Positions 1 through 41,412 of a DNA stretch of 41,412 nt are shown here, one piece after another. Source of the DNA: a bacterium (lineage in GTDB: Bacteria > Patescibacteriota > Minisyncoccia > Moranbacterales > UBA2206); contig JAJYGF010000013.1 of the NCBI GenBank assembly GCA_021785125.1, forward strand, positions 1-41,412, written 5' to 3'. Both the position numbers and the translations under genes were made by a program. The first letter of the stretch is position 1, and each line of letters opens with the position of its first letter. The notes below the pieces were generated by a model. That model saw only the letters and a list, made by a program, of their open reading frames with translations, did not search any database and was not told the DNA's origin.

Positions 1-3000
1 TTTTTACAAATATTCCATTTCTGCCGGCACTTGGACGACTTTGACCGCCGCGCCGGGAGCAATCGGTGTGGGCGGCACCATGATCAGAAACGGTTCCGAC
101 GACAGTATCTACGTATTACAAGGCAACAATGCCACCGGCTTCTACAAATATTCCATCTCTGCTGGCACTTGGACCACGCTTTCTTATGGCATGCCCGATA
201 ACGCGCGGGCGGACAGCAGCATAGTCAGGGGTCCGGACGGCGACAGTCTGTATGTTTTGCCTGACGGTTATAATTATGGTAAGGATTTTTTCAAATACTC
301 CATGTCCACTGGCACTTGGACTTCCTTGGCAGCAACTTTCAATTGGAATGATTACGGCTCCGTTCTGCTAAATACTTCAAGCGATTCCATCTATCTTATT
401 AGAGGAGATGGTACGTCCGAATTTGATAAATATTCCATCTCGGGCAATTCTTGGACGGGAATGACAGGACCGCCGGCCGCTCTAGGGGGAGCGTATATTC
501 CGCAATCAGGCGATACCATGATTCACAATGGCACAGAGGACAATATATATGTCTTGTCGGGCGGCAACACCAATGCTTTTTACAGCTATTCCATTGCTAA
601 CAACACTTGGACCACGCTGGCGACTGTCCCGGGAAATGTTTATCAAGGCGGCACCATGATCAGAAACGGCTCCGACGACAGCATCTATGTCTTGCAGGGA
701 AACAATGGTACCGGTTTCTACAAATATTCCATTTCTGCCGGCACTTGGACGACTTTGACCACTGTGCCGGGAGCGATCGGTGTGGGCGCCGCCATGATCA
801 GGAACGGTTCCGATGACAGCATCTACGTGTCACAGGGCAACAATGCCACCGGCTTCTACAAATATTCCATTTCTGCCGGCACTTGGACGACTTTGACGGC
901 CGCGCCCGGAGCGATCGGTTTGGGCGCCGCCATGGTCCGGCATGGAGGGGATAGTATTTATGTTTTGGCCGGAGACAACAGCACAAATTTTTATAAATAT
1001 TCCATTTCCGCTAACGCATGGGCGTCCATGAATGTTCCGGGAGTCGTGAACGGAGGCGGCAATATGATTGACGGCAATGCCGGTAGCAATATTGTCTATG
1101 TGTTGGCGGGAGATGACGGCAACAGCAATGGTTTTTACAAATATAATATCAATTCATCTTATGCACCTTCCGGCACGTTCGAATCGCAGACGCTTGATTT
1201 GGGAACGACTGCCAATCTCTCGACGCTTTCCGTGCCGCAAAACGCCTGGCAGAAAGATCCGAATCCGGTAGTAGCTCCATCAAATGTGTACAATTCAAAC
1301 GGGAGCCTGGCTTATACGGAAACCAAAGTGTTGCGCCCTTTTGTGTTGAAAGAAAACGGGACGTATAAGATGTGGTATACTTCATCAACCGCGGCTTTGA
1401 AAGGTGCGAATGTGACTTATGCGACTTCGACGGACGGCCTGATTTGGTCGGCAAAAATTCCAACAAATTTGGCTCCCACGGTGGGAACGGCTGATTCAAA
1501 CGGAGTAACTTCAGGTGTGGTGATAAATGACGGAGGAACCTATAAGATGTGGTATGTCGGGCAAGACAGCTACAATGTCTCAAGGATACTTTATGCCACA
1601 TCCGCCGACGGCATAAATTGGACCAAAGGGACAAACGGAACTCCGCTGGTGGTGCTGGATGTGGGAAGTTCTGGCAGCTTCGATTCCGGAGGTGTTTCCA
1701 CGAGCTATGTTATGAAAGACGGAAGCACATACAAAATGTGGTATTCGGCGATGGATGGAAGCAATTTGTGGGATCACATCGGCTATGCCACATCCGCCGA
1801 CGGCATAAATTGGACCAAGGCGAGTTCGTCCGTGATGAATCTGGGAAATTCGGGAAGCTTTGACGACCATATGTTATTGGTGTGCACCGTCTTAAAAATA
1901 ACCAATACTGATTGGCGAATGTTTTATGTCGGCATCAATTCATCCGACGGCACGGAAAGAAACGGCTATGCCACATCCGCCGACGGCATAAATTGGACCA
2001 GACCCGATCTTGGATTGGTTTCTTTTAATGGAAATACCAATAATAATTTGATTCTGGACAAAGGACTTTCTGGCGCTTCGGACAGCGGCGGACTTGATTG
2101 CATAAGTGTGATGTATGACGCGAGTGACGGCAGATTTAAAGCCTGGACCACCGGGATCGGTTCTGTCATTACTTTCGGTTATGCCGAACTGCCGGAAATA
2201 AAGTATCAAGTGGCGGCGAAAAACAATTCTTTGAGCGATGATTTTAATGGTGCCAGTTTGGATACGTCAAAATGGAACACTCCCGGTGCCGGAGTTTCTC
2301 AAATAAACGGACGTATCCAAATGACAAACACGACTTCATCTGGCAATAAATCATTAGTGCAGAATGGTTCATTGGCCGGTGATTTTGATATCGAGGCTGA
2401 TTATGACAGTAGTGGTTTTATCCCTTCGACGGGGACAGGCGCGAAAGAACAGGGGCTGGTCATATTCAATGCCAGCACTAATTGGCAATGTAATGTTCAA
2501 TTGGCTGGTGTTAGCGGGAATACGATTTTAGGCACTAACTGGTGGACGGGATCATCCGGTGTCACGATTACAAATCCAAAATTATATACCCCGCAATCTG
2601 TGGGAAGACTAAAAATGGTGCGTCATGGTAGCCAGATCGATTGTTACGGCAAAGATGCTGGTACCAACGGTCAGTGGGTCAATTTTGCCCGCTATTCCGG
2701 AGGGTCGGGAATAACCGACAACATGACACTTTATCTTATTTTGCAGAACGCAGACGGCTCTTCAACCGCTTCAACTGCTTATTTTGACAATTTTGTACAA
2801 TGGTCTTCTGCCGAAGGTCCGGACGGAACTTCTTCCACATATTTTACTCCGTCTATGAGTGTGGCAGGACCGAGTTCGACGAACACTCCGTCAAACTTAA
2901 ACGGCAGCCAGTACGTTCATTACTTGGCGTATTTCGGAAACACTTCGCAAGCCGTTTCGACGCAGACGCTGTCCGGCGTTTCCATAAATTATTCCCAATA

Positions 3001-6000
3001 TACGCAAGACTCCGGCAAAATTTTTGAAGCGGATTTTAATGGTTCGACCACGGCCAATTACGCGGCCGGCTCGCCCTATCCGATCGCCAATCAAAACACG
3101 ACTTTTGATCAGAATGGAAAATTCGGCCAAGGAATCCATCTTGACGATGGAACCAAAAATCTGATCAAAAATTCCAGCTTTGAATATGCCGGAACAAACA
3201 CAAGTTCAAGCCCGCAGATCCTGAACTCTTTCATCGACGGCGCCGGCCCATGTACGGCCAATGAAAAATACACCGGCATCACGCAAAACACCGATCCGCA
3301 ATATGTTTATGACGGATCAAGTTCAGTCGAAATCAACGCTTCCGTGATCGCGTCAGGTTGCAATGCCTTAAACGTGCAGACAAGCGCGGCATTAAATTCG
3401 GATATAACAGTGAGCCCGGGTACGACATACACTCTCTCAGTTTACGCCAAAGGCGGAGCGGGGTCACTGATTGTGTATGGACGCGAATCCAACAGCGCCG
3501 GCATACCGTCCTGCAGCGCCAGTTCCATTCCGGACGGCGGCACGGCTTCGGCCGGCACATGTGTAGGCACCGGCACGCAAAGCGTAGAATATGATTTTTC
3601 CGCCCCCGGCAACACTTGGACCAGGGAAACCCTGACGTATACGACTCCTTCCAATGCGACTACGGTCACCGCCTTTGTCGGACAGCTGCATACGCAAGCC
3701 GGCACGCCCGTGTATTTCGACGCGGAACAATTTGAGAAAAATTCATCCGCGACGCCGTATGCGTCAGGCGACGGCGCGAGCGTTTTGCAATATTCCACGG
3801 CCGCCAGTAAGAACCTGATTCCACTCAACTCGGGATTTGAAAGCGGATTGACCACGCCATGGACCACCAATGGCGGGTCCAATGCGACCGTGGACACATC
3901 TTCGCCTTACGAAGGTATCAACTCCATCAAAGTTAATACTTCCACCTTGGGTAGCGGACAATTTTACGATGTGAATACAAGCATCCCTGTTCCCGTCCAG
4001 CCGGGTACTAGCTACACGTTTTCCGTATATAGCAAAGGCGGTAACGGAACTATTTATGCGGTTGAATACAAAGCGGATAACGCAACCACTACGACGTCGT
4101 ACCAAGACCATAATACTTCAGTTCCGGCCAATACCAATTGGGCCAGGACGTCCGTAACATTTATGACTCAGCCGGACGCGGCTTTCGTATATCTGTATTT
4201 GCGGCAGTTCCAAAATCCGACGCCGATCTATTGGGATGCCGTCCAATTCGAACAAGGATCGAGCGCGACCGCGTATGATTACGACACGGCCCACGCCAAT
4301 ATTAATCCTTCCCAAGGCTCGATCGAATTCTGGTTCAAGCCGGATTGGAGCGGAGGACAAATCGCGGTTGGTCCGACCGGCGCCAAACAGCTTTTTATTG
4401 CCACTAATCTCAACCCGAATACGATGTGGCAGAACGATATAAGTGTTTTCGAAAAAAATTCCACTGCTTGGGGAGGTCCGGCGTTGTTAGCGGCGATAGA
4501 TGATAGCACACAGACCAGCTCATGGTCAGCCAGTCACGAGAAAGCTATATTGATTCCGACCACCGATCAGCTCATACCGGCGGGAATTTGGCATCATGTC
4601 GTTTTCACTTATGATAGCTCGGGCAACATGAAACTGTATTTGGACGGAGACGCTTCTAAAGACACTCCATATACTGGAGATACGGGCAGTGGAATAATAA
4701 CTAGTGGCGGCGTGGGGCCAATCATGGACATTGGAAGCTATAATACTTCCAATGTAGCTGACTCTACTATCGATGATTTCCGCATATACAATCGCGTCCT
4801 TTCCGCTAATGAAATTGCGGCGCATATCAACGCAGCCAGCGAAACCGAACAAGATGCGGTCATTTCCAACCTTATCATGCACGAACCGTCCGACGCTACG
4901 GCCGTTTGGTCGCAACTGGCTTGGACGGATTCTTTGCCGACCGGCACCGGAATCAAATTCAGGACCAGAAGCGCGACTTCCCAGAGCGGCTTGGCAACCT
5001 CGACTTGGAGTCCGTATTACGCCAGTTCGACGGCCGCTATCACCAATACGCCGGATTCAAGCTGGATCGAGATCGAAGCTACGCTTTCCACGACCAATGG
5101 CACGGCCACGCCGACGCTTTCGGATTTCACTTTGACATATAATGTCAACGCGCCGCCGACCGTCACAATCAATTCGGCCGCGCAATCCCAATCCAGCGCC
5201 AGTTTCGGAAAGGTCATAGTGAGCTATGGAGTCAGCGACGTGGACGATACGAATGAAACGGTCCGGCTGTATTATCAGCCGCAACCGACGCAACTGACCG
5301 GTGCTATCTTGTCCACCGACCAGCCGCCGGAGAGCATCAATGTCAATTCAACTACCGGATTTCCAAGTTCCGGAATCCTAAGCATCGGCGGAGAAACCTT
5401 TACTTATGATTCCGTAACTGTCACCAGTTTCCATATAACGGCCAGGCATACCACGCAAAACGAGATAGCGCAAAATCACGCGATCGGGGATGAAATTTTT
5501 GTCCAGGCTCAAAGCGCCAACGTTGTTGGAGGAGGATCGCTGGCGCTAACTGCCGGATCTCCGAATTCCATTTCCAACCAGACAATCACTTGGAATGTCA
5601 AAGCCGAACTGCCGAATGTGTATTATCCGAATGCCAGTGTGAGGGTGTTGGCGGATGACAATGAATATGTGTATTCGACAAGCACGGCCGACCAAGCATT
5701 GGTCATCGACACAGCCAGTCCGACTGCCACTTCGATTGCTATAAATAGCGGAGCAGCTTACACGCATAGTTATGCAGTCGGTCTAAATTTGGCGGCAACC
5801 GATGGTTCAGCGGTGAAAGTCAAAATTTCCGATTCAGTCGATACCAATGGCAATATGATCGCGGACGGACTCAATGCCAATTCCGACCAGTGGATCAACT
5901 TCGCTTCCACGATCAGCAATTGGAACTTGCCTCAAAACGGCGATGGAAACTACACGGTCTATTACCAATTCATGGACGTGTATGGAAATACGGTCAATCA

Positions 6001-9000
6001 AACCAGCACAACTATCATAAAATCGTCTCCGCCGAGCGTGACGATCAACAGCGTGACGGAAAGTTCGAGTGGAGTCGTGAGCATAAGCTACACCTTTTCC
6101 GACGCGATCGAACCGCCGACCGGACAAAGCTATTTCAACGTGTATGTAAAATATTCGCTGGACGGTACGGACGCCAACTTGCAGCCGGTGACGGCCGTTA
6201 CGGGAGATGTCGGCAGCAATGTGGTGGCTACGACCGGCAACAAGACGATCCTTTGGACGCCGGCCAAAGATGCGTTCACGAACAACATAACCCGTGCCGC
6301 CAATACCAGCAAACTGCGCGTTTATGTGGACGATCTCAATCCAGCCATTACTGACGGGACAAATATCGAACGTACCGGTTATGGGGATTATACTAATTTC
6401 GTTTTAGACACCCAGGGTCCGACGTCTAGCGCGTATATTAATAACCATGGCGATCTTTACACTCAATCTTCGACAGTCAGCGTGACTTTTTCCGCGACGG
6501 ACGAATCCGCTGTTTCTTACGAGGCTTCCAATTATTCTGATTTCCATGACCAATCTTCTTGGACGGCGCTGGCCGCCAGCCCGACCACTATTTCCAATTA
6601 CGCTTTGCTTGCGGGAGACGGCCAACGGTATGTATATATCAGGACCGAAGACGCCTATGGAAACATCACAACTTTAAACAATGTTTATATTTATAAAGTT
6701 TCTCCGCCGAGCGTGACGGTCAATGGCGTGGCCCAATCCACGACTTTGTCCAAATTCGGACATGTTTTGATCGATTATACGATTTCAGATGCCGTGCAAA
6801 GTTCTTTGGATGTTACCATGCAATATTATGATGGCGCCGGTTGGCATGATGTAACCGCGGCCGATGTGACTAATGCCGGAACCCAAGCTGTCACTCCCGG
6901 CCAGCCGAAAGAATTAATCGCCGATTGGAATGCCGCGGCCCAGCTGGCGAGCGCTCCGATCGAATATGGCACGGCCAGATTGAGAGTATATGCTTCCGAC
7001 GGCAATGTCGTGCCGGATCCGAACCAATACGATCCGTACGATGAGCCGGGCACCGATCCGAACAATCCGGACACGTTCATTTTGGATACGAAGACGCCGC
7101 AAGCTAGCGGATCGGCCATCACCATTTCGGGCGAAACGGCGGACGGCAAGATCGGACAGATCCAATTGACGCAAGGGATCAAATTAGACCTTTCCATCAC
7201 CGACCTTTCATCCATGTATGTCCAATTTTCCAATGACGGCAATATTTTCGGCATATCCACGGACAACCAAGGCGCGATTTCCAGCAAGACATCCAACATA
7301 AGCCAGGGGACGGACGATTTCGGCTCTTGCAATTTTACCCAGAGCGATACCGGATGTTCTTGGTTGACTTACGCTTTGGGCAACGGCATATCCTGGGCGC
7401 CGGACATGACCACGCAAGGCAACAAGACCGTCTATGTCAGAGTGCGCGACATCTATGGCAACACGGCTATTTACAACACTACGGCCATATTGGATACTGT
7501 GGCTCCGACGCCGCCGCATTTTATCGTGGTGGACTCGTCATATTACGGCATCCGCTATTGGGTAACGGTCGGCTGGGACCTGTTCCGCACCACTCCTCCG
7601 GACAGCACCCTGGATCCGACCAGCCAGGAATATCAGGACGAGCTGACTTCTTATAATAATTATCAGGATCTGGCGGTCAGCGGCACAGCCTATCAGATCG
7701 AAAGAAAAATCTACAACAAAGCGGGCCAACTTGTGGACAACAGCGGCAATGTGATAACCAATACTGCCATTACCGCCAATCCCGATACTTATTATCAGAA
7801 GAATCCACTGGTGGCGTATCCCAAAGACACAACCCAGGACAGCCTGATCGATCAAGATCTGCTTCCTTACGATTCGAGCAATCCGTATACTTATTATTAT
7901 CGGGTGGAAAGCGTCGATTCGGTAGGCAATTATTCTTATTACAATACGGATAATGGCTGGCAATCGGTCATTCCGGAAGGCATGGACCAGGTTCCGCCGG
8001 AAATCTCTTCGAATGGCCCGAGTGTGGACGCGAAAGACACGACCGCAACCGTAACTTGGATGACGGATAAATTGAGCAACTCCCTGGTCGAATTTTCCAC
8101 TGCCGCTGATTACAGCTCGACAAATCCAACCGTATATGATTATGAACAGGGCAATGCGGACGATCTCAACACTGTGCACCAGGTTCAAATAATCGGTCTG
8201 CAGCCGGAAACCTCATATCATTATCGAGTTATATCCAAATCGGCTTTCGGCAAAGAAGCGGTTTCGGATGACAAGACTTTCACGACCACGCTGCCGGCCG
8301 ATTCTTCGACCAGCCCGACTATTTATACTCCGGAAGTGCAAACTTTGGGAACTTCCGCCGATTCGGTCACCATCACTTTCAAAACCGACAAATATTCTTA
8401 TGCCCAGATCCTTTATGGAACCAGCGATTCCAATCTCAACCAATCGACCGAACTGTCCACCACGCTCGACAAGGACCATTGGATCACCATCTCCAATTTG
8501 ACAGCCAACACCAAATATTATTTCAAAGCTAGGAGCGTGGATGTTTACGGCAATGAAACTTTCGGGCCGTTGCAGAATTTCACCACTGCCGACGACAATT
8601 CGACCGCGGCCATCTCTTCGGTGATAGTTTCCAATGTTACCATGACCAGCGCGCTTATCAGTTGGACAAGCAGCACTGTGACGACCAGCGACGTCTATTA
8701 TGGAAAATCCACCAGCTACGGCAGTTCGATCACCGACAAGTCCGGATCGAAAACGACCAATCACAGCGTCAATCTGCAGAATCTCGATCAAGGCACGACA
8801 TATCATTTCCGCATCGTCGGCACGGACAGCTCCGGAGCGAATACCTATTCGTCCGACGACTACGTGTTTTCCACTATCACTCTTCCGCAGATCCAAAATA
8901 TCAAGGTTTCCGATGTAACTGAAAACAGCATGACCGTGAATTGGGCCACCAATGTGGCTACCGATTCCCAAGTTGAATACAAAATAGGCCAGAACCAGCC

Positions 9001-9541
9001 GAGAGTCGAAGCGGTAACCGATTCCGCCACCACTCATTCCGTCAAGCTTCAGAACCTGGATGATAATACCGATTACACTTTGAGGGTCATTGTCAGAGAC
9101 GCTTACGGCAACCAGGTGATTTCCAATCCGTTCGATGCTAAGACTGCTATCGACACCACTCCGCCTGTCATCACCGGAATCAAGGCGGAAACCGCCGCTT
9201 CGATCAATCAGGACGGCAAGGTTCAGGCCATCATAAGCTGGAATACGGATGAACCGAGCACCACGCAAGTCGTTTACTCGTTGGGCGCCAAGAGCAATTA
9301 TGACATGCAAACCACGAAGGACAACGACCTCACCACTTCCCACATCGTAGTCATTCCGGATCTCCAAGGATCAAGCGCGTACCATTACCGGGTCCAATCC
9401 GCGGATAAGGCCGGCAATCTGGCCCAATCGGACGATTATATCATCCTGACGCCGCAAAAGAAAAATTCTCTCCTGCAAATAATCGTAAACAATATGGAAC
9501 AGCAGTTCGGATGGCTAAGAAAATTCGGAGCCTTCCAATAA
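1..9541 (+). CDS. Giant modular surface protein, 5' end outside the window
   Basis: The reading frame is open from the first bases, and the repeat pattern continues across the left edge, so the N-terminus and any signal peptide are missing; about 3,180 residues are visible. Modules in order (residues counted from base 41): about eight kelch-like propeller repeats with FYKYSISAGTWTTL signatures (1-375); a GH43/32-like bladed region with repeated GYATSADGINWTK (400-720); a concanavalin-like domain starting LSDDFNGASLDTSKW (727-920); two carbohydrate-binding-like modules beginning NLIKNSSFE and NLIPLNSGFE (1040-1410); a LamG-like domain with WHHVVFTYDSSGNMKLYLDG and IDDFRIYNRVLS (1415-1600); Ig/cadherin-like repeats (1700-2490); and about five fibronectin-III-like domains with TSYHYRV (2640-3135). 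No LPXTG or other sorting motif is visible at the C-terminus. It is probably an exported adhesin or glycan-binding protein. The domain assignments are from motif reading; the adhesin role is inference. Confidence 0.9.
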   Translation, partial: FYKYSISAGTWTTLTAAPGAIGVGGTMIRNGSDDSIYVLQGNNATGFYKYSISAGTWTTLSYGMPDNARADSSIVRGPDGDSLYVLPDGYNYGKDFFKYSMSTGTWTSLAATFNWNDYGSVLLNTSSDSIYLIRGDGTSEFDKYSISGNSWTGMTGPPAALGGAYIPQSGDTMIHNGTEDNIYVLSGGNTNAFYSYSIANNTWTTLATVPGNVYQGGTMIRNGSDDSIYVLQGNNGTGFYKYSISAGTWTTLTTVPGAIGVGAAMIRNGSDDSIYVSQGNNATGFYKYSISAGTWTTLTAAPGAIGLGAAMVRHGGDSIYVLAGDNSTNFYKYSISANAWASMNVPGVVNGGGNMIDGNAGSNIVYVLAGDDGNSNGFYKYNINSSYAPSGTFESQTLDLGTTANLSTLSVPQNAWQKDPNPVVAPSNVYNSNGSLAYTETKVLRPFVLKENGTYKMWYTSSTAALKGANVTYATSTDGLIWSAKIPTNLAPTVGTADSNGVTSGVVINDGGTYKMWYVGQDSYNVSRILYATSADGINWTKGTNGTPLVVLDVGSSGSFDSGGVSTSYVMKDGSTYKMWYSAMDGSNLWDHIGYATSADGINWTKASSSVMNLGNSGSFDDHMLLVCTVLKITNTDWRMFYVGINSSDGTERNGYATSADGINWTRPDLGLVSFNGNTNNNLILDKGLSGASDSGGLDCISVMYDASDGRFKAWTTGIGSVITFGYAELPEIKYQVAAKNNSLSDDFNGASLDTSKWNTPGAGVSQINGRIQMTNTTSSGNKSLVQNGSLAGDFDIEADYDSSGFIPSTGTGAKEQGLVIFNASTNWQCNVQLAGVSGNTILGTNWWTGSSGVTITNPKLYTPQSVGRLKMVRHGSQIDCYGKDAGTNGQWVNFARYSGGSGITDNMTLYLILQNADGSSTASTAYFDNFVQWSSAEGPDGTSSTYFTPSMSVAGPSSTNTPSNLNGSQYVHYLAYFGNTSQAVSTQTLSGVSINYSQYTQDSGKIFEADFNGSTTANYAAGSPYPIANQNTTFDQNGKFGQGIHLDDGTKNLIKNSSFEYAGTNTSSSPQILNSFIDGAGPCTANEKYTGITQNTDPQYVYDGSSSVEINASVIASGCNALNVQTSAALNSDITVSPGTTYTLSVYAKGGAGSLIVYGRESNSAGIPSCSASSIPDGGTASAGTCVGTGTQSVEYDFSAPGNTWTRETLTYTTPSNATTVTAFVGQLHTQAGTPVYFDAEQFEKNSSATPYASGDGASVLQYSTAASKNLIPLNSGFESGLTTPWTTNGGSNATVDTSSPYEGINSIKVNTSTLGSGQFYDVNTSIPVPVQPGTSYTFSVYSKGGNGTIYAVEYKADNATTTTSYQDHNTSVPANTNWARTSVTFMTQPDAAFVYLYLRQFQNPTPIYWDAVQFEQGSSATAYDYDTAHANINPSQGSIEFWFKPDWSGGQIAVGPTGAKQLFIATNLNPNTMWQNDISVFEKNSTAWGGPALLAAIDDSTQTSSWSASHEKAILIPTTDQLIPAGIWHHVVFTYDSSGNMKLYLDGDASKDTPYTGDTGSGIITSGGVGPIMDIGSYNTSNVADSTIDDFRIYNRVLSANEIAAHINAASETEQDAVISNLIMHEPSDATAVWSQLAWTDSLPTGTGIKFRTRSATSQSGLATSTWSPYYASSTAAITNTPDSSWIEIEATLSTTNGTATPTLSDFTLTYNVNAPPTVTINSAAQSQSSASFGKVIVSYGVSDVDDTNETVRLYYQPQPTQLTGAILSTDQPPESINVNSTTGFPSSGILSIGGETFTYDSVTVTSFHITARHTTQNEIAQNHAIGDEIFVQAQSANVVGGGSLALTAGSPNSISNQTITWNVKAELPNVYYPNASVRVLADDNEYVYSTSTADQALVIDTASPTATSIAINSGAAYTHSYAVGLNLAATDGSAVKVKISDSVDTNGNMIADGLNANSDQWINFASTISNWNLPQNGDGNYTVYYQFMDVYGNTVNQTSTTIIKSSPPSVTINSVTESSSGVVSISYTFSDAIEPPTGQSYFNVYVKYSLDGTDANLQPVTAVTGDVGSNVVATTGNKTILWTPAKDAFTNNITRAANTSKLRVYVDDLNPAITDGTNIERTGYGDYTNFVLDTQGPTSSAYINNHGDLYTQSSTVSVTFSATDESAVSYEASNYSDFHDQSSWTALAASPTTISNYALLAGDGQRYVYIRTEDAYGNITTLNNVYIYKVSPPSVTVNGVAQSTTLSKFGHVLIDYTISDAVQSSLDVTMQYYDGAGWHDVTAADVTNAGTQAVTPGQPKELIADWNAAAQLASAPIEYGTARLRVYASDGNVVPDPNQYDPYDEPGTDPNNPDTFILDTKTPQASGSAITISGETADGKIGQIQLTQGIKLDLSITDLSSMYVQFSNDGNIFGISTDNQGAISSKTSNISQGTDDFGSCNFTQSDTGCSWLTYALGNGISWAPDMTTQGNKTVYVRVRDIYGNTAIYNTTAILDTVAPTPPHFIVVDSSYYGIRYWVTVGWDLFRTTPPDSTLDPTSQEYQDELTSYNNYQDLAVSGTAYQIERKIYNKAGQLVDNSGNVITNTAITANPDTYYQKNPLVAYPKDTTQDSLIDQDLLPYDSSNPYTYYYRVESVDSVGNYSYYNTDNGWQSVIPEGMDQVPPEISSNGPSVDAKDTTATVTWMTDKLSNSLVEFSTAADYSSTNPTVYDYEQGNADDLNTVHQVQIIGLQPETSYHYRVISKSAFGKEAVSDDKTFTTTLPADSSTSPTIYTPEVQTLGTSADSVTITFKTDKYSYAQILYGTSDSNLNQSTELSTTLDKDHWITISNLTANTKYYFKARSVDVYGNETFGPLQNFTTADDNSTAAISSVIVSNVTMTSALISWTSSTVTTSDVYYGKSTSYGSSITDKSGSKTTNHSVNLQNLDQGTTYHFRIVGTDSSGANTYSSDDYVFSTITLPQIQNIKVSDVTENSMTVNWATNVATDSQVEYKIGQNQPRVEAVTDSATTHSVKLQNLDDNTDYTLRVIVRDAYGNQVISNPFDAKTAIDTTPPVITGIKAETAASINQDGKVQAIISWNTDEPSTTQVVYSLGAKSNYDMQTTKDNDLTTSHIVVIPDLQGSSAYHYRVQSADKAGNLAQSDDYIILTPQKKNSLLQIIVNNMEQQFGWLRKFGAFQ
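5..897 (+). repeat. Near-identical 41-42 bp direct repeats in the propeller region
   Basis: The segment at 5-46 recurs exactly at 719-760 and, for 41 bases, at 857-897; each encodes YKYSISAGTWTTLT. Nucleotide identity, not only protein similarity, shows recent duplication or gene conversion of propeller blades. Additional diverged copies lie at about 145-185 and 290-330. Confidence 0.85.
1592..2000 (+). repeat. Three identical 34 bp repeats in the GH43-like region
   Basis: The same 34 bases occur at 1592-1625, 1784-1817 and 1967-2000, encoding YATSADGINWT in each blade. The spacings are 192 and 183 bp, close to one blade unit. Exact identity within otherwise diverged blades suggests recent homogenisation. 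Confidence 0.85.
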
Positions 9542-9596
9542 TAACCATGAAAGGGGAAAAATTAATATATTTTCCACAATGACCCACGTTGCGGAA

Positions 9597-9628
9597 AACC
9601 AAAAAGCCTTCGCGGGCTTTTTTGGTTT
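9597..9628 (+). terminator. Rho-independent terminator after the giant surface gene
   Basis: The arms AACCAAAAAGCC and GGCTTTTTTGGTT pair over 12 bp with one bulged T, around a short loop. The T-rich 3' arm follows the giant gene's stop by about 55 bases. Confidence 0.8.
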
Positions 9629-9668
9629 GAAATCAAGATCGATTTTCTTTATGGCTGGTGCAATCTTA

Positions 9669-9677
9669 TGCTATAAT
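9669..9677 (+). promoter_or_regulatory. Extended -10 promoter of gpmI
   Basis: TGCTATAAT (TG-n-TATAAT) lies 27 bases before the gpmI start codon, directly after the preceding terminator. No good -35 box is seen, as expected for an extended -10 promoter. Confidence 0.65.
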
Positions 9678-9703
9678 TAAAAAATAAAAATAAAAAAGCT
9701 GGA

Positions 9704-11287
9704 ATGAAAAAGAATCCGGTGGTTTTAATAATAATGGACGGTTGGGGAGTGGCTCCTGCTTGGGGCGGAAATGCCGTGGCGATCGCCAAGACTCCCAATG
9801 TCGACTTGCTTTGGAAAACGTATCCCGGCACTTTGCTGGAAGCTTCTGGACAGGCGGTCGGATTGCCGGGCAGATCGCGCGGCAATTCCGAGGTGGGGCA
9901 TCTGAACCTGGGTGCTGGCAAAATCGTCCATCAAGATCTGCCGCGCATATCGGCCCAGATCCAGAACCAATCTTTCTTTGAAAATCCGGCTATTAAGAAA
10001 GCTATCGAGCATGTAAAAAAGAACAAGTCCGCCTTGCATTTCATGGGGCTTTTGAGCGACACCGGAACTCATAGCCATATCGACCATCTGTTCGCTCTTT
10101 TGGAGATGGCCAAACAATATAAAGTGGAAAAAGTATACGTGCATGTGTTCACGGACGGACGGGATACGGAACCCAAAGTAGCCAAAAAATATATCGAGAA
10201 ATTGGAAGAGAAGATGAGTTCGACCGGAGGAGAAATCGCCAGCATAAGCGGAAGATATTATTCCATGGACCGCGACAGCCATTGGGAAAGGATCGAGAAA
10301 TCTTACGACGCTTTCGTGTCTGGTTTGGCGCCGACTTTCGACTCTCCTTTTGAAGCTATTGAAAACGCTTATCGCCGGCAGATCACGGACGAATTCATCG
10401 AGCCGTGCCTCATTCGCAACAAAAAGAAAGAGACGATTTTGATCGGAGACAATGACAGTATCGTTTTTTTTAACTTCCGTCCGGATCGGGCGCGGCAATT
10501 GACCAAGTCGTTCGTGGCCGATGATTTCGAAGGTTTTCCGAGAAAGAAAAAATTGAAGAATCTGATTTTCGTGACGTTTGTTATGTATGAAGAATCCCTG
10601 CCGGTCTTGGTCGCTTTCGAGCCGGAGCCGGTCAACTATCCGCTTGGAAAGGTGTTGAGCTTGCAGGGGCTTGACCAATTCCATATCGCCGAGACGGAAA
10701 AATATGCGCACGTGACGTATTTTTTCAACGGCGGGAAAGAGAAGCCGTTCGAACGGGAAGATCGCATACTGATTCCTTCTCCCAGGGTGGCGACATATGA
10801 TTTGAAGCCGGAAATGTCGGCTGGAGAAATTACCAATGAATTGGTCGACGTCATCCGGAAAAACAGGCATGATTTCCATATTGTCAATTACGCTAACGCC
10901 GACATGGTCGGCCATACCGGCAACATTAAAGCGGCCATAAGAGCTTGCGAAACGGTGGACGAACAGGTCGGGCGAGTAGTGAAAGAAATTTTGAAGCTGG
11001 ATGGCTGCGCCATCATTACTGCCGATCATGGGAATGCCGAACAGATGATAAATCCGATAACCGGCGAAGGAGATACGGAACACACAGATCGTCCCGTGCC
11101 GTTCATCTTGGTCGGGGAGAAGATCAAAAAGACCGCCATAAATAAAAAATCAGGAATTTTAGGCAACGTTTCTCCTACGATTTTGGATATTATGAAAGTG
11201 GAAAGGCCGGAAGATATGAAGCAGGACAGCCTGATAGCGGAAGACAAGGCCGAATCCTCTTCCCGTAAGCTTTCCAAAAGAAAATAA
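9704..11287 (+). CDS. gpmI: 2,3-bisphosphoglycerate-independent phosphoglycerate mutase
   Basis: This enzyme interconverts 3- and 2-phosphoglycerate in glycolysis using two Mn ions and a phosphoserine intermediate. The 527 residues are close to the usual ~510. Seen motifs: MDGWGVAP with metal ligand D12; RGNSEVGHLNLGAGK with the catalytic serine at S62; DGRDTEP; GRYYSMDRDSHWERI; NFRPDRARQLT; the NYANADMVGHTGN and ITADHGNAEQM metal-binding blocks. The C-terminus has a short basic, serine-rich tail (SSSRKLSKRK) not usual in the family. The ATG is preceded by a weak GGA-type ribosome site. The ABC ATPase gene follows after 26 bases with no terminator, so the two may be co-transcribed, although no functional link is obvious. 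Confidence 0.96.
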   Translation: MKKNPVVLIIMDGWGVAPAWGGNAVAIAKTPNVDLLWKTYPGTLLEASGQAVGLPGRSRGNSEVGHLNLGAGKIVHQDLPRISAQIQNQSFFENPAIKKAIEHVKKNKSALHFMGLLSDTGTHSHIDHLFALLEMAKQYKVEKVYVHVFTDGRDTEPKVAKKYIEKLEEKMSSTGGEIASISGRYYSMDRDSHWERIEKSYDAFVSGLAPTFDSPFEAIENAYRRQITDEFIEPCLIRNKKKETILIGDNDSIVFFNFRPDRARQLTKSFVADDFEGFPRKKKLKNLIFVTFVMYEESLPVLVAFEPEPVNYPLGKVLSLQGLDQFHIAETEKYAHVTYFFNGGKEKPFEREDRILIPSPRVATYDLKPEMSAGEITNELVDVIRKNRHDFHIVNYANADMVGHTGNIKAAIRACETVDEQVGRVVKEILKLDGCAIITADHGNAEQMINPITGEGDTEHTDRPVPFILVGEKIKKTAINKKSGILGNVSPTILDIMKVERPEDMKQDSLIAEDKAESSSRKLSKRK

Positions 11288-11313
11288 ACAGCGCGAAGTA
11301 AAACCATTAATCC

Positions 11314-12549
11314 ATGCAGAAAAGTCGTGTCATAAAACTGATCAATGTTTCCAAAAGCTATAAGATCGGCAAGACCAAATTCGACATATTGAAAAATATC
11401 AGCCTGGAAATTTTCGCGGGTGAATACATCATCATATTCGGTCCTTCCGGCTGCGGAAAATCGACCCTTTTGAACATAATTTCCGGATTGGAGACGGTCG
11501 ATGATGGCAAGGTTCAGATCCGCGGCGAAGACATAACCAAGCTTAGCCAAAACGAGTTGGCCAAATATCACCGCACGAAAGTGGGGATGGTCTTCCAGCA
11601 GTTCAATCTGATCAAAAATTTAGACGTGGTCGACAATGTGGCTCTGCCCCAAGTTTTTGCCGGGATCGGAATAAGGAGAAGGCGCAAGCGGGCCATGAAA
11701 CTTTTGAAAGAATTCGAATTGGATAAACTGGCGAAAAATCTGCCGACGGAAATGTCCGGAGGACAGCAGCAGCGCGTAGCCATCGCCAGATCCTTGGTGA
11801 ACAATCCGTGGATCTTGATCGCGGACGAGCCGACCGGAAACTTGGATTCCAAAGCCGCTTCGGAGGTGATGGAGCTTTTCAAGAATCTCAATGAAAAAGC
11901 CAAAAGGACCGTCCTGATGGTTACGCACAACCCGGAATACGTGTATTATGCCCATCGGGTTCTGTACATGCGTGACGGAAAAATCATCAAAGAAGTGGTC
12001 AATCACGACATCAGGAATTTGAATAGCGGTAAAGATGAAAATCTTGACAGATACAAATATGTCGAGAAGGATCTGACCGAATCGGAAATCGACACCAGAA
12101 AAATTGTCGACGAGATCATGAGTGAAAATAAGCTAAGAAATTTCAGCGAAGGCGAATATCGCCGATTGATAAGGGTGGCCGACGACCGCAAGAACAAAAA
12201 GATTACGGAAGTGGAACTCATGGAGATTGTCGACCGGCCGTTCAAGGACGGCGGAGTCGGACTGTACAAGCGGACGGCGGAAAAAGTGGCTTTGGCACTG
12301 GAAGATAAATTTGCCCTCATGATTCCGGTCGAAGAGCCGAAAGAAAATACGGAATCCAAAATCAGTCCGGAAAAAATAGCGCAGTTTTACGATAAGAGCA
12401 ATTTTGTGGTAAAGGACATCAATCGCGTGAAAAAAGACGGCGAGGAAATTTCCATTCGCAAAAACATAGGCGGCGCGCCAGCCGAAGCGTCATCTCCGGC
12501 AGAGCAAAAGGAGGATGCCGAAAAAATCAACATTAAATCCGAGATTTAA
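11314..12549 (+). CDS. ABC transporter ATP-binding protein, MacB/LolD type, with long C-terminal extension
   Basis: This is the ATPase subunit of a MacB/LolD/FtsE-type ABC system. Residues 5-230 form a complete nucleotide-binding domain: Walker A GPSGCGKSTLL (about 46-56), Q-loop in VFQQFNLIKNLDVVDNV, signature SGGQQQRVAIARS, Walker B WILIADEPTGNLDS and the switch histidine in VMVTHNPEY. Family members usually end near residue 230. This one continues for about 180 charged residues (235-411) with no motif I recognise, ending in an Ala/Pro/Glu/Lys-rich tail. The permease gene starts 9 bases downstream, so the pair forms one transporter. The substrate cannot be read from the sequence; export of a lipoprotein, peptide or cell-envelope component is typical for this class. 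Confidence 0.93.
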   Translation: MQKSRVIKLINVSKSYKIGKTKFDILKNISLEIFAGEYIIIFGPSGCGKSTLLNIISGLETVDDGKVQIRGEDITKLSQNELAKYHRTKVGMVFQQFNLIKNLDVVDNVALPQVFAGIGIRRRRKRAMKLLKEFELDKLAKNLPTEMSGGQQQRVAIARSLVNNPWILIADEPTGNLDSKAASEVMELFKNLNEKAKRTVLMVTHNPEYVYYAHRVLYMRDGKIIKEVVNHDIRNLNSGKDENLDRYKYVEKDLTESEIDTRKIVDEIMSENKLRNFSEGEYRRLIRVADDRKNKKITEVELMEIVDRPFKDGGVGLYKRTAEKVALALEDKFALMIPVEEPKENTESKISPEKIAQFYDKSNFVVKDINRVKKDGEEISIRKNIGGAPAEASSPAEQKEDAEKINIKSEI

Positions 12550-12558
12550 ATCTGAAAT

Positions 12559-13755
12559 ATGCGTTCCATCGACATACTTAGATTGGCCATGAGAATATTC
12601 AAGCACAACAAATTGAGAACCTTTCTCACCGTGCTTGGCGTCGGGATCGGCATTGCCGCCATCTTGTTTTTGGTTTCCTTGGGATACGGTATCCAGCAAT
12701 TGACCGTGGATAAGATCGCTTCGCTGGATTCGATCGTCACGCTGGAAGCTACGACCGGAGATTCTTCCATCCTGGAAATAACCAACGACACGCTTAATAA
12801 GTTCAAAAGCATAAAAAATGTCGTTGAAGTTTCTCCATTGATCAATATTTCCGGCCAGGCGGTATATGCCAATTCGACGGGTGATGTCGTGGTTAACGGA
12901 GTCGAGCCGGACTATTTCCGTTTGGAAGGATTGACCATGATGCATGGCAATCAGTTTACTAAAAACGATGAGGATTCCGTCGTTGTTTCCACGGCGGTCT
13001 TGTCGATGTTCGGTATCAATCCGAACGATGCTTTGAGCCAGCGGATAAAGTTCAGCTATTTCAATACGGTCAAGGATGGATCGAAAAATGAAACCAAGCT
13101 GGAGGAAGACACGACCGAATATAAGATCGTCGGCGTGATCAATGATGACGGTTCCAGTTATGTCTATTTGCCGCTCGGCAAATTGGCCTATCTGAACATA
13201 AGCAATTATTACTCAGCCAAGATAAAAGTGAATAATGTGAGCAATATAGATCAGGTCAAATCCGACGTGGCTTCCCTGGGATATAATGTTACGGCGGTAG
13301 CGGACACCTTGGACCAGATGAATAAGATTTTCCAGATCGTCCGCATCGTCCTCGGCGCTTTGGGCATAATCGCTCTGATTGTGGCCTCGATCGGCATGTT
13401 CAACACCATGACGATATCCCTTTTGGAAAGGACGCGCGAGATCGGAATCATGAAATCATTGGGAGCTGGAAATTTCGACGTGTGGAAGCTGTTTCTGACG
13501 GAGGCCATCATGATCGGATTTTTGGGCGGCGTCATCGGAACAATCATAGGCTGGTCGCTGGGGAAAATAGTCAATTTCGGAATCAACATCCTGGCTACTT
13601 CGCTGGGAGGGGAGAAAGTAAATTTGTTTGTCACTCCTCTTTGGTTTGTGATTTCGATCATTGCTTTTTCTTTTTTCGTCGGATTTTTTACGGGGATATA
13701 TCCGGCCAAGCGCGCCGCTAAAATAAATCCGTTGGAAGCATTGAGATACGAGTAG
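12559..13755 (+). CDS. ABC transporter permease, MacB/FtsX family
   Basis: The 398-residue membrane subunit partners the ATPase just upstream. It has the MacB layout. One N-terminal transmembrane helix (about 17-40, LTVLGVGIGIAAILFLVSLG) is followed by a large extracytoplasmic domain (45-260). Three C-terminal helices follow, at about 262-290, 320-348 and 360-385, forming the FtsX domain. The conserved coupling segment LLERTREIGIMKSLGA (about 290-305) and the terminal PAKRAAKINPLEALRYE are typical of the family. Compared with E. coli MacB, the ATPase is a separate polypeptide. Either an export role or a mechanotransmission role is possible; no outer-membrane or adaptor partner lies next to it. 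Confidence 0.94.
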   Translation: MRSIDILRLAMRIFKHNKLRTFLTVLGVGIGIAAILFLVSLGYGIQQLTVDKIASLDSIVTLEATTGDSSILEITNDTLNKFKSIKNVVEVSPLINISGQAVYANSTGDVVVNGVEPDYFRLEGLTMMHGNQFTKNDEDSVVVSTAVLSMFGINPNDALSQRIKFSYFNTVKDGSKNETKLEEDTTEYKIVGVINDDGSSYVYLPLGKLAYLNISNYYSAKIKVNNVSNIDQVKSDVASLGYNVTAVADTLDQMNKIFQIVRIVLGALGIIALIVASIGMFNTMTISLLERTREIGIMKSLGAGNFDVWKLFLTEAIMIGFLGGVIGTIIGWSLGKIVNFGINILATSLGGEKVNLFVTPLWFVISIIAFSFFVGFFTGIYPAKRAAKINPLEALRYE

Positions 13756-13793
13756 ATTAAAATAACCCAATCATTAAAACAAACATCAAAGCC

Positions 13794-14420
13794 ATGTCCA
13801 AGAAAAAAATAATCCTGATCTCATTCACTGTCGTTATTGCGGCTGTGCTTGCGGGCGGAATTTCCTATCTGATAAGGAGCGGAATAGTCAGCATAAATCT
13901 CGGCCGGACGGCCTACAAGGATCCGCTGACCGGCAATGTCATCAGCCAGGGCGAGTTCGAGAACAAGACGGCCGCTCAGCTGTATGATGATGCGGTCGAA
14001 TACAACAAGAAAGGCGATTATAAAAACGCGGCGGCGTTTCTTAATGAAGCCATGAAAAAAGACAATAATGACGGTAATGTAGATGTTTTGCGCGAATTGG
14101 CCGTTTCGTATTACAACATTAAAAATTATGACGAGGCGATTGCCATTTACAATAAAATAATCAAAATCAGCCCCAATGACGCCGCGGCCTACAATGAGCT
14201 GGGCAACGTGTATCGTGACAAGGGCGATACCGGACAGGCGGAGGACAGCTATAAGAAGGCGATCGAAGTGGATGACACGTACATTTTGGCTTATAACAAT
14301 CTGGCCATGATATACGTGGAAAAAAATGACATGGGTGCGGCAAGAAGCGTCATCCAGGACGGGTTGAGCAAGAATCAGAACAATGTCCAACTGGAGAGCA
14401 TATTGAAATCCTTGCAATGA
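13794..14420 (+). CDS. Membrane-anchored TPR-repeat protein
   Basis: The 208-residue protein has an N-terminal hydrophobic segment (about 5-27, IILISFTVVIAAVLAGGISY) that is a signal anchor. A linker follows, then tetratricopeptide repeats covering about 60-205 (TAAQLYDDAVEYNKKGDYKNA, then AAAYNELGNVYRDKGDTGQA and AYNNLAMIYVEKNDMGAA). TPR domains are protein-protein interaction scaffolds. It follows the ABC permease by 38 bases without a visible terminator, so it may be an accessory factor for that transporter; this is inference from position. The segment GRTAYKDPLTGNVISQGEFENK before the TPRs is not recognised. Confidence 0.88.
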   Translation: MSKKKIILISFTVVIAAVLAGGISYLIRSGIVSINLGRTAYKDPLTGNVISQGEFENKTAAQLYDDAVEYNKKGDYKNAAAFLNEAMKKDNNDGNVDVLRELAVSYYNIKNYDEAIAIYNKIIKISPNDAAAYNELGNVYRDKGDTGQAEDSYKKAIEVDDTYILAYNNLAMIYVEKNDMGAARSVIQDGLSKNQNNVQLESILKSLQ

Positions 14421-14437
14421 GTTATCCACAGAGCGAC

Positions 14438-14465
14438 TTGCCAAGCAGAAAGACGGTGATATAAT
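14438..14465 (+). promoter_or_regulatory. Sigma70-type promoter of recA
   Basis: TTGCCA and TATAAT are separated by 16 bases, and the -10 is extended (TGATATAAT). The expected start near 14472 gives a leader of about 38 bases. No CTGT-n8-ACAG or GAAC-n4-GTTC SOS box is seen here. Confidence 0.8.
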
Positions 14466-14509
14466 ATCACTATAGGTCTGGATCAAATAAAAATTTTAAA
14501 ATCAAACAA

Positions 14510-15511
14510 ATGGGTGAAAAAAACAAATCGATCGAAACGGTCGTAGACTCTATCAAAGAAAAATTCGGCGACGGAGTAATAATGAAATTGGGCGATGTTA
14601 GAAAAGTCGATGTGGAGTCGATACCGACCGGATCGGTTTCTTTGGATATCGCTCTGGGTATCGGCGGAATTCCGCGAGGCAGAGTCATCGAAATTTACGG
14701 TCCGGAATCTTCGGGGAAAACCACGCTGACTCTGCACATCATTTCCAACGCGCAGAAAGCTGGCGGGGTGGCGGCGTTTGTGGATGCGGAGCATGCGCTT
14801 GATCCGGAATACGCCAAAAAAATCGGGGTGAACATCAATGATCTTCTGATTTCCCAACCTGACAACGGTGAACAGGCGTTGGACATAGTCGAGGCACTGG
14901 TCAATTCCGGAGCGATAAGCGTGATCGTGGTGGATTCGGTAGCCGCCCTGGTGCCGAAAGCGGAAATCGAAGGAGATATGGGAGATCAGCATGTCGGGCG
15001 TCAAGCCAGGCTGATGTCGCAGGCCCTTCGAAAATTGACGTCCATTGTGGCCAAATCTAATTGCACTGTCATTTTCATCAATCAAATCAGAATGAAGATT
15101 GGAGTGATGTTCGGCAATCCGGAAACGACCACGGGAGGAAATGCGCTAAAATTTTATTCATCGGTCAGGATAGAAGTGCGGAAGGCCGCGCAGATTAAGA
15201 AGGGCGAAGAGATCGTCGGTAATCGCGTGAAAGTCAAAATCGTCAAGAACAAAGTGGCGCCGCCTTTTCGAACGACCGAATTTGACATCATGTATAACGA
15301 AGGAATTTCAGCGTCCGGAGATGTCTTGGATACGGCCGTGAAATACGAAGTTGTGAGTAAGAAAGGAAATTCGTACATGTTTAACGAAGTGAAGCTGGGT
15401 GTCGGAAGAGAGGCGGCCAAGCAGGCGATCAAAGATGACGCAAAACTCTTGAAAGAAATTTCCAAAGCTGTCAGTAAAAAGGTGAAAGAATTGGAAGCAA
15501 CAGCCGCCTGA
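14510..15511 (+). CDS. recA: Recombinase RecA
   Basis: RecA forms ATP-dependent filaments on single-stranded DNA for homologous recombination and repair. At 333 residues it is slightly shorter than E. coli RecA (352). Walker [11 protein letters not shown] starts near residue 64. Other core blocks are [37 protein letters not shown] with Walker [19 protein letters not shown], loop L1/L2 region [20 protein letters not shown] and [16 protein letters not shown]. No intein is present. The C-terminus stops at [11 protein letters not shown] and lacks the acidic tail that dampens activity in the E. coli protein. It has its own promoter, and a terminator-like hairpin begins 50 bases after the stop. Confidence 0.98.
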
Positions 15512-15514
15512 AGC

Positions 15515-15543
15515 TTGACTTTAGGTTCCGGATGGTGTATAAT
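15515..15543 (+). promoter_or_regulatory. Strong sigma70 promoter just after recA
   Basis: TTGACT and TATAAT are separated by exactly 17 bases, starting 4 bases after the recA stop codon. The predicted start, near 15550, lies about 11 bases before a terminator-like hairpin, so transcription of the small gene at 15633 would have to pass it. Confidence 0.75.
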
Positions 15544-15560
15544 AGTTTTATAAGAGTCAA

Positions 15561-15592
15561 AAAAGCGGGTGATCTATCCCGCTTTTCGTTTT
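15561..15592 (+). terminator. Terminator-like hairpin downstream of recA
   Basis: The perfect 9 bp stem AAAAGCGGG/CCCGCTTTT has an 8-base loop and continues into TTTTCGTTTT. It can end recA transcription. Because a strong promoter lies upstream of it, it may also act as an attenuator for the microprotein gene downstream. Confidence 0.75.
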
Positions 15593-15632
15593 GTCAGATT
15601 GTTTTTTTATTAATAATTAACTAAAAAAAACT

Positions 15633-15776
15633 ATGGAACCACAGATGCATCATTGTCCTCATTGCGCCAAGAGGGCGCGGGAAGAGGCCCGAAACGATGA
15701 AATCGGCCTGGCCGTGCTTATAATGCTGATGCCGATCATGACTATCACGCTGCTTTCAAATGCAGGGTTGTTCTAG
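15633..15776 (+). CDS. 47-residue microprotein, CxxC motif plus transmembrane helix
   Basis: An ATG frame of 47 codons ends at TAG. Residues 1-12 contain MHHCPHCAK, a His/Cys-rich CxxC motif as in half a zinc ribbon. Residues 13-22 are charged, and residues 24-42 (IGLAVLIMLMPIMTITLLS) form one hydrophobic helix, giving a cytoplasmic metal-binding head with a membrane tail. There is no clear Shine-Dalgarno. In support, it has a near-consensus promoter upstream, a perfect bidirectional terminator just after its stop, and a coherent head/helix layout. It is not recognised as a known family and the function is unknown. It could be a chance frame in a terminator-bounded gap. Confidence 0.6.
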   Translation: MEPQMHHCPHCAKRAREEARNDEIGLAVLIMLMPIMTITLLSNAGLF

Positions 15777-15795
15777 AGATGAGATGATTCAAAAT

Positions 15796-15830
15796 AAACT
15801 AAAAAATCCCTTTGCGGGATTTTTTAGTTT
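15796..15830. terminator. Bidirectional terminator between the microprotein gene and efp
   Basis: A perfect 15 bp stem (AAACTAAAAAATCCC with its complement) closes on the 5-base loop TTTGC. It is A/T-flanked on both sides, so it can serve the rightward microprotein gene and the leftward rpsF-ssb-rpsR-efp operon. Confidence 0.9.
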
Positions 15831-15835
15831 CCGAA

Positions 15836-16393
15836 TCATGCGCGGCCGACATATTCGCCTTTTTCGGTATTGACGATGATCTCATCGCCTTCGTTCACGA
15901 AAAGGGGAGTGGAAATTTTCAGTCCGGTTTCCAGGGTCACTATTTTGCCGCCGGTGGAAACAGTGTTGCCTTTGATGCCTGGAGGAGCTTCAACCACCTT
16001 CAATTTCACTTTGACCGGAAGTTCGATATTGATCGGAATGCCATTGAAATTAAGTACTGTTATTTCGATTCCTTCGATCAAATAATCCACTGCCGACCCC
16101 AAGACATTTTGTGACAGTGAGAATTGTTCGTATGATCCATTGTCCATGAATGAATAGTTCAAGCCTTCTTTGTATAGATATTGAGCCTTGGATTTAGAAA
16201 TGTCCGCCTCATGGACCTGGTCGGCACCTTGGAAAGTTTTTTCTAAAACCGCTCCTGTCACCAAATTTTTTATTCGAGTCCGGAGCACCGATCCGGCGCG
16301 CCCGGTTTTGGAATGTTCGTGATACAAAATCAGAAAAGGCGTTTCGTCCAAGACGATGTTTTTGCCGGTTTTAATGTCGCTTATGCCTAGCAT
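15836..16393 (-). CDS. efp: Translation elongation factor P
   Basis: EF-P binds between the P and E sites of the ribosome and relieves stalling at proline stretches. At 185 residues it has the full three-domain length; the OB domains carry VKLKVVEAPPGIKGNT and VNEGDEIIVNTEKGEYVGRA. The loop tip that reaches the peptidyl-transferase centre reads HSKTGRAGS, placing Arg at position 32. E. coli has a modified lysine there (Lys34), while Thermus-type EF-P also has Arg32. No modification enzyme (EpmA/B, EarP) is encoded in this window. It lies one base downstream of rpsR and is probably the last gene of the rpsF operon. Confidence 0.96.
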   Translation of the reverse strand: MLGISDIKTGKNIVLDETPFLILYHEHSKTGRAGSVLRTRIKNLVTGAVLEKTFQGADQVHEADISKSKAQYLYKEGLNYSFMDNGSYEQFSLSQNVLGSAVDYLIEGIEITVLNFNGIPINIELPVKVKLKVVEAPPGIKGNTVSTGGKIVTLETGLKISTPLFVNEGDEIIVNTEKGEYVGRA

Positions 16394-16394
16394 G

Positions 16395-16631
16395 TTATTT
16401 GACTACGAACGGGACCAGTGCCATGGTCCTTGCTTTCTTAATGGATGCCGCCAAGGCCCTTTGATGTTTGGCACAAGTGCCGTGTCTTTTTGGAGGATAG
16501 ATCTTGCCTTGGGAATTGGTGAATCGCTTCAACAGATAAGCGTCTTTGAAGTCTATTTTATCCATGTCGGAATCGCAGAAAAAACAGATTTTCTTCTCGA
16601 TCCTGGCGGTGTTATTGTTGTATATTTTCAT
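16395..16631 (-). CDS. rpsR: 30S ribosomal protein S18
   Basis: This is the small-subunit protein that pairs with S6 on the platform. The 78-residue length is typical, with core FKDAYLLKRFTNSQGKIYPP and KHQRALAASIKKARTMALVPF. It keeps a C16-F-F-C19 pair plus C53 and H56 (in HGTCAKHQ), consistent with the zinc-binding form of S18. It sits between ssb and efp in the operon. Confidence 0.96.
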   Translation of the reverse strand: MKIYNNNTARIEKKICFFCDSDMDKIDFKDAYLLKRFTNSQGKIYPPKRHGTCAKHQRALAASIKKARTMALVPFVVK

Positions 16632-16653
16632 TTGTTTGGTGGCTTCTTATTAA

Positions 16654-17248
<595 letters not shown>

Positions 17249-17271
17249 CCAATGGAGTTGAAAATTAAAAG

Positions 17272-17739
17272 CTAGATATTCAGGATTTCTTCCAGCTTCT
17301 TGTCGATATCTTCTTCCGTTTTCTTTTCCGGAGCGGACGACGGAGCTTCCGCCTGCTTTTCTTCTTTTTTCGCCGGCGCCGATTTTTCCGCGGCTTGCTT
17401 CTTGGCCTGTGTCGCTTGAGCGGCTCCGATTCTTTCTTCCTTTGTCTTCAGTTCGGGAAGCTCGGAGGCTTTGCTTATGACAAAACGCAGAATTCCGGTG
17501 TAAAGATTCAATCTGCGGGTCAGCGGATGGTTTTTTTCCGGATCAAGTTCAAACCTTCTGGCGACGTAGAAGCCATGGGTTTCATGTTTGACTTGATAAG
17601 CTAATTTTCTTCTTTCGACCGTTTCTTTTTCGTCGAAAACTCCGCCTTCGGAGATTATGATTTCCTCGACGCCTTTTTTGATCGCATCCAGTTCGGCTTC
17701 TCTCGAACCGGCAATCAGATAGAATACCTCATACTTCAT
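17272..17739 (-). CDS. rpsF: 30S ribosomal protein S6 with charged C-terminal extension
   Basis: S6 forms a heterodimer with S18 on the 30S platform. Residues 1-95 are the S6 fold (MKYEVFYLIAGSREAELDAI, RRKLAYQVKHETHGFYVARR, LNLYTGILRFVISK). The remaining 60 residues are a Lys/Ala/Glu/Pro-rich tail (TQAKKQAAEKSAPAKKEEKQ) that is probably unstructured; E. coli S6 has a different, glutamylated tail. It is the first gene of rpsF-ssb-rpsR-efp, with a long structured leader and a promoter overlapping the end of ychF. Confidence 0.94.
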   Translation of the reverse strand: MKYEVFYLIAGSREAELDAIKKGVEEIIISEGGVFDEKETVERRKLAYQVKHETHGFYVARRFELDPEKNHPLTRRLNLYTGILRFVISKASELPELKTKEERIGAAQATQAKKQAAEKSAPAKKEEKQAEAPSSAPEKKTEEDIDKKLEEILNI

Positions 17740-17933
17740 TTGAGTATACGATTAGTTATTAATTATCCGCTTCTGTACCGATAACTCGGGACTTTGGCGA
17801 GATTGACCCTTCTGGCGATCCGCCAAGGGCAGATCGAGAAGAATTAAAAAATCCCTTCAGAAAGCCAAAATCCGTGGGATTGCGTTTTCTTATCTCTGTT
17901 ATCAAAGCGAGAAAACTCTGGACTTTCTAAGTT
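17740..17933 (-). promoter_or_regulatory. Long structured 5' leader of rpsF, candidate autoregulatory element
   Basis: From the predicted start (about 17933) to the rpsF ATG there are about 193 bases without a gene. Reading leftward, the arms GTTTTCT/AGAAAAC can pair, and a terminator-like hairpin follows at 17845-17881. A strong hairpin then occupies 17807-17829: CCCTT-GGCG, loop GAT, CGCC-AG-AAGGG. GTTATC and GATAAT can pair near the start codon. AGAAAG in the 5' part can instead pair with CTTTCT inside the terminator region, so alternative folds are possible. Known rpsF leaders bind the S6:S18 dimer; whether this is that motif or a different one cannot be settled by eye. Confidence 0.5.
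17845..17881 (-). terminator. Terminator-like hairpin after ychF, inside the rpsF leader
   Basis: On the minus strand AATCCC (17881-17876) pairs with GGGATT (17855-17850) around a 20-base loop and runs into TTTTT. It would end ychF transcription, but the rpsF promoter lies upstream of it, so it may be a conditional attenuator. Confidence 0.45.
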
Positions 17934-17939
17934 ATGCCC

Positions 17940-17968
17940 ATCTTAAACCATGATTATGACTTAGTCAA
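17940..17968 (-). promoter_or_regulatory. Promoter of the rpsF operon
   Basis: On the minus strand TTGACT (17968-17963) and TAAGAT (17945-17940) are separated by 17 bases. The -35 box starts 4 bases after the ychF stop codon. Confidence 0.65.
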
Positions 17969-17971
17969 GAT

Positions 17972-19021
17972 CTATATTTTAAACTCAATCACATCCCCGT
18001 CTTGGACGATATAATCCTTGCCTTCGGTGCGGAGCGTGCCGAGTTCGCGGGCCTTGCTCCGTGAGCCGGCTTCGAGCAGTTTGTTCCAATGGATGATCTC
18101 CGCCCGCACGAACTTATCTTTGAAATCCGTGTGGATGGCGGTGCCGGCCAGCGGCGCGTTCCAGCCTCTTTTGATGGTCCAGGCCCTTGTTTCGTCTTTG
18201 CCGGTGGTGAAGTAGGTGATGAGGCCGAGAATCTCGTAAGCTCTTGTGATAAGTCGGTCTATGTGCGAGGTGATTCCTAGTTCGGTCGCTTCGGCTTTTT
18301 CCATTTCAATCAATTCTTCTTCAATTTTGATATCTAGCTTTATATGCTCTCTTTTTTCAAGAGCATTTGATAATTTTTGATTTATATCGGCCACATTATA
18401 TACATATAAAAAAGGTTTCATGGTCAGAAGAGAAAGTTCCCGTACGATAATTTTTGCATTTTCATCTTCCATATCCAGCCTGGTTTCGTTGGCGGTTTTT
18501 CCAGCCTCGAGATCGACGCTGATCTTTTTGAGAATTTCCAATTTTTCTTCGGCGCCTTTCTTGTTCCCGCGCGCGTCTTTTTCCAAGCGTATTTTTACTT
18601 TTCCGACAGTTTCCAAATCAGCCAAAATCAATTCGGTATTGATCGTTTCAATATCGCCTTCCGGATCGATCTTATTGTTGACATGGATGATGTTGGAGTT
18701 GTCAAAAACGCGCACGACTTGCGCAATGGCATCCACTTCGCGGATGTTGGCCAGGAATTTGTTGCCTAAACCCTCACCTTCCGAAGCGCCTTTCACGATG
18801 CCGGCGATGTCCACGAACTCCACGATGGCCGGAATGGTTTTGGCGGACTGGCTCATCTTGGCGAGCTTATCCAAGCGTTCGTCGGGCACTTTAACGATGC
18901 CGACATTGGGTTCAATGGTGCAGAAAGGGTAGTTTTTGATGTCGACTTGGGTTTTGGTCAGGGCTTTGAACAGGGTGGATTTTCCCACGTTTGGCAGACC
19001 GACGATGCCGATTTTTAGCAT
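17972..19021 (-). CDS. ychF: Obg-family ATPase YchF (OLA1 type)
   Basis: YchF is a ribosome-associated P-loop NTPase that prefers ATP and is linked to stress responses. The 349 residues are close to the usual 363. Seen: P-loop GLPNVGKST (8-16), the adjacent KNYPFCTIEPNVGIVKVPDE switch region, the G3 segment VEFVDIAGIVKGASEGEGLG, and NVAD in the G4 position (NKxD is degenerate in this family, explaining ATP use). The C-terminal TGS domain covers about 270-348 (FTTGKDETRAWTIKRG, ending YIVQDGDVIEFKI). The rpsF promoter abuts its 3' end. Confidence 0.96.
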   Translation of the reverse strand: MLKIGIVGLPNVGKSTLFKALTKTQVDIKNYPFCTIEPNVGIVKVPDERLDKLAKMSQSAKTIPAIVEFVDIAGIVKGASEGEGLGNKFLANIREVDAIAQVVRVFDNSNIIHVNNKIDPEGDIETINTELILADLETVGKVKIRLEKDARGNKKGAEEKLEILKKISVDLEAGKTANETRLDMEDENAKIIVRELSLLTMKPFLYVYNVADINQKLSNALEKREHIKLDIKIEEELIEMEKAEATELGITSHIDRLITRAYEILGLITYFTTGKDETRAWTIKRGWNAPLAGTAIHTDFKDKFVRAEIIHWNKLLEAGSRSKARELGTLRTEGKDYIVQDGDVIEFKI

Positions 19022-19108
19022 TGGAATTATTTTAGATTTAATTTGTTTTCTAATATATATTAGGGCTAAAATTTTTAAAAATCAAGAACTTTGAGCCAAA
19101 CAATGATG

Positions 19109-19137
19109 TTGACATGAATTCAACGATATTATAAAAT
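19109..19137 (+). promoter_or_regulatory. Promoter of the small coiled-coil gene, predicting a leaderless mRNA
   Basis: A consensus TTGACA at 19109-19114 is followed after 17 bases by TAAAAT (19132-19137), overlapping an alternative TATAAA at 19130. Either choice puts the transcription start within about two bases of the ATG at 19144. Confidence 0.6.
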
Positions 19138-19143
19138 TTAACT

Positions 19144-19416
19144 ATGCACGAAAATAATGCGACAAAAAAAGAAATAACTTTGGACGACATTGCCAGAACT
19201 CTTCAGGATGGTCTTTTGAAAATGGACAATGGCTTTGCCGGTGTAAATAAGCGGTTGGATAAAGTTGAAACCAGGCTGGATGGAGTTGAAACCAGATTGG
19301 ATAAAGTTGAAACCAGGCTGGATAGCATTGAAGCCAATCTAAACAAAAAGGTTGAAAAAGTTGACCATAACATCCTATCCTATCGCGTTGAGAAGCTGGA
19401 AAAGAAATTTGCGTAA
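19144..19416 (+). CDS. Small coiled-coil protein with heptad repeats
   Basis: The 90-residue protein has about 30 N-terminal residues containing LDDIARTLQDGLLKMDNGFA. A run of 7-residue repeats follows (RLDKVETRLDGVETRLDKVE, then TRLDSIEANLNKKVEKV), ending in a second coiled-coil segment. The DNA repeats in 21 bp units (GTTGAAACCAGGCTGGATA and variants, 19264-19330), so the array probably grew by slippage. It is a predicted parallel coiled-coil oligomer. Similar short proteins with tandem LDxVExR heptads are widespread; no function can be assigned. There is no Shine-Dalgarno; the promoter is so close that translation is probably leaderless. A good terminator follows. Confidence 0.85.
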   Translation: MHENNATKKEITLDDIARTLQDGLLKMDNGFAGVNKRLDKVETRLDGVETRLDKVETRLDSIEANLNKKVEKVDHNILSYRVEKLEKKFA

Positions 19417-19443
19417 AAGATGACTTTAAAATGCAAAATTTAT

Positions 19444-19467
19444 AGAGGCTCACAGAGCCTCTTTTTT
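19444..19467 (+). terminator. Terminator of the coiled-coil gene
   Basis: AGAGGCT and AGCCTCT pair around a 5-base loop, followed by a run of six T. Confidence 0.9.
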
Positions 19468-19482
19468 AGTCTGAATTTCTCG

Positions 19483-19491
19483 TGATATAAT
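19483..19491 (+). promoter_or_regulatory. Extended -10 promoter of the candidate ncRNA
   Basis: TGATATAAT is identical to the extended -10 of recA. No good -35 box is seen. The expected start is near 19498. Confidence 0.6.
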
Positions 19492-19497
19492 CTTATC

Positions 19498-19778
19498 GGG
19501 ATAGCGAGAGTTGGTGTTTTTCAATCTTCGGATTGAAAACGGTATTGTGCAATAAGTCCGTCATCCGCCTTGGTGCGGTGGATTTGCCCGAAAGGGCAAA
19601 GGGTGCGGTGAAAAGCGATATTGGTTTACGGATGCACCAAGAGTTCAGCCAAGCACATTTGGAGCAAAGATGAAAGCTGAAAAGCGAACAAAGGTCGAAA
19701 CAAGCGACGAAATCTTGTTTTCCTTTCAGTAGCTTGCTGTTCCTGCAAAGAACTTCCACCAAGGGAGTTTTTTGTTTA
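19498..19778 (+). ncRNA. Candidate structured non-coding RNA of about 280 nt
   Basis: This stretch lies between an extended -10 promoter and an intrinsic terminator and holds no convincing reading frame on the plus strand. It has many helices. A 10 bp UUCG-capped hairpin spans 19516-19540, and a 7 bp GAAA-capped hairpin spans 19583-19600. GAAACAAG/CTTGTTTTC (19697-19722) sits inside CTGAAAAG/CTTTCAG. TTGGTG (19511-19516) can pair with CACCAA (19757-19762), closing the molecule. CTTGGTGC (19569-19576) can pair with GCACCAAG (19634-19641), which would form a long-range or pseudoknot contact. The terminator is AACTTCC/GGGAGTT plus T6 (19751-19775). GGTGCGGTG occurs twice, 30 bases apart. AAGTCCG, GGGTGCGGT and GGAGCAA recall RNase P RNA, but its universal core sequences are absent. 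The identity is unknown. Confidence 0.6.
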
Positions 19779-19801
19779 CAAAGACAATTTAACAAAGTGA
19801 G

Positions 19802-19833
19802 TTGACATAAGGCCATTTAGTTGCTTTTATAAT
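19802..19833 (+). promoter_or_regulatory. Promoter and leader hairpin of pyrF
   Basis: A consensus TTGACA (19802) is followed 17 bases later by TG-C-TTTTAT and 20 bases later by a perfect TATAAT (19828-19833); either may be the -10. The leader then contains AACCTCA/TGAGGTT (19836-19864), a 7 bp stem near the RNA 5' end, and a second purine-rich GGAAAGGAGG at 19887. Confidence 0.55.
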
Positions 19834-19952
19834 ATAACCTCACCTTAATAGCAACAATGAGGTTTTCTGTTATTTTAACAATTTAGGAAAGGAGGCTTTT
19901 GGAAAGTATTTCTCTCTTAATGAGCAAAATCAACCAAAGGAGGAGGTGGTCT

Positions 19953-20660
19953 ATGGATGTAAAGGACAGAATTATCGTGGCTCTGGATGTAAGCAGTCTG
20001 GACAAGGCAAAATCTCTCGTGGAAGCCCTTGCTCCGCACGTCGGATGTTTCAAGGTCGGGCTGGAATTACTCACTGCCGTGGGTGCTCCGCAGGTTGTGG
20101 AGTTCGTTCATTCTTTGGGCGGACAGGTTTTCTACGACGGCAAGTTTGACGACATCCCCAATACCATTGGCGGTGCAACCAAGGTAGTAGCAGGTCTCAA
20201 CGTCAAGATGTTCAACGTTCACGCCTCGGCAGGCATAGAAGCAATGATGTCCGCCGTGGCCAACAAGGGGCAGTCCCTTGTTCTCGCCGTTACGGTTCTG
20301 ACGTCGCTGGAAGAAAACAACGCTCATCTGATTTTCGGAAATCCGAGCAAAGCCAAGGTGCTGCAGCTGGCACGTGATGCCAAGCTAGCAGGTTGCGACG
20401 GCATCATCTGTTCGCCGCAGGAACTGGAACTTCTCGGCAAACAGAAGGAACTGGGCAGCCTGATGAAAATCACGCCTGGCGTTCGCCCCGAATGGGCATC
20501 AGCAGGAGACCAGAAAAGGATAATGACGCCTGCCGAAGCAATCAAGGCAGGAGCGACCGCTCTGGTCATCGGACGTCCCATCACCAAACCGCCGACGGAA
20601 ATCGGCACACCCGAAGATGCGGCGAAGAAAATCGCCGAAGAAATCTCGGCCGTTTTATAG
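19953..20660 (+). CDS. pyrF: Orotidine 5'-phosphate decarboxylase
   Basis: This enzyme makes UMP from OMP, the last step of de novo pyrimidine synthesis. The 235 residues match the usual length. Seen: RIIVALDV at the N-terminus, the catalytic block VFYDGKFDDIPNTIGGA (family DxKxxDI, here D-G-K-F-D-D-I), the HASAGIEAM strand, TPGVRPEWASAGDQKR and the phosphate-binding VIGRPITKP. The ATG at 19953 is chosen over earlier in-frame codons because GGAGGAGGTGG ends 4 bases before it and the fold begins right there. No other pyrimidine gene is nearby. It favours CTG/CTC leucine and TTC/GAC codons and has a much stronger ribosome site than its neighbours, pointing to transfer from another lineage. Confidence 0.94.
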   Translation: MDVKDRIIVALDVSSLDKAKSLVEALAPHVGCFKVGLELLTAVGAPQVVEFVHSLGGQVFYDGKFDDIPNTIGGATKVVAGLNVKMFNVHASAGIEAMMSAVANKGQSLVLAVTVLTSLEENNAHLIFGNPSKAKVLQLARDAKLAGCDGIICSPQELELLGKQKELGSLMKITPGVRPEWASAGDQKRIMTPAEAIKAGATALVIGRPITKPPTEIGTPEDAAKKIAEEISAVL

Positions 20661-20699
20661 GGAGGAGGTGAAGCAGGCGAAATAAGAAGCAAGGGGTTC

Positions 20700-20735
20700 A
20701 ACGGCACCCTGTCGCAAGACGAAGCCGTTTTTTTA
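20700..20735 (+). terminator. Terminator of pyrF
   Basis: AACGGC and GCCGTT pair around a loop that itself holds the mini-hairpin GTC-GCAA-GAC, followed by T7. Between the stop and this hairpin a second strong ribosome site (GGGAGGAGGTG, 20660-20670) leads only to a five-codon frame, as if a downstream gene had been lost. Confidence 0.85.
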
Positions 20736-20793
20736 TTTGGAAACTAAAAGAGCCAACTCAAAAGACGGCTCTAATTTTTGCAAAAATATAAAA

Positions 20794-20973
20794 TCAAATT
20801 GGAATAGACCGAACAATTCTGTCTCGCAAATCACGGGTTACAATCGCACGTTCATACTGGGGTGGTGGCAATTTTATTGTAAATTCGAAAGGGATACCCT
20901 TTTCAGAGTTATGGTTTGAAAAATGCCTGATAGTGCTTGCTTTGTTCCGATTTTCATATATAAATTGCTTAAA
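20794..20973 (-). pseudogene. Possible remnant of a protein gene without a start codon
   Basis: The 360-base gap between pyrF and the mutase gene holds one protein-like frame: 59 codons on the minus strand. It includes NSEKGIPFEFTIKLPPPQYE and RAIVTRDLRDRIVRSIPI and ends at TGA. The composition looks like a folded protein, but there is no ATG, GTG or TTG start, and a stop lies immediately upstream. It could be the C-terminal remnant of a gene broken when pyrF arrived, or chance. The opposite-strand frame at 20737-20919 (60 codons) is less protein-like. I do not recognise a family. Confidence 0.25.
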
Positions 20974-20993
20974 TCAAAGTTAAAAGCTACAAT
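20965..20993 (+). promoter_or_regulatory. Promoter of the phosphomannomutase gene
   Basis: TTGCTT and TACAAT are separated by 17 bases; the start would fall near 21000, about 20 bases before the ATG. Confidence 0.55.
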
Positions 20994-21020
20994 AAAAAAG
21001 GTAACAAATAAGCAAAATTT

Positions 21021-22379
21021 ATGCAAGAAAAAATTTTCAAAGCCTACGATATCCGCGGGATTTATCCAGGAGAAATGAATGAGCTGGATGCATACAAAAT
21101 CGCCAGGGCGTTCTGTGAATATTTGAAACCGAGTGAAGTAGTGATCGGGTCGGATGTGCGTCTTTCTTCGCCATCTCTCAAAAAAGCGGCCATGAAAGCC
21201 GTCACCGATGCCGGCATAAAGGTGATCGATGTAGGAGAGATTTCGACTGATATGCTATATTTTTCTGTGGCGAATTATGGTTATGCTGGAGGATTTTCCC
21301 TGACAGCTTCGCATAATCCGAAAGAATACAATGGTATGAAGTGTGTGCGCGAAGAATCAAAGCCGATCTCGTCGGATAGCGGCTTGTTTGATATCCGCGA
21401 CATGGCGATGAAGATGGAATTCGGCGAAGAAGTTTTGCAAGGCGAGATAGACGGATCTTTGATCGAGAAAAAAGATATCTTGTCGGAATATGCCGCAAAA
21501 GTAAAATCTTTCGCGGACTTTTCCAAATTCAAAAATTTCAAGATTGTGGCTAATCCGAATTTCGGCGTGGCCGGACGAGCGCTGAATAAAATTCTGGAAG
21601 GTACCAATATTTCCGTGGACAAACTGAATTATGAACCGGATGGTAATTTCCCGAAGGGGCGGCCCGACCCGTTGATTCCGGAAAACCGCGATGAAATTTC
21701 CAAATTGGTGGTTGAGAAAGGCGCCGATTTCGGCGTGGCTTGGGACGCGGACGCCGATCGCTGTTTTTTCTTCACGGAAAAAGGCGAGTTTATCGAAGGC
21801 TATTTCATAACCGCCCTTCTGGCAAAAATATTTTTACGGAGAAAAGCGGGAGAAAAAATCATCCATGACACGCGCCTGACCTGGGCGATCGAAGATATTG
21901 TGAAAGAAAATGGGGGAATCGATATTGCCACCAAAGCCGGCCATTCCTTCATTAAGGAAAGGATGAGGAAAGAGAATGCGGTGTTTGGCGGGGAGATGAG
22001 TGCGCATTACTATTTCCGTGATTACTTCTTCTGCGACAACGGCATGATTCCGCTGGTCATGATGATGGAATTTCTGTCTTCACAGGAAAAAACCTTGTCG
22101 GAAATCATGCACGAGATGTTTTGGAAAAAATATTATGTCAGCGGCGAGATAAACACGCAGGTGGCGGATGTCGCTTCGGTGATCGAAAAGTCCAAAGAAA
22201 AATATTCGGAAGGCGCAGTCAAAATCGATGAGACGGACGGGATTTCGATCGATCATGCCGATTGGCGGTTCAATTTCCGCGGGTCCAACACCGAGCCGGT
22301 CATCCGTCTGAATGTCGAGGCCAAATCGGAAAGATTGATGCAGGAAAAAACACGCGAGATGTTGGAGTTGACGAAGTAA
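21021..22379 (+). CDS. Phosphomannomutase/phosphoglucomutase
   Basis: This is an alpha-D-phosphohexomutase, interconverting hexose 6- and 1-phosphates for nucleotide-sugar, glycan or polysaccharide synthesis. The 452 residues match the family. Domain 1 starts FKAYDIRGIYPGE and holds the phosphoserine loop TASHNPKEYNG with S97. The metal-binding loop is AWDADADRCFFF (about 239-250). The sugar-binding loop is GGEMSAHYYFRDYFFCDNGM. The C-terminal phosphate-binding loop is FRGSNTEPVIRLNVEAKS. This motif set is that of the bifunctional mannose/glucose (AlgC/ManB) branch rather than GlmM, but the substrate preference is inference. It stands alone between its own promoter and a terminator. Confidence 0.94.
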   Translation: MQEKIFKAYDIRGIYPGEMNELDAYKIARAFCEYLKPSEVVIGSDVRLSSPSLKKAAMKAVTDAGIKVIDVGEISTDMLYFSVANYGYAGGFSLTASHNPKEYNGMKCVREESKPISSDSGLFDIRDMAMKMEFGEEVLQGEIDGSLIEKKDILSEYAAKVKSFADFSKFKNFKIVANPNFGVAGRALNKILEGTNISVDKLNYEPDGNFPKGRPDPLIPENRDEISKLVVEKGADFGVAWDADADRCFFFTEKGEFIEGYFITALLAKIFLRRKAGEKIIHDTRLTWAIEDIVKENGGIDIATKAGHSFIKERMRKENAVFGGEMSAHYYFRDYFFCDNGMIPLVMMMEFLSSQEKTLSEIMHEMFWKKYYVSGEINTQVADVASVIEKSKEKYSEGAVKIDETDGISIDHADWRFNFRGSNTEPVIRLNVEAKSERLMQEKTREMLELTK

Positions 22380-22400
22380 ATTTTGGAAATAACAAAATAA

Positions 22401-22429
22401 CAAAAGAAGCTCCACAAGGGCTTTTTTTG
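22401..22429 (+). terminator. Terminator of the phosphomannomutase gene
   Basis: AAGCTC and GGGCTT (one G-T pair) enclose the loop CACAA. Flanking CAAAAG and TTTTTTG extend the stem and supply the T-run. Confidence 0.8.
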
Positions 22430-22499
22430 TTTTTGGTGATATGAACGTGGAAACGCCGCGGATTGTATTAATCAATAACTAGGAAGGGGGTGGATCCAT

Positions 22500-22847
22500 A
22501 TGAATGGACAGGCAAATCAAATAAAAGTGGCTAGCGGAATCAATGTTTTGGCGGGTTTGTGGCTGATTATTTCACCTTATGTTTTCGGCTTTGCTCAAGG
22601 CGTAGCCAATAGCGTCATCGTCGGCATCGTGGTGGCGGTGCTGGCTCTGATACGCTTCATAAATCCGGCCCAGGCCGCTTGGCTCAGCTGGATCAATACG
22701 GTTCTTGGCATCTGGCTGATAGTGTCCGCCATCGTGATGGGAATCGCGGCCGCTCCTTTTTGGAACATGCTGATACTCGGAGTCGTTATAGCTGTCATGG
22801 CTATATGGAGCACGAGCTCAACCGCTAAGCTGCATCCCAAGATGTAG
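22500..22847 (+). CDS. SPW-repeat-like small membrane protein
   Basis: The 115-residue protein has four predicted membrane helices in two similar halves. In the first, INVLAGLWLIISPYVFGF is followed by VIVGIVVAVLALIRF. In the second, INTVLGIWLIVSAIVMGI is followed by MLILGVVIAVMAIW. The GLWLIISPYVFG motif and duplicated layout match the SPW-repeat family of small membrane proteins with unknown function. GGAAGGGGG 10 bases before the ATG is one of the few strong ribosome sites in the window. A 13-codon frame (22441-22482, starting ATGAACGTG) ends just before that site and could be a leader peptide or chance. It is a single-gene unit closed by a GC-rich hairpin. Confidence 0.88.
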   Translation: MNGQANQIKVASGINVLAGLWLIISPYVFGFAQGVANSVIVGIVVAVLALIRFINPAQAAWLSWINTVLGIWLIVSAIVMGIAAAPFWNMLILGVVIAVMAIWSTSSTAKLHPKM

Positions 22848-22878
22848 GCTTGCCAGCCGGTTCCGGGGAGCTAACGAT

Positions 22879-22908
22879 AAGCCGGTCCATCGCGGGCCGG
22901 TTTATTGA
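22879..22908 (+). terminator. GC-rich hairpin after the SPW-repeat gene
   Basis: AAGCCGGTCC pairs with GGGCCGGTTT over 10 bp (two G-T pairs), loop ATCGC, followed by TTTATT. The T-run is weak. Confidence 0.6.
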
Positions 22909-22933
22909 TTATTCTCCGGGGCTGTATTATAAT
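22905..22933 (+). promoter_or_regulatory. Promoter of the first uvrA
   Basis: TTGATT and TATAAT are separated by 17 bases, giving a leader of about 108 AT-rich bases. A second extended -10 (TGTTATAAA, 23025-23033) lies just before the gene and could give a short leader instead. No LexA-type box is seen. Confidence 0.6.
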
Positions 22934-23047
22934 CAAAAGAATCGAATATCATAGTACTCGGAAGAGGAAGTTTTTTGCATTTCTACAATAATAATAAATA
23001 AAATAATACAAAATAATACAATTTTGTTATAAAAAAGAAAGAAACCG

Positions 23048-26008
23048 ATGGACAAGATAATCATCAAAGGCGCGCGGGAGCATAATCTGAAGAATATCGA
23101 TCTCGAGCTGCCGCGTGACAAGTTCATAGTTTTCACTGGAATCAGCGGATCGGGAAAATCTACGCTGGCTTTTGATACCATCTTTGCCGAAGGGCAAAGG
23201 AGATATTTGGAAAGCTTGTCATCATATGCCCGCCAGTTTTTGGGCCAGATGGATAAGCCGGATGTTGATTACATTGAAGGGCTTTCGCCGGCCATTTCCA
23301 TTTCTCAAAAAGCGGCGTCGCAAAATCCGCGTTCCACGGTGGGAACCGTAACGGAAATCCAAGATTATCTGCGTCTCCTTTATGCCAAGATCGGCATTCC
23401 GCATTGTCCTGTCTGCGGCCGCGAAATCACGAAACTCTCCACGGATGAAATCGTGGATCGTGTCATTGCGATCGGAGATGGGGTTGAAATTCAAATCTTG
23501 GCGCCAGTCGTCCGCCAAAGAAAAGGCGAATATGTTTCCATGCTGGTTGAGATGTTCAAGCGCGGTTATTCCAAGGCCTATGTGAACGGCGAAAAGATCG
23601 AACTGTCTGCCAAGGTGGGCGAGAGCGTGAAGTTGGAGAGATACAAAAAGCACGATGTCGATATCATTATTGACCAGGTGGAAATTAATGAGGCGAATAT
23701 TTCCCGGATATTCGAGGATGTTGAAAGAGCTCTCAAGCTGGCTGATGGTCTGGTCAAAATCAAATTCCAAATTCCAAATCCCAAATCCCAAAAAAATTCC
23801 AAATCACAAATTTCAAAATTCAAAAAGACCCAAGAAATAATTTATAATCAAAAACTTTCCTGTCCGGTCCACGAAATCGAATTCCCGGCGCTGGAACCGA
23901 GGTTGTTTTCTTTCAATTCTCCGTACGGAGCCTGTCCGGCGTGTGAAGGGTTGGGTACCAAAAAAGAGATCGATCCGGACCTGGTCATGCCTGATGTGAA
24001 CAAGACGATCGCGGAAGGCGGACTTCTGCCATGGAATTTCAAAAAGAACAATTATTACGGCGGAGTGATCCTGTCGGTGTGCAAATATTTCAGCATTCCT
24101 GACAACGTGCGCCTGCGCGACCTGCCGGAAAGGAAGCGCAATATCTTGCTGTTCGGCGCGGCGGATGCGGAAGATATGATCAGTGAGGAAGAGGCGGAAT
24201 ATGTGCCGATCAAGGTGCGGGCCAAGACCGGGACCAATTGGACTTTCTCCATGAATTGGCGCGGCGTTACCGGATTCTTGCAAGACAGGTATTACAAAAC
24301 TGATTCTGACAATGTCCGCGATGACATTGAGAAATATATGTCGCAGAATCCGTGTTCCGTCTGCAAAGGCACGCGCTACAAGCCGGAGGTTCTTTTGGTG
24401 ACGGTCGGCGGGCCCGCCTCGACTCGCGGAGACCTCGCGTCGAAGAGAGGTGGGAAAAATTTGGCGCAGGTTTCCGACATCAGTGTGGCGGAGTCGTTGC
24501 GGTTTTTCAAAGGATTGGAATTGAATAAGACGGAAGAGATCATTGCGGGAAGAATTTTAAAAGAAATTGAAGCGCGATTGGGATTTTTGGATAATGTGGG
24601 TCTGGGATATCTGACGCTTTCCCGTTCGGCGGCGACGCTGGCCGGAGGTGAGGCGCAACGTATACGCCTGGCTTCGCAGATCGGTTCGCAATTGGTCGGA
24701 GTACTGTATATTTTGGACGAACCGTCCATCGGTCTTCATGCGCGTGACAATACCAAGCTTTTAAATACTCTTCTACAGCTGCGCGATATCGGCAACACCT
24801 TGGTGGTGATCGAACATGATGAAGAGACGATGCGCGCGGCGGATTGGCTGGTGGACATCGGCCCGGGGGCTGGCAGATTGGGCGGAGAGATCGTGGCCGA
24901 AGGCACTCCGGAAGAGGTGATGAAAAATCCGAAATCTTTGACGGCCAAATATCTGAACGGGGAGTTGAAAATCGAAGTGCCGCAAAGCCGGCGCTCGGTC
25001 AAGAACAAAAAATGGCTGGTGGTGCGCGGAGCGCGGGAAAATAATTTGAAAAACATTACGGTGGAATTCCCGCTGAAAGTCTTCACGGTGGTGACCGGAG
25101 TTTCCGGTTCCGGCAAATCGACTTTGGTGGAAGATATTTTGTATAAATCATTGTCTAACAAACTGATGCATTCCTTGGAGCGGCCGGGCAAACATTCGGA
25201 AATCGTGGGCATCCAGAATCTGGATAAAGTCATCATGATCGACCAATCGCCGATCGGAAGAACGCCCAGGTCCAATCCGGCGACATACACCGGAGTGTTT
25301 ACGCCGATCCGCGAGCTTTTCGCGGCCACCAAGGATGCGAAAGCCAAGGGATATGGGCCGGGCAGGTTTTCTTTCAATGTGCGCGGCGGACGGTGCGACA
25401 ACTGCCAAGGCGAAGGACACATCAAGATTGAAATGCAATTCATGCCGGATGTGTATCTGCCGTGCGATGTTTGCAAAGGGAAAAGATATAATAGTGAAAC
25501 CTTACTTGTGAAATATAAGGAAAAAAATATTGCGGATGTTTTGGAAATGACGGTGAGCGATGCGAAAGAATTCTTCAAAAGCTTTCCGGATATTCATGAC
25601 AAATTGGCAGTATTAGAGGATGTTGGATTGGGATATATCCATCTCGGTCAAGCGGCCACGACGCTTTCCGGCGGGGAAGCGCAGCGGATCAAGTTGGCGA
25701 CGGAACTTTCAAGAAGAGCGACGGGCAACACGATGTATATCTTGGACGAACCGACGACCGGATTACATTTCGATGACATCAAGAAACTTTTGAATGTTCT
25801 CAATCGTTTGGTGGATGCCGGGAACACAGTGGTCGTGATCGAACATAATCTGGATGTCATCAAGACGGCTGACTGGATCATCGACCTGGGTCCGGAAGGC
25901 GGAGACGGCGGCGGCCGCGTCATCGTAACCGGTCCGCCGGAGGAAGTCGTCAAATATCACAAAGAAAGTTTCACGGCCAAATATTTGAAAGATTTCTTGA
26001 AGAAATGA
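23048..26008 (+). CDS. uvrA: Excinuclease ABC subunit A, carrying two in-frame insertions
   Basis: UvrA is the damage-sensing ATPase of nucleotide excision repair. The 986 residues are longer than the usual ~940. Two ABC modules are complete: Walker [13 protein letters not shown] (about 34-45) and [12 protein letters not shown] (about 680-690); signatures [14 protein letters not shown] and [14 protein letters not shown]; Walker [11 protein letters not shown] and [10 protein letters not shown]. The second zinc finger (CDNC ... CDVC) is intact. The first reads C272-P-V-H275 ... C296-P-A-C299, His replacing the usual Cys. Residues about 239-261 come from heptamer-repeat DNA. Residues 456-469 ([14 protein letters not shown]) come from a 42 bp palindrome; removing it leaves the normal VTVGGKN. 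The uvrC gene and a second uvrA follow. Confidence 0.97.
23758..23826 (+). repeat. Heptamer-type repeat (AAATTCC/AAATCCC) inside uvrA
   Basis: Tandem AAATTCC, AAATTCC, AAATCCC, AAATCCC units, then degenerate copies, are read in frame as [20 protein letters not shown]. They lie between the GLVKIKF strand and the first zinc finger, a variable linker in UvrA. Such A/T-rich heptamer arrays are common intergenic repeats in many bacteria; here one is translated without breaking the frame. Confidence 0.8.
24413..24454 (+). repeat. 42 bp palindromic element inserted in frame in uvrA
   Basis: CCCGCCTC and GAGGTGGG pair over 8 bp (one G-T), with CGCG/CGCG inside. The element is exactly 14 codons, and its removal restores the family sequence VTVGG-KN. 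The local GC content is clearly above the rest of the gene. No transposase or target duplication beyond GG is seen. Confidence 0.75.
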
Positions 26009-26042
26009 AAAAGCCCGACGCCGATGTTGCTGGCGTGCGGGC
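26008..26042 (-). terminator. Terminator of the leftward small basic gene
   Basis: On the minus strand GCCCG-CACGCC pairs with GGCG-T-CGGGC and runs into TTTTT. It lies 12 bases after the small gene and abuts the convergent uvrA stop. The plus strand has no T-run. Confidence 0.75.
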
Positions 26043-26054
26043 ACTATGCAGAAC

Positions 26055-26228
26055 TTAGGCTAGTCTTATGAGTTTGCTCGGCCGAACTGTTTTGATTTCT
26101 CCGAATCTGTTTTTGATGGTGTACTTTTGCGTTCCGAAAGTACAGACCTCCATTATTTTCCACACTCCTAGTTCATTGAGAAGCTTAAATCTGATCCTCC
26201 TTAGTTTTTTCAAATCTTTAATGTGCAT
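26055..26228 (-). CDS. 57-residue basic protein of unknown function
   Basis: The start ATG at 26228 is chosen because GGGGAGGT precedes it by 3-4 bases; the frame stays open for 18 more codons upstream, but the promoter lies there. The protein is very basic: MHIKDLKKLRRIRFKLLNEL, then a beta-rich half with GVWKIMEVCTFGTQKYTIKN and ending VRPSKLIRLA. The second half could be a small SH3-like barrel, and the charge suggests nucleic-acid binding; both are inference. It lies on the opposite strand between uvrA and uvrC, with its own promoter and terminator. I do not recognise the family. Confidence 0.7.
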   Translation of the reverse strand: MHIKDLKKLRRIRFKLLNELGVWKIMEVCTFGTQKYTIKNRFGEIKTVRPSKLIRLA

Positions 26229-26253
26229 ATTACCTCCCCTATTGTTTAAGGAA

Positions 26254-26282
26254 AAAGTACCACCTTTTGTATTTAACGTCAA
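26254..26282 (-). promoter_or_regulatory. Promoter of the small basic gene
   Basis: On the minus strand TTGACG (26282-26277) and TACTTT (26259-26254) are 17 bases apart, with an extended TG-G before the -10. Confidence 0.6.
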
Positions 26283-26331
26283 AATATTTCACAATTGAAA
26301 ATATCAGACTTTTGTATTATGATTATGAGCC

Positions 26332-27576
26332 ATGGAAAACATCAAGCGACAACTGGATAGAAGATCGAAAAAGCCGGGCGTGTATATCTACCGCGGCAAG
26401 GCCGGCCAGATTTTGTATATCGGCAAGGCAACTTCTTTGAAGGATCGCGTTTCTTCATATTTCACCGGTGCGCCGCAGACATATCGTCCGATCGAAGCGA
26501 TGATTTCGGAAGTGGCCAAGATCGGATTCCAAGAGACGGACACGGTCCTGGAGGCCTTGATTCTGGAAGCGAATCTGATCAAAAAATATCTGCCGAAATA
26601 TAATGTCAAAGAGAAAGACGACAAGAGTTTTTCCTATTTCGCCATTACGAAAGATGAATTTCCGCGCGTGCTGATCGTCAGAAAGACGGAAGTGGCGCCG
26701 GCGGAGGTGAAAAAATTTTACGGTCCGTATGTGTCCAAGCGCCAGATGGAGCTGGCTTTGAAAATCGTCCGCAGAATATTTCCATTCCATTCCGTTCCGC
26801 AGAAAACGGAGAAGGGCTGTTTGGATTTCCAATTGGGCAGATGCCCCGGGCCGTACGCGGGGGCGATTTCGAAAAAAGATTATGCCAAAAATATCCGCGG
26901 CATCCGGATGATTTTGGAAGGCAAAAAGCAGGGCTTGATCAAGAAGCTTGAAAAAGAGATGGCGGAATCTTCCAAAAAGCATGAGTTTGAAAAGGCGGCG
27001 GATGTGCGTGACAAGATTTTTGCCTTGAATCATATTCGGGATGTGGCGCTCATCTCGCAAGAAGATTTTTCAAGGAGCTTGGCTCCTCTAAAAGGAGCCG
27101 GGTTCCTTGAAAAGAAGATAAGAATCGAAGCCTATGATATTTCCAACATTGGCGGCCGGCAGGCGGTCGGATCGATGGTGGTTTTCAATTCCGACAGGGC
27201 GAATAAAAAAGAATATCGCAAATTCAAGATAAAAACTGTCGATGGCTCGGATGATGTCGGCATGATGCGCGAAGTTCTGCTGCGGCGTTTCAAAAATGCT
27301 TGGATCCAGCCGGATCTTATCCTTTTGGACGGAGGGAAGGGCCATTTGAATATGGCGCAAAAATTGCTGTTGGATCTGGGCCTGATGATTCCATTGGTAG
27401 CAGTGGCCAAAGGTCCGACCCGGAAAAAATTGGAACTGCACGTCGGCAATTACAAGCTCAACAAAGAAATTAACAATATCTTGAGCAACGAGATAATCTT
27501 AAAAAGGATCATGGATGAGGCCCATCGATTCGCAATTACATATCATAAGAAAGTCAGAAGAAGGGAATTTATTTAA
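26332..27576 (+). CDS. uvrC: Excinuclease ABC subunit C, short form without the HhH domain
   Basis: UvrC makes both incisions in nucleotide excision repair. Domains seen: GIY-YIG nuclease (PGVYIYRGKAGQILYIGKAT, residues 15-35, with R45 in LKDR); a cysteine cluster-like KGCLDFQLGRCPGPYAG; UVR domain binding UvrB (about 205-240, KKHEFEKAADVRDKIFALNH); and the RNase H-like endonuclease (IEAYDISNIGG, LILLDGGKGHLNMA, ending DEAHRFAITYHKKVRRREFI). The 414 residues stop right after that block, so the C-terminal helix-hairpin-helix pair of E. coli UvrC (610 residues) is absent. Residues 246-261 between the UVR and endonuclease domains derive from a 47 bp palindrome. Confidence 0.95.
   Translation: MENIKRQLDRRSKKPGVYIYRGKAGQILYIGKATSLKDRVSSYFTGAPQTYRPIEAMISEVAKIGFQETDTVLEALILEANLIKKYLPKYNVKEKDDKSFSYFAITKDEFPRVLIVRKTEVAPAEVKKFYGPYVSKRQMELALKIVRRIFPFHSVPQKTEKGCLDFQLGRCPGPYAGAISKKDYAKNIRGIRMILEGKKQGLIKKLEKEMAESSKKHEFEKAADVRDKIFALNHIRDVALISQEDFSRSLAPLKGAGFLEKKIRIEAYDISNIGGRQAVGSMVVFNSDRANKKEYRKFKIKTVDGSDDVGMMREVLLRRFKNAWIQPDLILLDGGKGHLNMAQKLLLDLGLMIPLVAVAKGPTRKKLELHVGNYKLNKEINNILSNEIILKRIMDEAHRFAITYHKKVRRREFI
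27067..27113 (+). repeat. 47 bp near-perfect palindrome inside uvrC
   Basis: Two 20-base arms (beginning TTTTCAAGGAGC and ending TTCCTTGAAAA) pair completely, with only three G-T pairs, around the 7-base loop TCTAAAA. It starts on a codon boundary and encodes FSRSLAPLKGAGFLEK in the linker before the endonuclease domain. A hairpin this stable is very unlikely by chance in coding DNA. Confidence 0.85.
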
Positions 27577-27677
27577 AAACATTTGTTATTGCCGGGCATA
27601 TTTTTTGATTGTCAATCCCCATCTCTTTACAAACCCAAAAGTATACTTTAAAATGTTTACTTAGGTATCTAATTTTC

Positions 27678-27697
27678 GGAACGCAGATATGCGTTCC
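27678..27697 (+). promoter_or_regulatory. Leader hairpin before the second uvrA
   Basis: GGAACGCA and TGCGTTCC form a perfect 8 bp stem with loop GATA, ending 15 bases before the start codon. The stop-to-start gap from uvrC is 136 bases and no convincing promoter is visible in it. It may control translation or mark an RNA end. Confidence 0.4.
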
Positions 27698-27712
27698 CTG
27701 CAATAATTCTTT

Positions 27713-30565
27713 ATGGCAAAAAATACTTCGAAAGTCAGGGACAAAATCATCATTCGCGGGGCGCGAGTGAACAACCTGAAAAACGTGGATATCGACATCC
27801 CGCGCGACAAGATGGTCGTGGTGACCGGACTTTCCGGATCGGGAAAATCCTCGCTGGCTTTCGACGTGATTTTTGCCGAAGGCAACCGCAGATATCTGGA
27901 GGGCATGTCTTCTTATGCCCGCCAATTCTTGGATGTCGGAGCCAAGCCGGACGTGGACAAGGTGGAAAACTTGAGTCCGACCATTTCGATCGATCAAAAA
28001 AGCTTGAGCCGCAGTCCGCGTTCGACCGTTGGAACTTTGACGGAGATCTATGATTATCTCCGGGTTTTATTCGCCAAAATCGGAGTGCCGCATTGTCCGC
28101 GTTGCGGAGCGGTGATGGAAAGAAAGAGCAACCAAGAGATATTGGACGAAATTTTGATGTTGCCGGAAAATGCTCAAGTGGCCGTCCTGGCCAGGCTGAA
28201 GGATGCCGGAAAGACCGACAAGGAAATTTTGCGCAGCATCGGACAGATGGGCTACGCACGAGTGAGGTTTAACGGCAAGATCATACTTGTCACCGAAGCG
28301 CTTTTGACGATCAATGATCAGATCGAAAGTTCCATAGAGATTGTCATCGACAGATTTGCAGTTAAGCATAAAGATCCGGATGCGGAAAGAATATTGGATT
28401 CGATCGAAACGGCGATAAAAATAGGAAACGGATCAGTCATTGTAGTTGTGGATAACGCCGAGGACAGGTTGTACAACAAAGATTTCGTGTGCCATCAGTG
28501 CGAAACGCGCATCAATGAAATTACTCCGAGGCATTTTTCATTCAACAGTCCGGAAGGCGCCTGTCCTCATTGTTCGGGTCTCGGAGTGACCAAGGAAGTG
28601 GATATTGACTTGGTCATGCCGAACAAGAATCTTTCATTGTCTGAAGGCGCGATCCTGCCTTGGAGCAAATCCAATGGACGTTTGGGCGGGCAGGGAAATT
28701 ATGCGCATGTTTTGGAGGCGCTTGGCAAAGAGTATGGATTTTCGACAGATATGCCGGTAAAAAAGCTTTCCAAGGAGGCGCTTGAAGTGATTTTTCACGG
28801 ACCGGAGAAAAAAGAGCTGGTCATAGAACATAAAAATGAACTGGGTGAGCCGCGCGAAACAAGAGTGCTTTTCGAGGGAGTTATTCCGTCCATCAAGAGA
28901 AAATATCAAGAAGCTGTTTCTGATTATGTCAGGAGCGATCTGGAGAAGTATATGATGGAAAAGATCTGTCCGATTTGCGGCGGTCGGAGGCTTAAAGAAG
29001 AATTTTTAGCTGTCAAAATTGAAGAAAAATCCATCCATGATGCGGCGAGCATGAATATAGTAAAATTCATCAGTTTATTGGCCGACGTAAGTTCCGATCC
29101 GAAATTGGACAGATCCAAACGGGATATTGCCGCGCCGCTGATAAAGGAAATGAAATTAAAGTCGGATGCGCTTGTGAATGTCGGCCTGGAATATTTGTCT
29201 TTGTCGCGCGGAGCTGATTCGATTTCCGGCGGTGAAGCGCAAAGGATCCGCCTGGCGACGCAGATCGGATCCGAACTGATGGGTATAACGTATGTCTTGG
29301 ATGAACCGTCCATCGGATTGCACAATCGCGATACGGAAAAACTTATCAATACCATGCAGGTTCTGAAAGAATCCGGCAATTCCCTGATCGTGGTGGAACA
29401 TGACGAAGATATCATAAAAAAGGCAGATTGGATCATCGACATGGGGCCGGGAGCCGGCGAAGAAGGCGGACAAGTCATTTTTCAGGGTGATTTCAAGAAG
29501 CTTTTGAATTCAAAAACTTCAACCGCCCAATATTTGACCGGCGAGAAAAAAGTGGTTGAAAAAAAATCATGTCGCAAAGGAAACAACAAATCTATCGAAA
29601 TTATCGGCGCGGACGAGCATAATTTGAAAAATATCGACGTGGAGATTCCGCTGGGCAAGTTCGTCTCCATTACCGGAGTTTCGGGGTCGGGCAAATCGAC
29701 CTTGGTAAGCGACATTTTATCCAAGGCTTTGACCAAACATTTTTTCAAAGGCAAAGACGCAGTCGGATCGCATAAAAAAATCAAAGGGCTGGGCAATATC
29801 GACAAGGTTATCAGCATCAATCAAGCGCCGATCGGCAGGACTCCGCGTTCGAATGCGGCCACTTATACCGGAGTTTTTTCTTTGATCAGGGATCTTTTCG
29901 CTTCGTGCGAGGAATCCAAAAGCCGCGGCTATTCGCCAAGCCGGTTCAGTTTCAATATGAAAGGCGGACGCTGCGAGGTCTGCCAGGGCGACGGGACCAA
30001 GAAGATCGAAATGCATCTTCTGCCGGACATGTACGTGAAGTGCGAGGCGTGCAACGGAACCAGATACAATCAAAAAACTTTGGACATTGAATATCAAGGC
30101 GTGAATGTCGCGGAGGTTTTGGACATGAGCGTTTCGTACGCGCTAAGATTTTTTAAAAAATCTCCGCTCATCGTGGAGAAATTGCGAACCTTGGAACAAG
30201 TCGGTCTGGGATATCTGAAGCTGGGACAGAGCGCGACCAATCTGTCCGGCGGCGAAGCGCAGAGGATCAAATTGGCCACGGAGCTTTCTCGAAAATCAAC
30301 CGGAAAAACCCTGTATATTTTGGATGAGCCGACCATTGGTCTGCATTTCGACGACGTAAAAAGATTGCTCGGGGTTCTTGATGCTTTGGTGGACAAAGGC
30401 AATTCCGTCTTGGTGGTCGAACACAATATAGATGTCATCCGCAATTCCGATTGGGTGATCGATCTGGGGCCGGAAGGCGGAGACAAGGGCGGCGAGATCG
30501 TTTTCGCCGGCACGCCGGACAAGCTCAAAAAGGTGAAGAAAAGCTGGACGGGAAAATATTTGTGA
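27713..30565 (+). CDS. uvrA: Second, full-length UvrA paralogue
   Basis: The 950-residue UvrA shares the layout of the one upstream but is clearly diverged. It has Walker [13 protein letters not shown] and [12 protein letters not shown], signatures [14 protein letters not shown] and [14 protein letters not shown], and Walker [11 protein letters not shown] and [10 protein letters not shown]. The first zinc finger is canonical here (C260-H-Q-C263 ... CPHC), and the second reads CEVC ... CEAC. The UvrB-binding and insertion regions are present, so it is not the shortened class II UvrA2. It has neither of the insertions seen in the first copy. It may divide labour with, or replace, the first UvrA; which copy works with UvrB/UvrC cannot be told from sequence. 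Confidence 0.96.
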
Positions 30566-30583
30566 TGTTTTTTAAGAAAAAAT

Positions 30584-30617
30584 AAAAGCGGTCCTTCAAT
30601 GAGGGCCGCTTTTTTAT
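30584..30617 (+). terminator. Terminator after the second uvrA
   Basis: AAAAGCGGTCC and GGGCCGCTTTT form an 11 bp stem (one G-T pair) around an 8-base loop, followed by T-rich DNA. Confidence 0.85.
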
Positions 30618-30643
30618 GATGGCGGTATGACGGTCGAATTTTC

Positions 30644-30784
30644 CTATTTCCAGCCGCCACATTTCTTCTTGTTCGCCTCGGTCTTTTTAAAAAGAGTTTT
30701 TTCGGCAATCCAGTTAAAAATAAAAAAGATGCCGAAGACCGATACTAGTCCTGCTACTGCCGACTGTCCAATCGTCAGATGCAT
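30644..30784 (-). CDS. 46-residue single-pass membrane microprotein
   Basis: The frame has a strong ribosome site (GGGAGGAAT, about 5 bases before ATG) and a near-perfect promoter 48 bases upstream. Residues 8-29 (SAVAGLVSVFGIFFIFNWIA) form one membrane helix. The 17 C-terminal residues are basic (EKTLFKKTEANKKKCGGWK) with one cysteine, giving a probable N-out/C-in orientation by the positive-inside rule. It lies on the opposite strand between the second uvrA and speD. The family is not recognised. The expression signals make it much more likely than chance to be a real gene. Confidence 0.75.
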   Translation of the reverse strand: MHLTIGQSAVAGLVSVFGIFFIFNWIAEKTLFKKTEANKKKCGGWK

Positions 30785-30832
30785 TGCAATTCCTCCCTAG
30801 TTATGTTAGTTAGTTTGCTGTAGGCAAAAAAT

Positions 30833-30861
30833 AGTCTAGCATAATTGAAGCTTTCTGTCAA
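30833..30861 (-). promoter_or_regulatory. Promoter of the 46-residue microprotein
   Basis: On the minus strand a consensus TTGACA (30861-30856) and TAGACT (30838-30833) are 17 bases apart; TG-C precedes the -10. Confidence 0.75.
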
Positions 30862-30910
30862 TATTTTTTTAATCGTTTAAAAAAGCTATAATGTAAAGGC
30901 TTTTTGAAAT

Positions 30911-30945
30911 AAAAACAGCCCTTTCATCTTTGATGATCAGGCTGT
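30911..30945 (-). terminator. Terminator of speD
   Basis: On the minus strand ACAGCC pairs with GGCTGT, with CATC-AAA-GATG nested inside, followed by TTTTT. The 56 bases between it and the speD stop hold nothing else recognisable. Confidence 0.8.
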
Positions 30946-31001
30946 GGAATTACAAGAGCAGCTGCGGATTGCGGCGCGATGTTATCGCGAGTCAGGTGAA
31001 G

Positions 31002-31406
31002 CTATTGTGCATGCTGGCTCCTTGCTTCAGGTTTGTGTGGTAGCTTTGTACCGTCGAAGGAGAGTATCCCACGCTTCATCTCCACCAGCGACGGGCTCTT
31101 CGCTCCGAACTCGCGGATGAGGTAATGCGCGGCTTCCTGCGGAACTATAATTTCTCCACAGGTGAAAATATCCACCGCGGCGTAGTTATACTCCGGCCAT
31201 GTGTGGATGGAAAGATGGGACTCGGCGATGATAACCATCCCGCTTATCCCGAACGGGTTGAACTCATGGAACGCGACCTCGACGACGGTCGCCTTTGCCT
31301 CGCGGGCGGCGCTGACCATAATGTCCCGGACGCGGTCCAGATCATGAAGGATTCCGGTGCTGCACTCCCGCAGTTCGAGCAGCAAATGTGTTCCTAAGGA
31401 TTGCAA
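31002..31406 (-). CDS. speD: S-adenosylmethionine decarboxylase proenzyme
   Basis: SpeD makes decarboxylated AdoMet, the aminopropyl donor for spermidine. It cleaves itself to create a pyruvoyl cofactor. A TTG start at 31406 is chosen over an upstream TTG (31439): AAGGGAG lies 9 bases before it, and the resulting 134-residue protein begins MQSLGTHLLLELREC like the Thermotoga enzyme. With this start the catalytic residues fall at the family positions: cleavage serine S63 in AESHLSIHTWPE, H68 and C83 in VDIFTCG. No speE or other polyamine gene is in the window. A perfect hairpin TGCTCA-GTT-TGAGCA (31424-31438) lies just upstream of the ribosome site. Confidence 0.94.
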   Translation of the reverse strand: MQSLGTHLLLELRECSTGILHDLDRVRDIMVSAAREAKATVVEVAFHEFNPFGISGMVIIAESHLSIHTWPEYNYAAVDIFTCGEIIVPQEAAHYLIREFGAKSPSLVEMKRGILSFDGTKLPHKPEARSQHAQ

Positions 31407-31479
31407 TTCGTGTGTCTCCCTTCTGCTCAGTTTGAGCAAAAATTGTCAAAGAAAAATGGATAATTAAGTCGCGTTTTTT

Positions 31480-31485
31480 ATTATA
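31480..31485 (-). promoter_or_regulatory. -10 box of speD
   Basis: TATAAT on the minus strand, preceded by TG, would give a leader of about 67 bases that includes the hairpin just ahead of the ribosome site. No clear -35 box. Confidence 0.5.
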
Positions 31486-31531
31486 CATACATCATTCTAA
31501 AATGCAATAGTTTTTAAGAAAATTTTAACCT

Positions 31532-32485
31532 ATGGACAAATCGGATAAGCTGCAAAAATATATTCTCTCCACCCTGGTCTATTATGATGTTTTGGATTAT
31601 CCCATGACCGCTTTTGAAATTTGGAAATATCTGACCGTGATCGGCGGTCAAGACTTGCCGGAAGAAGAGAGTTTTTCTTTGGCGGAGATCTTGGAGGAGC
31701 TTGCGGCCGAAAAATTGCGGAAATTCATCGAAAACAAAAACGGATATTATTTTTTGCGCGGAAGAGAAGATCTGGTCGCGCAGAGAATTTTCAGAAATAA
31801 AATTTCAGAGCGTAAATTTAAGATCGCCCGTCGGACGGTCTGGTTTTTGCGATTCGTCCCTTTTGTGAGAGGCGTGGCTGTCACCGGAAGGCTGGCGGCC
31901 AAAAACGCGGAAAACGGAAGTGACATCGATTTTCTCATAGTTTTGAAAGAGGGTAAAATTTTTACCGGAAGGCTGTTGGCGACTTTGCTGGTGCATGCCT
32001 TGGGACGAAGACGGCACGGGGCAAAGATCAGAGACCGGATCTGTCTCAACCATTTCATAAGCGATAAATTTTTTATTTCCGTCAAAGATATTTTTTCCGC
32101 CCATGAATACGTTTTTTTGGCTCCTGTTTTCGGCGAAGCTTCATTTGATGAATTTTATGCCAATAATGACTGGATAAAAAAATATAAGATTAACTTTATG
32201 CCGGGCGGCGAGAATCTCAAAGCGGCGGCTGACAGCGCATTTTCTTCGCGCGTGAGAAAATTTTTAGAAAAGATTTTTACGGCCGATTCTATCGAGAAAA
32301 GCCTGAAAAAATGGCAGCAAAAAAGAATCGCCGGCAATCCAAAGACGCAACAAGCGGGCGCGGTCATCATTAATGACGATCTGGAGCTGTCTTTTTGGCC
32401 GAACTTCGAGAATCAGGGACCCAAGGTCTTTGAAAAATTCCAAAAAAGATTATCCGGCCTGAAACAGGCGCGAAGAGACGATTAA
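31532..32485 (+). CDS. Nucleotidyltransferase-like protein
   Basis: The 317-residue protein has an N-terminal helical region that resembles a winged-helix (DYPMTAFEIWKYLTVIGG, LEELAAEKLRKFIENKNGYY). A polymerase-beta-type nucleotidyltransferase core follows, VAVTGRLAAKNAENGSDIDF (about 114-133), carrying the G-S-D-I-D-F catalytic motif of the minimal nucleotidyltransferase fold. The C-terminal 150 residues are not recognised. Related proteins are frequent in CPR genomes, with substrate unknown. It lies upstream of the two-component/pilus cluster but that cluster has its own promoter, so a link is not implied. Confidence 0.75.
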   Translation: MDKSDKLQKYILSTLVYYDVLDYPMTAFEIWKYLTVIGGQDLPEEESFSLAEILEELAAEKLRKFIENKNGYYFLRGREDLVAQRIFRNKISERKFKIARRTVWFLRFVPFVRGVAVTGRLAAKNAENGSDIDFLIVLKEGKIFTGRLLATLLVHALGRRRHGAKIRDRICLNHFISDKFFISVKDIFSAHEYVFLAPVFGEASFDEFYANNDWIKKYKINFMPGGENLKAAADSAFSSRVRKFLEKIFTADSIEKSLKKWQQKRIAGNPKTQQAGAVIINDDLELSFWPNFENQGPKVFEKFQKRLSGLKQARRDD

Positions 32486-32521
32486 CCATTTTTCTTCTTC
32501 ATTCCACGCGGAGAGGATTTG

Positions 32522-32530
32522 TGGTATAAT
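32522..32530 (+). promoter_or_regulatory. Extended -10 promoter of the two-component/pilus operon
   Basis: TGGTATAAT lies 25 bases before the chosen histidine-kinase ATG. It is the only promoter-like sequence I see before a run of genes with gaps of 4-23 bases. Confidence 0.65.
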
Positions 32531-32554
32531 TTCAATTGTAAAAATAAAAACAGA

Positions 32555-33493
32555 ATGAAAATAGTCAATGATCTTGATCTGAAAAAGCAGGCGAAAGATC
32601 TGGGCACGAGCGTTTGGAAGACGCCCAGCTTTTTGTTCATAGTGATGGGCGCCATCATCATCGTCGCTATGACCGCCACTTATTATATTGCCCGTTACGA
32701 TCAGCCGGAAATCTTAGTGGGTGCGGAGAGTCTGGTGGTGGCCATACTTTTCATCATCGGCAATTCAGTGATTGGAAAAGTTGAAGAAATGGCCAAACTG
32801 AACAAGCTTAAGACTGAATTTGTTTCTGTCGCTTCCCATCAGTTGCGCACGCCACTGTCGGCCATCCGTTGGGAAACCGAACTTCTCCTTTCAAAGCTGA
32901 ATTGCGGATTGAATGACAAACAGTGCAAGAGTCTGAATAATATCAATATCTTGGCCAATCGCATGACTCGGCTGGTGAATGATCTTTTGGACGTGACCAG
33001 GATAGATCAGGGCCGGCTTGTTTTGAAAAAAGAAAAAGTTGATGTGCTGGAACAGGTTAAGGGCGTATTGGACAATCTGGCGCCGCTGGCTAATGATAAA
33101 AAGATAAGCATAGTGTTGAGCAAGCGGGGGCGGGTCCTGACGGCCACCGGGGACGGAGAAAAAATCAAACTGGTCATCGAAAATCTTTTGAGCAATGCCA
33201 TTAAATATACCCATGCGCGCGGTAAAATCGAGATGAAGCTGTATAAAAGCGGAGGCTTTTTGGTTTTCAGCATACGCGATAACGGCGTCGGTATTCCGCA
33301 AAATCAGCATAAGCAGGTGTTTGACAAATTTTTCCGCAGCGACAACATCGTCAAGTATCAAACCGAAGGCACGGGGTTGGGATTGTACATATCCAAAAAC
33401 ATAATCGAACAATCCGGCGGCCGGATCTGGTTCCAGTCTCGGGAAAATACCGGATCCGTATTTAATTTTTCGCTGCCGGCCGTTTCGCATTAA
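32555..33493 (+). CDS. Membrane sensor histidine kinase
   Basis: The ATG at 32555 is chosen because a TTG 36 bases upstream lies before the promoter. The 312 residues contain two membrane helices (about 25-45 and 53-74) with almost no extracytoplasmic loop. The HisKA dimer domain has the phosphorylated H95 in SVASHQLRTPLSAIRWE. The ATPase domain has the N box VIENLLSNAIKYTH, G1 RDNGVGIP, an F box (DKFFR) and G2 TEGTGLGLYISK. With no sensor domain it may read a signal inside the membrane or from a partner. The response regulator starts 4 bases later. Confidence 0.95.
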   Translation: MKIVNDLDLKKQAKDLGTSVWKTPSFLFIVMGAIIIVAMTATYYIARYDQPEILVGAESLVVAILFIIGNSVIGKVEEMAKLNKLKTEFVSVASHQLRTPLSAIRWETELLLSKLNCGLNDKQCKSLNNINILANRMTRLVNDLLDVTRIDQGRLVLKKEKVDVLEQVKGVLDNLAPLANDKKISIVLSKRGRVLTATGDGEKIKLVIENLLSNAIKYTHARGKIEMKLYKSGGFLVFSIRDNGVGIPQNQHKQVFDKFFRSDNIVKYQTEGTGLGLYISKNIIEQSGGRIWFQSRENTGSVFNFSLPAVSH

Positions 33494-33497
33494 CGCT

Positions 33498-33866
33498 ATG
33501 GGCAAGAAAATTTTAATTGTCGAGGACGAAGCAACTTTGCAAAATGCGCTGAAAGAATTTTTGGCGGCTGAAAAATTCGAAGTCGTCAACGCTTTCGACG
33601 GAGATGCGGCCGTGCGAATGGCGCGTTCGGAAAATCCTGATCTGATATTGTTGGACATTATCTTGCCGAAAAAAGACGGCTTTGAAGTTTTGGACGAGCT
33701 GAAAAAAGATCGGCAGACGGAGAAGATCCCGGTCATGCTGTTGACCAATCTCGAAAATCCGGAACAGATAGAGAAAGCTTTTGAAAAAGGAGTAAGCACT
33801 TATCTGGTGAAATCCAATTACAGATTGGAAGAGGTGGTTCAGAAGATAAAAGAAAACCTAAAATAA
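33498..33866 (+). CDS. Stand-alone response regulator (CheY-like receiver)
   Basis: The 122-residue protein is a receiver domain only: acidic pair E9/D10, phosphoacceptor D53 in ILLDIILPKKDG, T83 and K105 in the switch region. There is no DNA-binding output domain, so it most likely acts by protein contact. Lying between the kinase and pilB, it is a good candidate to control pilus assembly or retraction, as PilG/PilH or CheY-like proteins do elsewhere; this role is inference from gene order. Confidence 0.94.
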   Translation: MGKKILIVEDEATLQNALKEFLAAEKFEVVNAFDGDAAVRMARSENPDLILLDIILPKKDGFEVLDELKKDRQTEKIPVMLLTNLENPEQIEKAFEKGVSTYLVKSNYRLEEVVQKIKENLK

Positions 33867-33879
33867 AAACAAAATCTCG

Positions 33880-35625
33880 ATGAGAATCGAAAATAATCAA
33901 GTATATGAATTTGTCAAAGATTCCGAATTGGTAAAAGCGCAAGAGCTGGAGGCGGCTTACCAAGAATCGCAAAGCTCGGGCAAGAAGCTGGGGGATGTTT
34001 TGATTGAAAAAAAATTGATCGACGAAGTCAAGCTTCGCGAGCTTTACGCCTACATCTTGGGCGTCCCCTTTGTCGATCTGTCCAAGGAAATAATCCCGCA
34101 GGATGTCTTGCAGATCGTTCCCGAGCTGATTGCCAAAAAATATAAGATCGTAGCTTTTGAAAAAAGCGGGCATGAGTTGAAAGTGGCCATGCTTAATCCT
34201 GAAGACATCCAAACGGTGGATTTTATCCGCAAGAAAACCGGTCTCAAGATCGTAATCTGTCTGACTTCCGAAGAGAGCATCGAACTGGTGCTGAAACAAT
34301 ATGAAAAAAGCCTCAAAGCGGAATTCGGAGATATTATCAGCAAAAACTCCGCAGCGATCAAGGATGGCGACGCGGAAGATTTGGAAAAAGTGGCGCAAGG
34401 CTTGCCGATCATCCGGATCGTCGACACCTTGATCAAACATGCCATTCTGCAAGGAGCCAGCGATATCCATATCGAACCAGATGAAAAGGAAGTGCGGGTG
34501 AGGTATCGCATCGACGGCATATTGCATGATGCCATGACGTTGCCCAAGCAGGTGAAGCATGGCATCATAGCCAGAATAAAAGTGCTTTCCAATTTGAAAT
34601 TGGATGAACATCGCGTTCCGCAAGACGGACGATTCAAGATTGAAAAAGATAATTTGAAAATATCTTTCCGTGTCAGCATCCTTCCGATTTTCGACGGGGA
34701 AAAGATTGTGATGCGCCTGCTCAATGAATCCAATAAGGGCTTGACATTGGAACAGATGGGCTTAGCCGGTGAAGCGTTGGAAATCGTGCACCGGCAGATC
34801 AGAAAGCCCAATGGGATGATTCTGGTGACCGGTCCGACCGGGAGCGGTAAAACCACTACCCTGTATACCATGATGGATATTTTAAATACGCCCGAAGTCA
34901 ATATCAGCACGGTCGAAGATCCGGTGGAATATCGTATGCCCAGAGTCAACCAAACTCAAATTTATCCCAAAGTCGGTCTGACTTTCGCGGCGGGCTTGCG
35001 CTCGCTCTTGCGCCAGGATCCGGACATAATCATGGTCGGCGAAATACGCGATAATGAAACTCTGGAAATGGCTATCCATGCCGCTCTGACCGGACATCTC
35101 GTGCTTTCCACTCTGCACACGAACAGCGCGGCCGCGGCCTTGCCCAGGATCACCGACATGGGGGGCGAACCGTTTTTGGTAGCGTCCACCGTGAATGTCA
35201 TAATCGCCCAGCGCTTGGTCAGAAAATTATGTTCCGATTGCAAAAAGGAATATAAAATGACGGACAACGAGTTGAAGCCCCTCCAGGAGAATTATGATAT
35301 GACGGCCATCTTGAGCGTTGTTAAAAGGGAAAGTGCGTCGCAGAAAAAAGCGTCTGACCCGGTCGCATGGAAAGATGTGCCTTTGTACAAGGCCGTCGGA
35401 TGTGAGCAATGCAATAACGAGGGTTATAAAGGCCGCGTCGGAATATATGAAGTTTTGGAAATAGATGATGAGATTAGGAAAATGATCGCGCAAAAATCTC
35501 CGACGGAAACGATGGAAGATTATGCCAAAAAGAACGGCATGTTGACGATGATGGAAGACGGATTCATAAAAGCCGCGCGCGGAATAACTTCCATCGAAGA
35601 GATTTTAAGGGTAACCAAAGAATAA
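33880..35625 (+). CDS. pilB: Type IV pilus assembly ATPase PilB
   Basis: PilB is the hexameric extension motor of type IV pili. The 581 residues include an N-terminal MshEN-type domain (about 10-150, KLGDVLIEKKLIDEVKLREL). The secretion ATPase core carries Walker A GPTGSGKTTTLY (about 318-329), the Asp box RVSILPIFDGEKIVMRLL, Walker B LLRQDPDIIMVGEIRD and the His box LTGHLVLSTLHTNSA. Paired cysteines LCSDC and CEQCNNEGYKGRVGIYEVL form the zinc site typical of PilB and absent from PilT. It sits 13 bases after the response regulator and 23 before pilC. Confidence 0.97.
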   Translation: MRIENNQVYEFVKDSELVKAQELEAAYQESQSSGKKLGDVLIEKKLIDEVKLRELYAYILGVPFVDLSKEIIPQDVLQIVPELIAKKYKIVAFEKSGHELKVAMLNPEDIQTVDFIRKKTGLKIVICLTSEESIELVLKQYEKSLKAEFGDIISKNSAAIKDGDAEDLEKVAQGLPIIRIVDTLIKHAILQGASDIHIEPDEKEVRVRYRIDGILHDAMTLPKQVKHGIIARIKVLSNLKLDEHRVPQDGRFKIEKDNLKISFRVSILPIFDGEKIVMRLLNESNKGLTLEQMGLAGEALEIVHRQIRKPNGMILVTGPTGSGKTTTLYTMMDILNTPEVNISTVEDPVEYRMPRVNQTQIYPKVGLTFAAGLRSLLRQDPDIIMVGEIRDNETLEMAIHAALTGHLVLSTLHTNSAAAALPRITDMGGEPFLVASTVNVIIAQRLVRKLCSDCKKEYKMTDNELKPLQENYDMTAILSVVKRESASQKKASDPVAWKDVPLYKAVGCEQCNNEGYKGRVGIYEVLEIDDEIRKMIAQKSPTETMEDYAKKNGMLTMMEDGFIKAARGITSIEEILRVTKE

Positions 35626-35648
35626 TTCAAGCTTTAATTTTAGCAAAA

Positions 35649-36869
35649 ATGGAAGTTTTCTATACGGCTAAAAATTTCGCGGGAGAAACCAAAAGCGGCA
35701 AGGTCAAGGTGAAAGATGAGAGGGATTTGGCCAATCAGCTGCGTTCGGACGGTTTTGTCATAACTTCTTTCAAAGAGCTGGAAAAAGAAGGCGGACAGGA
35801 CGTGCGAATAAAGTTTCTGGACCGGTTCACCTCCATACCGGTGGCGGAAAAGATGATGTTCGCGAAAAATTTGAGCGTGATGATTTCTTCCGGCCTGCCT
35901 TTGGCGCGTGCCTTGCAGAATATCACCGTTCAGACGGAGAACAAAAGATTCATCAAAATTTTGAAAAATGTCGAAGAGGATATTCAGACCGGATCCGGCT
36001 TCGCCGACAGCCTGGCCAAATTTCCGGGAGTTTTCGATGAGCTGTTCGTGAATATGATCCGTGTCGGAGAAATCGGCGGAAACCTGGATGAAGTTTTAAA
36101 CATTCTGGCGCTCCAACTGGAGAAAGATCACGACCTGATAAAAAAAGTGAAAGGCGCGCTGGTCTATCCCGGCGTAATTCTGGTAGCGATGGTTCTGATC
36201 GGCATAGTCATGATGATTTATGTGGTTCCGCAGATAACTAGCGTATTCGAAAGTTTGAATGCTACCTTGCCACCGACTACGCAGTTCATAATCGCGTTAA
36301 GCTCCGTAATCAGAAACTTCTGGTATCTGCTGATCGTCGGTCTTGTCTTGCTCGTATTCCTATTTAGATTCTTATCCACCACCCAGTCTGGCAAAAAAAT
36401 GTTCGGTACGGTCATGATCAATGTTCCCGTGGTCAAAAACATCGTAATAAAAGTCAATTGCGCCCGCTTTGCTCGAATATACAGTTCGTTGCTGCGGAGC
36501 GGTGTGCCGGTGGTCGAAGCCTTGCGCATACTTTCAAGAACGCTGACCAATTTTCATTACAAAAAAGTTCTTGCAAAATCTGTGGAAAGTGTCCAGAAAG
36601 GCGTCAATTTGAGCAAAGTTATCGCGGAGGAAAAGAAAATATTTCCGGTATTGGTCGCGCAAATGATAGAAGTCGGCGAAGAAACTGGAAAGACCGAAGC
36701 CGTGCTGTCCAAACTGGCCGAATTTTACGAAGAGGATGTTGATCAGACGACGAAGAACCTGTCATCCATAATCGAACCTGTTTTGATGCTTTTGATCGGA
36801 AGCGCGGTCGGCTTTTTCGCCATATCCATCCTCCAACCGATGTATAGCGTCTTGGACAGCATCAAATAA
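35649..36869 (+). CDS. pilC: Type IV pilus inner-membrane platform protein PilC
   Basis: PilC is the polytopic membrane platform on which PilB acts. The 406 residues begin YTAKNFAGETKSGKVKVKDE and contain two GspF domains (about 68-190 and 270-392). Membrane helices lie at about 170-197 (GVILVAMVLIGIVMMIYVVP), 215-240 and 375-400. The repeated EVGEETGKTE/RVGEIGGNLDE loops are the family hallmark. The prepilin gene follows after 4 bases. Confidence 0.96.
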   Translation: MEVFYTAKNFAGETKSGKVKVKDERDLANQLRSDGFVITSFKELEKEGGQDVRIKFLDRFTSIPVAEKMMFAKNLSVMISSGLPLARALQNITVQTENKRFIKILKNVEEDIQTGSGFADSLAKFPGVFDELFVNMIRVGEIGGNLDEVLNILALQLEKDHDLIKKVKGALVYPGVILVAMVLIGIVMMIYVVPQITSVFESLNATLPPTTQFIIALSSVIRNFWYLLIVGLVLLVFLFRFLSTTQSGKKMFGTVMINVPVVKNIVIKVNCARFARIYSSLLRSGVPVVEALRILSRTLTNFHYKKVLAKSVESVQKGVNLSKVIAEEKKIFPVLVAQMIEVGEETGKTEAVLSKLAEFYEEDVDQTTKNLSSIIEPVLMLLIGSAVGFFAISILQPMYSVLDSIK

Positions 36870-36873
36870 GACT

Positions 36874-38238
36874 ATGTTTTTACGCAAATCCAATCTGGGA
36901 TTCACTCTTGTCGAGGCTATTGTAGTGATTTTTATCTTTTCCATCATCACACTGACGTTTTATTCCGTTTTTTCTCTGGGCGGAAAATATATCATCGAAT
37001 CCAAGAATCGGCTGGCGGCGATCGCACTGGCCAACGAAAAGATGGAAATCGTCAGGAATTTGAGTTATGACCAGGTTGGAGTCGTCGGCGGGATTCCAAG
37101 CGGGAGCCTGCCTTCGGAGGAAGACGCGGTCGAAGGCGGAAAGACTTACCATGTCAAAACATTCGTCAAGTATGTGGATGATCCGTTCGATGGAACCAGC
37201 CCGACCGATTATGATTACAAGACGGTCAAGATCACTGTTTCCTGGGATCGGGCCGGCGGCGGAACCGACAGTACGGATCTGGTTTCCCGTTTTGTGCCGC
37301 CCGGTTTGGAGGAAGCTTCATCGGGCGGAGGGATATTGTCGATCAATATCATCAATAGTAGCGGCATAGGCGTGCCGCAAGCCACGGTGCATATAACCAA
37401 CACGGATGTTTCACCGACAATAGATATTACGGCCATGACCGATAATACGGGAAATCTGATGTTGCCCGGAGCGCCGCAGTCGATCCAGAAATACGATATC
37501 AATGTCGCCAAAAGCGGATATGAAACAGTGAACACGATCGATCCCTCCACGGTCACCTATTCGGTTACGGACACGCCGGCTTCCGTAGTGGCTGGAATGA
37601 TGAATACCAAAACCATAGTGGAAGATATTTTGGCCAATTTAAAAATAAACTCGGTTGATTATTTGGGCAATCCATTGCCGAGTGTCGGTTTCCACATCGA
37701 AGGAGGAAGGATTTTGGGCTCGGACGTGTCTTATTCTCCGGCGATGCCCGAATATAATCTGGTTTCCGATAGTACGACCGATTCTTCCGGCGAGAGCGAT
37801 TTTAACAGCATAAGTCCCGGACAGTTCTTCATTTCAAAAGTCGGCGCAATAAGCGGATATACTTTTATCGGACTGGATAACTTTTCCGGTTTTGACAATG
37901 CCAGCGGCGCTTACTCTTTTCTTGTTTCTCCCGGACAGTCGGGCGCGATCAAAATGCGATTCGCCAACAATAACGACAATTCCTTGCTGGTTGATGTGAC
38001 CAAATCTTCCGACGGCACGCCCATACAAGGAGCCCAAGCGGTTCTGACGAATAGCGGCGGATATAGCGCCACCGTAACGACTGGTGCGGACGGAGTGGCG
38101 TTTTTTCCGGTTTCTTCCGAGCCAATGATAGCCGGAGGTTATTCCTTGTCCATAACCGCAACGGGATATGCCGCTTACAATTCCTCGGTGAATATAGATA
38201 AATTGACATTGCAGTCGGTACAACTGACATCAAATTAG
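36874..38238 (+). CDS. Large prepilin-like protein with three carboxypeptidase-regulatory-like domains
   Basis: The type III signal MFLRKSNLGFTLVEAIVVIF has the cut after G9 and E at +5, and the helix (10-33) inserts the protein into the pilus. At 454 residues it is far longer than a usual major pilin (130-180). After an FYSVFSLGGKYIIESKNRLA neck come three beta-sandwich modules of CarboxypepD_reg/SpaA-like type, starting at about ILSINIINSSGIGVPQATVH, LKINSVDYLGNPLPSVGFHI and LLVDVTKSSDGTPIQGAQAV. These modules often form adhesion or stalk units, so this may be a pilus-tip or adhesive minor pilin. It is the first of three pseudopilin genes between pilC and pilM. Confidence 0.88.
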   Translation: MFLRKSNLGFTLVEAIVVIFIFSIITLTFYSVFSLGGKYIIESKNRLAAIALANEKMEIVRNLSYDQVGVVGGIPSGSLPSEEDAVEGGKTYHVKTFVKYVDDPFDGTSPTDYDYKTVKITVSWDRAGGGTDSTDLVSRFVPPGLEEASSGGGILSINIINSSGIGVPQATVHITNTDVSPTIDITAMTDNTGNLMLPGAPQSIQKYDINVAKSGYETVNTIDPSTVTYSVTDTPASVVAGMMNTKTIVEDILANLKINSVDYLGNPLPSVGFHIEGGRILGSDVSYSPAMPEYNLVSDSTTDSSGESDFNSISPGQFFISKVGAISGYTFIGLDNFSGFDNASGAYSFLVSPGQSGAIKMRFANNNDNSLLVDVTKSSDGTPIQGAQAVLTNSGGYSATVTTGADGVAFFPVSSEPMIAGGYSLSITATGYAAYNSSVNIDKLTLQSVQLTSN

Positions 38239-38242
38239 AAAA

Positions 38243-38881
38243 ATGCCAAAAAAAGAGAAAAAAAATTTAGGAATGACAATCATCGAGGTTGTGGTTTCAA
38301 TTTCCATCTTTGTCATCGCCATGGCGGGATTTACGCTTCTTTTTTCCAAAAGCTGGCAGATGAATTCATACACATTAGCAATGGGCCAGGCTTCGGCGGA
38401 TGCTTCGCGCGGACTGAACCTGATGGTGGTGTATATGCGCAAGGCCAGGCAAGGCGATGACGGGTCATATCCCATATTATCGGCGTCCGACAACGATCTG
38501 GTCATATTTTCCGATTACGATAAGGACGGAATAACCGAAAGACTCCATTTCTATTTGCAAAACGGACAAATCAAAATGGGAATGACCAAACCGACCGGAA
38601 CGATGCCCAAAACTTACCCGTCCGGCGACCAGGAAACGATTGTTTTGGTGAGCGATGTCATGAACACCGCCAATGATCCGGTCTTTTCCTATTACAACAA
38701 TAATTACCCGGCCGATACCGTGAATAATCCGATGCCGGTCTCTTCAATGAACATCTCATCCGTCAGGCTTATAAAAATTTTTTTGAAAGTCAACACTGAT
38801 CCGAGCAAAATTCAGAAAGATATCGAAACGCAATCCTTCGTGGAGCTCCGGAATCTGAACGATTATCAAAACATACAATAA
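38243..38881 (+). CDS. Minor prepilin (PilW/PulJ-like)
   Basis: The 212 residues open with MPKKEKKNLGMTIIEVVVSI, a prepilin-peptidase site after G10 with the conserved glutamate at +5. A hydrophobic helix and neck (LLFSKSWQMNSYTLAMGQAS) follow. The remaining beta-rich domain is compatible with a PilW/PulJ-type minor pilin. It lies 4 bases after the large prepilin and 8 before the PilX-like gene, so the three are probably co-translated and assemble together as an initiation or tip complex. Confidence 0.85.
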   Translation: MPKKEKKNLGMTIIEVVVSISIFVIAMAGFTLLFSKSWQMNSYTLAMGQASADASRGLNLMVVYMRKARQGDDGSYPILSASDNDLVIFSDYDKDGITERLHFYLQNGQIKMGMTKPTGTMPKTYPSGDQETIVLVSDVMNTANDPVFSYYNNNYPADTVNNPMPVSSMNISSVRLIKIFLKVNTDPSKIQKDIETQSFVELRNLNDYQNIQ

Positions 38882-38889
38882 TAATCAAT

Positions 38890-40365
38890 ATGACGTTTGA
38901 CATCAGGCACAACGAAAAAGGTTCAGCATTGGCTTACGGACTCATAATAATGGCGGCCGTTTCGATCATTCTGGTTTCTCTTCTGCAATATATCACTTCG
39001 CAAATAAAATTCAGCTATGCTACCGGAGAAAGGGAAGAAGCTTTCCAAATTGCCGAATCAGGCATCTATTGGTATCGCTGGTATTTGGCCCATGAAGTCT
39101 CCGGCAAGACCGTCCAACAGATCGAGGACTTTTGGAAAAACGGCAATCCGTACGGCGTAAGCGCTCCGTACGAAGCTGAATTTTCCGATCCCGAAAGCGG
39201 ACCGATCGGGAAATACAGCATCCAGGTCGAACCTCCTGATCCTAATTCCACTATTGTCATGGTCAAGTCGACCGGCTGGACGTATGCCGACCCTGGCCTC
39301 AAAAGAGTCATACAAGTCAGATTCAGGCGTCCGTCTTGGAGCGAATATGCGGTGGCGGCCAACGATGTCATGCGCTTCGGGCCGAATACTGAAGTCTTTG
39401 GCAAAATTTTTTCCAATAACGGCATCCGGTTCGACGGGTTGGCTCATAATGTTGTCAGCAGTGCGGTGGCCAATTATGACGACCCCGACCATAGCGGCCC
39501 CAACGAGTTCGGCGTGCATACCCATGTCAATCCTCCGCCCGGCAGCGGCGTGAGCAATTCTTTCGTGTCCGCGGAAGCGCCTCCTTCGCCCGTGCAAAAT
39601 CGGCCGGACGTGTTCATGGCCGGCCGCCAATTTCCGGTGCCGACCCTTGATTTCAACGGAATTATAGCGGATCTAAACTATATGAAAACCGAGTCGCAGG
39701 TTCCGGGCCAGGGAATATATTACGACAACAGCAATTGTGGCAATAAGACCAATTTGGGCAGACATATGGTTCTAAACGGCTCCACTATGACCGTGTCCGT
39801 TGTGACCGGATACAATAACGCCAATAATTCCATAACCAAGGAAGATTGTTTTCAATACGGCGTGCCTATTCCCAATAACGGCATCGTGTTTGTGGAAAAC
39901 AATCTATGGATCCAGGGAACTATCAATGGCGTGAGAACCACTTTTGTGGCGGCCAATCTGGTAGGCGGAGCCAAGGCCAACATATATTTGGGCGCCGATA
40001 ATTTGCTCTACACCAATTTTGACGGGCGGGACATCATAGGCCTGGTTGCCCAAAACGATATCGAGGTGATTAAGAACAGCCTCAACGACCTTACGATCGA
40101 TGCCGCTCTCATGGCGCAGTCCGGCAGGATCGGTAGGAATTATTACACGCCTTTCGGATGCAGTTCGCAATCCTGCCAGGATCATAAAGGCACCATAACC
40201 GTGAACGGATCTTTGGCGACCAATCTCAGATACGGCTTCGCGTATACCGACGGCACCGGCTACAGTTATCGCGTTTTGAATTTCGACAATAATCTGCTCT
40301 ATTATCCTCCTCCTTTTTTTCCGACGGGTACCGAATATGCGATCGATCTATGGGATGAAGAATGA
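38890..40365 (+). CDS. PilX-like pilus protein with large C-terminal domain
   Basis: The 491 residues have an N-terminal KGSALAYGLIIMAAVSIILV helix that resembles PilX/GspK-type minor pilins, with a small-residue cut site (KG|SALA). A segment REEAFQIAESGIYWYRWYLA follows, common in this class. The C-terminal 350 residues include NDVMRFGPNTEVFGKIFSNN and several cysteines (NCGNKTN, EDCFQYG, FGCSSQSCQDHK) that could form disulfides outside the cell. Family members are usually about 170-200 residues, so the C-terminal domain is an addition. It could cap the pilus like GspK; this is inference. Confidence 0.8.
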   Translation: MTFDIRHNEKGSALAYGLIIMAAVSIILVSLLQYITSQIKFSYATGEREEAFQIAESGIYWYRWYLAHEVSGKTVQQIEDFWKNGNPYGVSAPYEAEFSDPESGPIGKYSIQVEPPDPNSTIVMVKSTGWTYADPGLKRVIQVRFRRPSWSEYAVAANDVMRFGPNTEVFGKIFSNNGIRFDGLAHNVVSSAVANYDDPDHSGPNEFGVHTHVNPPPGSGVSNSFVSAEAPPSPVQNRPDVFMAGRQFPVPTLDFNGIIADLNYMKTESQVPGQGIYYDNSNCGNKTNLGRHMVLNGSTMTVSVVTGYNNANNSITKEDCFQYGVPIPNNGIVFVENNLWIQGTINGVRTTFVAANLVGGAKANIYLGADNLLYTNFDGRDIIGLVAQNDIEVIKNSLNDLTIDAALMAQSGRIGRNYYTPFGCSSQSCQDHKGTITVNGSLATNLRYGFAYTDGTGYSYRVLNFDNNLLYYPPPFFPTGTEYAIDLWDEE

Positions 40366-40385
40366 TTTGTGTTAATATATAAGAT

Positions 40386-41412
40386 ATGACCCTGCTTAAT
40401 AAAAATATAATAAACTTCGAACCGAAAATTTTCGGATTGGATTTAAGCGATCTGTCGATCAAATTTTTTCAAATTGAAAAAGAAGGACGAGCCGACAAGA
40501 TTAAGGGATTCGCCTCTTTCGATATTCCGGCCGGAAGCATGGATGACGGAGAAATTATCGACAAAGAACGGTTGGCGGCGACGATCAAAAGCGCGCTGGA
40601 AAGAACGAAAAAAATAAATACCAATAAAATAATCTGTTCTTTGCCGGAATCCAAGGCTTTCATCCGCATCATAACGATTCCCGATATGACGGAAAAAGAA
40701 GCTCATGAGGCGGTAAAATGGGAAATGGAAGCTAATCTGCCATTGCCGCTTTCCGAAACTTATTTCGATTGGCAATTTTTGGAATCGAAAGACGCGGGAA
40801 AACAACTGGTCTTGACCGCGGCCGTAAGCAAGAGGGTTGTGGATGATTGGATGGAGGTTCTTTCCTCGGCGGGCTTGAGCGTGTATGGCCTGGAGATAGA
40901 GTCGATCGCCACCATCCGCAGCTTGATCCCCAATGACAGCCAGGAAACATCGTTGATAGTCGACATCGGAGCAAGAAGGACCAGTTTCATAATTTCCGAA
41001 GGTTCTGTTCCGTATTTCACTTCAAGCATTCCGTTTTCTTCGGAAGGCATAAACGACGCGATAGGCAAAGGTCTGAATCTTGATCCGGAAGAATCGGAAA
41101 AGAGCAAGATTGATAACGGTATAGCGAATCAGGATGGCGCCAATCCCATATTTAACGCGGTCGCGCCGTTGATGGAAAATTTAGTCATGGAAATAATAAA
41201 AACCATGGATTTTTACGGGGACATGTCTCAAAAAACAGCCGGCATAAACAAAATTATTTTATGCGGCGGCGGTTCCAATCTGAAAGGTTTGCCGGATTTT
41301 TTGAATCGGCGGATAGGCAAAGAAGTAATTATGGGAGATCCATGGGTAAATCTGAAATTCGGGCATGAGCTGCCTCCCATTGACAAAGAAAATTCCGCGC
41401 GTTATGCCACGG
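40386..41412 (+). CDS. pilM: Type IV pilus assembly protein PilM, 3' end outside the window
   Basis: PilM is the cytoplasmic actin-like protein that, with PilN and PilO, links the pilus machine to the inner membrane. The frame is open to the right edge (342 codons visible). Seen: phosphate 1 motif IFGLDLSDLSIKFF near the N-terminus, WEMEANLPLPLSETYFDWQF, phosphate 2 motif LIVDIGARRTSF and the adenosine motif ILCGGGSNLKGLPDFLNRR. The expected downstream genes pilN/pilO are beyond the window. It is 20 bases after the PilX-like gene, and that gap contains an AT-rich TGTTAATAT that could be a weak promoter. Confidence 0.93.
   Translation, partial: MTLLNKNIINFEPKIFGLDLSDLSIKFFQIEKEGRADKIKGFASFDIPAGSMDDGEIIDKERLAATIKSALERTKKINTNKIICSLPESKAFIRIITIPDMTEKEAHEAVKWEMEANLPLPLSETYFDWQFLESKDAGKQLVLTAAVSKRVVDDWMEVLSSAGLSVYGLEIESIATIRSLIPNDSQETSLIVDIGARRTSFIISEGSVPYFTSSIPFSSEGINDAIGKGLNLDPEESEKSKIDNGIANQDGANPIFNAVAPLMENLVMEIIKTMDFYGDMSQKTAGINKIILCGGGSNLKGLPDFLNRRIGKEVIMGDPWVNLKFGHELPPIDKENSARYAT

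What the first reader, a model, noticed from the sequence alone, without database searches (positions are those of the whole stretch)
19498..19778. Candidate new structured RNA with its own promoter and terminator
About 280 bases without a plausible gene are bounded by TGATATAAT and a T-run terminator. They hold several stable helices, including UUCG- and GAAA-capped hairpins, 5'-3' closing complementarity and a possible long-range helix. Short stretches resemble RNase P RNA, but GAGGAAAGUCC and ACAGAA-type core sequences are missing, as are the tmRNA acceptor and tag. It may be an undescribed RNA class or a strongly derived known one.
Basis: partly seen in the sequence, partly recalled or inferred. 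Interest (0 to 1): 0.62.

Follow-up and report, generated by a model that had tools for sequence, protein, structure and literature searches.

The report
New structured RNA gene in Patescibacteria
The stretch is a real, previously undescribed non-coding RNA gene with its own promoter and terminator, found in scattered copies across ultra-small bacteria (Patescibacteria) and often inside what look like mobile gene cassettes; its function is not yet known.

Summary
Window 19498-19778 is a non-coding RNA gene: extended -10 promoter (19483-19491), a transcript closed by a 5'/3' helix, and an intrinsic terminator. A second copy, 95% identical, lies elsewhere in the same genome. I collected 37 homologues from many Patescibacteria. 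Across them 28 of 42 core base pairs show compensatory changes (0 of 500 shuffles reach this), the closing helix and the 3' domain covary too, and no reading frame is open in all. None of Rfam's 4227 families matches, and the genome's true RNase P RNA is elsewhere. The family is sporadic (15 of 384 genomes of the class), has up to three copies per genome and no constant gene partner, and was absent from the phage, plasmid and viral sets searched. Nine of 37 copies sit beside a 23-bp motif in fixed orientation. That motif separates single-gene cassettes and lies beside the 3' end of a large serine recombinase. Best explanation: a new trans-acting structured RNA that spreads as an accessory cassette. 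Gene, fold and novelty against Rfam are shown. Cassette mobility is well supported. Molecular function is inferred only.

The parts
19483..19491 (+). extended -10 promoter TG-A-TATAAT
   Evidence: conserved at the same distance in 29 of 35 homologues against 3.5% in control windows, extended TG in 27 of 35
19498..19743 (+). structured RNA, from closing helix P1 to its 3' strand (246 nt); likely transcript start at 19498
   Evidence: second copy in the genome at G000:C4:139101-139382, 95% identical
19498..19505 (+). closing helix P1, 5' strand (GGGATAGC), pairs with 19736-19743 (GCTGTTCC)
   Evidence: 31 of 37 copies pair 8 of 8 by a best-match search within 260 nt; in about 30 the partner is the expected GCURYUCC strand directly before the terminator; GGAGUAG/CUACUCC against GGAAUAG/CUAUUCC shows compensatory change
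19736..19743 (+). closing helix P1, 3' strand
19511..19517 (+). long-range helix X, 5' strand (UUGGUGU), pairs with 19634-19640
   Evidence: 4 of 7 pairs with two-sided changes (UUGGUG/CACCAA, UCGGUA/UACCGA, UUGAUA/UAUCAA), 95.8% paired
19634..19640 (+). long-range helix X, 3' strand
19518..19539 (+). hairpin P3 with UUCG loop
   Evidence: 7 of 8 pairs with two-sided changes, 98% paired
19540..19548 (+). long-range helix Y, 5' strand, pairs with 19615-19623
   Evidence: 7 of 9 pairs with two-sided changes, 86.5% paired
19615..19623 (+). long-range helix Y, 3' strand
19558..19608 (+). sub-domain: P5 (19558-19561 with 19605-19608), P6 hairpin (19562-19580), P7 GAAA hairpin (19584-19599); a single short hairpin replaces P6 and P7 in 10 of 37 homologues
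19624..19633 (+). mini-hairpin closed by U/C-A/G covarying pair around conserved UUACGG
   Evidence: pair C-G 21, U-A 11, G-C 1, U-G 2 of 36 sequences
19644..19735 (+). variable 3' domain (absent in short members): P8 19644-19650 with 19675-19681, P9 19682-19685 with 19732-19735, P10 19700-19704 with 19714-19718
   Evidence: P8 6 of 7 pairs and P9 2 of 4 pairs with two-sided changes; P10 none
19745..19775 (+). intrinsic terminator stem and T-run
   Evidence: terminator-like signal in 29 of 35 homologues

Best explanation
An undescribed family of small non-coding RNA genes in Patescibacteria. SHOWN (by sequence): a separate gene with an extended -10 promoter and an intrinsic terminator makes a folded RNA of about 115-280 nt. 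Its P1 helix joins the 5' and 3' ends. Two long-range helices (X, Y) and four hairpins form a fixed core that presents near-invariant unpaired stretches (AAUAAGUC, GGUKAAAAGC, UUACGG), and a 3' domain can be absent. WELL SUPPORTED: it is accessory and spreads horizontally as a single-gene cassette. Copies occur without constant neighbours, up to three per genome, and about a quarter sit next to a 23-bp direct-repeat motif. The motif separates other one-gene cassettes and lies beside the 3' end of a large serine recombinase. INFERRED: the RNA acts in trans through its folded core, most likely by binding a protein (a ribonucleoprotein or decoy of the mobile element's life in its host), rather than by antisense pairing or by controlling a neighbouring gene. 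I put the protein-binding step at about 0.35.
For: Second copy at 95% identity in an unrelated place of the same genome. Homologues in many Patescibacteria. Covariation in 37 sequences: 94.9% of cells paired, 28 of 42 pairs with two-sided changes, 0 of 500 shuffles, slid controls at 38-46%. P1 and 3'-domain helices covary. Promoter and terminator conserved. No Rfam match. No constant gene partner. None of the 33 other genomes searched from its own family has a match, while the nearest relative from another genome (85%) is in another family of the order, which points to transfer. The 23-bp SITE lies within 500 bp of 9 of 37 copies, every time in the RNA's orientation, and starts exactly 43 nt upstream of P1 in all four copies with a close upstream site, against about 0.003 expected per copy. 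In L068 four sites bound three one-gene intervals, one of them the RNA. Intact serine recombinase with the tail that precedes SITE elsewhere.
Against: No transcript data. Most copies (28 of 37), the window copy included, have no recognisable SITE nearby, so cassette carriage is not shown for each. No excision or empty site was shown. No protein partner was identified. SITE is much commoner (53 of 354 genomes) than the RNA, so the RNA is only one of many passengers.
Confidence: 0.72

Rival explanations
1. A strongly derived RNase P RNA or RNase P paralogue: AAUAAGUCC and GGCUUACGG would be the two strands of P4, and GGUGCGGUKAAAAGC would resemble the conserved GGUGCGGUAAGAGC.
For: Short stretches do look alike, and the AAUAAGUCC/GGCUUA pairing with a bulged U is possible in most sequences.
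Against: A complete class A RNase P RNA is elsewhere in the genome. RF00010 does not hit the window or 16 homologues at E up to 10, and RF00011 finds nothing in the genome. The P4-like pairing covaries no more than shuffles (344 of 500 reach it). About 95% of the genomes searched lack this RNA, which an essential ribozyme could not do.
Confidence: 0.02
2. A cis-acting element (3' UTR structure, attenuator or leader) of a neighbouring gene.
For: The nearest upstream gene is on the same strand in 33 of 37 copies, often 10-90 bp away. The two copies in G560 follow the same gene type (DUF167) and lack a clear -10.
Against: Own extended -10 in 29 of 35 copies and own terminator in 29 of 35. Neighbours differ from copy to copy: restriction, tRNA synthetase, HNH, Fic, HD and others. 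The nearest downstream gene is on the opposite strand in 11 of 35.
Confidence: 0.1
3. A selfish DNA repeat (MITE-like or recombination site) whose fold acts only as single-stranded DNA, with no RNA function.
For: Dispersed copies, two to three per genome, in accessory regions and near a recombinase-linked motif.
Against: Many varying pairs are G-U on the transcribed strand (for example 12, 9 and 8 cells in single pairs), which favours RNA. Only the + strand has the strong fold. Promoter and terminator are conserved. Large structural changes (loss of P6 and P7, loss of the 3' domain) keep the core.
Confidence: 0.1
4. A guide or bridge RNA for the recombinase or another mobile-element enzyme, which targets SITE or the insertion point.
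For: Linked to SITE in fixed orientation. The 5' strand of P1 (GGAAUAGUGAG) shares AUAGUGAG with SITE.
Against: Serine recombinases need no RNA as far as is known. P1 changes (GGAGUAG, GGGAUAGC) while SITE does not, so the two do not covary. Most copies have no recombinase nearby. SITE cassettes occur in genomes without the RNA.
Confidence: 0.06
5. The antisense ORF (19493-19816, 107 aa) is the real gene.
For: Similar ORFs overlap copy 2 and the G058 homologue.
Against: No frame is open in more than 10 of 37 homologues, core lengths take all three residues modulo 3, there is no Pfam match, and compensatory changes follow the helices.
Confidence: 0.01

Closest known systems
Bacterial RNase P RNA, class A (RF00010)
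   Same: Similar size; short look-alike stretches (AAGUCC, GGCUUA, GGUGCGGU); closing P1 helix and a UUCG hairpin near the 5' end
   Different: No covariance-model match, different helix order, P4-like pairing not supported, real RNase P RNA present elsewhere, accessory distribution
Orphan structured non-coding RNAs of bacteria (for example raiA, OLE, GOLLD, ROOL, HEARO; from general knowledge)
   Same: Independent structured RNA, function unknown; some of these are also carried by mobile elements
   Different: No sequence or structure match to any Rfam family; found only in Patescibacteria here; its own core architecture
IS110-family bridge RNAs (from general knowledge)
   Same: Structured RNA of about 180 nt tied to a mobile element, with a promoter close to the element's end
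   Different: No DEDD transposase nearby; the linked enzyme is a serine recombinase; no covariation with SITE
Integron gene cassettes (from general knowledge)
   Same: Single-gene cassettes in one orientation separated by a short repeated site beside an integrase gene
   Different: Serine, not tyrosine, recombinase; 23-bp site without the attC palindrome; cassettes point towards the 3' end of the recombinase gene

Membership tests
RNase P RNA (RF00010/RF00011) | covariance-model match | tested here: not met
RNase P RNA (RF00010/RF00011) | P4 helix formed by conserved regions I and V | tested here: not met
   pairing covaries no more than shuffled letters
RNase P RNA (RF00010/RF00011) | one essential copy per genome | tested here: not met
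   absent from about 95% of genomes; the real gene is at G000:C5:114765-115145
tmRNA (RF00023) | tRNA-like ends and tag reading frame | tested here: not met
   ARAGORN and Rfam find none in the window
6S, raiA, OLE, GOLLD, ROOL, HEARO and all other Rfam 15 families | covariance-model match | tested here: not met
structured non-coding RNA gene | compensatory base changes over a diverse set | tested here: met
structured non-coding RNA gene | own promoter and terminator | tested here: met
   (sequence only)
structured non-coding RNA gene | discrete transcript in the cell | not testable with these tools
   no RNA-seq available
integron-like gene cassette | same-orientation single-gene units bounded by a repeated site | tested here: met
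   L068 (four sites, three units) and short arrays in L212, L213, L214, L215, L216 and L231; for RNA copies, 9 of 37 beside a site
integron-like gene cassette | site-specific excision and integration by the linked recombinase | not testable with these tools
   needs a recombination assay or strain pairs with and without the cassette

The most novel reading that the evidence does not exclude
The RNA is a cargo of an undescribed integron-like system of Patescibacteria. In it, a large serine recombinase captures one-gene cassettes, protein-coding or RNA, at a 23-bp site ATAGTGAGTRGCGNGGTGGGGTA, and this RNA class either serves that system or the cassette's host.
Probability: 0.3. Interest if true: 0.87.

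Novelty: categorically new. Interest (0 to 1): 0.72.

Why it matters
A complex, strongly conserved RNA fold with no relative among 4227 curated families is rare, and this one comes from Patescibacteria, a huge, mostly uncultured group about whose RNA biology little is known. The model (R1), the alignments and the second copy make it directly testable. Its link to a repeated site and a serine recombinase also suggests how streamlined genomes trade small genes, RNA genes included. The label 'categorically new' refers to the RNA family; orphan structured RNAs as a general sort are known.

Tried and rejected
Derived RNase P RNA. tmRNA. Antisense protein. A pseudoknot AAUAAG/CUUA. A constant protein partner, by Pfam, PADLOC and PHROGs on neighbours: none, only a loose lean towards restriction and other accessory genes. 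Phages, plasmids and viral contigs: no copies (the single viral pattern hit L079 is a chance match). About half of the 41 genome-collection pattern hits were chance matches inside genes. Base pairing of P1 with SITE: shares AUAGUGAG but does not covary. The MFE of the 3' domain differs from the helices that covariation supports. Literature: no paper found on such an RNA or on serine-recombinase cassettes in these bacteria; the library lacks many journals and preprints, and supplements were not searched.

Full report
WHAT IS THERE. The finding lies between a 90-aa coiled-coil ORF and its terminator (19144-19416; terminator 19444-19468) and, downstream on the same strand, an ORF (19899-20660) that I read as orotidine-5'-phosphate decarboxylase, pyrF (from the sequence, not run against a library). 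TGATATAAT at 19483-19491 is followed 7 nt later by the G of a helix that joins the 5' end (19498-19505) to 19736-19743. A terminator follows at 19745-19775. The + strand folds far better than shuffles (z = -4.2), the - strand only mildly. No Rfam family matches at gathering score or usefully below it, and ARAGORN finds no tRNA or tmRNA.

HOMOLOGUES. The same genome (0.92 Mb, 24 contigs) holds a second copy at C4:139101-139382, 95% identical, in an unrelated place. DNA search of relatives and of the class gave further matches. A gapped pattern over about 85,000 species genomes found true copies in Liptonbacteria, Yanofskybacteria, Sungbacteria, Staskawiczbacteria (three copies in one genome), Uhrbacteria, unnamed Parcubacteria and Patescibacteria bins, two 'uncultured bacterium' bins, and one 6.6-kb contig in a MAG labelled Thermodesulfovibrionia, probably mis-binned. 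Model R1, built from 20 cores, found it in 15 of 384 genomes of the class and in 9 of 380 of the phylum, eight of the latter in other classes. None of the 33 other genomes searched from the window's own family has a match, while the nearest relative from another genome (85%) is in another family of the order. This is a sporadic, transferred gene.

FOLD. On 20 sequences the hand-drawn structure has 95.3% of cells paired and 25 of 42 pairs with two-sided changes; RNAalifold finds nearly the same helices on its own. On 37 sequences fitted to the model the values are 94.9% and 28 of 42, with 0 of 500 shuffles as high and slid controls at 38-46% paired. Because that alignment was fitted to the structure, the MAFFT alignment, 34 is the cleaner test, and it agrees. 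P1 was outside the model and pairs 8 of 8 in 31 of 37 copies by a best-match search within 260 nt, with A-U and G-C swaps; in a few of these the partner found is not the expected strand before the terminator, which about 30 copies have. In the 3' domain P8 has two-sided changes in 6 of 7 pairs. The most constant letters are unpaired: AAUAAGUC, GGUKAAAAGC, UUACGG. A compact form with a 108-nt core replaces P6 and P7 by one hairpin, and several members lack the 3' domain. Insertions of repeat hairpins in four members fall in the UUACGG loop.

NOT CODING, NOT RNASE P. No frame is open in more than 10 of 37 cores, and core lengths take all values modulo 3. RNase P RNA of this genome is a normal class A RNA at C5:114765-115145. 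The one helix that would tie the new RNA to RNase P does not covary above chance.

GENE SIGNALS. 29 of 35 copies carry TATAAT with at most one mismatch at the fixed place (control 3.5%), 27 the extended TG, and 29 a terminator.

NEIGHBOURS AND MOBILITY. Neighbouring genes differ from copy to copy: type I specificity subunits, DpnI, HNH, Fic, GIY-YIG, HD, recombinase, but also tRNA synthetase and ribosomal protein genes. The nearest upstream gene is on the same strand in 33 of 37, partly a feature of co-directional genomes. A 23-bp motif, ATAGTGAGTRGCGNGGTGGGGTA ('SITE'), lies within 500 bp of 9 of 37 copies, always in the RNA's orientation, and starts exactly 43 nt before P1 in all four with a close upstream site; about 0.003 per copy would be expected. 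SITE with up to three mismatches occurs in 53 of 354 genomes of the class, while the reversed pattern gave none in those listed there; in the smaller search of RNA-bearing genomes it gave one hit. It forms direct-repeat arrays: in L068 four sites bound the RNA, a 100-aa gene and a 127-aa gene; in L213 two sites 152 bp apart enclose a tiny ORF; NYN-nuclease genes are found between sites in several genomes. SITE also abuts, in antisense, the tail ...VRTII..YIYIPDLR of a large serine recombinase. An intact 519-aa recombinase with that tail stands next to a SITE-bounded gene in L217. The window's genome has three such recombinases, one 3.3 kb from copy 2. I read this as an integron-like cassette system in which the RNA is one passenger. 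Excision was not shown, and the window copy itself has lost, or never had, a SITE.

MECHANISM. Shown: gene structure and fold. Well supported: accessory, horizontally moving. Inferred: action in trans through a rigid core with constant exposed loops, more like a protein-binding or otherwise compact RNA than an antisense RNA. I could not identify the partner.

LITERATURE. No held paper describes it. The library is incomplete, so prior description in a supplement cannot be excluded.

Noticed in passing
L068:1688-1710, 2166-2188, 2613-2635, 2854-2876 (-); also L212, L213, L214, L215, L216, L231: A 23-bp motif ATAGTGAGTRGCGNGGTGGGGTA recurs as same-orientation repeats that separate single small genes, in 53 of 354 genomes of the class. 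It looks like the boundary site of an undescribed integron-like cassette system.
   Followed up: partly
L217:4131-5690 (-) and SITE at 3748-3770 (+): Intact large serine recombinase (Resolvase + Recombinase domains) whose C-terminal tail (VRTIIQRQNEYIYIPDLR) is the one found next to SITE elsewhere; a 131-aa gene lies between SITE and the recombinase.
   Followed up: partly
L147, L157, L136, L135, L105:3686-5248: Other serine recombinases end in tRNA-like translated sequence (RRQDSNLRPSD...), as if integration into tRNA genes replaces the gene's own 3' end (attP inside the recombinase gene).
   Followed up: no
G000:C21 (L226:4172-4228): In the window's own genome two SITE motifs lie tail to tail 11 bp apart at the end of a 721-aa ORF, about 2 kb from a third serine recombinase gene.
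   Followed up: no
L216:363-983, L229:683-1264, L231:793-1362, L225, L212:3855-4502: NYN-domain nuclease genes lie beside or between SITE motifs in several unrelated genomes.
   Followed up: partly
L068, - strand positions 4981-4999 of the reverse complement: After the last SITE and a TATAAT there is what looks like the truncated 5' end of the RNA (AGAAGTAGTGAGAATTGAT), a possible relic copy.
   Followed up: no
L062, L115, L117, L122 (RNA copies): Dispersed GC-rich palindromic repeats have inserted into the UUACGG loop of the RNA without destroying the core.
   Followed up: no
RNA 5' end (19498-19508) and SITE: The P1 5' strand GGAATAGTGAG of many members shares ATAGTGAG with SITE; it may be chance or common descent.
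   Followed up: partly
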